Assembly (NCBI GenBank): GCA_028281285.1
Contig: JANQKF010000013.1
Coordinates: forward strand, 62,001-126,000
Source of the DNA: Cyclobacteriaceae bacterium
Lineage (GTDB): Bacteria > Bacteroidota > Bacteroidia > Cytophagales > Cyclobacteriaceae
Reading direction: 5' to 3'
Length of the DNA: 64,000 nucleotides
Part shown: positions 1 through 64,000 of the stretch, piece by piece
Layout of the letters: each line of letters starts with the position of its first letter
How positions within the stretch are numbered: the first letter of the stretch is position 1
The notes under the pieces: model-generated
What the model was told of the DNA's origin: nothing
What the model saw: only the letters and a program-made list of their open reading frames with translations
The model's database searches: none
Made by a program: the position numbers and the translations under genes

Positions 1-2184
1 AGTGATAACCAGAGTGGCTCCTGTTCCCAATTCTGAATCGGCCCAAATCTTTCCTCCATGTGCCTCTACGGCCATTTTACAAAAAGTCAAACCTAATCCA
101 GTAGACATGGCCACTCCTGCCTTTCCGTTTCCTGAACTCCAAAATTTATCAAAAATTTTCTCCACCTTATCCGCAGGAATGCCTTCTCCATGATCCCTCA
201 CTGAGAGTTCCAGAAACCCATTCTCAGATTTACCAAGAGATATGGTGATAATACCATCGTCTTTAGAGTATTTGATCGCATTGGTAAGTAGATTGACGAT
301 GACCCGGGTGATCATATTATTATCAACTTTCACCAGAATTTGTTTTGGAATCAGGTTTTGAAGATGAATGTTTTTCGCCTTCATCAACAATTCCACCTGG
401 CGTTTAGCCTTAAGAACAAGTTCGTCCAGATAAGCAGTTTCAATCTTCGGTTCTAACTCAGCCCGTTCATACTTGTCAACATCAAGCATGTTTGTCACAA
501 GGTGTAGCAATTGATAGCCTGCACTCGTCACATCTTTTGCTTTAGTTCGATCCAGTTTACTCTCTGACAACCCGATGATCGTATTCAATGGGTTTTTCAT
601 GTCATGAGCAATCATCTGTGTAACTCCGGTTTTGAATTTACCTAGCTCCTTGAGCTCAGTATTCATTTCCTGTAATTCCTGAGCCTGGTTCGAAATGGCT
701 TCCTTTTGTCTTAATATTTCGTCACTTTTTTCTTTAAGACTGAGATTTATACGTGTTTTGGTCCGATAGAAGCGATAATAAATAAGTGCCACTACCAGAA
801 GCACAGCAGCACCTCCGGTCGTAATCCACTTGAATAGCTTTTGCTCGGCAATCTCGGCATTAAGGACGGCTTCGTCCCTTTCTTGATCGGAAAGCAATCG
901 CTGCTTTTCTCGTTCAGCGACAAATTGGCTCTCGAGTTTTGCAAATTCTCTTAATCGATTTTCACCTTGTAGCGAATCTTTTGCCGATTGATTAATTAGA
1001 GAGTATTCAAGGGCCTTTTTGAAATTTCCACTTTTCTCGTAGCTACTCGCCAACCATTCGCTTCCTGTAACTACCCCTGGCAGGCTCCCACTTTCCTGAG
1101 CGAGTTGCATTCCCCGAATGAAATCTGATCGGGAATCTGCTATTAAACCCATGGCTTCATGCAATCTCCCCAATTCAAACCAAACACTTGATAAGTTTCT
1201 CTTACTACCATTTGCCTTATAGATGGTCATGGCATTTTCGTAATACTGCTTGGCCAATTCAAACTCCTTTTTGTCTCGATAGATATTTCCCAAACTGAAA
1301 TACCCGGATGCCTCCTGTGTCCGATTGTAATATCGTTTACTAATAGCAATGGCTTCATTGTGAAAAAATATGGCAGAATCTGCCATATCTAAATCGGATA
1401 AACCTCGTGCTACTCTGTTATAGGCAGCAGCCCTTCTACCCATGTTTCTTTCTCGTTCCGCAAGACCTGTGGCAAGGATGGCAAACTTCAAACTTTCCGT
1501 ATAGTTCTTCTGCTCCCTGTACAAAATAGATATCTGAGTTAATGCTGTAAACTCGATATCTTTCAAACCAAGTGTTTTACCAATAGCCAAGGCCAACTGA
1601 AAATTATTCATTGCCTGCGTTTCATCGCGTATTTCCTTGTAAAGTTGTCCTTGATTAAGGTAAATGGTAGCCTTTACGTTTTCTTCTTTCGACTCTTCGA
1701 AATAGTCTAATGCAGCAATATATTCTCTCAATGCCGATGCATATTGATTATTTCTCCAATAGATAAGGCCAATATTCACTCGTGTCATGGCAACACCTCT
1801 ATCGTCATTGAGTCCTTCCTGAAATTCAACGGCTTTTTGATAATTCTCTATCGCTAAGTCAGTTTCTCCGAGTGCAAAATGATTGACACCAATAGAATTA
1901 AATGCTCTTGCCTTACTCCAATCACTCCCGACCATATTGGCAATCTTGAGTGCTTCCTCTCCAAACTCCAGGCCCCTTTTGGGGTCGGTGGAATTGAGAA
2001 GATAACTTAATCTGGAGAGTACTTCAGCTCTAGCAGTATCAATAACAGGACGGGAATGCAGGTAGGAAACGAGGCTATCAATTTCAGGAGATTGGGCGAC
2101 AGACTCACTGGGTTTGAATAAGAGAATACCGAATAGCACGAAAGAGCTACAGATAGCTCTGAAGCACAGGTGTTTTAGGTTCAT
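1..2184 (-). CDS. TPR-containing sensor histidine kinase (partial, 3' end outside window)
   Basis: Reading from ATG at 2184, 728 codons stay open to the window edge. The N-terminus is a signal peptide (about residues 1-31, ending SVAQ). Helical TPR-type repeats fill about residues 40-420, one membrane helix lies near 450-470 and a short coiled coil follows. The H box is AHDMKNPLN with the phospho-acceptor His527. The ATPase domain shows the N box (NLLTNAIKYS), the G1 box (DHGEGIP) and the G2 box (STGLGLTFCK), so all catalytic motifs are present and only a few C-terminal residues should be missing. The expected role is a membrane sensor with a periplasmic TPR input domain that phosphorylates an unknown response regulator. 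No regulator is adjacent on the visible side. A strong hairpin sits directly upstream. Confidence 0.9.
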   Translation of the reverse strand, partial: MNLKHLCFRAICSSFVLFGILLFKPSESVAQSPEIDSLVSYLHSRPVIDTARAEVLSRLSYLLNSTDPKRGLEFGEEALKIANMVGSDWSKARAFNSIGVNHFALGETDLAIENYQKAVEFQEGLNDDRGVAMTRVNIGLIYWRNNQYASALREYIAALDYFEESKEENVKATIYLNQGQLYKEIRDETQAMNNFQLALAIGKTLGLKDIEFTALTQISILYREQKNYTESLKFAILATGLAERERNMGRRAAAYNRVARGLSDLDMADSAIFFHNEAIAISKRYYNRTQEASGYFSLGNIYRDKKEFELAKQYYENAMTIYKANGSKRNLSSVWFELGRLHEAMGLIADSRSDFIRGMQLAQESGSLPGVVTGSEWLASSYEKSGNFKKALEYSLINQSAKDSLQGENRLREFAKLESQFVAEREKQRLLSDQERDEAVLNAEIAEQKLFKWITTGGAAVLLVVALIYYRFYRTKTRINLSLKEKSDEILRQKEAISNQAQELQEMNTELKELGKFKTGVTQMIAHDMKNPLNTIIGLSESKLDRTKAKDVTSAGYQLLHLVTNMLDVDKYERAELEPKIETAYLDELVLKAKRQVELLMKAKNIHLQNLIPKQILVKVDNNMITRVIVNLLTNAIKYSKDDGIITISLGKSENGFLELSVRDHGEGIPADKVEKIFDKFWSSGNGKAGVAMSTGLGLTFCKMAVEAHGGKIWADSELGTGATLVIT

Positions 2185-2207
2185 ACTATAAAAATACACA
2201 AAAAAAG

Positions 2208-2234
2208 AAAGCCGCTTACTTCCTAAGCGGCTTT
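2208..2234 (-). terminator. Rho-independent terminator-like hairpin
   Basis: An 11-bp perfect stem (AAAGCCGCTTA / TAAGCGGCTTT) with a 5-nt loop is followed on the minus strand by a T run. It fits a terminator for the exonuclease/nhaC unit. It ends only about 24 nt before the start codon of the downstream histidine kinase, so it also lies where that gene's leader would be. Confidence 0.75.
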
Positions 2235-2285
2235 CAACCTAAACATCTGTGATTACGTGAGAACATTTAATCCCGCTCTCGCGGT

Positions 2286-2312
2286 CAGATTTATGTTGAT
2301 TGATTAAATCTG
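2286..2312. repeat. Short inverted repeat in the kinase-exonuclease gap
   Basis: Arms CAGATTTA and TAAATCTG (8 bp) are separated by 11 nt. Just downstream (about 2350-2375) lies a short direct repeat of CAAAGCGTAGA. This could be an operator or a weak hairpin; nothing in the sequence settles which. Confidence 0.35.
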
Positions 2313-2393
2313 TAACAAATATATAGGGAGCGTCAGGGTCCACATAGGGCAAAGCGTAGACAAAGCGTAGACAAGCGAAAAAAAATCAAAAAA

Positions 2394-2981
2394 TCAGGTC
2401 AAATACCCCCAGAATTGCAGCTTTTTATACATCTCCAGGCATATCCAGGCATCGGTAGCAGCATATCTAATCTGTTTTTGAGTAAGACTCTCTACCTCCC
2501 AATTGGAAGTTTGAGAGGACTTTGAAATACGAATATTGAGGATCATCGCTGCTAAATTTCGAGCTCCTATGCTTTCAGCTCCCAATTCTGCCACTTCTTT
2601 GTTTAAATCTAAGAAACCGCCAGGCCTGAAGGGTTTCAACTTGTTGAGCAGCAAAATATCGTCTTCCAACCCTATACCCACCTTAACAATCTTCTTGTCA
2701 TTTAAGAAATCTACAATCGGTTCTATTAGTCCCGTTTTCTTAATTCGCAGTAAATACACTCTCCCATTTGTGGCAATTTGAATCAGGGATATTTTGCGGA
2801 TCTGTCCTTTTTTAAAGGTTGGCCGAGCCTCTGTATCAAAGCCCACTACGCTTGATTTTGAGACCTCCTCTAATGCCTGCACAATTGTTTCTTCGGTAGA
2901 TACAATTTCTACTTTACCGGAGTAAGATTCGAGGGGGCGTTGCATGACCTCCTCCTTCGTAATGGAAGTAGGAAACATCAT
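2394..2981 (-). CDS. 3'-5' exonuclease (DEDD superfamily, RNase D-like fold)
   Basis: This 195-residue protein is a single exonuclease domain. Exo I is GFDTEARP with D49 and E51, Exo II is VGIGLEDD with D107/D108, and Exo III is YAATDAW with Y173 and D177. The Y-x3-D form places it in the DEDDy group. The expected activity is metal-dependent 3'-5' nucleic-acid trimming; whether DNA or RNA is preferred cannot be told. There is no HRDC domain, so it is much shorter than true RNase D. The start overlaps the nhaC stop by 4 bp (ATGA), which suggests translational coupling to the transporter. A terminator follows at 2208-2234. Confidence 0.85.
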   Translation of the reverse strand: MMFPTSITKEEVMQRPLESYSGKVEIVSTEETIVQALEEVSKSSVVGFDTEARPTFKKGQIRKISLIQIATNGRVYLLRIKKTGLIEPIVDFLNDKKIVKVGIGLEDDILLLNKLKPFRPGGFLDLNKEVAELGAESIGARNLAAMILNIRISKSSQTSNWEVESLTQKQIRYAATDAWICLEMYKKLQFWGYLT

Positions 2982-4444
2982 TCTTCAGCCGCTTCTGGGT
3001 TATCCTTAAGTTTTCTGATTTTGATGTTGAGGTAGGCAAATGTGATGGTCATTAACGGGCTAATAAGGTTGAAGAACGCATAGGGCAAATAGGTTCCGGT
3101 AGCCACACCAAGAACGCCCGAATGATAGGCTCCACATGTATTCCAAGGGAATAGACAAGAGGTCACTGTTCCTGAATCTTCCAAAGTCCTACTCAGGTTT
3201 TCTGGAGCCAGCCCCTTCTCTTTATACATATCTGCATACATTCTTCCCGGTACTACGATGGCCAGATACTGATCCGAGGCAGTACCATTAAAGAATATCG
3301 TGGTGCCGGCTGTCGTAGCTACCAAAGAACCCTGAGATCTCACTCTGGTCATTACCGATTCTGCTATACGTTTCAACAGTCCGCTAGATTCCATAACACC
3401 TCCGAATATCATAGCGGAAATAATCAGCCATACTGTGTTGAGCATACCGTACATGCCTCCTGAAGTCAAAAGTTCATCTACCATAGCATTACCAGTAATG
3501 ATGCTAATCTCTCCATAGAGGGATTTCATCAATCCAACAAATGTGACTTCCGTAGAGGACCCTTGCCAGTCTGCAACGCTTTTTACAATATCAGGTTGAA
3601 AAATGAGCGCGAATACTCCACCCAGAAGTGCCCCGATTAAAATCGCTGGAATAGCCGGCATCTTTTTCACAATCAGGAATACCACCACAGCCGGGACTAT
3701 GAAGAGCCATCCATTGATATTAAATTTGCTACTAATTGCTGTCAGAATTGCATCAGTTTCCCCAACCGACCCGCTTCCTCCTTGCATGAACCCAAGAATC
3801 AAAAAGATGATCAAGGCAATTGAAATAGACGGCACCGTAGTGTAAGCCATATATCGGATATGAGTAAACAAATCCGTACCGGCCATTGCGGGAGCAAGAT
3901 TTGTCGTGTCGGATAGTGGTGACATCTTATCACCGAAATAGGCTCCTGAGAGTACTGCCCCAGCAATCATTCCTTCATGAACACCCAAGGCCTTCCCTAT
4001 TCCAATCAGTGCAATCCCCACGGTTGCCGCTGTTGTCCAGGAGCTTCCTGTTGCTACAGAAACAATTGCGCAAACGATGCAGGCAGCAAAGAGGAAAATC
4101 GTAGGATTCAAAATCTGCAAACCATAATAGATCATTGCCGGTACAACTCCAGACAGAAGCCAGGTACCTGCCAGGGATCCAATCAAAAGCAAAATTATGA
4201 TCGAGGCCATTGCCGAGCTGATCGTTTTGACAACACCCTGTTGGATATCTGCCCATTTCATTCCTAGCTTCAGTGCGACCAAGGCGCCCACCGCTCCTGA
4301 TAGAATCAGCAAAATCTGATTGGAACCGTCAAGCGCACTATCTCCAAAAATGCCAACGTTGATAAAGAGGGCTACAATTAAAAAGAGTATTGGTATTAAG
4401 GCCTGAAATAAGGTAGGCTTCTGATATTTATAGGTCATGGACAA
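2978..4444 (-). CDS. nhaC: Na+/H+ antiporter NhaC family
   Basis: This is a 488-residue integral membrane protein with about 11-12 hydrophobic helices and the NhaC-type signature around GAYFGDKMSPLSDTTNLAPA (about residues 169-188). It has the inverted-repeat organisation of the ion-transporter superfamily, with a second FNGTASDQYLAIVVPGRMY segment in the C-terminal half. The expected role is sodium extrusion in exchange for protons at the inner membrane, which suits a marine or alkaline-tolerant organism. Substrate could also include malate/lactate exchange as in some relatives. The gene is followed with 4-bp overlap by the exonuclease gene. A 13-bp palindrome lies directly before its start codon. 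Confidence 0.9.
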   Translation of the reverse strand: MSMTYKYQKPTLFQALIPILFLIVALFINVGIFGDSALDGSNQILLILSGAVGALVALKLGMKWADIQQGVVKTISSAMASIIILLLIGSLAGTWLLSGVVPAMIYYGLQILNPTIFLFAACIVCAIVSVATGSSWTTAATVGIALIGIGKALGVHEGMIAGAVLSGAYFGDKMSPLSDTTNLAPAMAGTDLFTHIRYMAYTTVPSISIALIIFLILGFMQGGSGSVGETDAILTAISSKFNINGWLFIVPAVVVFLIVKKMPAIPAILIGALLGGVFALIFQPDIVKSVADWQGSSTEVTFVGLMKSLYGEISIITGNAMVDELLTSGGMYGMLNTVWLIISAMIFGGVMESSGLLKRIAESVMTRVRSQGSLVATTAGTTIFFNGTASDQYLAIVVPGRMYADMYKEKGLAPENLSRTLEDSGTVTSCLFPWNTCGAYHSGVLGVATGTYLPYAFFNLISPLMTITFAYLNIKIRKLKDNPEAAEE

Positions 4445-4448
4445 AGGG

Positions 4449-4461
4449 TTGGATCATCCAA
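4449..4461. promoter_or_regulatory. 13-bp perfect palindrome upstream of nhaC
   Basis: TTGGAT-C-ATCCAA lies 5-17 nt before the nhaC ATG. The one-base centre rules out a tight RNA hairpin, so a dimeric DNA-binding protein site is more likely. A TATATTGG sequence, one mismatch from a Bacteroidota -7 box, overlaps its upstream flank. Confidence 0.4.
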
Positions 4462-4502
4462 TATAAGACAAGCATTTCTTTTTAACTGCTTTAAAACGCA
4501 TT

Positions 4503-5630
4503 TTATCGTTTTCTATAGTTAACCCCTCGCTCTTTCAAGTATTTCATAAAATAGTCAAAGCATGCTTGATGTTTACCCACAAGTTCTGGCGGAAACACAC
4601 CTTTCTCAACAAATAAGCCATCCAGAAACAAGTTGGCAGCCGCAGTAGCGGTATACCCCGTGGTTCGTGCCATTGATGAAGTTTGAGTAGTCGAATTATA
4701 TTCATCATAAAGGTCATAGATTACCTCAACCCGTTTACCTGCTTTGTCAAATCCTCTTAGGCTTACACGCATTACCGTAAGCTCCTCCTCAGTCGAACCA
4801 AGTTTCCACTCTTGAAATAGCACCTTAGAGGTAAAGTCAATCGGTCGTACCTCACTACCACCGATCGCTATTGGTCTCTCATCAAAAAAACCACTTTCCT
4901 TCAATACACGGATGTATTCCACATGACCTGGGTATCTGAGCGTTTTCTCTTTCATATTCGGAATGTGAGGCATGGTGTAAATGATCGATCTTAAGCCATC
5001 AGAGTTAAAGGATTCCAGTGTTCCAACTCGATCAAATCCGACATGCTCAACGTCTGTCAACGCTTCCCTTGTGATCATCTCACCATTTTCTACATATCGG
5101 GCAGGCCTTGTATACTCCTCAATGACATCGATTGGTGAAAACGGTGCCTTGTAGCAGAACGGCCATTTCCTTGTCTTTGGCAGACCACCCACCAGGCACT
5201 CAAAATCAGTGATCTGCATATGCTCGTTATAATAGCCCAGAATCACGTTGTCCATACCCGGTGCAACTCCACAATCCACAATGGCGGTGACTCCATTTTC
5301 TTTGGCCAGTCCATCGAGTTCCAATGAGTTTTCCGGAAAAAATGAGATATCTACTACGTTCATCTTTGCCTCAATAATTGTGAGAAGGGTTTGGAACCCT
5401 AAAAATCCAGGTACTGCACAAATAACCAGATCGTATTGAGCAATCAGCAGCTTGAGTGCCTGCTTATCAGTTACATCGAGTTGGACAGTTGAAATCTCTT
5501 GGTTCCTGGACTTAAGATGATCCAGTGCTCCCTGGTCAAAGTCCGAAACTGTCACCTGATGTTGTTTTTGCATATCCAAAGCCATGGCACTTCCTACCAT
5601 TCCGGCTCCCAGTACTATAATTTTTTTCAT
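4503..5630 (-). CDS. Saccharopine dehydrogenase-like NAD(P)-dependent oxidoreductase
   Basis: This 375-residue protein begins with a Rossmann fold (VLGAGMVGSAMA, residues 6-17, acidic residue near 30). A catalytic region with CGVAPGMDN and a saccharopine dehydrogenase C-terminal domain follow. The family oxidises saccharopine or related amino-acid secondary amines, as in lysine catabolism (the LYS9/AASS type). The exact substrate cannot be assigned because no other lysine-degradation gene is nearby. The gene stands alone: 58 bp separate it from nhaC downstream, and a 314-bp gap lies upstream. Confidence 0.8.
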   Translation of the reverse strand: MKKIIVLGAGMVGSAMALDMQKQHQVTVSDFDQGALDHLKSRNQEISTVQLDVTDKQALKLLIAQYDLVICAVPGFLGFQTLLTIIEAKMNVVDISFFPENSLELDGLAKENGVTAIVDCGVAPGMDNVILGYYNEHMQITDFECLVGGLPKTRKWPFCYKAPFSPIDVIEEYTRPARYVENGEMITREALTDVEHVGFDRVGTLESFNSDGLRSIIYTMPHIPNMKEKTLRYPGHVEYIRVLKESGFFDERPIAIGGSEVRPIDFTSKVLFQEWKLGSTEEELTVMRVSLRGFDKAGKRVEVIYDLYDEYNSTTQTSSMARTTGYTATAAANLFLDGLFVEKGVFPPELVGKHQACFDYFMKYLKERGVNYRKR

Positions 5631-5944
5631 TGATGTTTAAAAGATTAAAATATTATGATGCGGTTTTACTATTGCAGAAACGCAAACCAAGTCATAATCC
5701 GGGAATGAAAATCCAAGGCATTTGATGGGTGTTTTTGACTAGATGAGTCATCAATGCAAACTACGACAATCTTTGAAATCGTGCATCCTCTTTAAAGATA
5801 ATCTCAGTAAGGGACGTTGAACGCAAACCGGCAAAGGCCATCGAATAAGAATAAATACCTTATATTGAATAGTCATGTTAAGCCAAATCGCGATAACGTG
5901 TCATTCGACCTCTCTCGACTTACAGTTAATAAATTCAAGCCAAT
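5631..5944. other. Intergenic gap without recognised gene
   Basis: This 314-bp divergent gap must hold promoters for the saccharopine dehydrogenase-like gene (minus) and the DUF4442 gene (plus). It contains a 10-bp direct repeat AACGCAAACC at 5679-5688 and 5820-5829. No credible small ORF, RNA gene or exact TAnnTTTG promoter was found. Confidence 0.5.
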
Positions 5945-6454
5945 ATGATTGACCCTGCCAAGCTTTTTGAAAAAGCTAAGACTTCCACACGCCATCTGAA
6001 ACTTTTGAACTTTGGTCTTACCAAAATGATCCCTTTTAATAAACCTCACGGAATCAAGGTAACCAATATTGGTGATCACAGTGTAACCACACTTTTACCT
6101 TACAAGAGGTCAAACTGGAATCATATCCGGGGAACTCATGCTTGTGCTTTGGCCACTATTTCAGAGTTCACCACCGGTTTAGTTCTCCTGTCGAGCCTTG
6201 AAACGAAGAAATACAGGATCATTATGCAGAAGATGGCAATGCAGTATCACTACCAAGGTAAAATGGATATTGAAGTCAAATTCGAAGTATCGGAAGACTG
6301 GCTGTCCCAAAACGTCATTACACCACTGGAGACTCAGGAGGCTGTAATTGTAAACTGTGAGATAAACACTGTAGACATAGCCGGTAATCATATATCTACA
6401 GGTAATGTCTATTGGCAAATCAAGGATTGGAGTAAAGTGAAGACCAAGGCCTAA
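5945..6454 (+). CDS. DUF4442 hotdog-fold protein (putative thioesterase)
   Basis: This 169-residue protein matches the DUF4442 hotdog family throughout. It has the central helix segment HIRGTHACALATISEFTTG followed by antiparallel strands (KMDIEVKFEVSE, EAVIVNCEINTVD, ISTGNVYWQIKDW). Hotdog proteins of this kind are usually acyl-CoA or acyl-ACP thioesterases, but DUF4442 members lack a proven substrate. It is cytoplasmic, with no signal peptide. It is followed after 70 bp by the DUF2911 lipoprotein gene on the same strand. Confidence 0.8.
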   Translation: MIDPAKLFEKAKTSTRHLKLLNFGLTKMIPFNKPHGIKVTNIGDHSVTTLLPYKRSNWNHIRGTHACALATISEFTTGLVLLSSLETKKYRIIMQKMAMQYHYQGKMDIEVKFEVSEDWLSQNVITPLETQEAVIVNCEINTVDIAGNHISTGNVYWQIKDWSKVKTKA

Positions 6455-6524
6455 TCCCGATCACATAATTCTATTTTCCTCGATAACTATCCTTCAGTAG
6501 TTTAGGACCATTAACCTTAACTAC

Positions 6525-7697
6525 ATGAAAAAGTCAATCCTTGTCCTTTCTCTGGGAATTTTATTGTTATACTCATGCGGTTCCCTTACAGAAAGTACGG
6601 ATCCAAATTCGGCCTATTTCGTTACCATGTTGGGAAATGATACGCTAGCGGTTGAAAGCTTTACAAAAACCGAAAACGGAATCAATGCCCAGGTGCTACT
6701 AAGAAGCCCCAGGACAGTGTTTTATGAATATAGTCTCAACCTAAATGGTTCAGGAGGTATTCAGGAAATGACCCGCACTACCCAAGCACCATTGGACGCA
6801 TTCACAGAAGAAGGAAAAAGTGTCACTCAATCCGTTGCGCTGGTTGGAGATTCACTCATCTCTGAATTTGAAACAAACAATGGGTCCAGGCGCTTTGCGG
6901 CATTGAACCAACCGGCAACACTTCCATTCATTGATATGGTTCATTGGCCTTATGAATTGGCCTTCAACGCTGCCGCCAAAAACCCTAAGGACAGTATTCA
7001 TCAAATGCTATTGACTGGCAGACGAGTATCAGATTTTATTATTCATAAAGCTGGAAATGATTCACTTACACTTAGACACCCTTCGCGTGGAGTTATGGGA
7101 GTAGATATTGACGCAAATGGAAATTTGGTCAAATTAGATGCAGCCCTGACCACCAGGAAATTGATCGTAAGGAGAACTTCTACGATGGACTTCGAAAGCA
7201 TTGTCAAGGATTTTGCCGAACGAGATAAAAACGGAAGTCCCTTCGCAGGAAATCTCTCGGGAGCTGTAGAAGAGACCTTCACATTTAAAGGAGCAGACTT
7301 CAGAGTGCAGTATGGATCACCGAAGAAAAGAGGGAGGAAAATTTATGGAGGTATTGTCTCCTATGGTCAGCGATGGAGAACCGGGGCAAATAGGGCAACA
7401 CATTTCAAGACTTCTAAGGATCTTCAAGTTGGTGAATTGACTGTGCCAGCAGGTGAATACACAATTTTTACAATTCCGGAAGAAAATGGAGGAACGATGA
7501 TCATCAATAAACAGACTGGCCAGAATGGACAACGGTATGATGAAAGTCGAGATTTAGGACGTATTCCGATGAACAGGACGAGTCAAACCGAGGTTACGGA
7601 AGACTTCACTGTCAAAGTAGTAGAAACCGGCAACGGGGGTTCACTTCAACTCATTTGGGACCAAACCGTATTATCAATTGATTTCACAATAAAATAG
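6525..7697 (+). CDS. DUF2911 domain lipoprotein
   Basis: This 390-residue protein starts with a lipoprotein signal peptide (LLLYSC, lipidated Cys18). Residues about 20-240 form an uncharacterised beta-rich domain. Residues about 253-390 are a DUF2911 domain with the hallmark RKIYGGIVSYGQRWRTGANR and VPAGEYTIF segments. DUF2911 proteins are abundant in Bacteroidota envelopes and have no assigned function. The next gene, a LanC-like lipoprotein, starts 3 nt after this stop and in the same frame, so the pair should be co-expressed and both face outside the cytoplasm. A second DUF2911 protein with a different partner domain is at 38707-39804. Confidence 0.85.
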   Translation: MKKSILVLSLGILLLYSCGSLTESTDPNSAYFVTMLGNDTLAVESFTKTENGINAQVLLRSPRTVFYEYSLNLNGSGGIQEMTRTTQAPLDAFTEEGKSVTQSVALVGDSLISEFETNNGSRRFAALNQPATLPFIDMVHWPYELAFNAAAKNPKDSIHQMLLTGRRVSDFIIHKAGNDSLTLRHPSRGVMGVDIDANGNLVKLDAALTTRKLIVRRTSTMDFESIVKDFAERDKNGSPFAGNLSGAVEETFTFKGADFRVQYGSPKKRGRKIYGGIVSYGQRWRTGANRATHFKTSKDLQVGELTVPAGEYTIFTIPEENGGTMIINKQTGQNGQRYDESRDLGRIPMNRTSQTEVTEDFTVKVVETGNGGSLQLIWDQTVLSIDFTIK

Positions 7698-7700
7698 AAT

Positions 7701-9023
7701 TTGAAAAGAGCACTCGCCTATATCGTTTTTTTCGCCACAGTTCTTTGGAGCTGCCAAGAAAATGAGCGCTCAAATTCAGAGTATCTGGAATATGCCACAA
7801 AAATTGCCAATTGGCTGAAAGCGCAGGAAGTGATCAAGCCAGAGGGTAAGATTTGGAGATCAAGTGATGAGCAAGATTCAGCTCCAGTATTCAATGCAGG
7901 CTTGTACAATGGAAGTGCTGGGGTGGTTCTCTTTTACCTGGAACTATACCATCAAACCGAAAGCGAAGACTATCTCATGGAGGCAATGGCTGGTGCCGAC
8001 TATATGTTAGTAGCACTTCCAGACAGTCTGGATCAAACTTCTCCCCCGGGTCTATATGTTGGAGTTTCTGGATTGGGTTATACACTGGGAGAGGTCTATC
8101 GAGTGACCAAGGACCAAAAATACCTGAGGGGAGTGGAAAAGGTTGTCAAACTACTAGACGAAGGGAAAGATATCACAGATCCAGGCCATAATTGGGGCTC
8201 GAATACAGATATCGTTTCGGGAAATACAGGAATCGGTCTTTTTCTACTTTATGCCCATGACAAACTCGGAATCGAGAATTCAATGGAATTGGCAGTCGGA
8301 GTAGGCAATGACCTAATCGCCCATTCGAGAGACACTATAGGTGGGAAAAAATGGTTGATGGACCCGAGTTTTCCCAGATACATGCCCAATTTCTCTCATG
8401 GAACCGCTGGCACGGCATTTTTTCTTGCCTCCTTGTATGAATACACTAATGATGAAGCTCACAAGTTGGCTGCGCTGCAAGGTGGAAACCATCTCCTTTC
8501 CATTAGCAATGAAGGGGGCCTGGTCTATCATCACGACCCTGATACGACTGGACTTATCTATTATGGTTGGTGCCATGGTCCACCAGGAACAAACAGGCTT
8601 TACACAAAATTGGCTAGGCTTGATGCTAATCAAAAATGGGATGAGACCATAATAAAAACCAATAACACAATACTCAAAACCAACCTTTTGGACAGGGAAC
8701 CCAATGGTTTTTGGAATAATCTAGGCCAATGTTGTGGATCGGCTGGAGTGGCAGATTACTTCCTCAGTCAGTACATCGTTACCAAGGATGAAAACTACTA
8801 CGAACAGGTGCAACTCATGACTAATGACATCATTGAACACCTCACAGAAGAAGGTAACGGAGTCAAGTGGGTTCATGCCGAACATCGAAGCCGTCCGGAC
8901 TTACTACAGGCCCAAACAGGATTTGCTCAAGGCGCCTCCGGAATAGGACTATACTTTTTGAAGCTTCATGCCTTCTCCAACAATACCAACCTTCTAATCC
9001 ATTTACCCGACTCACCTTTCTGA
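7701..9023 (+). CDS. LanC-like (lanthionine synthetase C family) lipoprotein
   Basis: This 440-residue protein starts at TTG; no in-frame ATG could supply the lipoprotein signal (ATVLWSC, Cys18). It shows the LanC alpha/alpha toroid, with seven Gly-x-x-Gly repeats such as LYNGSAGVVLF, LYVGVSGLGYT, IVSGNTGIGLF, NFSHGTAGTAF and FAQGASGIGLY. The zinc region is WCHGPPG (Cys291, His292) and CCGSAG (Cys344, Cys345). The usual Cys-His pair is thus Cys-Cys, as known for the ProcM-type LanM cyclases. Lanthionine cyclases are normally cytoplasmic, so an exported, membrane-anchored member is unusual. No precursor peptide, dehydratase or transporter is adjacent. It may instead bind or modify cell-surface thiols or sugars. 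Confidence 0.85.
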   Translation: MKRALAYIVFFATVLWSCQENERSNSEYLEYATKIANWLKAQEVIKPEGKIWRSSDEQDSAPVFNAGLYNGSAGVVLFYLELYHQTESEDYLMEAMAGADYMLVALPDSLDQTSPPGLYVGVSGLGYTLGEVYRVTKDQKYLRGVEKVVKLLDEGKDITDPGHNWGSNTDIVSGNTGIGLFLLYAHDKLGIENSMELAVGVGNDLIAHSRDTIGGKKWLMDPSFPRYMPNFSHGTAGTAFFLASLYEYTNDEAHKLAALQGGNHLLSISNEGGLVYHHDPDTTGLIYYGWCHGPPGTNRLYTKLARLDANQKWDETIIKTNNTILKTNLLDREPNGFWNNLGQCCGSAGVADYFLSQYIVTKDENYYEQVQLMTNDIIEHLTEEGNGVKWVHAEHRSRPDLLQAQTGFAQGASGIGLYFLKLHAFSNNTNLLIHLPDSPF

Positions 9024-9091
9024 AAAATCTTTATTTTTTTCAAAAATTTATACACTCAAAATATTGCATTTCACAGCATTCAAACCGTCAA

Positions 9092-9123
9092 AAACCTTCG
9101 AAATTCAACTCTAATGAAGGTTT
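9092..9123 (+). terminator. Possible weak terminator hairpin after the LanC-like gene
   Basis: Arms AAACCTTC and GAAGGTTT (8 bp) are separated by 16 nt, with only a short T stretch. This is a weak candidate for ending the DUF2911-LanC transcript. Confidence 0.3.
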
Positions 9124-9226
9124 ATGAAGTAAGATAAAGTGAATAATATTTGATTTTTCATCTGGTTGTTTATTAAATTAGTGCAAGAATTCATCAAGAA
9201 TTCCAATATACCTAAACACTTGAGTA

Positions 9227-9868
9227 ATGAGCAGAACCACAGTTTTCAGTTGGTTTCGATTCCCTGTCTTCTCTGAGAAAGTCCACAGTTATGGGCAGAC
9301 AAAACGAGATTTTTACGAGTCGAGGATCTATCTGCGAAACGTGAACAAACTCGCCAGTACTTTTAACCTCAATCAATTAGATGGTCTAGCTACCGAAAAA
9401 ACTGTCTCCTTTTATGGGATTCGGTTCGGCTATTCTTTAAAGGACACCATCCTCAAACTTGGCAAACCTAATTACAGGACAAGCGAGAGTAAGCTCTTTA
9501 AGGATCACAAAATAATTTTTTACAGGCTGAAGATTTCTACGGTCAATTGCATTCTTCAATTGCACTTCAAAGATGGATTATTCTTTCTTGGAATCATTGA
9601 AATGCGTACCGGGGATAAACACCTTAAAGAAAGATTGTTTGATCTAATCCATCAAAAGTATGGAATCAAAGAAAAGCAAATTTCAAAGCCAATTCGGGAT
9701 ATACATGGTAACCAGATTATTATCAAGGAAGATGTAGTGCCTTATGTAGTATATACTACCGGTAATCGACAAATGAGAGAAGGTATTTTGAGTACTATCA
9801 GTAAAATAAAAGAACACCCAGAGAAGATAAGGTCTGGAAATCAGTCCATACTTCTTGATATGATATAG
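9227..9868 (+). CDS. Hypothetical protein, family not recognised
   Basis: This 213-residue protein is rich in basic and aromatic residues. There is no clear signal peptide or membrane helix. The middle part (about residues 60-130) alternates short hydrophobic strands, for example CILQLHFKDGLFFLGIIEM, and the C-terminus is Lys/Ile-rich. I do not recognise the family. The start is the only in-frame ATG before residue about 125. It is AT-rich, stands alone with about 200 bp upstream and ends before a strong terminator at 9911-9938, which argues for a real separately transcribed gene. Confidence 0.6.
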   Translation: MSRTTVFSWFRFPVFSEKVHSYGQTKRDFYESRIYLRNVNKLASTFNLNQLDGLATEKTVSFYGIRFGYSLKDTILKLGKPNYRTSESKLFKDHKIIFYRLKISTVNCILQLHFKDGLFFLGIIEMRTGDKHLKERLFDLIHQKYGIKEKQISKPIRDIHGNQIIIKEDVVPYVVYTTGNRQMREGILSTISKIKEHPEKIRSGNQSILLDMI

Positions 9869-9910
9869 CATTAATACTCCCTTTCACCTAAATACCCTGG
9901 CATGGGTTAC

Positions 9911-9938
9911 AAAAAACCGACATAAAGTCGGTTTTTTT
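9911..9938 (+). terminator. Strong Rho-independent terminator
   Basis: An 11-bp stem (AAAAAACCGAC / GTCGGTTTTTT) with a 5-nt loop is followed by more T residues. It ends the orphan gene at 9227-9868. The downstream promoter for the DUF3667 gene starts immediately after it. Confidence 0.85.
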
Positions 9939-9942
9939 GTTT

Positions 9943-9973
9943 TTGGGTGAAATAAACCTATAACTTATCTTAG
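9943..9973 (+). promoter_or_regulatory. Bacteroidota-type promoter for the DUF3667 gene
   Basis: TTG at 9943-9945, a 20-nt spacer, and TATCTTAG at 9966-9973 (one mismatch from TAnnTTTG). The box ends about 20 nt before the ATG at 9994. It sits just after the terminator, as expected for an independent transcription unit. Confidence 0.5.
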
Positions 9974-9993
9974 CCCCGAATTCTGATTAATTC

Positions 9994-11169
9994 ATGAAGC
10001 CCAAGAAGAGGAAAAGTGACATATGTCACAACTGTGATACCCCATTATCAGAAGATTTCAACTTTTGTCCGAATTGCGGTCAGTCCAATTCCGATAACAA
10101 TGTGACTTTTTGGGTCCTGATAAAGGAATTTTTGGATAACTACCTGGGTATTGATTCAAAGATGGCACATAGTTTTTTGCCATTCCTTTTGAGGCCTGGA
10201 AAACTAACTAACCGATTCCAGGCAGGTCAAATCAAACATTTCATACATCCGATTCGCTTGTACTTCGTGCTCAGCCTCTTCTACTTTTTTATTATTTCTT
10301 ACTTACTGAGCGGAATCAACTTTCAATCATTGGATGAAGAAAATCAAGGAAGGTTTGGAGGAACCGCAAGATTGGAAAGCTTATTGGATAATGACAGACT
10401 AAGATTACTGAGTGATTCCTTAAGAATAGCCTTAGTCCCTGACTCCCTTAAAGAAGAATTTGGTTCTGTGTCAAGCTTCAGGGAGCTCTACGATTCACTT
10501 CAATCCAAATTTGATGATGACTTTGTTGAAGACTTCAGGGTGCCAATTAACAACATTGTTGTACCTCCTCGTGAAGGTGAAACTTTCTTGCAAAAAGCAC
10601 ATCGCCTGGCCAGAGATATAAGGATTTCAGATGAAGCCTTCATGGACTCCATTGCCAGTAATATAAGCGGAGACAATTTCGGGTTTGTAAATAACAGCAA
10701 CCGAGAACATTTCAATGCACAAACGCGGAAAGTATTTGAGAATGATGAAGGCTTTAAGAGCTTTATGCTAGGCAATCTACCGCTCATGATGTTTATCCTG
10801 ATTCCCTTATTCGCTGGTGTGTTGAAGTTGATTTATGTGAGAAGAAAGCACCTTTATATCAAGCATATCGTTCATGCGTTGCATGTTCATGCTTTTGCCT
10901 ACTTCATTTATGGGATTGCCCTTCTCATTATGTTCAAGCTATTGACTCCAGAGGTCTTCCCAAATATGAATCATGAGATGTGGAGAGGAATTCTGGCTGG
11001 AGTGTTTTTTGTCGGAGTGAGTACCTACGTGTACGTCTCGTTCCTTAAAGTCTATCAGCAGCATTGGTTCAAAACGCTAATTAAATTCAACATAGTGGGA
11101 ATCATCTATGGATTCTTCCTCAATATGTTCTTCTTCATAGAAGTGTGGATTAGCTTCTGGTATTATTAA
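9994..11169 (+). CDS. DUF3667 zinc-ribbon membrane protein
   Basis: This 391-residue protein has an N-terminal zinc ribbon with Cys11, Cys14, Cys25 and Cys28 (CHNC, CPNC). The DUF3667 core follows ([16 protein letters not shown]), then a first membrane helix near residues 90-108. A soluble insert of about 150 residues separates it from a cluster of three to four further helices (about 255-390). The function of DUF3667 is unknown; it is typical of Bacteroidota inner membranes. The stop codon overlaps the hemL stop on the opposite strand, so there is no room for a terminator between the two genes. Confidence 0.85.
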
Positions 11170-12464
11170 TGGATTGCCTTTAGCGAATCCAGGTTCGCTT
11201 CAACAATCCGATCCGCCAACTCCCTTGTGATGGCTGTTGAAACAAATAGTGACTCGAACTGGGAAGGTGCGAGATAGACCCCTCGGTTTAACATTTCTCT
11301 GAAGTACTTTCCAAACATTTGTGTGTTGCTATTCTTGGCAGACTCAAAATCAATCACCTTTTCACTAGTGAAAAACAAGCTTATCATCGAACCAATATGG
11401 TTCATTGAATAATCAAGCCCCAACTGGTCCAGATTGTTCTGAATACCATTTCGTAAGTATTCAGTGGTATTTCTTAAGTCTCCGTAGATATTTGAATTGT
11501 CTTTTAGTTGTTGAAGCATGGCCATTCCCGCAGACATAGCTATGGGGTTACCGGACAAAGTTCCGGCCTGATAAACCGGCCCTTGAGGAGAAACATAATC
11601 CATGATTTCCTTTTTACCCCCATAGGCCCCTACCGGCATTCCACCACCAATTATTTTTCCCATGGTTGTAATATCCGCCTTAACATCAAATACTTCTTGA
11701 GCTCCTCCCGCAGCAAGTCTGAACCCAGTCATCACTTCATCGAAGATCAGTACCACACCAAATTTGTCGCAGAGTGACCGAAGTCCTTGCAAATAACCTT
11801 CCTCGGGAAGAACACACCCCATATTTCCAGCAACCGGCTCAATAATTATAGCGGCTATTTCATTGGAATTATTTTCAAAAAGCTCGGTCACCGCATCAAG
11901 GTTATTGTATGGAAGAGTAATGGTATCTCTGGCAACTCCTTCTGTAACGCCCGGAGAATCCGGGGTGCCCAAAGTGATTGCCCCGCTCCCGGCAGCAATC
12001 AAAAAAGAGTCACCATGGCCATGATAGCATCCTTCAAATTTGATAATCTTGTCTTTCCCTGTATAACCTCGCGCGAGCCGAATAGCAGACATCGTGGCTT
12101 CAGTACCCGAGTTCACCATTCTTACTTTTTCAACTGAGGGTACCATCGAGCAGATCAACTCGGCCATCTTCACTTCCATCGCTGTCGGTGCTCCGAAAGA
12201 AAGTGAACTACCAGTTGCCTCTACAACGGCACGTTGAATGGCTTCATTGGCATGTCCCAGAATCATTGGTCCCCAGGAGTTAATGAGCTCTATATATTCA
12301 TTACCGTCCTCATCGTATAGATAAGCACCCTTCGCTTCTTTTATAAACAGAGGGTCTCCACCTACTGCCTTAAATGCTCTGACTGGTGAATTTACTCCAC
12401 CAGGTATATAATTTTGGGCCTCAAAAAAAAGACGTTGGCTCTTAGTTGTATTCATAGAAGTCAA
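11166..12464 (-). CDS. hemL: Glutamate-1-semialdehyde 2,1-aminomutase
   Basis: This 432-residue class III PLP aminotransferase matches HemL at full length. Hallmarks are the N-terminal [11 protein letters not shown], the cofactor region [14 protein letters not shown], the Asp motif [11 protein letters not shown], and the PLP lysine Lys270 in [14 protein letters not shown]. It converts glutamate-1-semialdehyde to 5-aminolevulinate, the first committed C5-pathway step of haem synthesis. The start overlaps the upstream gene's stop by 4 bp. This haem gene complements hemN and the cbb3 oxidase genes elsewhere in the window. Confidence 0.95.
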
Positions 12465-14287
12465 TCTTTGAGTTTCTCAATTTGAGAATTCCGAATCTTG
12501 AGAATAGGAATGTACTGATTATCGTTCGTAAGCCGGTAGTTAAAGGCTTCGGTCAATACTCCGTTTATAAATGGTTTTCGTTTGAGCCCAATTTGAAAGT
12601 ATTTACCATATTGGCTCAATTGTCTACCGAACGTGACCATGATATCATAACCAATATAGGGATCACCTAATCGCACTTCCTTCTTCGGGTAGGCATTATA
12701 TTTCTCTAAAAATCGTTGTCGGAATTCTGCTACCTCCGGTGACAAATAATCAATTTGATTAGCACCCGTAAAGGTGGCATCAATATTTTCCATCAAGGCA
12801 AATGAAACCGATTGTTCAGAAGCCAACCACCTTGAAGAACCAATAAACTGAATAGAATCGGGTCGGGAGGCAATACCACTAATTGCACTCGCAGAAAGGG
12901 CTGGGTCATCGGAAGCAATAAAGATATGCCCAATACTATCAGGCAGAATCTTTAAAGTATCGTACACAAAGTCCCGTTCATTATAAATCTCCCAATCCTC
13001 TTCACCAGCTTCCCGCAATGAATCCATTTCCGCTATCATCTCTTCAACAACCAGTGAGTCTTTATCTACTTCCTCTTCGTCAGTCAGATACAATTGAATT
13101 TTCACGGATTCAGCCGGTCTGACTCCCTCATACAAAACCACCTGAAAAGAGTCTTCCTCGATCAAACTCTTGTAGAGATCAGCCCTTGGTTTGTCGGCAA
13201 TCCCACTATAGAAAATAGCCGTATTCTTATTCTCAGTAAAGTGTTCCTTAGCATAATCGGCAGCAACCCTGGCAAGTGATTCATTAGATGGATAGTACAA
13301 AAATGCATATCCGTTATCGTCCATAACTCCACTGGTGGAACTCAAGGGGTTGATCATATTAATCTTGTGTTCCTTTACGAATTTTGATACTTCCTGTACC
13401 GGGCCACGGGTAACGGGACCTATGATCAAATCAAGTTCTTTAGTTTCCGGTTGGTCCAAAAATTCTTTGGTTGTTATCGCATTGCTCCTCGTATCATAAG
13501 TGATCATATTGATATTGATCCCTTCACTTTGCAATTTCTCAACACCCAGCTTCAACCCCTGGTAAAATTTCGTTGGCCAAATCCTTTGGATATTCTCAAA
13601 TCCTATAGAATCCTCTTGGTATCTAAAAGGAAGAAATACGCCTATGTTATAGATAGATTTTTTAGGAGAGCTCTTGATTTCTTCAAAACCAACATTCACA
13701 GCGATTTCATACTTTGAAGAAAGTTCATTGATCAAATCTATATCCTGATCCTCCACGTTCAGTCGTAGAATTTCATTAACCAGATTATTGGCTAAAACGG
13801 CTTCTTCAGGATAGGACTGCAGAAGCTCTTTTAATCGATCAATTCCGGAAACTCTGGATAAGTGATGGTACTTCAGGTTTTCGATATCCTCTTGAAATTT
13901 CTGGTCTTTTATTCCAGTCGCATACCTCATCGCCATCGAAAAATCATCCGATTCAAAATACAACTGACTCAACCAATAATTCACTTCATTTGACTCTTCC
14001 CAATTGGGATATCGCTGGTTGATTTGAAGGAACATGTTTCTGGCCGTTGTTGCATCCCCAGCATTATAGGCGGAAACGGCATAGTAGTACGAGGCAAACG
14101 GAATGAGCTTATTGTCGCCCTCCATGGAGGTCAGTGGTTCAAATTTTACCAGAGCCAATGCGTATTCCCTTTGATCAAACAAAGCCTTTGCGTCTTGAAA
14201 GACCTTATTAATATTCTGCGCTTGAACTATGGTAAAGCTCATGCCAGAAAGCAGAAACACAACAAAAAGGCGTTTTGCCAAAATCAT
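12461..14287 (-). CDS. TPR and periplasmic-binding-fold (type I) protein
   Basis: The first part (about residues 25-200) is made of TPR-like helices. The rest (about 215-605) is a type I periplasmic binding fold of the ABC amino-acid-binding/LpoA type, with [12 protein letters not shown] at its start and [12 protein letters not shown] in the first lobe. I chose ATG 14287 because it gives a clean signal peptide ([15 protein letters not shown], ending VQAQ) just after the guaA stop; an in-frame ATG at 14302 is the alternative. The family includes branched-chain amino-acid binding proteins and LpoA-type activators of penicillin-binding proteins; no permease is nearby, so a scaffold or activator role is as likely as transport. 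It overlaps hemL by 4 bp and follows guaA directly. Confidence 0.8.
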
Positions 14288-14288
14288 A

Positions 14289-15818
14289 TCATTCCCATTC
14301 AATGGTTGCAGGAGGTTTTGAGCTGATGTCGTACACCACTCTATTCACTCCTTTTACTCTATTAATGATTTCGTTCGATACGTCCTGTAAAAAATCGTAC
14401 GGAAGGTGACTCCAATCTGCGGTCATTCCATCAACACTGGTCACTGCCCTTAGTGCCACAACCCGTTCATAAGTCCTCTCATCACCCATTACTCCTACTG
14501 ACTGAATAGGTAGAAGCATTGCCCCTGCTTGCCAAACATCATCATATAGTCCTTTTTCTTTAAGGCCGTTGATGAATATATAATCCACCTCCTGAAGGAT
14601 AGCCACCTTATCAGGAGTAATGTCTCCAAGAATTCTAATTCCCAAGCCAGGCCCTGGGAAAGGATGTCTTCCAAGAATATTCTGGTCGATCCCCAAACTC
14701 CTTCCGACTCTCCTCACCTCATCCTTGAAAAGGGTATTCAAAGGTTCCACAACCTTCAGGTTCATCTTCTCTGGTAATCCTCCAACGTTATGGTGAGATT
14801 TTATTGTGGCTGATGGTCCCTTTACAGAAACTGACTCGATCACATCTGGATAAATAGTTCCTTGACCAAGCCATTTGACATCTTCAATCTTATGAGCTTC
14901 CTGGTCGAAGACTTCGATAAAAACACGACCTATCGCCTTCCTTTTGGCTTCAGGCTCCGTTACTCCCTTGAGTGCTGCATAAAACTGATCTTTGGCGTCA
15001 ACGCCTTTGACATTGAGCCCCATTCCTTGATAGGAAGCCAGAACACCCTCGAATTCATTCTTTCGAAGTAGGCCATTGTCTACAAAAATGCAATGGAGAT
15101 TATCTCCTATCGCTTTATTAATCAGAACAGCGGCAACCGAAGAATCAACTCCTCCTGAAAGACCCAGTACTACTTTGTCATTTCCTAGCTTTGTCTTTAA
15201 GTCCGCAACCGTGGTTTCAACGAACAGATCTGGTGTCCAATCTTGATCACAACCGCAAATATCAACGACAAAATTCTTAAGTAAGGTCTTTCCTTCTTCG
15301 GTATGTGTTACCTCTGGATGAAACTGGATACCATAAGTCAATTCATCCTGTACCTTGAAAGCGGCAACCTCAACGCTCGAGGTGCTCGCAATAATGTCAA
15401 AATTTTCAGGAAGCGTGGAGATGGTGTCGGCATGAGACATCCAAACCTGAGAATCCAAGCTAATGTTGTTAAGTAACGGATAGCTCGAATCCACATGGTT
15501 AAGCCTCGCTCTTCCATATTCTCTTATCTCTGATGGAAGCACATTACCGCCATACTTCTGAGCCATCAATTGAGCCCCATAACAAACCCCAAGAACCGGA
15601 ACCCTTTTACGAAACTGATCGAGATCTAAGTCAGGCGCATCATCTTCTCTTACCGAACAGGGACTTCCCGAAAGAATGAGTCCTCTAATGTCGCTGGTGT
15701 CTTCAGGAATGTGATTGAAAGGGTGTATTTCGCAGTAGACATTTAACTCTCTTACTCGTCTGGCTATGAGCTGTGTATATTGAGAACCAAAGTCAAGAAT
15801 CAGGATCTTTTGGGCCAT
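14289..15818 (-). CDS. guaA: GMP synthase (glutamine-hydrolysing)
   Basis: This 509-residue enzyme is full length. The class I glutamine amidotransferase domain carries Cys79 (GVCYGAQ), His167 and Glu169 (FHPEV). The ATP-pyrophosphatase domain has the P-loop SGGVDS at 221-226, and the C-terminal dimerisation domain ends KPPATIEWE as in canonical GuaA. It converts XMP, glutamine and ATP to GMP. It is the first gene of the unit guaA, TPR/binding protein, hemL. A perfect TAnnTTTG box lies only 4 nt before its ATG, predicting a nearly leaderless transcript. Confidence 0.97.
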
Positions 15819-15822
15819 GGCG

Positions 15823-15830
15823 CAAAATTA
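15823..15830 (-). promoter_or_regulatory. -7 promoter box for guaA
   Basis: TAATTTTG on the minus strand matches TAnnTTTG exactly and ends 4 nt before the ATG. No clear TTG is seen at the -33 position, so the call rests on the -7 box alone. Confidence 0.45.
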
Positions 15831-15954
15831 ACATTATGGACGACTATTCACTATTGTTAGGAATGAATTCTTTACTTGCGTTGACAACAAGCTTTGCAGG
15901 TAATTTGCTGAAAATCAGTGATTCTGCAAGCAAGCTGATTTAAGATAATCATCA

Positions 15955-16024
15955 GAATAATATTCGGAATATATAATATTTTAGAATTTTATTCTGTGAA
16001 TGTAACATATTCAGAATATTATTC
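15955..16024. promoter_or_regulatory. Nested inverted repeats between guaA and the DUF3052 gene
   Basis: Two 18-nt arms at 15955-15972 and 16007-16024 are inverted copies of each other with one mismatch, built on GAATATT units. Between them lies a small hairpin AGAAT-TTT-ATTCT at 15983-15995. The block ends 28 nt before the DUF3052 start. It looks like a cluster of operator sites for a dimeric regulator, or a cruciform. Confidence 0.5.
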
Positions 16025-16052
16025 GTATTTATAATTAAGTCGATTTACAAAA

Positions 16053-16460
16053 ATGGCGGGTTATTCAAAAACACCATTAGCGAAGAAGCTCGGAATCAAA
16101 CAAGGTTTTAAAATCGTCCTTGTCAATGCACCCGAATACTATTGGAATCTCTTTGACGAACTGCCTAATGATATCGAACAATTAGACCCTGACGAACAGG
16201 TACAAGCGGACTTTATACATTTCTTCACAAAGTCTGCAGACGAACTCCGCAATACACTTCCAGGGCTAAAGAAGCTACTTGTGAAAAATGGGATGCTTTG
16301 GATTTCATGGCCAAAGAAAGCATCGAAAGTAGCTACCGATGTGAGCGACATGGTCGTTCGTAACGTTGGCCTTGATACTGGACTTGTTGATGTGAAGGTT
16401 TGTGCTGTTGATGAGATCTGGTCGGGGTTGAAATTCATGTACCGCGTAGCGGACCGATAG
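16053..16460 (+). CDS. DUF3052 family protein
   Basis: This 135-residue cytoplasmic protein matches DUF3052 over its whole length. It has the N-terminal YSKTPLAKKLGIKQG segment and the conserved GMLWISWPKKAS and VDEIWSGLKFMYR segments. The function is unknown; the fold resembles a minimal Rossmann-like domain, but no cofactor motif is evident. It is preceded by an unusual nested palindrome and probably has its own promoter. The SPFH gene begins about 100 bp downstream. Confidence 0.85.
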   Translation: MAGYSKTPLAKKLGIKQGFKIVLVNAPEYYWNLFDELPNDIEQLDPDEQVQADFIHFFTKSADELRNTLPGLKKLLVKNGMLWISWPKKASKVATDVSDMVVRNVGLDTGLVDVKVCAVDEIWSGLKFMYRVADR

Positions 16461-16563
16461 CCCCACTCTTCTTTTAGGATTCTACATCCTCATTTCCAAC
16501 AAATACGTCACAGGCATTTTGCCTGAACGGGAAATCTATGTTTCACTATTAAACCTTTTTGCT

Positions 16564-17934
16564 ATGACATTTTTAGGAATTATTTTGATCATTTTAGGTC
16601 TTATCACCCTAATACTTCGTCCACAGCTATCCGAGGAAGATCAATTTGAGGAGAACAAGGACGGAGAACTTAAAAAAGTAAAATCGAAAGCGCCACCGTG
16701 GCTATTGATGTTCACCAGGCGGATTTCATTGATGATACTACTAGCCGGAGGTCTAGTTGCGGCAACCCCGTACCTCTTTTTTTGGGCCGAACCAGGATAC
16801 CAATATTTCGTGGTCTACCCCAACGGTAAAAAAGATGCGGTCTTATCCGAAGGAATTAAATTCCGCGGATTCGCTCAAATCACACCCTGGCAGAAGTTTA
16901 TTGATGTCAAGGTCGTTGACCAAGGTGAAGACACCGATGAAATCGAAGGAGCAATGGAGCCCATCCCTATCCGATTCATCGACCAAGTCACCGCTACCAC
17001 CAAGCTTAGCACTCGGTTTCAGTTACCTGCGGATAAAGAGTCATTTATTGAGTTGGCGATTGAGTTCCGTTCTCTACAGAACCTGGTTCAAAATACCCTC
17101 ATCCCAACCGTAAGAGAGGTAGTCTCCAACACCGGTTATATGTTTGCTGCCCAGGATTATATCTCCGGTTCAGCATCTGACTTCCGGGTGGCGATTGACG
17201 AACAATTGAAGGACGGTACCTTCAGCGTGGTGAAAAACGAGTACCGCGATACGGTGGTCACTTCAATCGAACAAGACAGCCGGGAGATCTCTGAGATTCA
17301 AACTCGGTATGAGGTAAACAAACGAACTGATGCAGACGGCAAGTTCATTCGAATTCCACATGATATTAATGAGAACAACATCATTGTTGCCCAGGTAATT
17401 GTGGACGATGTTACCCTCGAGGATGTATTTAAGCAGCGTCTGGAAGCCCAACGCGATGAGTCTGCTAAGAGGCAACTCGAACAGCAGAAGATTAAAACTG
17501 CTAAGGACGCCCAGGCTCGAATTATTGCTGAAGGTGAGAGAGACAAGGCTGCCGAGCGGGTAGCCCAGGAAAAAGAGCAGGTAAAAGCGTTGATCTCTAT
17601 TGAGACCAAGCTGAAGCAAGAGGAAACCAATAAGAAATTGGCCTCAATTGCCCTGGAAACTGAAAGGCTCCGTGCACAGGCACAGAAAGTAAAAGCCGAT
17701 GCAGAGTCTTACCAAAACGCCAAACTGGTTTCGGCTGGCCTAACCCCTCAGGAAAGGGCGAAGATTGAGAAGGAAACCGCTATTGGCGTGGCCAAGGAGT
17801 TGGCTAAGATCAAGTTCCCACAGATGATGTTTATGGGAAATGATGGCAACGGAGGGGGAACTCCCCTGGAAGCCCTGATCGGAGCAGCCATGGCCAAGCA
17901 GATCAACTTTCAGACCGGTAGAGGGGGCGGATAA
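16564..17934 (+). CDS. SPFH/band 7 domain membrane protein
   Basis: From ATG 16564 the protein has 456 residues. I prefer this over an upstream TTG (16519) because it places the first hydrophobic helix at the N-terminus. There are two membrane helices (about residues 2-20 and 45-66). A prohibitin-like SPFH region follows, then a long Ala/Glu/Lys/Gln-rich coiled coil (about 285-400), and a Gly-rich tail ending GRGGG. SPFH proteins form large membrane-associated oligomers that organise membrane microdomains or control proteases. A strong terminator follows the gene, and no NfeD or protease partner is adjacent. Confidence 0.8.
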   Translation: MTFLGIILIILGLITLILRPQLSEEDQFEENKDGELKKVKSKAPPWLLMFTRRISLMILLAGGLVAATPYLFFWAEPGYQYFVVYPNGKKDAVLSEGIKFRGFAQITPWQKFIDVKVVDQGEDTDEIEGAMEPIPIRFIDQVTATTKLSTRFQLPADKESFIELAIEFRSLQNLVQNTLIPTVREVVSNTGYMFAAQDYISGSASDFRVAIDEQLKDGTFSVVKNEYRDTVVTSIEQDSREISEIQTRYEVNKRTDADGKFIRIPHDINENNIIVAQVIVDDVTLEDVFKQRLEAQRDESAKRQLEQQKIKTAKDAQARIIAEGERDKAAERVAQEKEQVKALISIETKLKQEETNKKLASIALETERLRAQAQKVKADAESYQNAKLVSAGLTPQERAKIEKETAIGVAKELAKIKFPQMMFMGNDGNGGGTPLEALIGAAMAKQINFQTGRGGG

Positions 17935-17940
17935 ACAAGG

Positions 17941-17963
17941 AAGCGAGCTGTTGCTCGCTTTTT
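17941..17963 (+). terminator. Rho-independent terminator after the SPFH gene
   Basis: An 8-bp stem AAGCGAGC / GCTCGCTT with a TGTT loop is followed by TTT, 7 nt after the SPFH stop codon. Confidence 0.8.
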
Positions 17964-17969
17964 CACTTT

Positions 17970-17995
17970 GTCATCCTGAATTTATTTCAGGATCT
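17970..17995. repeat. Dispersed intergenic palindrome, family 2, copy 1
   Basis: A 26-bp unit begins GTCATCCTGAA and ends TTTCAGGATCT; its TCCTGAA and TTCAGGA arms form a hairpin. An inverted-orientation relative of the same length (21 of 26 matching by eye) is at 58185-58210, and a longer relative lies at 51569-51609. Confidence 0.6.
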
Positions 17996-18038
17996 ATCTT
18001 TTTGCTAGCTTTATAGTAGTCCAGGTATCTCAACAATC

Positions 18039-18458
18039 ATGTCATCCAAAACCACCATTACCGTAGAAGCCACCATCCACTCCCCCATCGAAATAGTATG
18101 GAAATGCTGGACCTCCCCTGAACATATCATTCATTGGAATTTTGCCAGTGAGGACTGGAAATGCCCGACTGCAGAAAATGACCTTAAACCCGGAGGTAAA
18201 TTTTCCTGGCGAATGGAGGCGAAAGACGGCAGTATGGGATTTGATTATTCAGGAACCTATGAAGAGGTTGTCCTGAATAAGAGGATTATCAAACATCTGG
18301 ATGATGGCCGAAGGGTTGAAATTCTTTTTGGGACTTCTGAGGATGGCACTGAAGTGACGGAAACCTTTGAAGTGGAAGACATGAATTCAGTCGATTTGCA
18401 GCGTCAGGGCTGGCAAGCCATATTGAACAATTTCAAAAAGCATACGGAATCACAATGA
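18039..18458 (+). CDS. SRPBCC/AHSA1-like protein
   Basis: This 139-residue protein has the START-like helix-grip fold of the AHSA1 family. Seen are the N-terminal strand TTITVEATIHSPIEIVWKCW, the PGGKFSWRMEAKDGS turn and the C-terminal helix RQGWQAILNNFKKH. The family binds hydrophobic ligands, but specific roles are mostly unknown. It is the first gene of a tightly packed three-gene unit (4-bp overlap with the next gene). Confidence 0.85.
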   Translation: MSSKTTITVEATIHSPIEIVWKCWTSPEHIIHWNFASEDWKCPTAENDLKPGGKFSWRMEAKDGSMGFDYSGTYEEVVLNKRIIKHLDDGRRVEILFGTSEDGTEVTETFEVEDMNSVDLQRQGWQAILNNFKKHTESQ

Positions 18459-18751
18459 TCACACGAATATTTACAGCGATTGTACCTAGTTCCCTTCATG
18501 GTGAATTTGAAGAGAAATTCAAGGCCATTTCAGTGCCTTTGGTGAAAAACTATGATGGGCTTATTTCCCTTGAAATCGCCAGACCTACTCAATGGAACCC
18601 TGAGGAGTTTTTGATGATTTCAAGGTGGGAAGAGGAAAAACACCTCATTGCTTTTGCGGGTAAAGAATGGAATACAGCCCATATTCCTCAAGGAATGGAA
18701 AAGTATATTCGTGAATGCTCGGTTGCCCATTATGAAAATATCGACTTTTGA
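18455..18751 (+). CDS. Antibiotic biosynthesis monooxygenase (ABM)-like small protein
   Basis: This 98-residue protein fits the ferredoxin-like ABM fold, with an initial strand, a helix around EFEEKFKAIS, GLISLEIARPT, FLMISRWEEEKHLIAFAG and a C-terminal helix. ABM proteins oxygenate aromatic or haem-like substrates without a cofactor, though many have no known activity. It overlaps the SRPBCC stop by 4 bp (ATGA) and runs to within 5 nt of the DUF1801 ATG, so the three are co-translated. Confidence 0.65.
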   Translation: MITRIFTAIVPSSLHGEFEEKFKAISVPLVKNYDGLISLEIARPTQWNPEEFLMISRWEEEKHLIAFAGKEWNTAHIPQGMEKYIRECSVAHYENIDF

Positions 18752-18756
18752 CGCTT

Positions 18757-19149
18757 ATGGATCCCGAAATAAAAGCCTTTCATGAATCTCAAGCCTCGGA
18801 AGACAAAGCAATTTGTGATTTGCTCTATCAAGAAATTAGCAAAGGACTTGCGGAGGCTGAAAACAAGATCTGGCATCGGCATCCGGTATGGTTTCTAAAT
18901 GACAATCCCATCGTTGGGTATAGCAAACTCAAGGATTGCATACGGCTCATGTTCTGGAGTGGAGCTGATTTTAATGAGTCTAATCTAAAACCGGGAACAG
19001 GAAAGTTCAAAGACGCTTCCGCTCGATTTACTTCAGTGGATCAAATCAACAAAGAGGACCTGAGTCGGTGGCTTTCGAAAGCGAGAAATATTCAATGGGA
19101 TTATAAGAATATCTACAAACGGAAGGGGAAACTCGTCCGCCTAAAATAA
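18757..19149 (+). CDS. DUF1801 domain protein
   Basis: From ATG 18757 the protein has 130 residues; a TTG at 18748 overlapping the previous stop is possible but less likely. The DUF1801 features are the AENKIWHRHPVWFLNDNPIVGY segment, a LMFWSGADF strand and the C-terminal helix. The fold is that of the YdhG-like family, whose function is undefined. It is the last gene of the SRPBCC-ABM-DUF1801 unit. Confidence 0.75.
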   Translation: MDPEIKAFHESQASEDKAICDLLYQEISKGLAEAENKIWHRHPVWFLNDNPIVGYSKLKDCIRLMFWSGADFNESNLKPGTGKFKDASARFTSVDQINKEDLSRWLSKARNIQWDYKNIYKRKGKLVRLK

Positions 19150-19239
19150 TTGAAGACTCTTCGCCTTACTGAGTGTGACGTATAACTCGATTTTGGAATT
19201 GTTTTCAGAACTTAGAGCGAAATCCAAAACCAAGTAAGT

Positions 19240-19623
19240 ATGAGTGAAGAATTTGATTATAACCAAAGAATGGACATCAGATACAATCATCATGAGGTTA
19301 TCGATATTGACCAAATTGTGGAAGAATGCACCGATCAGTGGTTCAACCAGACCCTAACAAAGGTTAATGACAGCGTTACCAGAATTGGTATCGTTGAAGG
19401 GGAATATCATTGGCACAAACACGAAAATGAAGACGAATTTTTCTTTGTGTTGAGTGGTCAGCTGTTTATCGATCTGGAGGACAAGACTATTGAACTGAAC
19501 CCTAATCAAGGCACTACCATTTCAAAAGGCGTAATGCACCGTCCAAGGGCTCCTAAAAAAACGATAATGCTAATGGTGGAGACTGATACCATTGATCCAA
19601 TTGGCACAACGGGTTCAAATTAA
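19240..19623 (+). CDS. Cupin domain protein
   Basis: This 127-residue protein is a single small cupin. Motif 1 is WHKHENEDEFFFVLSGQ (two His and Glu as metal ligands), and motif 2 is around GTTISKGVMHRPRAP (His). It resembles mannose-6-phosphate isomerase-type single-domain cupins; the substrate is unknown. It is followed 24 bp later by the VOC-membrane fusion gene on the same strand, probably in one transcript. Confidence 0.8.
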   Translation: MSEEFDYNQRMDIRYNHHEVIDIDQIVEECTDQWFNQTLTKVNDSVTRIGIVEGEYHWHKHENEDEFFFVLSGQLFIDLEDKTIELNPNQGTTISKGVMHRPRAPKKTIMLMVETDTIDPIGTTGSN

Positions 19624-19647
19624 CTACTGTTTCTCAATTTCTATTAC

Positions 19648-20655
19648 ATGAAAGAAAACAACTTCGTGTTTGCTGACCTCTCCACTTATGAGTTAGCCAC
19701 AGCCAAGCAGTTTTACTCCGCGGTTTTTAATTGGTTCTATGATTCTTCCTCGGATTACAGCATGGCCACGCATGGCGGCAATGAAATCAGTGGTCTTTAT
19801 GAAACCCCACAGAAATTCAAAGAGATGAATATGCCCTCTTTCTGGATGTCTTATATCCAGGTGAATAGCGTAGAGCGAACTGTGGAACAGGCAACGGAAC
19901 TAGGCGGAATCATCGAAGTAGTTGATCTAAACAGCCCGATTGGGAAAATCGCCCTCATCCGAGATCCCGCAGGAGCCGGATTCACCATTTATGAAGGAGA
20001 CTTGTTGAATTCCAGATATGAGAACTCAAAAAATGCCTTGGTATGGAATGAGCTACATGTATCGAGTGTGGCCAAGGTAGCTCCCTTTTATGAAGGCATA
20101 TTCAATTGGTCCATCAAAGCAGCCGGAAACGATACGTACAATGTATTAAATGGAGCCGGTGAAAAGATTTCGACCATCAGGCAGATTGACAATTCGATCA
20201 AAGGCAAGTACGAATACTGGGGTGTGTTCTTTGCAGTAGAGAATGTCCAGAAGACAAAGAACATCGTGCTACAAAATGGGGGTTCATTGATCTATGAAGA
20301 TGAGAACTTCACCGCCCTGGCTGACTCATTTGGAGCTTTCTTTCATATTGTGCCGTTGAAAGGAGATGTTGAGTCTTTCAAGCCTTCCAGGCGATCCTCA
20401 CCTGACAAATGGAAAGCTTATATCGGTCTGACCTTGATTTTTACCAGCCTATTCACAGGTTGGTATTGGTTATGGAGTATCTTCTTTGCCATATGGCTTA
20501 TTATGGACATTAAGTCCAAGAGCACCTTTATGCTGGAACCCGTACACAAAAATGAAAATCCAGTGCTCTATTGGATAATTGTCACGGTGTGGGGATTACT
20601 CAGCGTATTAAGCCTGATCTATTACGCCTTTCCGGAATTGCTACTAATCTATTGA
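19648..20655 (+). CDS. Double VOC (glyoxalase-like) protein with C-terminal membrane domain
   Basis: This 335-residue protein has two glyoxalase/VOC modules in tandem: about residues 1-122 (AKQFYSAVFNW, DPAGAGFTIYEGD) and about 125-245 (VAPFYEGIFNW, DSFGAFFHIV). About 90 residues follow with two or three hydrophobic helices (AYIGLTLIFTSLFTGWYWLW and the stretch around PVLYWIIVTVWGLLSV). VOC proteins bind small molecules at the domain interface, and tandem pairs without conserved metal ligands are often binding proteins. The membrane tail is unusual. The stop overlaps the haemoglobin gene tail-to-tail by 7 bp. Confidence 0.8.
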   Translation: MKENNFVFADLSTYELATAKQFYSAVFNWFYDSSSDYSMATHGGNEISGLYETPQKFKEMNMPSFWMSYIQVNSVERTVEQATELGGIIEVVDLNSPIGKIALIRDPAGAGFTIYEGDLLNSRYENSKNALVWNELHVSSVAKVAPFYEGIFNWSIKAAGNDTYNVLNGAGEKISTIRQIDNSIKGKYEYWGVFFAVENVQKTKNIVLQNGGSLIYEDENFTALADSFGAFFHIVPLKGDVESFKPSRRSSPDKWKAYIGLTLIFTSLFTGWYWLWSIFFAIWLIMDIKSKSTFMLEPVHKNENPVLYWIIVTVWGLLSVLSLIYYAFPELLLIY

Positions 20656-21050
20656 CCCGACTGATCACTAACCGGTTTCAGTGAATACAATTTCATAAAT
20701 ATCAGATGAGCCATTCCTCTTGCACGTTCCTTAGCGAGATGTGCGTTTCTGCCAATAAATAACTCATCAATGGTAGAAAACCAAAGCTCCAGCCAATGGC
20801 CAAAATGAACTTGTGAAATGTTATATCCCTCGTTTCGATCTACATTGGCATGGACCTGCATCGGATTTCCTTTATACTTCCTGGTGAAGAATAAATTCGT
20901 TTCCCAAAAATCAGTCAATCGGTTGATATGCTCGTCCCAATCTTCAATTGCCCGATTGAATATCGGTCCCAGTGCGTTATGAACTCTGACCTTAGAATAG
21001 AAGGTGCTCACCAATTCAAATACTTCTACTCTTGATTCAATTTCTTTCAT
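20649..21050 (-). CDS. Group III truncated haemoglobin
   Basis: From ATG 21050 the protein has 133 residues, typical of the group; an ATG at 21092 would add 14 residues not expected in the family. Characteristic are the WDEHINRLTDFWETNLFF helix, the KYKGNPMQVH segment and the helix with VHFGHWLELWF carrying the proximal His. Group III globins bind O2 or NO and are linked to micro-aerobic respiration and NO detoxification. That fits the cbb3 oxidase in this window. Confidence 0.85.
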   Translation of the reverse strand: MKEIESRVEVFELVSTFYSKVRVHNALGPIFNRAIEDWDEHINRLTDFWETNLFFTRKYKGNPMQVHANVDRNEGYNISQVHFGHWLELWFSTIDELFIGRNAHLAKERARGMAHLIFMKLYSLKPVSDQSGQ

Positions 21051-21120
21051 CCCTCTTGTTTTGCACAAAGAAGGACATGGAAGGTGAATCAAAATATGTC
21101 GGTGGATATGATTTTAAAAT

Positions 21121-23754
21121 TTATTCTGTCCTCAGTGAATCCACGGGATTGGCCCTTGCAGCTTTTAGAGAGATATAGCTCACTGAAGCCCATGCTATCA
21201 GGATGGTCACTATGCAGGCCAAGACAAAGGGCCAATAGTTCAATTCTATTCTGTATTGAAAATTCTCAAGCCATTTGGAGATAAAGAAATAGGCTGCTGG
21301 GATGGAAACAACAAATCCAATCAGTACCAGCTTAGAAAAGTCCTTAGAAATAAGCAACAGAATGCCTGAAATCGAAGCACCTAGTACTTTTCGAATGCCA
21401 ATTTCCTTCAGTCGTCTTTCTACAGAGAAAGAAACCAGCCCAAGTAATCCCAGGCAAGAAATTACTATGGCCATAGCCGAAAATGTGGTAAAAATTCCTC
21501 CAAAGACCTTGTCTTTTTTGTAGGAGATTTCAAGTTGCTCATCAAGGAACTCCCAGTTAAACGGTCGGTCTTGGAATACATTTGTCCATGCGCCACGGAC
21601 CTGATCTTCAGCAACCCTTAAATCACCTGGATTCAATTTCAAGACTATATTCCCATATCGGTTGGCATAGCCTTCCTGCATAAACATCACCAAAGGTTCA
21701 ATTTCACTATGCATTGATTTCCAATGAAAGTCTTTAGCTACGCCAATAATCTCACCTTTCTGATCATTTCTACTGATTTTCAAGCCTATCGGATCTGCGA
21801 TTTCGAAATATTTGAGGAAGGCCTCATTGACCACAAAGCCTTGGGTCACATCAGTACTCATCTCCTTATTAAACCATCTCCCTTCGGCCATTTTTATTCC
21901 CATCGTTTCCAAATAGTTGAAATCAACAGGAAGAATGCGTTGCATACTGAACTCCTTGGAGTTTCCAAAGTGAATACCATTCCCTGAAAAGAAACCCTTA
22001 GCCAAAGATCCGGTAGTCATAGAAGCTGAATTTACCACCGGTAGCTTTTCCAGTTCTTGCTTGAGTAGCACACCTTTGGTGGCTATATCACGCCAGGGTA
22101 GATCAACATAAACGATACTTTCCTTGTCATAACCCAAATCTGTTGTCCTTAAAAAGTTGAGTTGTCTTACGACCACTATTGTACACACGATAATTGCCGC
22201 AGAAATGGCAAATTGAAAAACGACCAACAGTTTCCTGACTGAGAACTTGCTTCCTCTAACTTTCAAAGTGGACTTTAATAGGTTAGTGGAAGTAAATTTT
22301 GATAAATAAAAGCCAGGATACCCTCCAGAAATTACACTGACAAGAAATAATAATGCAAAGAGGCCGAGAAGGAGTTTTCCATCATCAAACAGACTAAGAG
22401 ATAGGTTCAAATCGAAAGAATTGTTCAAGGCCTTTAAGGAAACGAACACAAGCCCTATAGACATTAATAATGATACGGTGGTAATTAGGAAAGCCTCCAC
22501 AATAAACTGAAACAGAAACTGTTTCTTTCCAGCGCCTAAGACCTTTCTCACACCTACCTCCTTCATTCGAATGGTCACCCGAGCAGTCGCAAGGTTCACA
22601 TAATTGATACAGGCGATCACCAAAATAAGAACACCGATCAAGGCGAATGTGACCACTTGATTGAGATCTCCGCGTGAATTCGTTGGCAGGCCTAACGTAT
22701 TTAGATGAATATCGGTTACGGGCTGTAGATAGTGCCTATAGAATATATCTTCACCAGCTCTGCGGATTAGCATTTCGTCAATCTTTTTCTCGACTGCTTT
22801 GTAATCACTCCCCTCTGCAATTTTAATATAAGCAGGCATATGCGTTGAATTCCATGCTCCCTTCGTACCTCGAATCAATTCCCATGACCGATGGGAAGAG
22901 ATGATCTCCATTCGGTTTGAGCTATAGCTGAGGTGTGAATCTTTGCTTAAGTCTTCAAAAATGCCATGGATGGTGTGGACATATTTCTTTCCGGAAATCT
23001 CCACCTCAATCGTCTGCCCAATTGGATTTTCATCACCAAATAGCTCAGCTCCTTTACTCTTTGAAATCATTGCCCCGTAGGGTTGATCATAGGCAGCTTC
23101 AAGGTTTCCTTGTAAAACTTCAAGACCGAATATTTCAAAAATGTCCTTCTTGAAATAGTCTATCCTCAAATCAAAAAACCGCTGCTCCCCGATTATCATG
23201 GGCTCACTGGTCCCAGCTGCTAGTCCTGAGGCAGCATACTCTACTTCGGGTATCTCCTCAAGCATGGCATCCATCAAAAGCACCGATGCATAGTTGGCTG
23301 GTTTCGGGGTATCTCCCATATAAGATGTCCCGTTCACACGAAAAACAAGGTGATTCTCAGGTATGAACTCATCATAAGAAAATTCCTTACTGACATAAAG
23401 CGCAATCACGATGACCGAGCTAAGCGCCATAAGTAGTCCGAGTACATTGACTATTGAATTAGCCTTATGTTTTACAAAATTTCTAAATGCAATGGTGAGG
23501 TAGTTTTGAAACATATCGATAAAATTGAGTTTGACTTTTTTTCTGGTAATCCGCTGAATTTTGGGGATCTCTTCAGTCTCGATCTCATGCATTACGTCAT
23601 CAAGAGCAGATTCAAAGGACTGATTGGCCTTGAACATACGCTCCTCCACAGCACAGGCTATAAAATCGATCAGTTCTGATTCGACAGAAAAGCTTTTGAA
23701 GTGCTTGTTCTGAATTTTCCTTGAGATTAGTTGAATTTGACCTTTCTTCAACAT
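21121..23754 (-). CDS. FtsX-type ABC transporter permease with N-terminal prefix domain
   Basis: This 877-residue protein starts with a soluble prefix domain (about residues 1-85, Lys/Glu-rich) often found on permeases encoded next to PadR regulators. It has a membrane helix at about 95-118, a MacB-type periplasmic core, a three-helix FtsX block with KEVGVRKVLGAGKKQFLFQF, a second periplasmic core, and a final FtsX block with EIGIRKVLGASISGILLL. No ATPase gene is in the window near it. Such permeases act in lipoprotein or peptide export, or as mechanotransmission devices. Its start overlaps the PadR stop by 1 nt. Confidence 0.88.
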   Translation of the reverse strand: MLKKGQIQLISRKIQNKHFKSFSVESELIDFIACAVEERMFKANQSFESALDDVMHEIETEEIPKIQRITRKKVKLNFIDMFQNYLTIAFRNFVKHKANSIVNVLGLLMALSSVIVIALYVSKEFSYDEFIPENHLVFRVNGTSYMGDTPKPANYASVLLMDAMLEEIPEVEYAASGLAAGTSEPMIIGEQRFFDLRIDYFKKDIFEIFGLEVLQGNLEAAYDQPYGAMISKSKGAELFGDENPIGQTIEVEISGKKYVHTIHGIFEDLSKDSHLSYSSNRMEIISSHRSWELIRGTKGAWNSTHMPAYIKIAEGSDYKAVEKKIDEMLIRRAGEDIFYRHYLQPVTDIHLNTLGLPTNSRGDLNQVVTFALIGVLILVIACINYVNLATARVTIRMKEVGVRKVLGAGKKQFLFQFIVEAFLITTVSLLMSIGLVFVSLKALNNSFDLNLSLSLFDDGKLLLGLFALLFLVSVISGGYPGFYLSKFTSTNLLKSTLKVRGSKFSVRKLLVVFQFAISAAIIVCTIVVVRQLNFLRTTDLGYDKESIVYVDLPWRDIATKGVLLKQELEKLPVVNSASMTTGSLAKGFFSGNGIHFGNSKEFSMQRILPVDFNYLETMGIKMAEGRWFNKEMSTDVTQGFVVNEAFLKYFEIADPIGLKISRNDQKGEIIGVAKDFHWKSMHSEIEPLVMFMQEGYANRYGNIVLKLNPGDLRVAEDQVRGAWTNVFQDRPFNWEFLDEQLEISYKKDKVFGGIFTTFSAMAIVISCLGLLGLVSFSVERRLKEIGIRKVLGASISGILLLISKDFSKLVLIGFVVSIPAAYFFISKWLENFQYRIELNYWPFVLACIVTILIAWASVSYISLKAARANPVDSLRTE

Positions 23755-24077
23755 CAGCTCGTCATTATTAGATTCATGGTTCGAGTAAAATCGAAATACT
23801 CCTGGATCTTAATTCGTGCTGTTTCATTACCACGAGAGGTAAGAGCATAGTATTTTCTTGTACGGTGATCCACTTCCTTTGAAGTGGTGGTCAGCACACC
23901 TTCTTTTTCCAGCTTATGTAAGGTTGGATAGAGTGCCCCAAACGTCAATTGAATTTCTCCAGAAGAAAGCTCTTTTACTTTTTGAGTGATTTCATAGCCA
24001 TACATCTGGCCATTTTCAGATAGTAACTTGAGGACAATTGTTCTCAATGTTCCCCTAATCAAGTCTTTTGAATACAT
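23754..24077 (-). CDS. PadR family transcriptional regulator
   Basis: This 107-residue protein is a winged-helix PadR regulator, with GYEITQKVKELS followed by LTFGALYPTLHKLEKEGVL and the wing strand RTRKYYALTSRG. These proteins repress neighbouring transporter genes and respond to ligands. It is translationally coupled (TGATG) to the FtsX permease and presumably controls it. Confidence 0.92.
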   Translation of the reverse strand: MYSKDLIRGTLRTIVLKLLSENGQMYGYEITQKVKELSSGEIQLTFGALYPTLHKLEKEGVLTTTSKEVDHRTRKYYALTSRGNETARIKIQEYFDFTRTMNLIMTS

Positions 24078-24188
24078 TCTGTTCCTATAATTAATTCTCT
24101 TATTCTTTATTGGGTCAGTAATTGAAGTCCATTTGGGCTCTCAACGCTTCAAGGTTAGAAAGCCGGGCTATGCAGATTGTAACGATTG

Positions 24189-25520
24189 CTACTCCTTCCT
24201 GATCCATTTATCGGGCTTCATGGTCTTTATAAAATAAAACCCATCCGTCACCCGATCCCATTGTGCCTTATCCTTTTCATAGCCATAAGGATAGGCGACA
24301 AATTTGTTTTTCAACCAACTCTCTTGACCTGCACCTCTTAATCCCACGAAGAGCGTTTTTTCACCGGATTGGTTCGCTATCCCTTCGAAACTCTCTTGTA
24401 ATGGAGGTTCAATTTTTCTTATGTCTTCATATTGCTTGAACCGGTGATTCTCAGGGTATACCGTTCCAATCTCTCCCGACCCAGCAGTGAACACCATGGA
24501 ATAAAAGGTATCTCCATAAAAATGATTTAGCCAATCCCCCATCTGATAATACGGATAGTATTCATAGGTTTTTGCCTCCATATCTCTTTCGATTGAAACC
24601 ATGTTTCTCGCGAAATGACTTGACGCTCCCCAGAGAATTATTTTCTCGTTCCTGTATATGCTATCAGTCAACCACTTTACCCGTTCTGCCATTTGCTTAT
24701 CGCGTACGATATTCTTGAAGTTGCCGATGTAGCTCACTTCCTCAGCGAACAAAATAGTTTCAAGGGTATACTTATAGACCAAATATGTCTCCCTATTATA
24801 AGAATTAAGAATTGGCTCCGGTCTCTTGACCAATTCTGATTTTAATAATGTAACTAACTGCTTTGCACGCTTTCTACCTTCGAAAGAGAAAGCTTTTGTT
24901 ACAGGATTACCCAGTCGCCCATAGACTGCGTGGATCATACTGTCCAGAATGATCCGATCTCCTTCGGAGATTGTAAAATCCAGTTCCTCACCCATATCAG
25001 ATAAAAGGCCTTTTACATTAGGGATACCGTCCGGCACCTTTTCACCATCGAATCCAGCATATATCAATGGGTTGCTTGTCTCCTTGGTTTCAGCGAAATA
25101 CTCATAAATAGGAAAGGCATATTCGCTGTTGGACCAACCCGAGTACTTAACTACTTCTTCAATTGGCTCCTTTCCAAGTTTCTGGTAGGTCTTCCAATTG
25201 CCATAAAAACCAAACTCAAATGCCAATACATTAAACCCAAATTCCTCATGCAGTAGCTTCACAAGTTGTGTCTTATGCTCGAAGGTGCCACCGTCTTCAT
25301 GAGTGGTCTCGCCAAGCGATAATACTCTAACGCCTTTCAATTCGTTTCTTAGTGCACTTTTGAATTCACTGGTAAACAGTCCGTTAGAATCAATTATAGT
25401 TACCGAATTATCCAGGAGCTCTTTGACTCTATCCTGGCCAAAAACACGGTTAGAAAAACAGAAGAATGAAGTAAGTGTGGCTAGCCCTAGCAGATACGGA
25501 ATTAGATTCTTATTATTCAT
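24189..25520 (-). CDS. Erythromycin esterase-like secreted protein
   Basis: From ATG 25520 the protein has 443 residues with a signal peptide ending RVFGQ; the ATG at 25568 would put 16 hydrophilic residues in front of it. The EreA/EreB-like fold is shown by LSLGETTHEDGGTFEHK, GFNVLAFEFGF, and further conserved segments such as IILWGASSHFARN. EreA-type enzymes open the macrolide lactone ring using a catalytic His and Glu; most environmental homologues have unknown substrates. It is monocistronic, with about 110 bp to the PadR gene. Confidence 0.8.
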   Translation of the reverse strand: MNNKNLIPYLLGLATLTSFFCFSNRVFGQDRVKELLDNSVTIIDSNGLFTSEFKSALRNELKGVRVLSLGETTHEDGGTFEHKTQLVKLLHEEFGFNVLAFEFGFYGNWKTYQKLGKEPIEEVVKYSGWSNSEYAFPIYEYFAETKETSNPLIYAGFDGEKVPDGIPNVKGLLSDMGEELDFTISEGDRIILDSMIHAVYGRLGNPVTKAFSFEGRKRAKQLVTLLKSELVKRPEPILNSYNRETYLVYKYTLETILFAEEVSYIGNFKNIVRDKQMAERVKWLTDSIYRNEKIILWGASSHFARNMVSIERDMEAKTYEYYPYYQMGDWLNHFYGDTFYSMVFTAGSGEIGTVYPENHRFKQYEDIRKIEPPLQESFEGIANQSGEKTLFVGLRGAGQESWLKNKFVAYPYGYEKDKAQWDRVTDGFYFIKTMKPDKWIRKE

Positions 25521-25607
25521 GGTATATACAAGTAAATTAAATATATCAATTACCTGAATATAATACACTCGAAAAACCCTGAACCGTTACAGTATTGGAG
25601 TGAATTG

Positions 25608-26531
25608 TCACTCTATTGTCTTGAAGAAATGGCGATAGCCTATAGTGACAGTACTCCAATCCCAGGATTTCAAACCCATATTGAAATTGGAATAAAGGGC
25701 AATGTGCTTGGTTAAACGATACGAAAATTGGTTACGCCAAAATGTGGGATAATCCCGATTCATGATATAGCCGTGATAACCCGAAATATCGGATCCCCAT
25801 CTGAATTTGCCTGTAGTCCATTCCATTCCTACACCATAAACCCCAGCATCATTTTGAAATTGCTCTGATCCATTGGGGAGGAAGTTCCGGTTGGTTTGCC
25901 AGGTGTAGAACCCGATCATTCCCTTGATCAAGAATGAACTGTTTTCTGTTTTTTTCAAGGTCTTACTCAGGGTGGCTTCCCAGAAGAACATACTTCCATC
26001 CGTAAATCGCGCATTGTTGACATTTCCTCCGGTAGTAGTCTTTGAATGGGCTCTGAAAGTGATATTGGGGCCTTTTACTTTCTCCTCATTAAGCAATCGA
26101 AGAATTACTCCAAAAGCCATGTCGCCAGTGTTCCACCCTTGCCCGTTTTGGCGTTGCATTCTACGTTCATCTCGTGTAGCTTCCGTCACCCACCACCATT
26201 CTAAAGGAATGCTGGTTACATAAAGAACAGCCTTGTCTTTGGCCAAAGGAATGTTGAATTGGGACCAGACATTGAGGGTTTGGTCACCGTTGCCAAAATG
26301 ATGTTCAACCGTGGTTTCACTCCAAATTTCGTTGTCGATAATACCGTTGGTGAGTGCCGGAACACGTAGGGCATTCGGCCCCATATATCCCGGAGAAATG
26401 CTCACATACCGACTGCGGTCGGTTCCAGCAGCATTTGGATAATCATGCAACTGATCCCACCAATCCAGGTTCTGAGCATTGACCGAAAACCCAGATAAAA
26501 ACATCAACAAAAAGAGCAGCGTGCTTCGCAT
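25608..26531 (-). CDS. Outer-membrane beta-barrel-like protein, function unknown
   Basis: This 307-residue protein has a signal peptide ending SVNAQ and many short amphipathic strands rich in Trp, Tyr and Phe. It ends in a strand with terminal GYRHFFKTIE, consistent with an outer-membrane barrel. No catalytic motif is seen, and I do not recognise a precise family. An exact TAnnTTTG box lies 7 nt upstream of the ATG, so it should be transcribed on its own although hisB ends only 25 bp away. Confidence 0.7.
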   Translation of the reverse strand: MRSTLLFLLMFLSGFSVNAQNLDWWDQLHDYPNAAGTDRSRYVSISPGYMGPNALRVPALTNGIIDNEIWSETTVEHHFGNGDQTLNVWSQFNIPLAKDKAVLYVTSIPLEWWWVTEATRDERRMQRQNGQGWNTGDMAFGVILRLLNEEKVKGPNITFRAHSKTTTGGNVNNARFTDGSMFFWEATLSKTLKKTENSSFLIKGMIGFYTWQTNRNFLPNGSEQFQNDAGVYGVGMEWTTGKFRWGSDISGYHGYIMNRDYPTFWRNQFSYRLTKHIALYSNFNMGLKSWDWSTVTIGYRHFFKTIE

Positions 26532-26538
26532 AGCAGTG

Positions 26539-26546
26539 CAAAACTA
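26539..26546 (-). promoter_or_regulatory. -7 promoter box for the barrel protein gene
   Basis: TAGTTTTG matches TAnnTTTG exactly and ends 7 nt before the ATG at 26531. The nearest upstream TTG is spaced only 13 nt away, so the -33 element is poor. Confidence 0.4.
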
Positions 26547-26556
26547 AACTTTCTTG

Positions 26557-27654
26557 CTACAATGTCCCTTTTGTGCTCGGCAGATTATCCATTTCTTCGG
26601 GATTTCTCTTTACAGCCATCTTAATTGCCTTGGCAAACGCTTTGAAGATTGCTTCAATCTTATGATGTTCATTATCTCCTTCCACTCTGACGTTCAAATT
26701 GCATTTGGATGCATCGGAAAAGGATTTAAAAAAGTGCATAAACATCTCCGTTGGCATATCCCCGATTTTCTCACGCTTAAATTCTGCTTCCCATACCAAC
26801 CAGGGCCTTCCACCAAAATCAATCGCAACTTGTGCCAGGGCCTCATCCATAGGCAGCAAAAATCCATAGCGATTGATCCCTCTCTTATCACCTATTGCCT
26901 CTGCAAAGGCTTCCCCCAATGCCAGTGCCGTATCTTCAATGGTATGATGCTCATCAATATGAAGATCGCCAATTACATGAACCATCAAATCACAACCCGA
27001 GTGCTTACCCAGTTGATCAAGCATATGATCGAAGAAGCCCAAACCCGTTTGATTATCACATTGGCCTGACCCGTCCAGGTTCAATTTCACTTGAATATCC
27101 GTTTCCTTGGTAACCCGATGAACGTCTGATACTCTGACTGGTAATTGCAGAAAATCGAAAATTTCGTCCCAACTTGTCGTAGAAAGTGCTGCTTCTGTGT
27201 TCTGCTCTTCTGATATGTATATCCCTTTCGCTCCGAGATTCTTTGCTAATTCAATATCGGTAAGCCTATCCCCCAAGACGTAGGAGTTAGTCAGGTCATA
27301 ATTACCATCAATGTATTTGCCCAATAGTCCTGTCCGCGGCTTTCTCGTATGGGCGTTTTCATGTTCGAAGGTCTTGTCAATAAGGATTTCATCAAAAATA
27401 ACTCCTTCACCTTCAAGTGTTTTTAGCATCTTGTTATGAGCGGGCCAAAAGGTATCTTCAGGGAACGAGTCGGTTCCTAATCCGTCTTGGTTAGTGACCA
27501 TGACCAACTCATAATCAAGCTGTTCGGCAATCTTTCTAAGATTGGTAATAGCACCTGGAATGAATTCCAGTTTTTCCAGTGAGTCCACCTGGTAGTCTTC
27601 AGAGGGCTCAACAATGATGGTCCCATCTCGGTCTATAAATAGTGCTTTTTTCAT
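26557..27654 (-). CDS. hisB: Bifunctional histidinol-phosphatase / imidazoleglycerol-phosphate dehydratase
   Basis: From ATG 27654 the protein has 365 residues; a 14-residue upstream extension from 27696 would run into a palindromic repeat and is unlikely. Residues 1-about 165 are the HAD phosphatase domain (FIDRDGTI with Asp8 and Asp10). Residues about 175-365 are the dehydratase, with [15 protein letters not shown] and [14 protein letters not shown] metal-binding His clusters. It catalyses steps 6 and 8 of histidine synthesis. It is the last his gene here; hisH, hisA, hisF and hisI do not follow. Confidence 0.96.
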
Positions 27655-27665
27655 TTTCTTCTTTC

Positions 27666-27750
27666 TGTCATTGGAGGGAACGATAGTAACAAGCAATCTT
27701 ACTTATCTGAAACCGATTGCTTCATTCGTCAAGTCGAATTCGCAATGACA
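27666..27750. repeat. Palindromic intergenic element between hisC and hisB
   Basis: The outer arms are TGTCATTG (27666-27673) and CAATGACA (27743-27750). The inner arms are AAGCAATC (27691-27698) and GATTGCTT (27715-27722). The nested symmetry and TGTCATTG ends resemble the REP/MITE-like intergenic units common in Bacteroidota. It lies inside the his operon, so it will be present in the mRNA between two coding regions. Confidence 0.6.
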
Positions 27751-27755
27751 ATTAT

Positions 27756-28802
27756 CTATTCTAATTTCCTTAATTCGTCAATAAGCTTTTTATTTTCTTC
27801 TCTGGTTCCAACAGTAATTCTAAGCGCATTCTCACAAAGTACTACTTTCGACCGATCGCGAACAATGACCTTTTTGTGAATCAGATCTGCATATACCTTA
27901 CTTGCCTTATCCAATTCCACCAGGAAAAAGTTCGCATCCGATGGATGAACCTTATGGATGATTGAGAGCCCTTTCAAGTCTCTTTCCAGTTCCGCACGAT
28001 CTTTCAGAATCTGGGCCACCATTTCTATCTTTTTGTGCGAATTGCCAAGTGCCATGAGTACAGTTTCCTGAGTCAGCCCACTTAGATTGTAAGGTGCCTT
28101 AATTCTATTTGGAATTTTCAATAGTTCAGCTGAGCCAAATGCCATTCCCAATCGAAGTCCTGCAAGCCCCCAAGCCTTGCTGAATGTTTGAAGTACTACC
28201 AGGTTCGGAAACTCATCCAGTCTGGAGATATAGCTTTCTCGGTTAGTAAAATCAATGTAGGCCTCATCGATAACCACAATACCTTTGAAATTTCTGATCA
28301 CTTTGTCGATTCTATCTTGACTGAGATCATTGCCTGTAGGGTTGTTCGGACTACAGATAAAGACCATCTTCGTATTCGTATTCACAGCATCAAGAATACC
28401 CGCATCATCAAGTTCGTAATCTTCACTTAAGAGCACTTCAATCGTTTGGACATCATTGATATCAGCTGATACTTTGTACATACCATAGGTCGGAGGATTG
28501 ATGATTACGTTATCGATCCCAGGCTCACAAAATGCCCGAAATAAAAGATCGATGGGTTCGTCACTTCCATTTCCTAGAAAAATCTGATCTGTACCAACCG
28601 CCTTTATTTCTGAAATTTTTTCTTTCAACTTTCGTTGGTAAGGGTCAGGATACCTGTTCCAATCCTGATCGGTAATCGAGCCAATTGGGTTTTCATTCGC
28701 ATCCAAAAAGATTCCGTCATCTCCCTGATAGTCATCTCTTGCCGATGAGTATGGCACCAAATCTCGAAGGTGTGGCCTTATTAACTTGAGCGGATCAAAC
28801 AT
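27756..28802 (-). CDS. hisC: Histidinol-phosphate aminotransferase
   Basis: This 348-residue fold type I PLP enzyme has the N-terminal DANENPIG segment, SPNNPTGN (151-158), IDEAYIDF (178-185) and the PLP lysine Lys209 in FSKAWGLAGLRLG. It transaminates imidazole-acetol phosphate to histidinol phosphate. The start overlaps the hisD stop by 8 bp. The gap to hisB (about 100 bp) holds the palindromic element. Confidence 0.96.
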   Translation of the reverse strand: MFDPLKLIRPHLRDLVPYSSARDDYQGDDGIFLDANENPIGSITDQDWNRYPDPYQRKLKEKISEIKAVGTDQIFLGNGSDEPIDLLFRAFCEPGIDNVIINPPTYGMYKVSADINDVQTIEVLLSEDYELDDAGILDAVNTNTKMVFICSPNNPTGNDLSQDRIDKVIRNFKGIVVIDEAYIDFTNRESYISRLDEFPNLVVLQTFSKAWGLAGLRLGMAFGSAELLKIPNRIKAPYNLSGLTQETVLMALGNSHKKIEMVAQILKDRAELERDLKGLSIIHKVHPSDANFFLVELDKASKVYADLIHKKVIVRDRSKVVLCENALRITVGTREENKKLIDELRKLE

Positions 28803-30081
28803 TTTCTATCGATTTAAGTCGAATGGACACAGCGTTTTTGTGGGCCTCCAACTCCTCAGCAGCTGCCATGGTTTCGATGGTCGGTCCCAGGTTCATCAAG
28901 CCTTGTTTACTGATTTTTTGAAAGGTAATCTTCTTCAAAAAGCTATCCAATGAAACACCACTAAAGGCTCTGGCGAATCCATTTGTTGGCAAGGTATGAT
29001 TCGTTCCGGATGCGTAGTCTCCCGCTGATTCCGGAGTATAATTTCCAAGGAAAACAGACCCGGCATTAACAACGTTCTCGGCCACCTGATCCGCATTTTC
29101 AACAGAAATAATAAGATGCTCTGCGGCATATTGATTGAGAAAATCGATTGCATCTTCTTCCTGCAAAACAATCATCAAGCTATTTGAGAGTGCCTTTTCG
29201 GCAATCTTCTTTCGTGGCAGTCTCTTCAATTGCTCATGTAGCTCTCTTTCTACCTGACCAATTGTTTCTTCAGAATTGGCCACTAAAATCACCTGACTAT
29301 CTTCTCCATGTTCTGCTTGAGATAACAAATCAGCTGCCACAAAGGCAGGAACAGCGGTACCGTCTGCATAGACAGCTACTTCTGATGGACCGGCTGGCAT
29401 ATCAATCGCAATTCCAATTCTTGAAAGAAACTGCTTAGCTACCGTCACATACTGATTACCGGGCCCGAAAATTTTGTAGACCTGGGGAATGGTTTCAGTA
29501 CCAAAAGCCATGGCGGCTATCGCTTGAGCTCCTCCAATCTTAAATAACCTGGTGACGCCTACCTCATTTGCTGCCCAAAGAATGGCAGGATGGACCTTCC
29601 CCATCTTATCAGGAGGTGTGCAAACCACAACTTCCTTACAACCCGCTAGTTTTGCCGGAACTCCAAGCATTAAGACTGTGGAGAATAAAGGGGCAGTACC
29701 TCCCGGCACATAAAGCCCCACCCTTTCTATCGGAACCGACTTACGATAGCAATTCACTCCCGGCATCGTTTCCACCACCTCTATGTCCTCTCGTTGTATA
29801 CTGTGGAATTTCTCAATATTGGCCTTCGCTCTACGAATCGCCTCTTTTAAGTCATCGGAGACCAGTGAAGCCGCCTCCGCCATTTCTTCTTGTGATACAA
29901 TCATCGAAGAATGTCGCACTCCATCAAACTTCTCTGTCAGTTCAAGCAGGGCTTGATCTCCTTCTTCAATTACCCGGTTGATCACCGGTTGAACAACCTT
30001 TTCAATTTGTTCATAATCTGAAATGGGCCTCTTTATCAATTCTCTCCATTGAGATCTATCCGGATTGATCAGCTTTCTCAT
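28795..30081 (-). CDS. hisD: Histidinol dehydrogenase
   Basis: This 428-residue enzyme is full length. It shows the family landmarks GLYVPGGTAPLFSTVLM, GGAQAIAAMAFGTETIP, GPGNQYV, the zinc region LLSQAEHGEDSQ and the C-terminal AEHL motif. It oxidises histidinol twice with NAD+ to give histidine, using zinc. It overlaps hisG by 4 bp and hisC by 8 bp, indicating a translationally coupled operon. Confidence 0.97.
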   Translation of the reverse strand: MRKLINPDRSQWRELIKRPISDYEQIEKVVQPVINRVIEEGDQALLELTEKFDGVRHSSMIVSQEEMAEAASLVSDDLKEAIRRAKANIEKFHSIQREDIEVVETMPGVNCYRKSVPIERVGLYVPGGTAPLFSTVLMLGVPAKLAGCKEVVVCTPPDKMGKVHPAILWAANEVGVTRLFKIGGAQAIAAMAFGTETIPQVYKIFGPGNQYVTVAKQFLSRIGIAIDMPAGPSEVAVYADGTAVPAFVAADLLSQAEHGEDSQVILVANSEETIGQVERELHEQLKRLPRKKIAEKALSNSLMIVLQEEDAIDFLNQYAAEHLIISVENADQVAENVVNAGSVFLGNYTPESAGDYASGTNHTLPTNGFARAFSGVSLDSFLKKITFQKISKQGLMNLGPTIETMAAAEELEAHKNAVSIRLKSIENV

Positions 30082-30938
30082 ACAATCATCTTTTCAATCG
30101 GTACGACAAGAATGCCTTCAGCACCTGCCGATCTTAAATTCTCAATCACGCCCCAGAAATCATCTTCCTGAATCACCGAATGGATGGATGACCATCCGGG
30201 CTGTGCTAAAGGAAGTACGGTCGGGCTACGCATTCCAGGCAGAATATCGATAATCTTATCAATTGACTCATTTGGAGAGTTTAACAGGATATACTTGTTG
30301 TTCTTGGCCGTTTGCACCGAATCAATTCTAAACAACAATCGCTTCAATAATGCCTGCTTTTCTTCGCCTAAGAACTTATTAGCTATCAAAATAGCTTCGG
30401 ACTGGTATATAACCTCTACTTCTTTAAGTCCGTTGCTCATCAACGTGCTACCAGAGCTCACGATATCACATATACCATAGGCAAGTCCAATACTTGGTGC
30501 AATCTCTACCGAACCACTGATTTCATGGATTTCGGCATTAACACTATTTGCCTGTAGAAAGTCGCTCAATATCTTAGGGTATGAGGTGGCAAGTGCTTTA
30601 CCTTCAAAGTCCTGAATCCCATTATAGGGCTCGTTTTTATCTATTGCCAGGGAAAGTCGACACTTGGAAAATCCTAGTTTCTTCACCCAGTCAACCGCTT
30701 TGTCTTTCTCTTCGGCTTCATTTGCTCCAACGATTCCTATGTCAGCTATACCATCCTGAACATATCCGGGTATATCGTCATCCCGTAGGAACAAAAACTC
30801 AAGCGGAAAATTGGAGGACGAAGATTTTAGCTTGCCGGCACCATTGCTAAACTTGATGCCGCACTCCTTGATTAGTTTTAGTGAATCATCGCTGAGCCTT
30901 CCTTTTTTTTGAACAGCGATACGTATTGTATTATCCAT
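30078..30938 (-). CDS. hisG: ATP phosphoribosyltransferase, long form
   Basis: At 286 residues this is the long HisG form, with a C-terminal regulatory domain (about 215-286, ending SAGAEGILVVPIEKMIV) that usually gives histidine feedback inhibition without HisZ. The catalytic part shows the N-terminal IAVQKKGRLSD, the LRDDDIPGYVQDGIADIGIV segment and the phosphate loop ISSGSTL-type region (IVSSGSTLMSNG). It starts histidine synthesis from ATP and PRPP. It is the first structural gene after the histidine-rich leader. Confidence 0.96.
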   Translation of the reverse strand: MDNTIRIAVQKKGRLSDDSLKLIKECGIKFSNGAGKLKSSSSNFPLEFLFLRDDDIPGYVQDGIADIGIVGANEAEEKDKAVDWVKKLGFSKCRLSLAIDKNEPYNGIQDFEGKALATSYPKILSDFLQANSVNAEIHEISGSVEIAPSIGLAYGICDIVSSGSTLMSNGLKEVEVIYQSEAILIANKFLGEEKQALLKRLLFRIDSVQTAKNNKYILLNSPNESIDKIIDILPGMRSPTVLPLAQPGWSSIHSVIQEDDFWGVIENLRSAGAEGILVVPIEKMIV

Positions 30939-30990
30939 CGGATTGATAACTCTATTGGGTTAGAATTGATTTAGAAATTTGAATGAAATA

Positions 30991-31057
30991 CTGGCTCACC
31001 GCCAGGGCAAAGTAATTGTGTGCATCTCTCCTAAGAGAGATGATGGATATGATGCAC
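30991..31057 (-). promoter_or_regulatory. Candidate his attenuator (alternative hairpins)
   Basis: Reading the minus strand from the leader: a stem ATCTCTC/GAGAGAT lies at the leader stop (31041-31024). GTGCATC within the His codons (31057-31051) can pair with GATGCAC (31026-31020). A 5-bp GC-rich stem CTGGC/GCCAG lies at 31005-30991, 53 nt before hisG. GTGCAT can alternatively pair with ATGCAC at 31057-31052, giving mutually exclusive folds. The last stem has only a modest T-rich tail, so it is not a textbook terminator. Confidence 0.5.
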
Positions 31058-31102
31058 GTGATGTGCATTGTTCTGAGAATATGTATTGACTAAGTCAATC
31101 AT
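31031..31102 (-). CDS. hisL: his operon leader peptide
   Basis: ATG at 31102 opens a 23-residue ORF ending TAG at 31033-31031. It contains six histidine codons in eight positions (HHVHHIHH), the classical sensor arrangement of a histidine attenuator. It starts about 165 nt upstream of hisG on the same strand, and a perfect promoter ends only 7 nt before the ATG. It is far below usual gene-calling length limits. Ribosome stalling at these codons when charged tRNA-His is scarce would change which downstream hairpin forms. Confidence 0.8.
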   Translation of the reverse strand: MIDLVNTYSQNNAHHVHHIHHLS

Positions 31103-31109
31103 GTGGGTG

Positions 31110-31139
31110 CAAAGATAGGTGTGCGATTCTTCTAAACAA
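31110..31139 (-). promoter_or_regulatory. Bacteroidota promoter of the his operon
   Basis: On the minus strand TTG (31139-31137), a 19-nt spacer and TATCTTTG (31117-31110) match the phylum consensus TTG-N19-TAnnTTTG exactly. The start site is predicted around 31104-31106, only a few nt before the hisL ATG. Confidence 0.75.
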
Positions 31140-31280
31140 GGACTAATGGTTGGAATTCTGATTTAATTATCCTTTCGGTGATATAACAGACGGATCAACA
31201 TACTCTTTCGGGAAATTATGGGGTATAAGCTTTTGTAATAACATGCGATGCCATTCATCATTATTTTTTTTAGAGTGATA

Positions 31281-31302
31281 ATTCAATTATTAAATTGAAT
31301 TT
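31281..31302. promoter_or_regulatory. Palindromic operator candidate upstream of the interrupted PIN gene
   Basis: The 9-bp arms AATTCAATT and AATTGAATT are separated by 4 nt and end 18 nt before the ATG at 31321. The encoded N-terminal domain looks like a winged helix, so autoregulation is plausible. Confidence 0.45.
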
Positions 31303-31320
31303 TATTAATGCCAATCACAC

Positions 31321-31653
31321 ATGAAATCAGTCAAAGTAGTTGCGTTTAGTCTTTTGGCACATATTAATGATAATACTGTCGGCATCACCAGCTTTGATGA
31401 TATTTTCATACCAATCGTGAAGTCAGCACTAAGAGAGTTGAGTGATAGAGGAGTAAAACATGGGGCTTCTCTTTCAGATATTAAAGACAAAGTTGATGAG
31501 CGCTTCTCTTTGGACATTCCAATCCCATACTTATCATCGTTACTTGAAAAAATCGCAAATGAATACTCAGCAAAAGGAAGTGACGAAATAACGTTACACA
31601 AAGACGGCTCATTTCTTCTTAATCAATTTGTAGCTGAAGATTTTGAAAAGTAA
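31321..31653 (+). CDS. N-terminal fragment: putative winged-helix domain
   Basis: This 110-residue fragment is predicted mostly helical (FIPIVKSALRELSDRG, LSDIKDKVDERF, PYLSSLLEKIANEYS) with a terminal beta hairpin (EITLHKDGSFLLNQF). That is the pattern of a winged-helix DNA-binding domain, although I recognise no named family. It ends at TAA 31651 immediately before further in-frame coding-like sequence, so it is probably the front part of a longer gene. It is transcribed divergently from the his operon. A palindrome lies just upstream. Confidence 0.55.
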   Translation: MKSVKVVAFSLLAHINDNTVGITSFDDIFIPIVKSALRELSDRGVKHGASLSDIKDKVDERFSLDIPIPYLSSLLEKIANEYSAKGSDEITLHKDGSFLLNQFVAEDFEK

Positions 31654-31740
31654 ATTGACGACAGTGAAGCTGACATAAATGAGATCAATAAGGCGTATGA
31701 AATTTATCTCAAAACTGAAGGAGTATTAATTAACGATGAA

Positions 31741-33237
31741 ATGTCCATTTATGAGTATTTGGATAAAAGTCGTTTGCGGCTATCTAAATTTTTTGCCTAT
31801 AGAGAATCGCAGGAATTAAATATAGATGATGTTCACCAAGCTGGGTTTATCAACTCTTTAAGGGATCGGCCTAAACTCTTCAATACACTAAGAAGAATAT
31901 ATTTGGGATCCATCATAGCCGCCTATTTGAGTGTTGATATTGGTAAAACAGAGAGAAGCATGGAATTGCTTTTGGACACTAATTTCATCATTGGTCTGCT
32001 TGATTTAAACTCAAAGGAATCCACACATACCTGCCGACAAATATTGGATTTATCGAAAAAATTGGGATTCAAAATCTCTGTATTGCCTTATACTTTGGAA
32101 GAAACAGAATTGCTGATACAACGAAAAGCGAATCAACTGAATAAAAGTTTTTTTCAGGGCTATCTCGACCCTGAAAGTATTTTTCACGCTGCTATTAGGA
32201 GAAATTTGACTAAAACTGAACTCGTCAGAATTAGTTCAAACCTTAAAAGCATCCTAGAAAAAGAATATGACATTTTGGCAATTGCAAATGATACCAAATA
32301 CCGCAATCTGGCAAAATTCCAGTATAAGAAAATATTTGATTTCTATAAATCACTTAGAGGCACCAACAACTGGAGTGCTCATCATGACACAACTGCAATC
32401 GCATATGTCAAAGAAAAAAGAAACAGAAAGCCCGTTATGGGGAATTTCATGAATGCCAATTGTTGGTTTGTAACTAATACGCCCTACGATGTTAGAACAC
32501 CACCCGATAGCCAAGGAAGTCTTCCAGAAATTATTCGAGCTGGAGAATTATTGAGTCTGCTATGGCTGAGTAGTCCAAGGGTAAAACAGCTTATCAACGA
32601 CACGGAATTCTCAAACTTAGGGCTTACCCGTCTAGTGTCTACTACGATTTCTCATGGACTTCCTAGTCCTCGAGTATTGCGGGAACTGGATAACAACTTT
32701 AGCAGATATAACAAGGAACATGAGATTTCAGCAGATGACACCCTAGTCATTGCAAATTTGATCGCAAAAAAGAGAATTGATCATCCAGATGATTTGAACA
32801 AGCTTGCTAGAAAAGAACCAGATGAATTCATTGAAAAAGTCAAAAACCTAGCTGAAAATGGTCGGAAGGAGGACAGGGAACTTCAGGAGCATATTGACGA
32901 TATATTGAACAAAGTAGAAGAAATGTTTGAGGCTCAAAAATCCCAACCTCAAAAAGAGATCATTATAGAAGACAACGTTCAAACTAGCATAAATAAGTCA
33001 GGTAAATTCGCTTTAGCGTCTATTTTGATTCTATTTTTGTCGTTTGTTTTATGGACGTTTGACTACACTTTCAATGTTGGACTATTAGAAGAATTGAAAA
33101 ATTATTATTTAGTAAAAGTTTCGATTCAACTAATAATAATCTTTGGGGTAATTGCGATTGTTTGGAAAAAAAGAGCCTTTTGGTACGGAGGGTTTATCAG
33201 TTTGTTGATATTAATAATCATGCTTTTGAAAAATTGA
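31741..33237 (+). CDS. PIN-like nuclease domain protein with C-terminal membrane helices
   Basis: This 498-residue ORF contains a PIN-like domain: the first acidic motif ELLLDTNFIIGLLDL (about residues 76-90), an acidic YTLEETELLI strand-helix, HHDTTAIAYVKEKR and CWFVTNTPYD, which can supply the metal-binding Asp/Glu set of PIN ribonucleases. A Glu/Lys-rich helical stretch follows (about 355-415). Three hydrophobic helices close the protein (about 422-498: FALASILILFLSFVLW, VSIQLIIIFGVIAIVW, FISLLILIIMLL). RNA cleavage at the membrane, possibly in stress or phage defence, is inference only. The start is likely artificial, since coding-like sequence continues upstream in frame. Confidence 0.65.
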   Translation: MSIYEYLDKSRLRLSKFFAYRESQELNIDDVHQAGFINSLRDRPKLFNTLRRIYLGSIIAAYLSVDIGKTERSMELLLDTNFIIGLLDLNSKESTHTCRQILDLSKKLGFKISVLPYTLEETELLIQRKANQLNKSFFQGYLDPESIFHAAIRRNLTKTELVRISSNLKSILEKEYDILAIANDTKYRNLAKFQYKKIFDFYKSLRGTNNWSAHHDTTAIAYVKEKRNRKPVMGNFMNANCWFVTNTPYDVRTPPDSQGSLPEIIRAGELLSLLWLSSPRVKQLINDTEFSNLGLTRLVSTTISHGLPSPRVLRELDNNFSRYNKEHEISADDTLVIANLIAKKRIDHPDDLNKLARKEPDEFIEKVKNLAENGRKEDRELQEHIDDILNKVEEMFEAQKSQPQKEIIIEDNVQTSINKSGKFALASILILFLSFVLWTFDYTFNVGLLEELKNYYLVKVSIQLIIIFGVIAIVWKKRAFWYGGFISLLILIIMLLKN

Positions 33238-33267
33238 TCTGACTGAAAGAGTCCGTTTGACACATCA

Positions 33268-33783
33268 TTAAATTTTGTCATCACCAACTTCAATCAAAAA
33301 TCCCTCCAAATTAAACCACTCCTGCTCTTCCACTTCTTCCAAGATTTCGCTTAATCGTTTTGAGTAGGTGGGGTTTAAGCCTGTAGCTTCAACAAAAGTC
33401 ACAGCCTCTCTAAATGAATTGAGTATGCTCTTATAGAAGGCTTCTCGAGTTGTTCTCTTTTCTGCATTGAATTTTAAGGCAATTTCGATATTGAAGAGCA
33501 TCAGGTCGGCTAAGAGTAAGGGATCGAGTTCAAGGTCTTGAAAATGCCTGATTGCCTTCTGTGCCACCGATCTTCTGGCCTTTGGCTTTCTCCCATTGAC
33601 AGGGAAGTACTCCTTGGAAATTTTGAACTTGGCTTCTTCTATTAACTTCTCCTCTTTGGGGTTGAAAACGAAGTTGTAATACGTTTTTACCGCCTTGAAT
33701 TTATCGTAGAGTTCCAGGATTTGGGTTTCCAGTTCTTCCTTGTCCAGTGATTGAAGGTATTTAACCAGTGCGCGTTTGCTCAT
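33268..33783 (-). CDS. DUF6155 family protein
   Basis: From ATG 33783 the protein has 171 residues. It matches DUF6155 with an N-terminal SKRALVKYLQSLDKEELETQ, the YYNFVFNPKEEKLIEEAKFK segment and RRSVAQKAIRHFQDLELDP. It is all-helical and charged; the function is unknown. An upstream ATG at 33807 is possible but the family starts at MSKRAL. The gene is followed by a 106-bp repeat on its upstream side (33819-33924). Confidence 0.8.
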   Translation of the reverse strand: MSKRALVKYLQSLDKEELETQILELYDKFKAVKTYYNFVFNPKEEKLIEEAKFKISKEYFPVNGRKPKARRSVAQKAIRHFQDLELDPLLLADLMLFNIEIALKFNAEKRTTREAFYKSILNSFREAVTFVEATGLNPTYSKRLSEILEEVEEQEWFNLEGFLIEVGDDKI

Positions 33784-33818
33784 GACACAAGATAGGTAGA
33801 ACCCCATAAATTTTATCG

Positions 33819-33924
33819 GTCATTTCAAGTGGACTTGTCCACCGAAACTAAGTGAAGGTGGAGCGAGAAATCGTCTTATTCCTGTCACGAATCTAAGAAG
33901 ACCTCTCCTTTCTGTCGAGGAGAC
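33819..33924. repeat. 106-bp intergenic repeat, family 1, copy A
   Basis: It begins GTCATTTCAAGTGGAC and ends CTGTCGAGGAGAC, and has the same length and colinear sequence as copy C. It contains the perfect hairpin GTGGAC-TT-GTCCAC and a matching GGTGGAG farther in. The ends are imperfect inverted repeats of each other. It lies 27 bp before the GIY-YIG gene. Confidence 0.8.
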
Positions 33925-33951
33925 ATTCTAAATGGCTCGTATTTTTAATCG

Positions 33952-34248
33952 ATGCCCGGCAACTATTTTGTATATATCACCACAAATCCTGACAGGACCA
34001 CACTGTATATTGGAGTAGCCAATGATCTCAGAACCAGGCTTAGACAACACAAAGAGAATCGTGGTAACCGAAAAACTTTTGCGGGTAGATATCATTGTTA
34101 TAATCTGATCTATTTCGAAAGATTTGACAGTGCCGCTAACGCTATTAACAGAGAAAAAGAACTAAAGAAATGGAGTCGTATAAAGAAGGAAGGCCTTATC
34201 TCTTTGAGAAATGCTCATTGGGAATTTTATGATTCGGAAGCATTGTAA
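33952..34248 (+). CDS. GIY-YIG nuclease family protein
   Basis: This 98-residue single-domain protein has the motifs YFVYITTN and TLYIGVANDLRTRLRQHKE (the GIY-YIG pair and catalytic Arg), then Tyr in YHCYNLIYFE, and the metal-binding Glu in NREKELKKW. It is of the UvrC/YhbQ-like stand-alone type; such proteins cut DNA but their biological roles are mostly unknown. It is bracketed by copy A of the 106-bp repeat on the left and by a degraded copy and copy B on the right, as if the gene and repeats form a unit. Confidence 0.88.
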   Translation: MPGNYFVYITTNPDRTTLYIGVANDLRTRLRQHKENRGNRKTFAGRYHCYNLIYFERFDSAANAINREKELKKWSRIKKEGLISLRNAHWEFYDSEAL

Positions 34249-34251
34249 ATT

Positions 34252-34329
34252 TTGTCCAAGGAAATTCAGTTAACAGTTAAAAACCTCACAAACTTAATTA
34301 AGAAGATCTCTCCGTATAGTCGAGATGAC
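34252..34329. repeat. Degenerate copy of the family 1 repeat
   Basis: The right end (34299-34329, TAAGAAGATCTC and AGTCGAGATGAC) is nearly identical to the end of copy C. The left part starting TTTGTCCAAGGAAA is only weakly similar and about 12 nt are missing. It starts 4 nt after the GIY-YIG stop codon. Confidence 0.5.
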
Positions 34330-34342
34330 TCTCAATTAGTAG

Positions 34343-34449
34343 GTCATTTCGAGTGGACTTGTCCACCGAAACAAAGTGAAGGTGGAGCGAGAAATCTTCT
34401 TATTCATGTCATTGAACAGAGAACATCTCTTTATTCTGTTGAGTTGAAC
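34343..34449. repeat. Family 1 repeat, copy B
   Basis: The first 62 nt match copy C exactly (GTCATTTCGAGTGGACTTG onwards, through the GCGAGAAATCTTCTTATTC block). The right half is diverged. It is separated from the degenerate copy by only 13 nt, so the two stand head to tail. Confidence 0.75.
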
Positions 34450-34528
34450 ATTAAAGACTCAAATACAACGAAACAGGGATAAGCAACCTCGAATCATAAT
34501 CTGGAGTCTTTTCTTAAATACCTTAATC

Positions 34529-35422
34529 ATGACCAGAATTCTCTTTCTTACCATTCTCTTGTGCTTATCGTCTACCATTACTGCCCAGGATTATATCATC
34601 GAAGATGCAGAGCGGTTTGCCGAAATCTTCCAACAAAATCCTGACAGTATAACTCCCGAGACACTGCAAATCGGATATCTGGACCCCGGCACTCAAGGCA
34701 TCAAAATCTTCACCTGGCGCAGGATTAAGAATGCCAAGAATATGGCCAATATGGTGAGTAAGTATAGAAAGTCCTACCAGAAAGGAGTTGAGCTCATGCT
34801 TCCTGCGGCCAGAACTGCAGCTGATGAATCGGCCGAAGTTTTGGGCAAAATTCAAAAGCTGTTTGATCAAAAGAAGTCAGCGCCTGTGTATATCGTCTTT
34901 GGTGGAAATAACTCAGGTGGAACAGCCTCGTCAAAGGGGTTGGTAATCGGGCTTGAAGTATTAGGAAGATTCGTTGATAATGAGACTGACGCTATTGAAT
35001 TGATCAAAAGCTTTGTAGCACATGAAGTAGTTCATGTTTATCAAGCGAGGGTGAAAGCCAACCCAGGCAAGAGCAGCTTACTCGGCCAAAGTCTTAGGGA
35101 AGGGTTTGCCGATTTCATAGAAAACATGGTCATGGGAAAGGTTTCCAAAGCTGAAGCCGAACGACAGAAGTATGGACTGGCGAATGAAGCTCAGCTTTGG
35201 GAAGAGTATCAGGCAGTAATGCTCAAAAGCGAATATCAGCCATGGATGTATGGCAAAGGCAAAGACGGACGGCCGTCAGACCTTGGTTATTGGGTTGGGA
35301 AAAAGATTTGCGAATCCTATTACAATAAGGCCGATGACAAAAATGAAGCCTTGATGACTCTCCTGAAATTAAAGAACCCAAAAAAGATCCTTGAAGAGAG
35401 TGGCTATAACCCTGGGGGTTGA
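34529..35422 (+). CDS. Secreted zinc protease-like protein (gluzincin type, DUF2268-like)
   Basis: This 297-residue protein has a signal peptide (residues 1-19, ending ITAQ). It contains HEVVH (His165, Glu166, His169) with a downstream Glu191 in LREGFADF, the gluzincin arrangement of two His, a catalytic Glu and a distant Glu. It resembles the DUF2268 group of predicted Zn-dependent proteases. The protein is probably periplasmic; no substrate can be inferred. Family 1 repeats flank the gene on both sides (copy B and copy C). Confidence 0.75.
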   Translation: MTRILFLTILLCLSSTITAQDYIIEDAERFAEIFQQNPDSITPETLQIGYLDPGTQGIKIFTWRRIKNAKNMANMVSKYRKSYQKGVELMLPAARTAADESAEVLGKIQKLFDQKKSAPVYIVFGGNNSGGTASSKGLVIGLEVLGRFVDNETDAIELIKSFVAHEVVHVYQARVKANPGKSSLLGQSLREGFADFIENMVMGKVSKAEAERQKYGLANEAQLWEEYQAVMLKSEYQPWMYGKGKDGRPSDLGYWVGKKICESYYNKADDKNEALMTLLKLKNPKKILEESGYNPGG

Positions 35423-35431
35423 ACACAAATT

Positions 35432-35537
35432 GTCATTTCGAGTGGACTTGTCCACCGAAACAAAGTGAAGGTGGAGCGAGAAATCTTCTTATTCTCGTTA
35501 CTGGTCTAAGAAGATCTCACCCTACAGTCGAGATGAC
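35432..35537. repeat. 106-bp intergenic repeat, family 1, copy C
   Basis: This is the best-preserved copy, starting GTCATTTCGAGTGGACTTG and ending CAGTCGAGATGAC. Its termini are near-perfect inverted repeats (GTCATTTCGA / TCGAGATGAC). It lies between the tail-to-tail protease and BNR-protein genes, starting 9 nt after the protease stop. Confidence 0.8.
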
Positions 35538-35546
35538 TAAAACGTT

Positions 35547-38500
35547 TTAGAACTTCTTGACGATCTCCAGATTCAATCCATCAACATATGCCTTGTATTC
35601 CGACCAATCATTTGCAAAGAATGAATTGATCTCTTCAATGATCGGATCTGCAGCCTTCTCGGCTTTTTGATAAGCATATTGCATGCTTTGATCTACCGGT
35701 TTAAAGGCATCACCCATCTTTCCCCTGAGATTTCCAAGAATGCTAGATAGCACATCGGGATTATTCCTGAACCCTTGTACAGGTGGCTCGAAAATCTTTT
35801 CTCTTAGAGTCTTGATCTTTGCCTTTATCTCGTCCGATTTTTCTTTAAGCTCTTCATTATTCTCAACCAGGCTCATCACGTTACCAACAGCTTCATTGGC
35901 TTCGGTTAATTTGTCTACAGCTTCAGTCACACTACCTACTAAGTCATAGTACTTGCCAATGAAGCGCTCTTTATCTTCCATAGCCACCTGATCCCATTCC
36001 TTACGCATGTCACGCAAAACGTTAATCGTTTGACTACTTGATTCACCTTTATAGGAGATCTTAACAGTATAGGTTCCTGGCATCACATCATATCCTCCTG
36101 GTTTTTGCGAATTCGGATCACTCGGCTTTCTTGACCCCGGGTTTCGAATCCCGTCCTTCTCAAACCCCCAATAGACTCTATTTACACCGGCTTTTATCCC
36201 ATTGAGGGATCTGGTTCTAATCACATTACCTTTCGAATCAGAGATTTCCATCTTTGCCTTTCCTCCACCTTCTTTTGCGTAGAAGCTGATGGCTGCATTG
36301 AAGGGCTTATTCTGCCCCATGAACAACCCATGGCCGGTACTTCTATATCCTCTATAAGGTCCAATGACCGCATTAGTCGCATCCGGAATGGCAAATACAT
36401 GAATCACCTTATCATTCAAGTTTCTCATTTGAGTGGCTTCTCTCAACGGGCGGATGTCGTCCAGAATCCAGATGGCTCTACCAAAGGTACCGATGATGAG
36501 ATCATGCTCCCGAGGGTGAATCTGAAGATCCATGGTTGGTACTGTTGGATAACCATGTGTCCACTTTGCCCACGAGTCGGACCCATCCATTGAAACATAA
36601 AGTCCTGATTCAGTACCTAAAAACATTAGATTCGGCTCTACAGGATCTTGTACGAAGGACAAAGCAAAACCAAACACGTCATCGTCTTCCACAATTCGTT
36701 TCCACGTTCTTCCATAATTGGTGGTCTGGTAAACATAAGGAGACCAATCATCTCGTCTATGCTCATCGAAAACTACAAAGGCGGTTCCCGAGTCATAAGT
36801 ACTTGCTTTGATTTGCTGTACCCAGGAGTTGTCAGGTAATCCCGGAAACTTACCGGCCGAATTGGTCCAATTGGCCCCTCCATCTCGTGTGAGTTGGACA
36901 TTACCATCATCAGTACCCACCCAAATCATACCTTGAGAAAGGGTGCTCGGTTCAACCACTGTGATTGTGGTATGATTTTCAGCTCCGGAATTATCATAGT
37001 TCAGCCCTCCTGTTTCAAATTGCTTTTGTTTTTCCGGATCATTCGTAGTCAAATCAGGGGAAATGATTTCCCAATTCATTCCATGGTCACCGGACTTGAA
37101 CAGGTACTGTGCCCCAAGGTAAATGGTCTTTTTATCAAAAGGATCAATATTAACACCTGCATTCCAGTTGAATCTCAGGTTCTCTCCATCAGGATGTTCA
37201 GGTTGGATACCTTTCATCTCTCCAGTTACCCGATCATATCTTCTAATATTTGCTCGTTGACTCAGCGAATACCCGTATCGGTGATCTAACGGATCAGGAA
37301 CTACATCAAAACCATCACCTCCTACAATTCGCTCCCAGTAGCTATTTCTAATTCCGCCCTGTTTCAACAATTGACTCGGCCCCATCCAGGCACCGTTATC
37401 CTGCATGCCCCCCATAACATTGTAAGGTGTTTCCATGTCATAATTCACATGGTAGAACTGCCCGATAGGAAGGTTCTCCATATAGTGCCAAGCTCCTCCT
37501 CGATCGCGGGTTACTTCCATTCCACCATCATTACCAAGTACAATAAAATTCGGGTCATCCGGGTGGATATAAAGGGCGTGGTTATCTACATGAATGAATC
37601 CAGGATTCACCCACATTTGAAAGCTCTTTCCCCCATCCTCGCTTGAGGTTGCCATCGTATGCAAAGAATAGATACGATTTTCATTTTTGGGATCGACATA
37701 AATATCCGCATAATAAAAAGGGCGATTTCCAAGGAAATTATCTCCTTTCCTTGAAATGCGATACCATCGATTGCCCCCATCATCAGAGCGATAAAGGGCA
37801 TTTTCCTTAGACTCTACATAGGCATAGACTCGGTCAGGCATCGAAGGTGCTATCGCTAAGCCAATTCTACCCAAATTTCCTTTTGGTAAACCATGCTCAG
37901 AGGTTTTTCTATCCCAGGTTTCGCCTCCATCATGTGAAACATATATCCCAGACTCAGGCCCTCCTGAGTTAAAAAACCACGGCCATCTTCTGTGCTCCCA
38001 CATAGCAGCAATCAACTTGTTGGGATTAGTGGGGTCAATTACCAAATCAGCGATCCCTGCTCCAGGTATTGAGTACAATACCTGTCTCCAGGTTTGACCT
38101 CCATCCGTGGATTTATATACGCCTCTCTCCGGGTGTTCACCCCATGGAGAACCAATGGCCCCTACCCAGATTGTGTTAGGGTCACCTGGATGGACAATCA
38201 AACGATGAATGTTTCTGGTCTTTTCCAAGCCCATGTGTGTCCAGGTTTCACCACCATCAAGGCTTTTGTAGACACCATATCCTGAGTTCAAGGAATTTCT
38301 CGGGTTCCCCTCTCCGGTTCCAATCCAGATGGTACTCGCATTGGAAGGGTCGATAGTCACGACCCCAATGGAGGCCACCTCTTCCTCATCAAAGAGTGAT
38401 TTCCAGCTTGTTCCTCCACTAACAGATTTCCATAATCCTCCGGAAGCCGTTCCGGCATAAATTACATTTCGATTATGGCGCACTACATCTATAGAAGTGA

Positions 38501-38639
38501 CTCGCCCCGACATACCAGCTGGCCCGATCGAACGGGGTTTCATTACCTCGAACATGGAGAGGTCAGTTTGGGCGGTAATCAAACTGGTTGAAACAAAAGA
38601 TAGGAATACAACTAGAAAGGTCTTTATTGATCTGATCAT
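35547..38639 (-). CDS. Large secreted BNR/sortilin-like beta-propeller protein
   Basis: This 1030-residue protein has a signal peptide ending LITAQ. Residues about 35-720 carry many BNR/Asp-box repeats (for example GVYKSLDGGETW, GVYKSTDGGQTW, GIYVSHDGGETW, LYRSDDGGNRW), the pattern of VPS10/sortilin-like propellers. A beta-sandwich region follows (about 755-870, including MPGTYTVKISYKG). A helical C-terminal domain of about 150 residues completes the protein. Such proteins are common in Bacteroidota and bind ligands or act on sugars, but the exact activity is unproven. It is probably monocistronic. Confidence 0.85.
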   Translation of the reverse strand: MIRSIKTFLVVFLSFVSTSLITAQTDLSMFEVMKPRSIGPAGMSGRVTSIDVVRHNRNVIYAGTASGGLWKSVSGGTSWKSLFDEEEVASIGVVTIDPSNASTIWIGTGEGNPRNSLNSGYGVYKSLDGGETWTHMGLEKTRNIHRLIVHPGDPNTIWVGAIGSPWGEHPERGVYKSTDGGQTWRQVLYSIPGAGIADLVIDPTNPNKLIAAMWEHRRWPWFFNSGGPESGIYVSHDGGETWDRKTSEHGLPKGNLGRIGLAIAPSMPDRVYAYVESKENALYRSDDGGNRWYRISRKGDNFLGNRPFYYADIYVDPKNENRIYSLHTMATSSEDGGKSFQMWVNPGFIHVDNHALYIHPDDPNFIVLGNDGGMEVTRDRGGAWHYMENLPIGQFYHVNYDMETPYNVMGGMQDNGAWMGPSQLLKQGGIRNSYWERIVGGDGFDVVPDPLDHRYGYSLSQRANIRRYDRVTGEMKGIQPEHPDGENLRFNWNAGVNIDPFDKKTIYLGAQYLFKSGDHGMNWEIISPDLTTNDPEKQKQFETGGLNYDNSGAENHTTITVVEPSTLSQGMIWVGTDDGNVQLTRDGGANWTNSAGKFPGLPDNSWVQQIKASTYDSGTAFVVFDEHRRDDWSPYVYQTTNYGRTWKRIVEDDDVFGFALSFVQDPVEPNLMFLGTESGLYVSMDGSDSWAKWTHGYPTVPTMDLQIHPREHDLIIGTFGRAIWILDDIRPLREATQMRNLNDKVIHVFAIPDATNAVIGPYRGYRSTGHGLFMGQNKPFNAAISFYAKEGGGKAKMEISDSKGNVIRTRSLNGIKAGVNRVYWGFEKDGIRNPGSRKPSDPNSQKPGGYDVMPGTYTVKISYKGESSSQTINVLRDMRKEWDQVAMEDKERFIGKYYDLVGSVTEAVDKLTEANEAVGNVMSLVENNEELKEKSDEIKAKIKTLREKIFEPPVQGFRNNPDVLSSILGNLRGKMGDAFKPVDQSMQYAYQKAEKAADPIIEEINSFFANDWSEYKAYVDGLNLEIVKKF

Positions 38640-38706
38640 GGGAATTGCTATTTGAACTCAATATAGAATCCCTCCCAACGACAAGTCAGTAAATTTCTAC
38701 CAATGG

Positions 38707-39804
38707 TCAATTCTCTAAAACAAGCTTATTCTGCAAATAGAGGTAGGTGGCATAATTCTTTGAACTTTCTCTTGCATATTTTGCGGCTTTCTGAAAATGT
38801 TCCACCACTTTTTTCTGATTTCCTACCTTCAAATAATATTCACCTAGCGCCAGGTGTGCTACCCAGTCAGTTGGCTTTTTTCTGACATAGTCACTCAAAA
38901 GTTTGTATGAAGTTACCTTATCACCTCTCAGCAATATTGGGCTTAGTCCATAGTAGTAGATGTTAAACCCCTGCGCGTTATTGATTGTAGTTTCCCACAA
39001 TCTTTTACCCTCTTCTTTACCTTGAGCTATAAGAATATCTGCTTTCAGCATGGTGCTGGCAAATGTTTGTCCTTGTCTTCTTACCTCGTCTTCCATTCCT
39101 TTAGCGGCTTCCAAAGATTTTTCTACCCATTGGAGGGCTTCAGTAAGTTTGGTTGAATCCTGTTGAAGAATGGTCGATGCCAGTGTGCGATATTCATTCG
39201 CATTTTTATCTTCTTTGGAAGTGAGGTCTGCTATTAAATTCTTTGTCACATCCGTACTAATATTGAATTTAACTGCGACTTTTTCCCATCTTAATTCAAC
39301 GTCAACCGATGTGCCTTGACGGTTGATAAAATTATAGCTCAACCATTCTTGATGAGGCTTGCGTTCTACAGGAACATCTACTCTAAGAACATCATTCTCG
39401 GGTGTATACTGAAAGGCTCCCCAGGTTTTACCGCTGGAAAATACTAGAGTCCATTTCTTTTTAGATACGAGCACTACAAATCCATAGGATCCGGCTTTTA
39501 GGTGTTTTCCTTCAATGGTGACATCATGGGCAAATTCTATGGTAGTTCGTTGGTTTGACCCAGCCCTCCAGGCGTATTCTTTTCCATCAACAACAAAATC
39601 GTAGGGTACAATTCCCCCAAATATCTTTCTTCCTTTTGCTGTCGGACTATGATAGACTATCGTTATATCTGTGCTCCCAATTCTTTGGGTAATACTGGCT
39701 CTTTGGCTGACTCGTGTCGAACTACTCATATCTTGTGAAAGAGCATTGAATATGGTGATTACAGAGGTGAATGCGATGAGTGTTGCTTTGATTTTGACTT
39801 TCAT
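38707..39804 (-). CDS. DUF2911 and TPR-like secreted protein
   Basis: This 365-residue protein has a signal peptide ending ALSQ. A DUF2911 domain covers about residues 30-180, with KGRKIFGGIVPYDFVVDG, WRAGSNQRTTIEF and LKAGSYGFVVL. The C-terminal half (about 200-365) is helical with TPR-like repeats (DWVAHLALGEYYLKVGNQKK). The function is unknown. The architecture differs from the DUF2911 lipoprotein at 6525-7697, where the DUF2911 domain is C-terminal. Confidence 0.85.
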   Translation of the reverse strand: MKVKIKATLIAFTSVITIFNALSQDMSSSTRVSQRASITQRIGSTDITIVYHSPTAKGRKIFGGIVPYDFVVDGKEYAWRAGSNQRTTIEFAHDVTIEGKHLKAGSYGFVVLVSKKKWTLVFSSGKTWGAFQYTPENDVLRVDVPVERKPHQEWLSYNFINRQGTSVDVELRWEKVAVKFNISTDVTKNLIADLTSKEDKNANEYRTLASTILQQDSTKLTEALQWVEKSLEAAKGMEDEVRRQGQTFASTMLKADILIAQGKEEGKRLWETTINNAQGFNIYYYGLSPILLRGDKVTSYKLLSDYVRKKPTDWVAHLALGEYYLKVGNQKKVVEHFQKAAKYARESSKNYATYLYLQNKLVLEN

Positions 39805-39975
39805 TTTTAGGTAGTTTAATTGATTAAAGGAACAATCACCTCATTTCATTGAAGCACCCGTAGCTTATTCAATTCCGTTCAGTTTGATGCAGAACAGTAA
39901 CACTTGCAAAACCACTACTGACATAAGGTTGTCATCTGGTGTACTTAGGTTTAACTTTTAACCAAACAAACGATC

Positions 39976-40344
39976 ATGAGATTTCTAGGATTGAGAACTT
40001 TAGCCTTATATGTCGATGACTTGAAGGCTGCAACAGAATGGTATACAGAGGCATTTGAAACGGAACCATATTTTAAAGAACCCTTCTATGTTGGTTTCAA
40101 CATTGCCGGATATGAATTGGGGTTAATGCCTGAAGAAAACCCAATAAAAAACAAGACTTCCAATGCATTGACTTACTGGGGAGTCGAGGATGTAGAGTCC
40201 GAGTTCCAACGACTACTTGATTTAGGAGCAAAGCCACTTGGCAAGCCTCAAAATGTAGGCGGTCCAATTGTGGTAGCCGAAGTCAAGGACCCCTGGGACA
40301 ATGCTATTGGAATTATCTATAATCCGGTTTTTAAACTTCCCTGA
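39976..40344 (+). CDS. VOC family (glyoxalase-like) protein
   Basis: This 122-residue single VOC module has the start GLRTLALYVDDLKAATEWYTEAF and the end EVKDPWDNAIGIIYNP. Small-molecule binding or a glyoxalase/dioxygenase-like role is likely, but metal ligands are not obvious. Its stop codon abuts the stop of the opposing hydrolase gene (TGATCA). Confidence 0.85.
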   Translation: MRFLGLRTLALYVDDLKAATEWYTEAFETEPYFKEPFYVGFNIAGYELGLMPEENPIKNKTSNALTYWGVEDVESEFQRLLDLGAKPLGKPQNVGGPIVVAEVKDPWDNAIGIIYNPVFKLP

Positions 40345-41274
40345 TCAGTCAGCTAAAAAGGATTTAACGGCTTGCCGAAACTTCTTAGGTTGTTCGATAA
40401 ATGGGAAATGCCCTGACTGGCCTATGGTAACCAGTTCTGAGTTGGGAATTAAGCTAAGCATCTTTTGACTGTACATTTTGACAGCAGGCTCCATTTCACC
40501 ATAAATCAATAGTGTGGGACATTGAATATTTCTCAATAAAGAATCATAATCAAAAGTCGACATATCAGGACCTAGCAATCGAGTCAGACCGCTTCTCAAA
40601 TCGTAGTCGTCAGGAATAGTGAGTTCGAGTTTATCAAGGTTGCTTCGATCATACATTTGTGGTTTAAAGGAGGTTTTTAAAAACTCTCCTATTAATCGAT
40701 ATCGCTGATCCGGGTAATTCCTTATTGAATCAATATAGGCCTGACGGATTTCGCGATCTTCTGACGTCTGCAGTTTTGCGACTTCCTCGCTCTCTTTCTG
40801 CCAATCATGGACATTGGGCGCCATGGAATTGGAAAGAATCAAGTGGTTCAACCGGTCACTATGCCTAATCGCATATATCGTTGCCAACAACCCTCCCCAG
40901 GAATGCCCCATTAAATTGATCTTATCAAATCCCAAATGCCTCCTTAACAATTCAATGTCTTCTGCAAAATCCGAAATTGTCATTTTGGAGGAGTCCACCT
41001 CTGTGGATGATTGTCCCGCAGCTCTTTGATCATAAAAGATCAATTGGTAATCCCTAGCGAGATTCTCCAGATGAGGCAAAAAATAAGTATGATCCAAGAC
41101 CGGCCCTCCATGAACTACAACCATTGGTTCTCCCTCCCCAACGATTTTATAAAAGATATCAGATCCGTTTACATTGGCGGTGCCTTCACTTACCACCAAA
41201 TCTTTCGGTCGACAAGAAAAAACTGCGAGCACTGACACCAATATGATTGAGCAATATTTAATCTTTCCGGTCAT
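40345..41274 (-). CDS. Alpha/beta hydrolase lipoprotein, proline iminopeptidase-like
   Basis: This 309-residue protein has a lipoprotein signal (VLAVFSC, Cys21). The alpha/beta hydrolase fold shows the oxyanion motif HGGP (55-58), the nucleophile Ser125 in GHSWGG, a DQRAAGQS segment and a C-terminal GHFPF with the catalytic His. These are the marks of the S33 proline iminopeptidase group. It is expected to face the periplasm and may trim peptides or hydrolyse esters. It sits 8 bp downstream of the SUI1 gene and is probably co-transcribed with it. Confidence 0.85.
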   Translation of the reverse strand: MTGKIKYCSIILVSVLAVFSCRPKDLVVSEGTANVNGSDIFYKIVGEGEPMVVVHGGPVLDHTYFLPHLENLARDYQLIFYDQRAAGQSSTEVDSSKMTISDFAEDIELLRRHLGFDKINLMGHSWGGLLATIYAIRHSDRLNHLILSNSMAPNVHDWQKESEEVAKLQTSEDREIRQAYIDSIRNYPDQRYRLIGEFLKTSFKPQMYDRSNLDKLELTIPDDYDLRSGLTRLLGPDMSTFDYDSLLRNIQCPTLLIYGEMEPAVKMYSQKMLSLIPNSELVTIGQSGHFPFIEQPKKFRQAVKSFLAD

Positions 41275-41282
41275 TGAATTTG

Positions 41283-41636
41283 TTAGCCACCTACTCTCTT
41301 GGCATGATAACCTTCCTTGTTCAGAATTTGTAAGACTTTATCCCTGTGGTCACCCTGAATCAAAATCTCTCCATCTTTCGCACTTCCACCTACACCGCAT
41401 TTTGACTTAAGCAATTTCCCAAGCGCTTTTAAATCTTCCTCCGTACCAACAAATCCATCTACTAACGTGACTTGCTTGCCGCCTCTGCTTTTCTTGTCAA
41501 GCATGACTTTCAAATTCTGTTCTGATGGCACCAGAGTTTCTTCTTCAAACTCATCCTCATATTGATAGTCAAAGTCATCGCTCGTTGAATAGACGACACC
41601 TGATCTCCCCTTATCTCTTTTGTTTTTTCTGCCCAT
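41283..41636 (-). CDS. SUI1/eIF1-like translation factor (YciH family)
   Basis: This 117-residue protein has a charged N-terminus followed by the SUI1 domain (about residues 43-115), with RGGKQVTLVDGFVG, KLLKSKCGVGGSAKDGEILIQGDHRDKV. Bacterial YciH can influence start-codon fidelity, but its physiological role is unsettled. A perfect promoter lies 4 nt before the ATG, predicting a leaderless or nearly leaderless mRNA, notable for a gene encoding an initiation-related factor. Confidence 0.9.
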   Translation of the reverse strand: MGRKNKRDKGRSGVVYSTSDDFDYQYEDEFEEETLVPSEQNLKVMLDKKSRGGKQVTLVDGFVGTEEDLKALGKLLKSKCGVGGSAKDGEILIQGDHRDKVLQILNKEGYHAKRVGG

Positions 41637-41640
41637 AGGT

Positions 41641-41669
41641 CAAAGTTATCAAATTGAATCTACCGACAA
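41641..41669 (-). promoter_or_regulatory. Bacteroidota promoter of the SUI1 gene
   Basis: TTG (41669-41667), an 18-nt spacer and TAACTTTG (41648-41641) fit the consensus exactly. The predicted start site is about 1 nt before the ATG at 41636. Confidence 0.7.
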
Positions 41670-41804
41670 GTGAAAATCTTCAGGTAGCTTTTTTTGTCCG
41701 TCAGATGTTTCATAATGTCCATTTTTAGAACATTCATCAAGTGTTTAAACGCTGGAAATCATTGTATTTCGGCTTAATTCAAAGATTCCATTTCAAGGCA
41801 TCCT

Positions 41805-41830
41805 TTTTGACCTTAATTGACAGGTCAAAA
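41805..41830. promoter_or_regulatory. Inverted repeat directly upstream of the ankyrin gene
   Basis: The arms TTTTGACC and GGTCAAAA (8 bp) are separated by 10 nt and end 8 nt before the ATG at 41839. This could be an operator, or a hairpin covering the ribosome-binding region. Confidence 0.45.
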
Positions 41831-41838
41831 GAATTCTT

Positions 41839-42909
41839 ATGAAAATATTCAAATATTTCTTGGCGACTACTTTGTTGATGTGCTCAACAGATCTGTCGGC
41901 ACAGGGTTGTAGAGACATGGTAGAAGCTGCTTATCATGGCAATTACAATCGAGTTAAAGCAGAGCTAGACGCTGGAACAAAGCCAAACTGTGTTTATGAT
42001 ATCAAAGGAGGTCCGAGGACTGCACTTAACGCAGCTTCCATTGATGGTGAATTGAGTATTGTTAAACTCTTAGTAAACAATGGAGCAGATGTCAATTTTA
42101 GAGCGAGGAAGGATGCCACTCCATTAATTTCAGCTGCTAAAGAAGGTCATTACGAAATTGCAGAATACCTACTTGATGTTGGAGCAGATGTTAACAAAAT
42201 CATTCCTGGAGACGGAAGTCCAATTTTGGCAGCAGCTGGCAGTGGTTCGTACAAGCTCACTAAATTATTGATTGATAGAGGTGCTAATGTCAATGCCAGG
42301 GTGATTGGCGATGGAACCGCATTAATTGCAGCGGTGAATGACGAGGATGAAGAAATCGTTGAGTTGTTGCTCGAATCAGGTGCTAACCCTAACCTTTCAT
42401 CTCCAGGTGACGGAAACCCTATGATCGCTGCAAGTGAAGCTGATAATGAGCGTATTCTTGAATTACTGCTAGAATATGGTGGCAAGCCTAATCGAGCGAC
42501 AAGTGGGGATGGCTCAGCACTTATCAATGCGGCACACCAAGGGCGACTGGAAAGAGTTAAGAAGCTTATTGAAGCTGGAGCAGATCCCGACATGGGAGTC
42601 CGCGGGGATGGGAGCCCACTAATCGCAGCTGCAAAAACAGGTGAATATGAAGTTGCCAAATATTTAATCGAGCAAGGTGCTGACGTTGACAAAGAGGTTC
42701 GGGGTGACGAGACCCCATTGATCCAGGCGGCCTGGAACGGGCATTTGAACGTTGTAAAACTACTTATAGAGAATGGTGCGGACCCCAATAAATACACTCG
42801 TGAGGGCACTGTACTCAGCTATGAAATTAGAAGCCCATTGAAGATGGCAAGAAAAGAAGGCTACCGAAGAATTGTGGATTACCTGAAGCGTCAGGGAGCA
42901 AAACGATAA
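41839..42909 (+). CDS. Secreted ankyrin-repeat protein
   Basis: This 356-residue protein has a signal peptide (about residues 1-20, ending DLSAQ). It is composed of about nine ankyrin repeats of 33 residues. Most repeats carry a distinctive GDGSPLIAAA-type turn before helix 1 and end IEQGADV or LIENGADPN. It presumably acts as a periplasmic or cell-surface protein-binding scaffold. The reading-frame repeats create a long antisense ORF that is not a gene. A terminator hairpin follows. Confidence 0.9.
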   Translation: MKIFKYFLATTLLMCSTDLSAQGCRDMVEAAYHGNYNRVKAELDAGTKPNCVYDIKGGPRTALNAASIDGELSIVKLLVNNGADVNFRARKDATPLISAAKEGHYEIAEYLLDVGADVNKIIPGDGSPILAAAGSGSYKLTKLLIDRGANVNARVIGDGTALIAAVNDEDEEIVELLLESGANPNLSSPGDGNPMIAASEADNERILELLLEYGGKPNRATSGDGSALINAAHQGRLERVKKLIEAGADPDMGVRGDGSPLIAAAKTGEYEVAKYLIEQGADVDKEVRGDETPLIQAAWNGHLNVVKLLIENGADPNKYTREGTVLSYEIRSPLKMARKEGYRRIVDYLKRQGAKR

Positions 42910-42946
42910 GCAAATTATAGACTTATTAATCTCTTAAAAACCCTCT

Positions 42947-42980
42947 GATAACCCTGTCTTTCACGGGGTTATCTTCTTTC
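42947..42980 (+). terminator. Terminator-like hairpin after the ankyrin gene
   Basis: The stem GATAACCC / GGGTTATC (8 bp, 42947-42954 and 42966-42973) has an 11-nt loop and is followed by TTCTTTC. Confidence 0.6.
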
Positions 42981-43017
42981 AAGGCAGTCATTGTTCCAAC
43001 TACCGATAAAATTCGAA

Positions 43018-43031
43018 TGCAAACGTGTGCA
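43018..43031. promoter_or_regulatory. LacI-family-like operator candidate upstream of the sugar transporter
   Basis: TGCAAACGTGTGCA is an imperfect palindrome with a central CG, 90 nt before the ATG. It resembles LacI/GalR-family sites, but no LacI gene is in the window. Confidence 0.3.
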
Positions 43032-43120
43032 AATAAAAATGGCAGTGTTGATCAAACTATTGCCCGAAGGTGACATGATTAATTGCTTATATTTCTTCTT
43101 TAGCTTTTAATCAACCTTCC

Positions 43121-44641
43121 ATGCTTTCCATACAAAAGAACCACACCAAATCATTTCTTGGTCTTCTCAGCTTGCCGGCAACAGCGATGGGCTTTGCCCT
43201 ATCGATTCAGATTGCTGCCTTAAGCTGGATCCTTAAAACAAAGTATGAGCTTGACATTGAGGAGATCGGAATTGTATGGGCAGCAGGTCCGATTGCCGGG
43301 ATTTTTGGACAAGTGATAATCGGTATTGTCAGCGACCGTGTTTGGTTCTGGAATGGACGAAGGAGGCCTTTCATTCTGATCGGAGGCGTGATTACTGCCT
43401 TAATGCTTCTCGCTTTGCCAAACATCGGCATCATAAGTGAATCACTGGGTTTCAGCGGAATATTAACAGTGGCGATATCAGTGGCCTTAATGTTGGATCT
43501 AGCCATAAACATCAGTTTCAACCCTACCCGATCAATCATTGCTGATGTTACACCTGAGGGTAACATACGAACGAGTGGCTATACCTGGATGCAAACCATT
43601 TCGGGTACATTTGGCGTATTGGCCTATTTGATCTCAGTTATTTGGGACAACTACCTGTTGATCAATGTAGGGGTCGTGTTGGTATTCTTGTTTTCTGTGA
43701 TACCTCCCTTCTTTATTAAAGAACCTCAAGAGTTGGATGCTTCTGAGGAAGGTGAACAGGAAAAAGGTAGTATCAAGGAAGCGCTTAGCTCTATTTTACC
43801 GTTATCAGGTTTTTTGCTCTTTGGGCTTTTTGGGATAGTAAACAAGCTCTTTCTAGGTGAAAGCCTGGATCATCTTCAGAACTACGTGGTATTCATTGGG
43901 CTTGGCCTGAGTTTCCTTTTTAGCTTACTTCAGTTAAGCAAGGGAGCGGGGAAAGATTCGGGCAAAAATGAATTTCAAAAAATCCTCATCGCTCATGCAT
44001 TTACATGGCTTGGCATCCAGTGTATGTTTGTTTACTTCACTTCCTATATTGGAGATGCAGTCATTCCGAATATTGGCGACAATGTCATGGCCAATAATTT
44101 TTCTTCTTTTCTCACAGGAAAGGATATCGCGAGCTATACGGCCGATGACGCTACAGGAAACATTGTTGCCCTTTCTTTTCTTTTACTCAATCTGGTTGGG
44201 GCACTCCTGCCCACATTGGCTCTTGGCCCAATTTCCAATAAAATTGGCAGAGTAAAGACCCACGCCCTTTCCATCATTTGTGGAGCCGCAGGCTATCTGG
44301 GATTAATGGCGTTTGGTAGTTCTGAACTAATGATTTATCTGTTTATGTGCATAGTGGGTATCGGCTGGGCCGCAACCATTTCTTTGCCATTTGCAATCAT
44401 GTCTGAAAAGGTAGATCAGGCAAAAATGGGACTCTATATGGGCATCTTTAATCTGTCCGTAGTATTGCCTCAATTAATGTCAAGTCTGGGAATGGGGAAA
44501 ATTCTCAAAGAGTCATCCAATACCAGTCTATTATTCATTATTTGTGCGTTGGCACTGGCAGTATCGGGATTGCTATGGTTCTTCGTAAAGGAAAGTAAGG
44601 GCGGGAACTCCGCCCCAATGGCATCCGGTGGTGGACATTAA
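43121..44641 (+). CDS. MFS transporter, SLC45/GPH-type sugar:H+ symporter
   Basis: This 506-residue protein has about 12 membrane helices. It has the N-terminal QIAALSWILKTKYELDIEEI, the first-loop motif GIVSDRVWFWNGRRRPFIL, and a long central loop. These fit the SLC45/glycoside-pentoside-hexuronide group that imports sucrose or maltose with protons. The C-terminal half has GPISNKIGRVKTH as the pseudo-symmetric loop motif. No sugar hydrolase is adjacent. The stop lies 1 nt from the stop of the opposing UspA gene. Confidence 0.85.
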   Translation: MLSIQKNHTKSFLGLLSLPATAMGFALSIQIAALSWILKTKYELDIEEIGIVWAAGPIAGIFGQVIIGIVSDRVWFWNGRRRPFILIGGVITALMLLALPNIGIISESLGFSGILTVAISVALMLDLAINISFNPTRSIIADVTPEGNIRTSGYTWMQTISGTFGVLAYLISVIWDNYLLINVGVVLVFLFSVIPPFFIKEPQELDASEEGEQEKGSIKEALSSILPLSGFLLFGLFGIVNKLFLGESLDHLQNYVVFIGLGLSFLFSLLQLSKGAGKDSGKNEFQKILIAHAFTWLGIQCMFVYFTSYIGDAVIPNIGDNVMANNFSSFLTGKDIASYTADDATGNIVALSFLLLNLVGALLPTLALGPISNKIGRVKTHALSIICGAAGYLGLMAFGSSELMIYLFMCIVGIGWAATISLPFAIMSEKVDQAKMGLYMGIFNLSVVLPQLMSSLGMGKILKESSNTSLLFIICALALAVSGLLWFFVKESKGGNSAPMASGGGH

Positions 44642-44642
44642 A

Positions 44643-45494
44643 CTATTTCTTCATCGATAGCGTCCAAACCGGAATCTTGGCGTGATTCACCAAATCCTCA
44701 GCTATACTACCGCTTAATAGATGAAGCAGCCCGGTTCTTCCATGAGTCGATAATGCAATCATGCAGGCACCTTGGTCTTCAGCAAAGTAGATGATTCCAT
44801 CTTCCTCAGTCGCATCATTGTAGATATGAGTGGAGTAATTCTCAAGGTGATACTTATTGACAAATTTGTCGAACTCCTCCTGTGTCTGCCTGTCGGTATG
44901 AAAATGATTCGGAGTATTCACTTTCAGCAATTTCAAATGAGCTCCTGTGATTTCTTGAAGTTTCTTCAACTCAGCGACTGTTCTGGTCTGATCTTCTACC
45001 AAATTTGTGGCAAACACAATACTGTCGATTTCATCAAGATTGGCCGGATGCTTAATAGTAATTACAGGACACTTAGAGTACCTCACCACCTTTTCAGTGT
45101 TGGAGCCGATCAGAATTTCTTCGATACCACTCGAGCCTTGAGTCCCCATCACAATAATATCTGCCGCAACGTCTGACACTGTTTTGGAAATACTATTAAA
45201 CGGATTACCAACCTGGATATCGGTGCTAACGTTAATCCCGTTGAATCGTTCATGGCCAACCAGTTCTGCCATATCATCTCTCCTCTTACGCATGTAAGCA
45301 GCTATGAATCGCTCATGCTCGGAGTTTACATAACCTACTTCACCGGTTGTATTAAAAGATCCCGTGGTGGCACCCTCGATGATATGTAATATCCTTAGTT
45401 CAGCATCATCAGTCTTTCGTGCAAGTTGCACCGCAAAGTTCAATGCGTTATCGGCTTGTTCTGAAAAATCGGTAGGAACTAATATGGTATTCAT
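44643..45494 (-). CDS. Universal stress protein, tandem UspA domains
   Basis: This 283-residue protein has two UspA modules. The first (about residues 1-150) has the start ILVPTDFSEQADNAL and the ATP-binding-type end MGTQGSSGIEEILIGSNTEK. The second (about 155-283) ends ALSTHGRTGLLHLLSGSIAE. Both retain the G-2x-G-9x-G(S/T) nucleotide-binding pattern. The role is stress resistance, often induced by oxygen limitation. It lies just downstream of the cbb3 cluster on the same strand. Confidence 0.9.
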   Translation of the reverse strand: MNTILVPTDFSEQADNALNFAVQLARKTDDAELRILHIIEGATTGSFNTTGEVGYVNSEHERFIAAYMRKRRDDMAELVGHERFNGINVSTDIQVGNPFNSISKTVSDVAADIIVMGTQGSSGIEEILIGSNTEKVVRYSKCPVITIKHPANLDEIDSIVFATNLVEDQTRTVAELKKLQEITGAHLKLLKVNTPNHFHTDRQTQEEFDKFVNKYHLENYSTHIYNDATEEDGIIYFAEDQGACMIALSTHGRTGLLHLLSGSIAEDLVNHAKIPVWTLSMKK

Positions 45495-45544
45495 GATATT
45501 TGTCTTTTAGGTTGATAATTAACTATTCAAGCCTTATTGGCCAC

Positions 45545-46285
45545 TTATTCGTCTTCCAATTCGGCAAACGAATCACGATCTATATTTACATTACACTCTA
45601 TAATTTCGTTGTTGTCGGTCAAGGCCGGGCTCAAGTACGGAATCCCGAGGTTAAGACCCCTGAGAACAAACAGAAGTCCTAATATCATGATAAATTTTGG
45701 AGTCAGCGATGATAATCTCCATTTGAATCGTTGACCTGCCACCCGCCCTACAACAGCCGCTGCAATCATCATGGGAAAGGTGCCCAGTCCAAATAAAATC
45801 ATATATAAAGCTCCACCTGACCAACTCCCCATTGATATGGCCGCAATAAGCGCGGCATATACCAGGCCACATGGCAAAAGTCCATTTATCATTCCCAGAT
45901 AGAAATGAGATCCAAGACCTTTTCGTGCAATTAACCTTCCCATCTTGGTCCTTACGAACAAAACAAGTTTGCCGAGTGGTCTGAATAGCGGTAATTCCGG
46001 AATCCTACCTCCAAACAGAAGTACCCCAACAATCAAGACCACACCGGCAACTATGGATAGCCATTGCTGAACACCAGCAAACGCCAACATTTCACCTGCA
46101 AAACCAACTACTACTCCTAGAATTGCATAGGTGATAATTCTTCCAATGTTGTAAACTAATTTCTTACCCAGCCACTGCCATCTCGCACTCCTATCATCTG
46201 GCAATGCCCAGACGATTGGTGCACACATACCCAGGCAGTGAACACTACCCAGTAAACCGACCACTATGGCTGTCGACAAAAGCAT
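45545..46285 (-). CDS. Sulfite exporter TauE/SafE-like membrane protein of the cco cluster
   Basis: This 246-residue protein has about six hydrophobic helices. It shows the HCLGMC motif (GLLGSVHCLGMCAPI) of the CcoS-cluster-associated TauE/SafE family (also called DsbD-like TauE/SafE). Proteins of this type lie at the end of cbb3 oxidase operons and are suspected to act in copper or cofactor delivery; the Cys pair is suggestive. Its start overlaps the FixH stop by 1 nt (TGATG). Confidence 0.82.
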   Translation of the reverse strand: MLLSTAIVVGLLGSVHCLGMCAPIVWALPDDRSARWQWLGKKLVYNIGRIITYAILGVVVGFAGEMLAFAGVQQWLSIVAGVVLIVGVLLFGGRIPELPLFRPLGKLVLFVRTKMGRLIARKGLGSHFYLGMINGLLPCGLVYAALIAAISMGSWSGGALYMILFGLGTFPMMIAAAVVGRVAGQRFKWRLSSLTPKFIMILGLLFVLRGLNLGIPYLSPALTDNNEIIECNVNIDRDSFAELEDE

Positions 46286-46725
46286 CAGAGCACTACATTT
46301 ATTTCTTCATAGAATTCTTTATCATCCGATCTCCAGTTGATCTTCACCTTCCATAGGCCTGAAGTGAACCCTTTAAGATCGATGACTTGTAAATTTTCCT
46401 TTCCGGGTAACATCAAAAATTCTTTGTCCAGCGAAGACTGAGAAGGCCTGAAAAACTGTATAGTACCTTCCTTGAATAACTCCCGAATCGATTGCGGATA
46501 AGTCAGTTTCGCAGAACGATCCTTCTTGTCAATTTCCAGTTTTAGCTTTTCTGCGAGTGCTCGCGTGTTTTTGATCCTATTAATCTGATCTTCGTAAGCC
46601 AACTCCTGTTCATAGTAATTATCGGCTACCAAACTAATATCCTGGTTCATCGAGATGTATACCATGGTAAAGATTACTCCTATGAAGACTACAAATGACA
46701 ATATGATTTTATATCCCCAACTCAT
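46285..46725 (-). CDS. ccoH: FixH/CcoH family cbb3 oxidase assembly protein
   Basis: This 146-residue protein has one N-terminal membrane helix (about residues 5-27) followed by NQDISLVADNYYEQELAYED, the hallmark region of FixH. A periplasmic beta domain follows, with TSGLWKVKINW. CcoH assists assembly and copper loading of cbb3 oxidase. It overlaps ccoG by 4 bp (ATGA) and the SafE-like gene by 1 nt. Confidence 0.88.
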   Translation of the reverse strand: MSWGYKIILSFVVFIGVIFTMVYISMNQDISLVADNYYEQELAYEDQINRIKNTRALAEKLKLEIDKKDRSAKLTYPQSIRELFKEGTIQFFRPSQSSLDKEFLMLPGKENLQVIDLKGFTSGLWKVKINWRSDDKEFYEEINVVL

Positions 46726-48140
46726 TTTGATATAGTTATTGGTCCAAGAAAATTTGATTTGATTTCATCGATCAACTGACCGTCAGAATAGAGCCCGAAT
46801 ACCAATTTTGTTTTGGTGCCTTCCACACGCTCAGGTGGCAGTTTAACAAAAAATACAGCATCCACTTTGCCCTTTCCGGGCACTTCAATTACTGCACCGC
46901 CAACTCTTTCAATACTTCCTTCCGGAGCATTTTCAAGTTTAAGTTCTAAGGTCTTTTGATCTGCGGTCTTGTTGATGAACTGTATATTATACAAGTTCTG
47001 TATCTGGCCATCATCAGTCTTTTGATAAAGCATTCCGGGCACTCTCAAAACAGTCGCCTCCACTTCCGCCCTTCCTGAGATAAATACTCCTAACAATACT
47101 AACATAATCGCCAATACGCCCGTATACCCCGCAACTCTAGGTGTAAATATCTTCTTTCGTCCTTCAGCAATTGCATTGTAGGAAGTTGGGCGAATCAATC
47201 CCGTAGGTTTACCCACCTTCAGCATGACCTCATCACAAGCATCAACACAAGCCGTGCAGTTTACACATTCCAACTGTGTACCATTCCGAATATCAATACC
47301 TGTCGGGCAAACGTGAACACACAATTTACAGTCAATACAATCTCCCTTTTCGGCCTGAACTTCCTTCTTACGCATCTTGCCCCTGGGCTCTCCACGTATC
47401 CAATCGTACATCACGGCCATCGAGTCCTTTACCAAAAGAACACCTTGTAACCGACCGTAAGGGCAAACCGCTATACATGCCTGCTCTCTAAAAAAAGCGA
47501 ATACTGCATAGAAAATAACACTGAAAGCAACCAGACCGAGAAAACCGGCCATGTGCTCAGAAGGTGACTGACTCACGATTTCCTTCACCTCGCCTATTCC
47601 TATTAGATAGGCCATTGCTACATGCCCAATAAGCACGGCTATAATGGCAAAAATACTGTGTTTCAAAAGGCGCTTCCTGATCTTAACACCATTCCATGGC
47701 ATCTTTTTCAGTTTGCGCTGTTGATTAGCATCACCATCTATCCAGTATTCCAGCTTGCGGAATACCATCTCCATAAATAAAGTCTGTGGACATGCCCAGC
47801 CACACCATACTCTTCCGAAGACTACCGTGAAGAGTATAACAAACACAAAAAATGTTATGAGCAGTAGCGCAAAAATGAAAAAATCCTGAGGCCAGAAGAC
47901 TTTTCCAAGTATGGAGAATTTTCTTTCAAATATGTTAAGTAATAAAAAAGGTTCGCCCTTAATAGTAATAAAGGGGCCCGCAAATAGAATTGAAAGGAGT
48001 ATCACAGAAACCCAGATTCGGGCTCTGTGATATCTTCCTTTCGGCTTTTTTGGATAGACCCATATCCGCTTGCCCTGGTCATCTACCGTGGCAATTGTAT
48101 CACGATATTCTTCATCATATTGGTACAGGTCTTCCATCAC
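46722..48140 (-). CDS. ccoG: Cytochrome c oxidase accessory protein CcoG (RdxA/FixG)
   Basis: This 472-residue polyferredoxin-type membrane protein has about five membrane helices. It contains CGWACPQTLFMEMVFRKLEYW, ACIAVCPYGRLQG, and the two 4Fe-4S clusters CIDCKLCVHVCPTG and CVNCTACVDACDE. A C-terminal periplasmic domain (about 370-472) completes the FixG architecture. CcoG reduces Cu(II) during cbb3 oxidase copper-centre assembly. It follows ccoP by 30 nt and overlaps ccoH. Confidence 0.95.
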   Translation of the reverse strand: MMEDLYQYDEEYRDTIATVDDQGKRIWVYPKKPKGRYHRARIWVSVILLSILFAGPFITIKGEPFLLLNIFERKFSILGKVFWPQDFFIFALLLITFFVFVILFTVVFGRVWCGWACPQTLFMEMVFRKLEYWIDGDANQQRKLKKMPWNGVKIRKRLLKHSIFAIIAVLIGHVAMAYLIGIGEVKEIVSQSPSEHMAGFLGLVAFSVIFYAVFAFFREQACIAVCPYGRLQGVLLVKDSMAVMYDWIRGEPRGKMRKKEVQAEKGDCIDCKLCVHVCPTGIDIRNGTQLECVNCTACVDACDEVMLKVGKPTGLIRPTSYNAIAEGRKKIFTPRVAGYTGVLAIMLVLLGVFISGRAEVEATVLRVPGMLYQKTDDGQIQNLYNIQFINKTADQKTLELKLENAPEGSIERVGGAVIEVPGKGKVDAVFFVKLPPERVEGTKTKLVFGLYSDGQLIDEIKSNFLGPITISK

Positions 48141-48170
48141 TCAACTTAACCTATCGCACTAGATTATTTC

Positions 48171-49082
48171 TTAGTCATTATTGACACTTGTAGTGTCTGA
48201 AGGCACTTCTTCAGGCACAAACAGGTCACCTTGGGCAGCCTTGGCTCCCGGAGGGTTGGTTCCTCTTAAGGTCATGATATAGGAGGAAACCTGACGCATC
48301 TTTTCAGGATTCAATAACGACTCCCATGAGATCATCCCCTTGTCCGGCACACCAAACTTCACCGTACTATAGATATCTTTCATGCTGCCGCCATGTAGCC
48401 AGTAATCATCCGTTAGATTAGGTCCCACTGACCCACCACCATCTACTTTATGGCATGGAGCACATTGACTATCGTAGATCTTCTTTCCTGCACCAAGATC
48501 ACCAGGATCGTCAGAAAAAGTGACAGTAGTTTCATCAAAGTCATAAGTTTGATCCCCTTGTCTTTGAAGCGCGGCTTCTTCTGCCCTGGCCATTTCAATT
48601 TCGTATTGCTCTTCCTGTAAAGGCGCTGTTTCGAATACATGGAAAACAAGAAGATAAATCACGGCATATACAATAGTGACATAAAATAGGCCCTTCCACC
48701 ACGGTGGCAAGTGATTATCCAGTTCTCTAATACCATCGTAGTCGTGATCGAGTAAAATCTCTCCCTCTTTTTCAATTGGCTTGAAGTCATTCCACTTCTG
48801 CCATAGTTTCGCCCAAAAACTGGGTTCAGCTTCATAGGCAGCCAACTGCTCTTCAGTCATATCGTTGCGCACGAAAGCTTTAAGGAGTTGAAGCACGTAA
48901 ATGGAAACCAGAAGCACTAAAAGCGCCACCGCAAATACCAATCCGACCATGGTATAAAAGATCATTTCCTGAGACCAGAATGTCCCATTAGTCGATTGTG
49001 CCGAAGCAGGCAATGCGATCAGCGAAAATAACGTCATCAACTTCAGTCTCCCAGGCGTTAAGAATTGTTTTAATGTCTTCAT
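48171..49082 (-). CDS. ccoP: cbb3 oxidase subunit CcoP (single haem c)
   Basis: This 303-residue protein has an N-terminal signal-like segment and two membrane helices (about residues 40-68 and 132-150), with the CcoP N-terminal region LDHDYDGIRELDNHLPPWW. The C-terminal cytochrome c domain has one haem site only, CAPCH (Cys207, Cys210, His211), and an axial Met candidate (DKGMISW). Canonical CcoP has two haem c sites; one is missing here. It passes electrons from cytochrome c to CcoO. It is separated by 2 nt from ccoQ. Confidence 0.93.
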   Translation of the reverse strand: MKTLKQFLTPGRLKLMTLFSLIALPASAQSTNGTFWSQEMIFYTMVGLVFAVALLVLLVSIYVLQLLKAFVRNDMTEEQLAAYEAEPSFWAKLWQKWNDFKPIEKEGEILLDHDYDGIRELDNHLPPWWKGLFYVTIVYAVIYLLVFHVFETAPLQEEQYEIEMARAEEAALQRQGDQTYDFDETTVTFSDDPGDLGAGKKIYDSQCAPCHKVDGGGSVGPNLTDDYWLHGGSMKDIYSTVKFGVPDKGMISWESLLNPEKMRQVSSYIMTLRGTNPPGAKAAQGDLFVPEEVPSDTTSVNND

Positions 49083-49084
49083 GA

Positions 49085-49288
49085 TCAGGAGTTTTTAATT
49101 TTATTGGTAAAACTGTTTTGCTCATCGATTCCATCGCGGAGCGGTAAATCTTCCATATGCTTGATATAGTCCTTTCTAATCCTTGTCACGTAAATAACCA
49201 AGCCAAGGAAGAACACGAAAAAGATGGTTAGCGAGATAATTGGCCAAATCGCCACGTTGTTAACTTGTTCGAAATAGTGCTTAAACAT
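49085..49288 (-). CDS. ccoQ: cbb3 oxidase small subunit CcoQ
   Basis: This 67-residue protein has one membrane helix (about residues 15-35) followed by a charged tail, as expected for CcoQ. Its identity rests largely on position between ccoNO (4 nt upstream) and ccoP (2 nt downstream). It is thought to stabilise the oxidase complex. Confidence 0.8.
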   Translation of the reverse strand: MFKHYFEQVNNVAIWPIISLTIFFVFFLGLVIYVTRIRKDYIKHMEDLPLRDGIDEQNSFTNKIKNS

Positions 49289-49292
49289 GATC

Positions 49293-51422
49293 TTATCGTT
49301 GAGCGGTTGGACTTACTTTAATATCTGTACCCAGGCGTTGGAGATAGGCGATCATCGCCACAATTTCAGCTTCCGGTGGTGTATCAAACCCATCGGCTGA
49401 TAGTCCACTTGCTATTTCTCTTGCCTGCTGCATCAAATCCTCATTGGCGGTAGTTTCATAACCTCTTTCATAAGGCACGCCAACTTTCCTCAGCGCATTA
49501 ATCTTTCCGGCTGTCTTGTCCAGGTTGATCGTTTGAGTATATAGCCAAGGATATGGTGGCATAATCGAACCCGGTGAAGTAATGGTGGGGTCGAGCATGT
49601 GCTGATAATGCCATGCATGATTGTACTTACCTCCGATTCGGTGTAGATCCGGACCAGTTCGTTTCGATCCCCATAAGAATGGATGATCATACACAAACTC
49701 TCCGGCTTTGGAGTACTCACCATTATATCGAACGGTCTCCGATCTGAACGGTCGAACCATTTGCGAGTGACAACTCACGCAGCCCTCCCTGATGTAAAGG
49801 TCTCTGCCGTGAAGCTCCAATGGTGTATAAGGTTCGACACTAGCAATAGTAGGCACATTCGACTTAATCAGGAATGTAGGAACCATCTCCACAATACCTC
49901 CAATCAGAATCGCCACCAAGACAAGCACTGTGAAGAATACCGGCTTACGCTCGAGTCGATTATGCCAATAACCACCAATGATATTCTTCTTCTCAAGCGC
50001 AGGTGCCTCGGCATCTTCATTGGCCATGAACGATCCTTGTTTCGCGGTTTTCACCAGGTTATAAGTCATCATAATGGCTCCAACCAGGTAAAGAAGTCCT
50101 CCTATCGCTCTCATCATATACATTGGTATAATCTGAGTAACAGTCTCGAGGAAGTTCGGATATTCAAGGAAGCCTTCAGCATTGAAGTCCTTCCACATTA
50201 AGCTCTGAGTGACACCAGCTGCATACATCGGCAGGGCGTAAACGATGATGCCTAATGTTCCAAGCCAGAAATGGACGTTGGCCAATTTGGTTGACCACAG
50301 CTTGGTACCCCACATTCGAGGAATTAACCAATAAAGAATTCCGAAGATCAGAAAGCCGTTCCATCCCAAACCTCCGATATGCACGTGAGCAATAATCCAA
50401 TCAGTGAAGTGGGCGATTGCATTAACGTTCTTTATCGAAAGTAGAGGACCTTCCAGTGTAGACATACCATAAGCGGTAACCGCTACAACCATAAACTTTA
50501 ACACCGGATCTTCACGGACCCTGTCCCACGCACCACGCAGAGTAAGCAATCCATTCAGCATACCCCCCCATGATGGAGCAATCAGCATTACTGAGAATAC
50601 CACTCCCAGTGATTGTGCCCAGTTAGGAAGAGAAGTATAAAGAAGGTGGTGCGGACCGGCCCAGATATAAATAAATATCAATGACCAAAAGTGTATGATC
50701 GAAAGTTTATAGGAATAAACCGGTCGATTAGCCGCTTTCGGAAGAAAGTAATACATGAGCCCGAGGAATGGAGTAGTAAGGAAGAATGCAACCGCATTGT
50801 GTCCGTACCACCATTGCACTAAGGCATCCTGAACCCCCGCATACCATGAATAACTTTTGAATAAGGTTACCGGCATTTCGAAGGAATTCACCACATGAAG
50901 AACAGCCACTGTCACGAACGTAGCTATGTAGAACCAGATGGCAACATACATGTGACGCTCTCTCCTTTTCAGGATTGTTCCAATCATGTTGATACCAAAT
51001 ACCACCCAAATCAAAGTGATGGCGATATCAATCGGCCATTCTAATTCTGCATATTCTTTCGAAGTGGTAATCCCCAATGGGAGCGTGATAGCCGCTGCGA
51101 CTATGATTAATTGCCAACCCCAGAAGTGAATCCAACTTAGCATGTCGCTGAACATTCGAGTTTTCAACAGTCGTTGCATCGAGTAGTACACTCCGGCAAA
51201 CATGGCGTTACCCACAAATGCAAAAATCACCGCATTGGTATGCAGTGGGCGAATTCTACCGAAAGTAGTGTACTGAAGTCCGAGGTTTAGCTCGGGTAAG
51301 AACAACTGTGTGGCGATGAGGAGACCCACGAGCATACCTACCAGCCCGAAGATCACCGTGGCGATAATAAAGTACTTAACAATTTTATTATCGTACTTGA
51401 ATTGCTGTATTTCCATAGTCAC
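49293..51422 (-). CDS. ccoNO: cbb3 oxidase CcoN-CcoO fusion
   Basis: This 709-residue protein fuses the haem-copper catalytic subunit and the monohaem subunit. Residues about 1-480 are CcoN with about 12 helices and the His ligands (RPLHTNAVIFAF, YGHNAVAFFLT, AGPHHLLYTSLPNW, IIAHVHIGGLGWNGF). Residues about 510-709 are CcoO, with a membrane helix and haem site CVSCHSQMVRPF near residue 550. Separate genes are usual in Proteobacteria; the fusion is known in Bacteroidota. It reduces O2 to water with proton pumping at low oxygen. It heads the unit ccoNO-Q-P-G-H-SafE. Confidence 0.95.
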   Translation of the reverse strand: MTMEIQQFKYDNKIVKYFIIATVIFGLVGMLVGLLIATQLFLPELNLGLQYTTFGRIRPLHTNAVIFAFVGNAMFAGVYYSMQRLLKTRMFSDMLSWIHFWGWQLIIVAAAITLPLGITTSKEYAELEWPIDIAITLIWVVFGINMIGTILKRRERHMYVAIWFYIATFVTVAVLHVVNSFEMPVTLFKSYSWYAGVQDALVQWWYGHNAVAFFLTTPFLGLMYYFLPKAANRPVYSYKLSIIHFWSLIFIYIWAGPHHLLYTSLPNWAQSLGVVFSVMLIAPSWGGMLNGLLTLRGAWDRVREDPVLKFMVVAVTAYGMSTLEGPLLSIKNVNAIAHFTDWIIAHVHIGGLGWNGFLIFGILYWLIPRMWGTKLWSTKLANVHFWLGTLGIIVYALPMYAAGVTQSLMWKDFNAEGFLEYPNFLETVTQIIPMYMMRAIGGLLYLVGAIMMTYNLVKTAKQGSFMANEDAEAPALEKKNIIGGYWHNRLERKPVFFTVLVLVAILIGGIVEMVPTFLIKSNVPTIASVEPYTPLELHGRDLYIREGCVSCHSQMVRPFRSETVRYNGEYSKAGEFVYDHPFLWGSKRTGPDLHRIGGKYNHAWHYQHMLDPTITSPGSIMPPYPWLYTQTINLDKTAGKINALRKVGVPYERGYETTANEDLMQQAREIASGLSADGFDTPPEAEIVAMIAYLQRLGTDIKVSPTAQR

Positions 51423-51432
51423 AGTGATGGTT

Positions 51433-51447
51433 AATCAATAATTGATT
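51433..51447. promoter_or_regulatory. 15-bp perfect palindrome upstream of ccoNO
   Basis: AATCAAT-A-ATTGATT ends 11 nt before the ATG. The one-base centre favours a protein-binding site rather than an RNA hairpin. The half-site recurs at 53577-53595. The arms are everted relative to the FNR consensus, so this is not a classical FNR box. Confidence 0.4.
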
Positions 51448-51530
51448 CGAAGGTACCTGCGACATGACCGTTTTTAGCTGATGCGGATTAGGCAAAAACC
51501 TGATTTATATCATGTTTTATATGGAACAAA

Positions 51531-51556
51531 AAAAAGCCGTCAAAAGACGGCTTTTT
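51531..51556 (-). terminator. Rho-independent terminator after the repeat-protein gene
   Basis: An 11-bp stem AAAAAGCCGTC / GACGGCTTTTT with an AAAA loop is followed on the minus strand by a T run. It separates the repeat-protein gene from the cco unit downstream. Confidence 0.85.
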
Positions 51557-51568
51557 GAGGTGTTTGCG

Positions 51569-51609
51569 TGAATTTATTTCAGCCTGCCTGCAGGCAAGTT
51601 CAGAATAAC
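51569..51609. repeat. Dispersed intergenic palindrome, family 2, copy 2 (extended form)
   Basis: On the minus strand it begins GTTATTCTGAACTTGCC, passes through a CTGCAG-centred palindrome, and ends GGCTGAAATAAATTCA. It shares the TGAA...TTTATTTCAG core with the copies at 17970 and 58185. Confidence 0.5.
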
Positions 51610-51618
51610 TTTGGTTTG

Positions 51619-53331
51619 CTAATTTCCTTTAACTATTGATATACCCCACAGCTCAGGGTTGCTCGGTGGATCGGCATTCCATCTACGATAAGAATGGGAC
51701 CCATCTGATTCGAAATAGATGCGATATCTACCCTTTTCCAGAGTAATTGTCTCATTAAATTCTCTATTCTTTCGCGCTCCACCGGCATGATCGGAATAGC
51801 GATAACGCATTTCCCAGACTGTTCTTCCGGTGTCCATATTGCGGATATAGCCATAGTCATACATATCGCCATCAGAGCCTTCTCCAATACCCAAAACTCT
51901 GACCTTTGTTTCCTCCTCCAACTCGAAGGTTTCTCTGAGACTTTCATCATTGCCTACCATGGTAATCTCAGCAATTACATTTTTGCTGGTATATCCACGT
52001 GGATCGAACTTGGACACCGCACTCATATCACGCTCATTGACCGCCCAAATGCTGATACCCCATAAATCTTCTTCGTATGGCCGAGCGGCATTCCAATCCC
52101 TATAGGAATGTGAATCATCACTGACATAGTACACGATATAGTCACCAGCCGGTAGTTTGATAGTCTCCTCAGCCATTCTATTCTTTTCTGCACCCCCGGC
52201 ATGATCATTACCCCAATCATCCATCTCCCACACTTTCTCACGGGTTTCAGCATTTATGATCCACCCATAGTCTACCATTCTATCTGATGCCTCCTCACCA
52301 AGGCAAAGCACGCGAACCTCAAGGTCCCTTGACAGCTTCATACCCTCAGATAGCAATTCATCATCACGCACCATTGTAAGAGCAACCAATGGCTTGGCAA
52401 TCTTCGGCTCTACGTAATCGACAATCTTGTTTTTATCTGATGCGGATGCTGCCCATACCGTTACCCCATAAAACTCCGGATCATCAGGTGGCATCGCATT
52501 CCATTCTCTATAAGAGTGTGAACCATCGGAGGAGTATCTTAGGACATAGCTTCCGGCTGGAAGTGAAATCTCGTCATTGAATACGATATTTTTGTTGGCA
52601 CCACCAGCATAGTTGGTATTTCGGTAGTCCATTTCGAACACTCTTTTTCGGGTAGCTGCGTCCTGTATCCAGACATAGTCAAAATTTTCCCTTCTTCTGC
52701 CCTCCCCCAGTGCATAAATCTTGAGTTTAGTTTCCCCGGTCAGCGTAAAGCCTTTTTCCTCGTCTTCATCTTCACCCATTCTCGTAAAGGAGATGATAGC
52801 ATCCTTATTCTTTGCGTTGATAAGGTCATTGATATTAACTTCATTCAGACCGTTGGATTCCACTTTGATAAAAAGCTCGTCAGCCATGGAACTTCTAAAT
52901 CGCCTGCGGCTTCTCGAGTTGAAGATTTGTCGCATCAGGTCTCCAAAACCATCGACATCCCAATTATCGCCCGAGATATTGGTGGGAGAACCGGTAAAGT
53001 AAAGTTCATAATTTCCTTTTTTGAGATCTACCTCATATGAATATTCGATCACTTCTTCGACATCTCTGAGATCTCTCATTTCTCTCTGATCGAGAAGATG
53101 CCAGGCCACTTCTCGTGTATCGGAATTGAGGATCCATCCATAGTAAACAATTCCCTGCCATTCATCACGGAAAACGCCTGCGGTTCCATCAATCTTAACT
53201 TTGCTATCCGAGGAGAGACTAAACCCGGTTCCATCAATTTCACGAGGATAAATATCCTTCAATTCGACCCTTTGACCAAAGGCCAACGCTGGCAACAAAA
53301 AGAGCAGCGCCATTAGTTTTGTGGTTTTCAT
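51619..53331 (-). CDS. Secreted protein with four tandem modules of unrecognised family
   Basis: From ATG 53331 the protein has 570 residues and a signal peptide ending ALAFGQ; an ATG 36 nt upstream is less likely. Three clear modules of about 115-125 residues share the order LGEG, DYGWI.N..TR..VWEM, HAGGA.KNR, a LPAGDYIVYY-type strand, DGSHSYR.WNA and a final WGISIWA. A fourth, degenerate module sits at the N-terminus (YYGWILNSDTREVAWHL). Lengths and strand pattern suggest beta-sandwich domains. The conserved His, Asp and Asn could bind metal or sugar. I do not recognise the family. It is followed by a strong terminator. Confidence 0.75.
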   Translation of the reverse strand: MKTTKLMALLFLLPALAFGQRVELKDIYPREIDGTGFSLSSDSKVKIDGTAGVFRDEWQGIVYYGWILNSDTREVAWHLLDQREMRDLRDVEEVIEYSYEVDLKKGNYELYFTGSPTNISGDNWDVDGFGDLMRQIFNSRSRRRFRSSMADELFIKVESNGLNEVNINDLINAKNKDAIISFTRMGEDEDEEKGFTLTGETKLKIYALGEGRRRENFDYVWIQDAATRKRVFEMDYRNTNYAGGANKNIVFNDEISLPAGSYVLRYSSDGSHSYREWNAMPPDDPEFYGVTVWAASASDKNKIVDYVEPKIAKPLVALTMVRDDELLSEGMKLSRDLEVRVLCLGEEASDRMVDYGWIINAETREKVWEMDDWGNDHAGGAEKNRMAEETIKLPAGDYIVYYVSDDSHSYRDWNAARPYEEDLWGISIWAVNERDMSAVSKFDPRGYTSKNVIAEITMVGNDESLRETFELEEETKVRVLGIGEGSDGDMYDYGYIRNMDTGRTVWEMRYRYSDHAGGARKNREFNETITLEKGRYRIYFESDGSHSYRRWNADPPSNPELWGISIVKGN

Positions 53332-53651
53332 AATTTGAGTTGATGATAATTGATAACTGCACCACAATTTTGATGCCTTTGATAAAATGTGCGCTTATTG
53401 CTTTTTCAGGGGTTTGACGTTTTTAGAAATTGACCAAAAACGGACAAAACTGTACCGTTTCAGCACAAAATGAGATAGACTAATTCTTGGCTTTCGTCCG
53501 AATCCGACCGGTCATTTGTGTCAAAAGAACATATTCGGACAATTCTCAATTGTACTGCGATTTACAAGTCGTTGATAATCAATAATCTATTGATTATTTA
53601 AGCTTCGGCATTACAGTTGCATATCAATTTTGCACAACAAAAACTCTTAAA
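53332..53651. other. Divergent intergenic gap with a perfect palindrome
   Basis: This gap separates the minus-strand repeat-protein gene from the plus-strand barrel gene. It contains a 10-bp-arm palindrome ATAATCAATA-ATC-TATTGATTAT at 53575-53597, about 55 nt before the barrel ATG. No small ORF or RNA gene was recognised. Confidence 0.5.
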
Positions 53652-54245
53652 ATGAAAAAACAACTATTCACTCTTGCCTTGCTCTTTGTTGGAGCAATGG
53701 CAAATGCCCAAATCTCAAAGGGTAATTTTCAAATTACCGGAGCCGTCAACGGTGCCTATGTTGAATTCGTTAATGGTGGAGGTGATATTCGTAACTACAA
53801 TATCTCACCTCAAGTCGGGTACTTTGTTGGTAATAACACCAGCATTGGTTTGATCACGAGTTATACTTCGACCGATCGAAGTGGAGGAATCACCACCAAG
53901 CAATTCAACTATGGAATTTATGCGCGATTTCATAAATCCATCGCTGACAATCTTTACATGTACCTTCAACCGGCTTTCAATCTGGTTTCCGGGGAATGGA
54001 ACTACCCGGATGCAACGCCTGATAGTGACCTCAGTGGTTATAACATTTCTGTCGGGGGTGGTCTAACCTATTTTGTCAGTCAACGGCTGGCAATTGAATG
54101 GACTCCTGCCAGGCTTAATCTGGGAAGAACCACTGTAGAAACAAGCGGGATTAATGGTTCGGAGGTAGATTCTGATAATTTCTTTCTCGGATTCGACTTT
54201 TCGAATATGCTGTTTGGACTTTCCTGGTATTTGGGTAACAATTAA
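53652..54245 (+). CDS. Outer-membrane beta-barrel protein (OmpA/porin-like small barrel)
   Basis: This 197-residue protein has a signal peptide ending AMANAQ. The rest is made of alternating strands with Gly/Tyr/Phe turns (YNISPQVGYFVGNNTSIGLI, YNISVGGGLTYFVSQRLAIEW) and a final amphipathic strand (MLFGLSWYLGN). It fits an eight-stranded small barrel family common in Bacteroidota. No ligand is inferable. A palindrome lies upstream and a convergent hairpin follows. Confidence 0.85.
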   Translation: MKKQLFTLALLFVGAMANAQISKGNFQITGAVNGAYVEFVNGGGDIRNYNISPQVGYFVGNNTSIGLITSYTSTDRSGGITTKQFNYGIYARFHKSIADNLYMYLQPAFNLVSGEWNYPDATPDSDLSGYNISVGGGLTYFVSQRLAIEWTPARLNLGRTTVETSGINGSEVDSDNFFLGFDFSNMLFGLSWYLGNN

Positions 54246-54250
54246 GTATC

Positions 54251-54277
54251 ATAGTGCGGTCTAACCGGCCGCACTAT
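54251..54277. terminator. Convergent hairpin between the barrel gene and the decarboxylase gene
   Basis: A 9-bp stem ATAGTGCGG / CCGCACTAT with a 9-nt loop overlaps the stop codon of the decarboxylase gene. There is no T run on either side, so it may act as a stem protecting 3' ends rather than as a strict terminator. Confidence 0.5.
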
Positions 54278-55743
54278 ATTAGCTTACTACCTTCACGGAC
54301 AGCTACCTCAATTAGTGCTTCACAGTCCTGGTCAGTGGTTCTGAAATTTGTTATGCATGCTCTAAGACAATACTTACCATCGACCACGGCATTCGAAACA
54401 AAGACTTCCCCACCGTACTGCAGCCTATCAACCAAAGTTTCATTCAACTCATTGAGCTGATCTTCTGAAAGGTCCTTGTCCGATGGTTTATAACGAAAGG
54501 TGGCAATGCTGAGACTGTGAGTTGCGGCTTCCAGGTCAGGATGGGCATCAGCCAGGTCGTACATCACCTGAGCTAGTCGGATGTCTTCTCCAATCATCTC
54601 CTCATAGGCCTTGCGACCAGCTTGTTGTAGCGTCATCCAAACTTTCAATGCCTTAAAACCTCTCGAGTTCTGTAGACTATGTTCGAAGAAATTGGTCTCG
54701 GGTTCATCGGTCTTGCCAAAGTTGTAGTATTCAGGATTGGAGCTAAACGTTCGAATGAGTGCCTGCGGGTCCTTAACCAGGGTACAACCGGCTTCGAGTG
54801 GTGCATACAACCATTTGTGCGGATCGAGAGCAATCGAATCTGCCATGGAAAGCCCATTGAAAGTTTCTTTCTGATTAGGAACACATGCCGCAGGAGCGCC
54901 ATAGGCCCCATCCACATGCATCCATAAACCATAAGTATCACATATGGTTCGGATTCCAGCTAAGTCATCCACTACCCCCATGCTTACATCTCCTGCAGTA
55001 CCTACAACCAGAAACGGTTGATGACCATCGTCAAGGTCTTGCTTTATCGCAGCTTCCAACTTGGCGTTGTCCATTTGATGGTGCTCATTAGTATCGATCC
55101 AACGGATAGCTTCGGACCCATGACCAAAAAGTATCGCAGCCTTATCGATCCAAGTGTGCGTTCCTTTTGAACCGTAAACGGTCATCTTCTTCTCAAGACT
55201 TCCAATTCCTTTTGTCTTTATTGAAGTCGAGGCTTTAGCCGTTCTACCTGCCAGAAACCCTGTGAAGTTGGCCATATTTCCACCACTCACCAGCACACCT
55301 CCGCAATCATTATTATAACCGATCAATTCAGCCAGCCATTGGACGGTCTGCTTTTCGATTTCGGTTGCCATAGGGCTTAATACAAATGCACCACAATTAG
55401 CGTTTACGGAAGCAGTAAGCAGATCACCCAAGGCACCAATTGGAGATGCCGAAGCTGTAATGTATCCCCAAAACCTTGGATGTCCATTGAAAAGTGAATG
55501 GTTGAGCATCAGGTCAGCCGTGTTGTCCACAATCTTATGTATTGAAGACCCATCATCGGGCATAGCCCTATCCTTCAATGCTTGTCTTATCTTGGAAGGA
55601 GCTTCGCCATAGGTAACCGGCTTTTCTTCAATACCCTCGATTAAATTGGCAATTTGATCGATCATTTTATATCCGGCCTTCTTAAACTCATCTGAACTGA
55701 TGTCCAGGGCCGCCATTCTGGTGGAATTCCTCATCATAGTCAT
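54274..55743 (-). CDS. PLP-dependent group II decarboxylase (aromatic-L-amino-acid/glutamate type)
   Basis: This 489-residue fold type I PLP enzyme has the AADC-like N-terminal region (HPRFWGYITASASPIG) and the Asp motif MHVDGAYGAP. The PLP lysine is in ALDPHKWLYAPLEAG (about Lys310), followed by a C-terminal domain. Members decarboxylate tyrosine, tryptophan, DOPA, glutamate or diaminobutyrate; the substrate here cannot be told. The start could also be a later ATG (MAALDISSDEF, 55716). It stands alone and faces the M20 gene divergently. Confidence 0.85.
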   Translation of the reverse strand: MTMMRNSTRMAALDISSDEFKKAGYKMIDQIANLIEGIEEKPVTYGEAPSKIRQALKDRAMPDDGSSIHKIVDNTADLMLNHSLFNGHPRFWGYITASASPIGALGDLLTASVNANCGAFVLSPMATEIEKQTVQWLAELIGYNNDCGGVLVSGGNMANFTGFLAGRTAKASTSIKTKGIGSLEKKMTVYGSKGTHTWIDKAAILFGHGSEAIRWIDTNEHHQMDNAKLEAAIKQDLDDGHQPFLVVGTAGDVSMGVVDDLAGIRTICDTYGLWMHVDGAYGAPAACVPNQKETFNGLSMADSIALDPHKWLYAPLEAGCTLVKDPQALIRTFSSNPEYYNFGKTDEPETNFFEHSLQNSRGFKALKVWMTLQQAGRKAYEEMIGEDIRLAQVMYDLADAHPDLEAATHSLSIATFRYKPSDKDLSEDQLNELNETLVDRLQYGGEVFVSNAVVDGKYCLRACITNFRTTDQDCEALIEVAVREGSKLI

Positions 55744-55873
55744 GTCGTTCCTAAACTAAACCTTTTTTCTCATATCGCCTATTTACGATCTATTAAAATT
55801 AAAGCGATGGTTATTTTGATTATCTTTCATTCACTAAGCCTATTTTGATCTTGACTGCCTTAATCTCAATCAA

Positions 55874-57412
55874 ATGAAGAAGTTTTGCACCCTACTTTGT
55901 TTACTCCTTGTCACCAGCCTTTCCGCACAACAGATCTCTCGGGAAGGGTTAACCTATGATGTACTCACTGACCTTGCCGACCGATATGCCAAGGGCTCCT
56001 TTGAGGAGCTCAAAGCATTGTTAAGTATACCGAATGATGCTCATTTCCCAGATCAGGTCGAAGATAACGTTCGATGGTGTGAGCAGGCCTTTCAGAAACG
56101 CTCCTTCACCACCACCCGACTGGAAACCGGTGGTCCTCCTCTACTACTAGCTGAAAGAAAGGTAAATAACCCGCAAAAGACGGTACTGGTCTACTTGCAA
56201 ATTGATGGCCAGCCTACCGATTCTACCAAGTGGTTTCAAGAAACGGCCTTTACTCCTACACTGAAAGAACGTGATTTCAATGGTAATTGGAAAACTATAG
56301 CATGGGATAACATTCATAATGCTTATGATCCTGAATTAAGGGTTTTCGCGCGATCTGCATCCGATGCGAAGGGACCCGTTGCCATGTTCCTGGCAGCCTT
56401 GGATGCTTTAAAGTCGACAGGCATTTCTCCAAGTTATGATATAAAAGTCATCATGGATTTTGAAGAGGAGATGGGTTCACCACATTTACCTCCGGCTGTC
56501 GGTGTACACAAAGAGGCCTTGGCTTCTGATATGCTGATCATCTTCGATGGGCCTTTACACATTTCCAATGAGCCTACCTTAAAGTTTGGTGCTCGCGGGA
56601 TCGCTGATGTGACACTTACTATATACGGGCCACGGGCACCACAGCATAGCGGTCATTATGGAAATTATGCCCCAAACCCAGCGTTCAGGCTTTCCCAACT
56701 ACTGGCCACTATGAAAGGAGATGATGGCCGGGTTACCATCCCAGGCTTCTACGATGGGATATCTCTGGACACAGAAACCAGAAAAATAATGGCAGCCGTA
56801 CCCGATGATGAGGCCGATATCCAAAAGAAAATTGGTATTGCAGATACCGACAAGGTAGGCACCAACTACCAGGAAGCCATTCAATATCCTTCGTTGAACA
56901 TTCGAGGTATGGCCTCGGCATGGGTGGGTAGTAAAAAGAGAACCATTGTTCCCAGTGAAGCTACCGTAGAGATCGATGTTCGTTTGGTCAAAGAAAGTGA
57001 TCCTGATCGTTTATTGGGGTTGATTCGCCAACATATCGTGGATCAGGGCTATCATATCATTGCAGGTGATGAACCCAAAGAAGAAGAGCGAATGACCTAT
57101 TCCAAATTGATCAAGTTTGAGGCAAGCACCTCATACCTGGCATTCAGGACACCCATCAACTCCCCGGCTGGAAACTGGCTAAGTAGGGCAATTAAGAAAG
57201 CGCACAGCAAAGACCCAATCAAAATCAGAACCAGTGGGGGGTCAATCCCTATTTCTCCTTTTGTGACAACTTTAGGAATACCAGCGGTGTCAGTACCGAC
57301 TGTGAATATGGACAACAACCAGCATAGTCCGAACGAGAATATCCGTTTGGGTAACTATGTGGATGGGGTGAAAACTATGATTGCAATTTTGGCGGAGCGA
57401 TTTAAAGATTGA
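55874..57412 (+). CDS. Secreted M20 family metallopeptidase
   Basis: This 512-residue protein has a signal peptide ending SLSAQ. The di-zinc catalytic domain shows LQIDGQPTDSTKW (first metal ligand replaced in position by Asp), SASDAKGPVAMFLAAL (bridging Asp), DFEEEMGSP (catalytic Glu and metal Glu) and a terminal NNQHSPNENIRLGNY with His. A lid domain (HSGHYG) is inserted. It is longer than classical carboxypeptidases and resembles M20 dipeptidase-like exported enzymes. Its stop overlaps the HD gene start by 4 bp. Confidence 0.88.
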   Translation: MKKFCTLLCLLLVTSLSAQQISREGLTYDVLTDLADRYAKGSFEELKALLSIPNDAHFPDQVEDNVRWCEQAFQKRSFTTTRLETGGPPLLLAERKVNNPQKTVLVYLQIDGQPTDSTKWFQETAFTPTLKERDFNGNWKTIAWDNIHNAYDPELRVFARSASDAKGPVAMFLAALDALKSTGISPSYDIKVIMDFEEEMGSPHLPPAVGVHKEALASDMLIIFDGPLHISNEPTLKFGARGIADVTLTIYGPRAPQHSGHYGNYAPNPAFRLSQLLATMKGDDGRVTIPGFYDGISLDTETRKIMAAVPDDEADIQKKIGIADTDKVGTNYQEAIQYPSLNIRGMASAWVGSKKRTIVPSEATVEIDVRLVKESDPDRLLGLIRQHIVDQGYHIIAGDEPKEEERMTYSKLIKFEASTSYLAFRTPINSPAGNWLSRAIKKAHSKDPIKIRTSGGSIPISPFVTTLGIPAVSVPTVNMDNNQHSPNENIRLGNYVDGVKTMIAILAERFKD

Positions 57413-57978
57413 TGACAAAAACAGTTTCCTTCACCCAAATGAAAGACGGTACTCCTGCTGATTTTCAGCTGGTATCCGATAATGATAAGGAGACCGCCAA
57501 GGAACTTCCGGACCGAATCATTGAGCATCTTCGACTGTTGGCCGATGATAATGGGGCTTACCAAATCAGTCGGTTGGATCATGTATTACAATCTGCAACT
57601 CGTTGTGAAACCGATGGTGCCGATGATGATTGGATCATCGCCTGTTTATGTCATGATATGGGGGATATCCTGGCTCCCTACTCTCATGCGGAAGTTGCTG
57701 CTGAAATCATCAAGCCTTTTGTTCGGGAAGAGGTCTTCTGGGTGGTTAAGCATCATGGTTTTTTCCAGATGCATTACAATACCAATATGTCGGAGGAGAA
57801 ACGTAGGTCACGAGAGCGTTTTCAGAATTCACCTTATTATCAGTCGGCAGTTGATTTCTGTGAAAAATGGGATCAATGTTCATTCGATCCGGATTATCCA
57901 ACCAAACCACTTGAACATTTCGAGCCTGTAATCAAAAGAGTCTTTTCCCGAAAACCCCATTGGCGTTCCTCGATGTGA
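57409..57978 (+). CDS. HD-domain hydrolase-like protein
   Basis: This 189-residue protein shows a HD-type motif (ACLCHDMGDIL) with an upstream DHVLQSATRCE and downstream VVKHHGFFQ. It resembles small HD phosphohydrolases of the phosphonate-utilisation/inositol-oxygenase-like type. The substrate is unknown. It is translationally coupled to the M20 peptidase gene (ATGA). Confidence 0.8.
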   Translation: MMTKTVSFTQMKDGTPADFQLVSDNDKETAKELPDRIIEHLRLLADDNGAYQISRLDHVLQSATRCETDGADDDWIIACLCHDMGDILAPYSHAEVAAEIIKPFVREEVFWVVKHHGFFQMHYNTNMSEEKRRSRERFQNSPYYQSAVDFCEKWDQCSFDPDYPTKPLEHFEPVIKRVFSRKPHWRSSM

Positions 57979-58184
57979 TTTGACTCGTCATTTTTCCCAG
58001 TACTCAGAGTGACGCTAGCTAATAGAGATTCTTCCCTCCATTACATTGCGCTCTGAATGGCGGTGATTGAACATGCAGTGGAGATCCAACATCAGCGTGA
58101 ACCTCAATAGACTCGATTTCCAAAGGTGCTCATGAATCTTCGATTTCTTTGGACGAGCAAAGCAAAAGTAGATATCATCCGATT

Positions 58185-58210
58185 AGATCCGGAAACAGGT
58201 TCAAGATGAC
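58185..58210. repeat. Dispersed intergenic palindrome, family 2, copy 3
   Basis: On the minus strand it starts GTCATCTTGAACC and ends TTTCCGGATCT. It has the same 26-bp length as the copy at 17970-17995 and about 21 of 26 matching bases, and lies 7 nt beyond the sdaA stop. Confidence 0.55.
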
Positions 58211-58217
58211 TTTGATA

Positions 58218-59816
58218 CTAGCAATATTTGAATTTTTGGGCAGCCTCTCCAATCGGCTCTTCTCCCTCCATGGCGGCAAGTTTCGCTTCGATCTCTCTTG
58301 AGGCTTTGGTAATGGCCAGTCCACCAAGTCCGGTACATCGTAATTCGTGGGCCATCGCATTACCGACTTCATCCATTGCTTCGATGACTTGATCAAGGGG
58401 TACCAAATGATCATAGTCGGCCAAGGCCATGTTTGCGCATGAAAGCGCATTCGTGGCAGCCATCACATTTCTTCCAAGACAGGGTGCCTCCACCCTATTC
58501 GCCACGGGGTCACAGATCATGCCCAGCGAACTTTGCAATGCCATCGAGGCTGCCGATAATTCCTGATGCAATGAGCCCCCCATTAGTCCTACAATTCCAG
58601 CTGCCGCCATTCCTGCCCCGGATCCGCATTCTGCCTGGCAACCGCCAACCTCAGCAGCAAAAGTTGCTCGTTCTGAAATAAAAATACCGATCATTCCGGC
58701 AGCCAACATGGCCCTGACCGCTTCTTCTTCACTCAGCTCCAGTACATGACAGACTCCTAACAATGCCCCGGGAAGTGCCCCGCATGATCCGGCTGTAGGT
58801 GCTGCTACAATCACCCCCATAGAGCTTTTTACCTCCATCATGGCGGTAACGAACATGATAATGGTATTTAACACATCACCTTTGACCAGACTCCCTTTTT
58901 CCATCTGGTCTTTAAAATTCCCGGATTGGTAACCTAGAATGCGATCTCTATACTCCGTGCCCTTAAGGCCCGACTGAATTGAATCGGACATGATTCGAAC
59001 AATGCGAGTCATATTTTCTATGACCTCACCATGGCTAATATTTCCCCGGGCACTTTCATAATGCACTGCCAGTTCCCATAGCGCCAAATCTTTACCTTCA
59101 TTATAGGCCAGCATTTCCTCGCAGGTAGAAAATGGAACTGATAAATCTTTCCTTGATTTGACCGGCAACACTGGCTTTAGCACACGGGTTTTCTCTATAT
59201 CAGATCGTAATGCCATTTTCTCAATCACATCATTATCGATTGGATTTTGAGTCTTTACATTGACGAAGGTCCTGTTCCCACTACATGTCTCCAAGAAATC
59301 AGTATGAATGGATGAGTTGATAAATTCTGACACCTCCGATGTATTGCTGGTATAGACAAGAGTCTCATAAAAACCCCCGGTCATCTCCACTTTGGCTCCG
59401 TCAATCGCAATCACTTCAATCATACCCCCACCAATAGAGAGTGCAATCAGTTGATGTTCTTCATTGCTATTCTTAAGGTTGATTTGATAGGTATTCGGGT
59501 GGTCAGCTCCAATATCTTTAATCTCGATTACCGGGTAGATGCCAGCAGCCGCAATTTCTGCCTGATAATTTGCTAGTCGGGGATCATCTGCTTCCCAGCC
59601 AAGGAATCCTCCGTAAAGACCCATATCCGACCCCTGACTCTTGTGAGTAGTTGCCAATGAACCATTCGGGTCGTATTCGATCAGCACTTCACTGATTTGG
59701 CGGTTCATTAAGTCCAGGCACATTCTCCCGATTCTAAGAGAAGCTGCACAATGAGAACTGGAAGGACCACGCATCACCGGACCGATAACATCATTGAAAA
59801 TACTGGAAGCACTCAT
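58218..59816 (-). CDS. sdaA: L-serine ammonia-lyase, iron-sulfur type
   Basis: This 532-residue single-chain enzyme combines the beta (about residues 1-155, GPVMRGPSSSHCAASLRIGR) and alpha domains. The 4Fe-4S Cys sites are in APTAGSCGALPG, GGCQAECGSGAG and GMICDPVANRVEAPCLGRN. It converts L-serine to pyruvate and ammonia. The cluster is oxygen sensitive, in line with the micro-aerobic theme of the neighbouring cco and hemN genes. It is monocistronic, 44 bp downstream of hemN. Confidence 0.93.
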   Translation of the reverse strand: MSASSIFNDVIGPVMRGPSSSHCAASLRIGRMCLDLMNRQISEVLIEYDPNGSLATTHKSQGSDMGLYGGFLGWEADDPRLANYQAEIAAAGIYPVIEIKDIGADHPNTYQINLKNSNEEHQLIALSIGGGMIEVIAIDGAKVEMTGGFYETLVYTSNTSEVSEFINSSIHTDFLETCSGNRTFVNVKTQNPIDNDVIEKMALRSDIEKTRVLKPVLPVKSRKDLSVPFSTCEEMLAYNEGKDLALWELAVHYESARGNISHGEVIENMTRIVRIMSDSIQSGLKGTEYRDRILGYQSGNFKDQMEKGSLVKGDVLNTIIMFVTAMMEVKSSMGVIVAAPTAGSCGALPGALLGVCHVLELSEEEAVRAMLAAGMIGIFISERATFAAEVGGCQAECGSGAGMAAAGIVGLMGGSLHQELSAASMALQSSLGMICDPVANRVEAPCLGRNVMAATNALSCANMALADYDHLVPLDQVIEAMDEVGNAMAHELRCTGLGGLAITKASREIEAKLAAMEGEEPIGEAAQKFKYC

Positions 59817-59859
59817 AGCCTGCTGGTTTACAAGCTAATATACTGTATTTATAAGAATT

Positions 59860-61203
59860 TTAGACGGCTTTGCTAAAGACCCGTGCTCCCTGGCCTTGGT
59901 GATAATACTCATCGAATAAAGAACAAATATTTCTCAGAAATTGAGTGCCTTTTTCCGTAACATGAAAATCGGCACAAATTCGTTCGATCAGGCCTTCACT
60001 CACCATTGAATCAAATTTTGCCCTTGCCTCCTTATCTAATCCTGCGAGTGCTTCAACTGGAATATTTCGCGTACATGCAATTTTCATAATCAATGATTTA
60101 GTGTGGATTTCGCGTGGTGTATTAAAATGTCCTTTAAACAAAGGCAGTTCTTCTTTTTGAATTTTACTTAGATATCCCTCGACCGATTTCACGTTTTGTG
60201 CATAACCAAAAGAAAGATCGGAAATTGATGAGACGCCAAGGCCCAAGATGCCAGAACCGTTAGACTCAGTATAGCCCATAAAATTTCGCTTCAGACGCCC
60301 CTGATTCAAAGCCATTGTCAACGGGTCTGAAGGAAGTGCAAAGTGATCCATGCCAATTGAAACGTAACCTAATTCGTTGAGAAGTGTCTGACCAAGTTGA
60401 TTCAGTCTTCTCTTTTCATCACCAGAAGGCAAGTCTTTTTCATCATAAGCACGCTGTCCCGGACTAGTCCAGGGTACATGCGCATAGCTGTAAAAGGCGA
60501 TTCGGTCTGGTTTTAGCCCTTTGACTTCAGTCATTGTTTTTCGAATACCTTCAGCCGTTTGAAAAGGCAACCCATAGATTAGGTCAAAATTCACTGAATT
60601 GTAACCTATTTCTCTGGCCCACTGTGTGACTTGATGAACATTTGTAACGGGCTGTATTCTGTTAATCACCTCCTGAACCTTTAGATCAAAGTCCTGAATT
60701 CCAAAGCTGACCCTTCTAAACCCCAGGTCGAATAGTGTCTTCAGGTGGGCGAAAGTTGTATTATTTGGATGACCTTCGAAGCTAAATTCATATTCCGGAT
60801 GTCTTTTCACCGGCTTAAGCAACGACTCAATCAATAATGCCAGATGTTGCGGTGAAAAGAAGGTTGGAGTTCCCCCTCCCAAATGTATCTCTCTTATCGT
60901 TGGTGTTTCATTGAACAATGACAAATACATGTACCACTCCTTGATCAAGGCCTGGACATAAGAAAGTTCAACACTATGGTTAACAGTTATTCTCTTGTTA
61001 CAACCACAATACGTACAAAGACTCTCACAATAAGGTAAATGTATATATAGTGACAGACCCTCCGACCCCAAGTTGGTCATTGTAATATTTTTCTTCCATC
61101 GATCTACACTAAAATCGTTCACCTGCCATTTAGGAACAGTCGGATAGCTGGTATACCGGGGTACCGGAACATCATATTTTTCAACTAACTGCTGATCCAT
61201 CAT
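59860..61203 (-). CDS. hemN: Oxygen-independent coproporphyrinogen III oxidase
   Basis: From ATG 61203 the protein has 447 residues; ATG 61257 would give an extra 18-residue tail that lies inside ccoS. It is a radical SAM enzyme with YIHLPYCESLCTYCGCNKR (CxxxCxxC) and the HemN-type LGGGTPTFFSP and GFRRVSFGIQDF segments. The C-terminal HemN domain ends with the trip-wire-like region. It decarboxylates coproporphyrinogen III to protoporphyrinogen IX without O2. It overlaps the end of ccoS by about 23 bp, so ccoI-ccoS-hemN form one coupled unit. Confidence 0.93.
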   Translation of the reverse strand: MMDQQLVEKYDVPVPRYTSYPTVPKWQVNDFSVDRWKKNITMTNLGSEGLSLYIHLPYCESLCTYCGCNKRITVNHSVELSYVQALIKEWYMYLSLFNETPTIREIHLGGGTPTFFSPQHLALLIESLLKPVKRHPEYEFSFEGHPNNTTFAHLKTLFDLGFRRVSFGIQDFDLKVQEVINRIQPVTNVHQVTQWAREIGYNSVNFDLIYGLPFQTAEGIRKTMTEVKGLKPDRIAFYSYAHVPWTSPGQRAYDEKDLPSGDEKRRLNQLGQTLLNELGYVSIGMDHFALPSDPLTMALNQGRLKRNFMGYTESNGSGILGLGVSSISDLSFGYAQNVKSVEGYLSKIQKEELPLFKGHFNTPREIHTKSLIMKIACTRNIPVEALAGLDKEARAKFDSMVSEGLIERICADFHVTEKGTQFLRNICSLFDEYYHQGQGARVFSKAV

Positions 61204-61351
61204 TCTTTTTCTTTTTGTCATCGAAAAGCATTCTAACCGATGGGGAGTAGGTATCATCGTATTGACCGGATTTGACCGCCCAACGAAAGGCCAATAGAAA
61301 AACTATCGCTACGGTAATACTGATCAATATGAGCAAAAGTATAATTGACAT
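61181..61351 (-). CDS. ccoS: cbb3-type oxidase assembly protein CcoS
   Basis: This 56-residue ORF starts with ATG 61351 immediately after the ccoI stop (TAG-ATG) and ends TGA at 61183-61181. It has one membrane helix (MSIILLLILISITVAIVFLL) followed by AFRWAVKSGQYDD, the conserved CcoS juncture, and a charged tail. It is required for insertion of redox cofactors into the cbb3 oxidase. It is short enough to be missed by length-filtered gene finding. Its 3' end overlaps hemN. Confidence 0.9.
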   Translation of the reverse strand: MSIILLLILISITVAIVFLLAFRWAVKSGQYDDTYSPSVRMLFDDKKKKNDGSAVS

Positions 61352-63748
61352 CTATTTCAATTTTAGTTGCAAAGCCTTAAGTCGTACCATAAGGGTGGTA
61401 AAGACAACAACGGTTATACTACTCAAAGGCATCAAAATCGCAGCTATTAGTGGTGTCAATACCCCAGCCAATGCTAAACTGACGCCTCCCGCATTGTAGC
61501 AAATGGAGATCACAAAACTCCATATAACAATTCGTCTTGAGGATGTCGAAAGTTGAAGAAAGCGATCCATCTTGGTCATGGAATTTCCTTCCAGAATGGC
61601 GTCACTTGCGGGAGAAAAATGAGAGATATTCTCGGTGACGGCAAAGCCAAGATCACTCTGTTTTAAGGCACCTGCATCATTCAGTCCATCCCCTAGCATT
61701 AGAACGTTACCACCTCTATTCTGCATTTCCTTGACTGCCTCTAACTTCTCATCGGGCCCTTGGTCAAAGTGCATTTCAGTCTTTTTTGGGAAGAATCGAG
61801 CCAAGGTACTTTGCTGACTTGAATTATCACCTGACAGCACCGAAAGCCTGAATTTACGGCCAAGGCTTTTGATCAATTCCTTGATTCCTTTTCTATAAGT
61901 GGACTTTATTTCAAAATAGCCCAAGTGCACACCATCTACTTCTACATGGACCGAGGTAGACTCACTCTTATTGGTCGCTCCTAACCATTCAGCAGATCCG
62001 ATTCTGATCTTTGTCCCACTTACTTCTCCTAATATTCCCTTTCCAGGCAATTCGGTATAGGATTCAATATGGGAAACCTTTCCATCGTCCTGCACGGAAT
62101 TGTAGATTAAGACCGACAACGGATGTGTACTGTTCCCGGCAAGTGCCCTGATTAAGCTCCAATGGCGTTGGGCCATCATACCATGAAACTCGAGACTTTT
62201 TTGTTCTGAAGATGTCAACGTACCGGTTTTATCGAAAACGATATGATTGATCGAACTCATTTTCTCAACAACACCGGCATTCTTCAAATAGAGTTTATTT
62301 CTTCCGAAAACTCGCATTACGCTACCTACTGTAAAAGGGGTAGACAATGCCAAAGCACATGGACAAGCAACAATGAGCACTGCGGTGAATACCAACCAGG
62401 TTTTTGAAGGGTCAATCAGTTGCCAGATAACGGCTCCTGCTATAGCCAAACCAACCACTGCTATGGTAAAATACTGGCTGACCTTATCAACTATACTCAC
62501 ATGTTCCGAGTCTTTGGAAAAGGCCTCATCATTCCAAAGTTTAGTGAGATAACTATGCGATATTTCTTTCTGAATCACCAGTCGAATGGTGCTTCCGACC
62601 TGCTTGCCCCCGGCATAGATATAATCTCCTTTTTTCTTGAGTACAGGTTTAGATTCCCCGGTCACGAAAGAATAATCAATGGAAGCCGATTCATCAATCA
62701 GAATCGCATCGGCCGGAATGATCTCATTATTCCGAATCAGGATTTCGTCACCTTTCCGAAGCTCTTTGACCTGAGTAGACTCAAACTTCTCCTCAGACTT
62801 TCGCATCACCGCAAGTGGAAAATAGGACTTAAAATCACGCTCAAACGAAAGGGTTTCATACGTTTTTGCCTGGAACCACTTACCGATCAATAGGAAAAAA
62901 ATCAGCCCCACCAAAGAATCAAAATAGCCGGGTCCTGTATGGGACAGTATTTCATAGCTGCTTCTCAGGAACAGTACAATTACACCAAGTGCTATGGGCA
63001 CATCGATGTTGAGAAATCTTTGTCTAAGGCTTTTGACAGCAGATTTCAGATAATCAAAACCTGCGTAAAATACTACTGGCACTGCCAATAGCATATTCAG
63101 ATAGCTGAAGAACTGGCTGTATCGAGCCTCAATTCCTTGCATGCCCAGGTACTCCGGAAAACTCAACAACATCACATTGCCAAAACAAAAACCGGCTACG
63201 CCCAACTTCACAATGACTCCCTTTGTGGCTGAACCCTTTTCTTCCTTTTTCTCATCAAGGTTTATAGAAGGTCCATACCCAATGGAATCCAGAAGTTCAG
63301 CCAGTTGTCTCAGGCTTATTCCTTTAACCGAGTAATGGACGGTCAGGTCTTTCTTCACAAAGTCTACCTTAGAATCAAGTATGTCCGGACTAAGTCGTGA
63401 CAGGTTTTCCAATAACCAGATGCAGCTACTACAATGAATATTAGGAATTGAAAATGTTACACGTTCATAGTCTTCCGACCTGAAATCCAGGAGCTCATTT
63501 TTGATGGACTCATTTTCCAGAAAATCGAAAAGTTTGTTGGAGGCAGACTTTTGGGTGATCCCAGGAGTAGACTCAAATTCGTAGTAGTCGCAAAGCTCGT
63601 TGGCAGAAAGTATCTCGTACACTGTTTTGCAACCATGGCAACAAAACTGTTTTTCTTCAATTCTGATTTTGGAAACATTACAAGGATCACCGCAATGATA
63701 GCATTGTTCCTCTTGTTCCACCCTTCGATCCTCTCGGGTAACTGCCAT
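61352..63748 (-). CDS. ccoI: Copper-translocating P-type ATPase CcoI/FixI
   Basis: This 798-residue P1B-type ATPase has an N-terminal metal-binding region rich in Cys (CYHCGDPC, CCHGC) and an HMA domain with CSSC. The membrane motif is CPCAL, the phosphorylation motif DKTGT and the hinge GDGLNDAGAL. The Cys-rich extension and location with ccoS identify it as CcoI rather than a detoxifying CopA. It supplies copper to the CuB site of cbb3 oxidase. It overlaps the upstream gene by 1 nt (TAATG). Confidence 0.93.
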   Translation of the reverse strand: MAVTREDRRVEQEEQCYHCGDPCNVSKIRIEEKQFCCHGCKTVYEILSANELCDYYEFESTPGITQKSASNKLFDFLENESIKNELLDFRSEDYERVTFSIPNIHCSSCIWLLENLSRLSPDILDSKVDFVKKDLTVHYSVKGISLRQLAELLDSIGYGPSINLDEKKEEKGSATKGVIVKLGVAGFCFGNVMLLSFPEYLGMQGIEARYSQFFSYLNMLLAVPVVFYAGFDYLKSAVKSLRQRFLNIDVPIALGVIVLFLRSSYEILSHTGPGYFDSLVGLIFFLLIGKWFQAKTYETLSFERDFKSYFPLAVMRKSEEKFESTQVKELRKGDEILIRNNEIIPADAILIDESASIDYSFVTGESKPVLKKKGDYIYAGGKQVGSTIRLVIQKEISHSYLTKLWNDEAFSKDSEHVSIVDKVSQYFTIAVVGLAIAGAVIWQLIDPSKTWLVFTAVLIVACPCALALSTPFTVGSVMRVFGRNKLYLKNAGVVEKMSSINHIVFDKTGTLTSSEQKSLEFHGMMAQRHWSLIRALAGNSTHPLSVLIYNSVQDDGKVSHIESYTELPGKGILGEVSGTKIRIGSAEWLGATNKSESTSVHVEVDGVHLGYFEIKSTYRKGIKELIKSLGRKFRLSVLSGDNSSQQSTLARFFPKKTEMHFDQGPDEKLEAVKEMQNRGGNVLMLGDGLNDAGALKQSDLGFAVTENISHFSPASDAILEGNSMTKMDRFLQLSTSSRRIVIWSFVISICYNAGGVSLALAGVLTPLIAAILMPLSSITVVVFTTLMVRLKALQLKLK

Positions 63749-64000
63749 TAGTGATGGTTTTTGAAAATAAAGGTAGGTGCGGAATCAGTAACTACCCGGT
63801 TCTTCGCATTGCAATTCAAGAGCCGGTTGCCTCCAATTTCACCTGCTATAACCATTGGGTGGTCTGTTGTATTCTCAATAAGCCTGATCAAACATTCGAT
63901 GGGATCGTCATACATGAGCTGAATGCCAATATCTTTGAAAAACAGTTTGATGTAATCGATAAAGACCTTCTCAGCTTCAATCGCTTGATTTGATTCAGGA
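63748..64000 (-). CDS. Uncharacterised C-terminal region of a gene upstream of ccoI (partial)
   Basis: The last 83 codons of an open frame run from the window edge to TAA at 63750-63748, overlapping the ccoI start by 1 nt. The visible part reads like a soluble alpha/beta protein (VFIDYIKLFFKDIG, PIECLIRLIENT, MVIAGEIGGNRLLNC, ending FIFKNHH). I do not recognise it. It lacks a helix-turn-helix, so it is not the FNR-type regulator sometimes found beside ccoI. Translational coupling to ccoI suggests a shared role. Confidence 0.6.
   Translation of the reverse strand, partial: PESNQAIEAEKVFIDYIKLFFKDIGIQLMYDDPIECLIRLIENTTDHPMVIAGEIGGNRLLNCNAKNRVVTDSAPTFIFKNHH

Follow-up and report, generated by a model that had tools for sequence, protein, structure and literature searches.

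Attenuation of histidine operons is textbook gene control by a terminator and an antiterminator. In Enterobacteria it is represented by hisL, a short open reading frame (ORF) with a run of His codons, which reads charged tRNA-His. Upstream ORFs can also act through Rho, as in the Rho-dependent systems tnaC and mgtL, and in topAI-yjhQ of E. coli the position of the ribosome on the upstream ORF reportedly sets the access of Rho. Transcription attenuation of trpE(G) by a leaderless trpL, i.e., by a leader ORF that starts at the 5' end of the transcript, is described for S. meliloti (PMC7298713). For F. psychrophilum, another study reports leader-peptide attenuation upstream of amino-acid operons as well as a structured 5' element before hisG, which is conserved in Flavobacteriaceae and is without Rfam matches (PMC9723704).

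The his leader considered here lies in a stretch of 64,000 nucleotides from a marine bacterium of the Cyclobacteriaceae (the window; contig JANQKF010000013.1), where it is placed between a promoter and hisGDCB (Table 1). The HisG protein of the window is closest to those of named Roseivirga (85% to locus L058 and 86% to L059). The leader ORF encodes 23 residues (MIDLVNTYSQNNAHHVHHIHHLS), followed by a stop codon, and residues 14-21 read HHVHHIHH. An ORF of 23 residues with six His in eight before hisG had been proposed from the letters of this DNA, in what is called here the original prediction; translation and shuffling confirm it, as no ATG-started ORF of 7-60 codons contained more than four His in eight residues when the 380 nt 5' of hisG were dinucleotide-shuffled 2000 times. 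The leader RNA is also more stably folded than its shuffled versions (z -3.6). The ORF very probably senses histidine shortage, and it is highly likely that the element is an attenuator that works by ribosome stalling at His codons. Elsewhere in the window, two stretches of the plus strand (31321..31653 and 31741..33237) share one frame, have a single TAA between them and look like one stop-divided gene; the ORF at 31741..33237 has no NCBIfam match. The 443-aa protein encoded at 24189..25520 (minus strand) shows weak erythromycin esterase matches (33 bits vs. cut-offs of 750 and 800) and is perhaps a distant relative.

Table 1. Coordinates of the his leader, its predicted RNA elements and the his genes in the window.
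Feature	Position	Strand	Evidence or detail
Promoter, sigma-A-type of Bacteroidota	31110..31139	-	TTG 31139-31137, 19 bp spacer, TATCTTTG 31117-31110; predicted +1 ~31105
His-rich leader ORF	31031..31102	-	23 codons; His cluster in codons 14-21 (31063..31040); translation, shuffle test, conservation
H1, hairpin ATGCAC-ATCAC-GTGCAT within the ORF, overlaps the first His codons	31052..31068	-	predicted in the window; weak evidence
H2, stop-codon hairpin CATCTCTC-TTAG-GAGAGATG, leader stop TAG in the loop	31023..31042	-	conserved stem
H3, hairpin CTGGC-GGTGA-GCCAG, weak U tract	30991..31005	-	fold and terminator scan
Candidate site of Rho loading, a C-rich and G-poor tract located between H3 and hisG	30939..30990	-	C/G composition
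hisG, first gene of hisGDCB	30078..30938	-	NCBIfam TIGR00070, above cut-off
hisD	28795..30081	-	NCBIfam TIGR00069, above cut-off
hisC	27756..28802	-	NCBIfam TIGR01141, above cut-off
hisB, bifunctional	26557..27654	-	NCBIfam NF003937, above cut-off

Regions upstream of hisG were compared in four samples: all 57 regions from genomes of the same GTDB family (hisG in 57 of 60 genomes), 60 from the order (hisG in 61 of 79), 63 from the phylum (hisG in 103 of 118) and 80 loci kept of the 159 found in named genomes; L251 was left out, since its HisG start is unusable. Among the resulting 238 distinct Bacteroidota regions, which are related, over-represent Algoriphagus and hence do not yield independent counts, 74.8% contain an ATG ORF with at least three His in eight residues (3.1% in shuffles) and 65% one with at least four (0.17% in shuffles). 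The His leaders split by the score of their hairpin and U tract. Type A comprises 46 loci from several families that carry a strong U-tract terminator, whereas type B, to which the window belongs, is found in Roseivirga, Algoriphagus, Belliella, Echinicola and a few other Cytophagales, and is marked by a hairpin around the stop codon of the leader. The family sample (n = 57) holds 18 loci with the stop hairpin, 17 of type A, 19 with another His leader and three with none; the named loci (n = 80) divide into 68 with the stop hairpin and 12 other His leaders. A His leader is lacking at 41 of the 56 order loci taken separately, which otherwise comprise eight stop hairpins, four other leaders and three terminators, and the phylum loci (n = 59) include 26 of type A, 16 without a leader, 15 others and two stop hairpins.

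This stop-codon hairpin, H2, which is absent from the original prediction, is the strongest conserved hairpin of the leader. By a rule of at least five Watson-Crick pairs and a loop of 3-6 nt that holds at least two bases of the stop codon, it is present in 79 of the 127 His leaders that have no strong terminator and in none of the 46 that have one; after shuffling of the 3' side, only 1.8-3.1% retain such a hairpin. A separate rule, by which the type B set was drawn, yields 94 loci, of which 86 lie within 130 nt of hisG and 75 are distinct. Since this type B set of 75 was chosen for H2, the hairpin is present in it by definition, and the independent test is the comparison of 79/127 with 0/46; the loci are also related, so that counts within type B are not independent. 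The leader, its distance to the promoter and H2 are conserved across genera. Both the stem letters (CTCTC/GAGAG, CCTCC/GGAGG, TTGCT/AGCAA and TGTGC/GCACA, depending on locus and clade) and the last residues encoded by the leader (LS, SS, SV or CA) vary, so that selection seems to act on the helix rather than on the peptide. A small second ORF that starts from the 3' arm of H2 was seen by eye in the window and L059, and was dropped because it is not conserved.

The 48 His leaders that have neither a strong terminator nor H2 include some with other shapes (Cyclobacterium, Lunatimonas) and four with terminators slightly under the threshold (L222, L224, L227 and L228). The Cyclobacterium loci L081, L093 and L134 and the Lunatimonas locus L129, each with a His leader and with neither a strong terminator nor a five-pair stop hairpin, have downstream structures that look different again. 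A further element of type B leaders is the direct repeat CATATCGCC, which flanks the His codons and H2 (e.g., L103). With at most one mismatch, it occurs in the ORF of 16 of 75 loci (51-72 nt before the end of the stop codon) and downstream in 29 (mostly at +15/+16), with both copies in seven, where shuffles lead one to expect 0.5 and 0.8 for the ORF and downstream copies.

The remaining hairpins bear on the question of a terminator. The U tract behind H3 of the window, TATTTCATTC, is weak, with five T in eight nt, so that the final CTGGC/GCCAG stem without a strong U tract was correctly described. In the Roseivirga relatives, RNAalifold and the alignment place a hairpin at the same position with changed letters. 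No terminator in the window reaches the threshold of the type A/B scoring, and among the 75 type B loci only L059 has at least six T in the eight nt after H3. In L059, the Roseivirga leader that by eye is the most similar one, H3 followed by TTTTTCTT has the full shape of a terminator. In 39 of 46 type A loci, the leader contains an antiterminator partner for the 5' arm of the terminator that pairs better than shuffles do (p < 0.05; mean z -3.05). In type B, by contrast, such a partner for the 5' arm of H3 is found in 3 of 75 loci at p < 0.05, which is chance (mean z 0.04), and downstream pairing of the 3' arm of H2 in none of 75. A test for covarying columns across the entire type B alignment likewise gave no alternative helix, as the top pairs mix pairable and unpairable columns and form no helix. 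The output of type B is not the classical terminator/antiterminator switch. Both parts of that switch were looked for and neither was found at the strength or frequency seen in type A, and the leader is therefore set outside the classical class.

These results also bear on the mutually exclusive pairings of GTGCATC, ATGCAC and GATGCAC, which had been put forward as the switch. The window can form the GTGCATC/GATGCAC alternative, but among 15 aligned sequences of the Roseivirga clade the GATGCAC side exists only in the window and L059, so that the named pairings are not conserved. The lack of antiterminator partners above chance for H3 means that they are not supported as a switch either. H1 is not drawn in the Roseivirga consensus fold by RNAalifold. 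Conservation in close relatives, which the original prediction had set as its test, is thus found for the His codons, H2 and H3 and not for these competing pairings. Its expectation of a non-standard output is supported, while the contrast that it drew with Proteobacteria tells only part of the story. Other Bacteroidota often have a classical His attenuator, as the 46 type A loci demonstrate, and for Flavobacteriaceae leader-peptide attenuation and the structured 5' element of hisG had been reported before (PMC9723704).

The promoter upstream of the leader, as had been claimed, is in place and belongs to the Bacteroidota sigma-A type, with a spacing that is kept across type B; in the window, 7 nt separate the TATCTTTG box from the leader ATG. 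The F. psychrophilum study places the same sigma box at -12 to -5 relative to the transcript start (PMC9723704), and the window transcript is therefore predicted to begin at about 31105, with a 5' UTR of about 3 nt. In 74 of the 75 type B loci (the exception is L122), the box lies 4-10 nt 5' of the in-frame leader ATG, so that the predicted 5' UTR is 0-6 nt, and 71 of these 74 have a TTG 18-21 nt upstream of the box, mostly at 19. Type A is looser: the box is detected in 24 of 46 loci at 7-35 nt from the ATG, and at 10 nt or less in six of these. The position of the box hence supports the nearly leaderless start that had been suspected for this leader. Leaderless mRNAs account for 5.5% in F. 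psychrophilum (PMC9723704) and 5' UTRs shorter than 10 nt for about 3.7% in B. thetaiotaomicron (PMC7366714), and the phylum is said to be without Shine-Dalgarno signals, as stated for F. psychrophilum (PMC9723704).

A second box, TAnnTTGY, is located exactly 4 nt 5' of the hisG ATG in 42 of 75 type B loci, but in none of the 45 type A loci and none of the 55 loci without a leader. It is seen at loci of Algoriphagus and of Belliella-like genomes, such as L106 and L011, and not in the window, and it resembles motif SM5 of F. psychrophilum (PMC9723704). Judged from its spacing, the box would put the start on the A of the hisG ATG and might thus act as an initiation signal or as an additional promoter of hisG that gives a leaderless transcript. 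Genome G109 contains TAnnTTGY at the 4-nt spacing 56 times, vs. 37 for the reversed pattern; at a 6-nt spacing, the counts are 33 and 29.

Compared with hisL (RF00514, His_leader), type B shares the short ORF with a His run upstream of hisG, which is taken to sense charged tRNA-His, but it is without a strong U-tract terminator and an antiterminator, is near-leaderless and holds its stop codon in a hairpin loop. The Rfam model His_leader has no match in window positions 28000-36000 or in L001, and among 18 loci only L184 (type A) matches, with 33.9 bits below the gathering threshold of 49; T-box models match neither in window positions 28000-36000 nor in the 18 loci. Type A leaders (e.g., L040 and L184) share the phylum, the gene and the His-rich leader with type B, and differ by the strong terminator with its antiterminator partner (39/46), the missing stop-codon hairpin (0/46) and the looser distance between promoter and ATG; the structured hisG 5' element of Flavobacteriaceae (PMC9723704) may be compared with them. 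The leaderless trpL of S. meliloti is similar in that its ORF starts at the 5' end of the transcript, but it is reported to act by transcription attenuation (PMC7298713), whereas type B is without a strong terminator or antiterminator. Among the open papers listed, none describes a his leader with a stop-codon hairpin in its title or at the start of its abstract. Taken from its sequence features, type B would appear to be a new form of leader-peptide attenuation and not a member of the classical class.

The absence of a terminator seems to be confined to his. Four genomes whose his leaders are all of the stop-hairpin type (G000, G057, G109 and G094, with L001, L002, L138 and L139) were inspected for other amino-acid leaders. 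By eye, a leader rich in Ile/Leu/Val with a U-tract hairpin behind it precedes ilvD in G109 and G094 (2 of 4; L257 and L258), and a Trp-rich leader followed by a U-tract hairpin precedes trpE in G057 and G094 (2 of 4; L263 and L264). With gene starts set by a simple rule, no such leader was seen at the ilvD and trpE matches of the window genome or at pheA in any of the four genomes. The type B genomes G057, G094 and G109 thus appear to retain classical-looking trpE or ilvD attenuators, which argues for a his-specific absence of the terminator and against a general loss of intrinsic termination. In a HisG tree of 106 rows, the bootstrap of which is not settled and several long branches of which are unsure, type A falls mostly among the rows taken from the wider class and phylum, and L168, from the family of the window, is type A as well. 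Within the order, a clade of 79 rows, whose support is open, contains 32 type B loci, 30 without a leader, 17 other His leaders and no type A. The type B label needs 11 changes on this tree, at least six of them forced by starred branches, and a single origin of type B is therefore not shown. Since 17 type A loci of the family (L039-L057 except L047 and L051), with partial hisG, lie outside the tree, the direction of change between the types is a guess.

For the window, the best explanation is a His-sensing leader-peptide attenuator of a subtype without a clear terminator, the output of which is most likely Rho-dependent (probability about 0.4). The computation shows the leader and its conservation, where the promoter lies, H2, and that a strong terminator and an antiterminator are lacking; we infer the stalling, the Rho step and the sign of the response as follows. 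Transcription would start a few bases from the leader AUG, and the ribosome would load on the 5' end, which is almost leaderless. If charged tRNA-His runs short, the ribosome would stall at the His codons and thereby mask part of the Rho site; if it is ample, the ribosome would reach the stop codon and leave. Rho could then load on the C-rich, G-poor RNA of the ribosome-free leader, i.e., the His-codon stretch, the segment after H2 and the tract after H3, and end transcription upstream of hisG. H2 may fix the position at which the ribosome stops and hold the rest of the leader apart. Such a system would resemble topAI-yjhQ, tnaC and mgtL, in which the position of the ribosome on the upstream ORF governs Rho access; it would differ from them in its signal, codon-specific starvation, and in its target, an amino-acid operon, and the use of Rho by type B is a proposal.

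The composition of the leaders hints at Rho loading in part of the clades. In the last 60 nt 5' of hisG, the C/G ratio is 2.23 in 86 type B loci and 1.16 in 46 type A loci, and C exceeds 1.5 G in 86% of the former and 30% of the latter; for 100-nt regions, the share is 35% among 60 no-leader loci and 18% among 28 intergenic regions of the window. The window genome encodes Rho (PF07497, 125.8 bits, above the cut-off). By clade, C exceeds 1.5 G in 19 of 20 Belliella-like, 27 of 29 Algoriphagus, 9 of 15 Roseivirga and 1 of 5 Echinicola loci, so that for the clade of the window the evidence for Rho is only suggestive. The C-rich bias also overlaps the TAnnTTGY box at hisG (42/75), and a DNA signal may therefore cause part of it. 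Moreover, Rho leaves the conservation of H2 and H3 unexplained, and the presence of the stop-codon hairpin in only 18 of 57 family loci counts against this explanation.

The original prediction had also suggested that the mechanism may be translational. As CAU complements AUG, His codons are natural anti-start sequences: in the absence of a stalled ribosome, those of the leader (AUCCAUC) could pair with the hisG start (GAUGGAU) and block initiation, and a ribosome on the His codons would free the start. The predicted fold of the window itself agrees with this, since the leader has AUC instead of UUC, which matches the GAU of hisG in a helix of 8 bp; pairing between start codon and leader is predicted at 0.99 and falls to 0 with a ribosome masked at the stop codon. 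RNAalifold draws the helix in the Roseivirga, Echinicola and Algoriphagus groups (three of four clades). However, a ribosome masked at the first His codon leaves the window helix intact (0.96), and the mean pairing is 0.131 for leaders with their own hisG (76 sequences) vs. 0.139 after 292 swaps between species. Nor does the leader codon track the second codon of hisG: the Roseivirga relatives L065, L066, L067 and L070 have UUC in the leader despite a hisG start of ATGGAT, and seven Belliella-type loci are without UUCCAU despite ATGGAA. The swap control thus rules out start-codon sequestration as a conserved mechanism, and translational attenuation is an improbable explanation even for the window, where the fold predicts it. 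Weak intrinsic termination, in which H3 (or H2) and its poor U tract would form a degenerate version of the classical attenuator, is unlikely as well. The scan flags H3 of the window as terminator-like (one found vs. 0.2 expected), the same hairpin is directly followed by TTTTTCTT in L059, and a T run follows H2 in L013, L097, L112, L126 and L128. Against this, at least six T in eight nt follow H3 in that single locus of 75 and H2 in 1 of 69 loci of the four main clades, and type A terminators average 6.2 T; an antiterminator partner above chance is missing, and H2 as a terminator would have the wrong sign, since it would be opened by any ribosome that arrives at the stop codon.

Protection of an mRNA by a stalled ribosome has a precedent in ermC. 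In the same manner, a ribosome that stalls near the 5' end of the near-leaderless his mRNA could shield it from 5'-end-dependent decay, with H2 and H3 positioning the ribosome or a nuclease. The tight distance between box and ATG in type B (4-10 nt, vs. 7-35 nt in type A) and the failure to detect a switchable structure in type B would agree with such an effect on mRNA stability, but neither H3 nor the C-rich tract is needed for it, and we regard it as rather improbable. That the ORF is a His-rich micro-ORF without regulatory function, which arose by chance, is very improbable: although many Cytophagales hisG loci do without such an ORF (41 of 56 in the order sample), His leaders recur upstream of hisG across the phylum, the promoter spacing is fixed and the output modules are mutually exclusive (79/127 vs. 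0/46). On the basis of the translational, Rho and intrinsic tests, the Rho-dependent output is ranked first, and mRNA stability and weak intrinsic termination are kept beside it.

A more far-reaching reading, which we put forward tentatively and consider doubtful, is that type B forms a distinct class of amino-acid leaders. Its sensor would be the usual run of codons. As its switch, an mRNA that is almost leaderless and free of competing RNA structures would have a hairpin that encloses the stop codon of the leader itself, so that expression of the operon depends on where one ribosome stands with respect to this hairpin and not on a choice between terminator and antiterminator. In some Cytophagales, this class might have replaced the classical attenuator of his, whereas the classical Trp and Ile/Val attenuators were retained. 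In the Bacteroidota his leaders, the sensor is kept and the output module is exchanged, with either a strong terminator (46 loci) or a stop-codon hairpin (79/127) and never both. The split between type A and type B thereby amounts to a natural experiment on the evolution of attenuators, and type B offers a compact test system for Rho, near-leaderless translation and the position of the ribosome.
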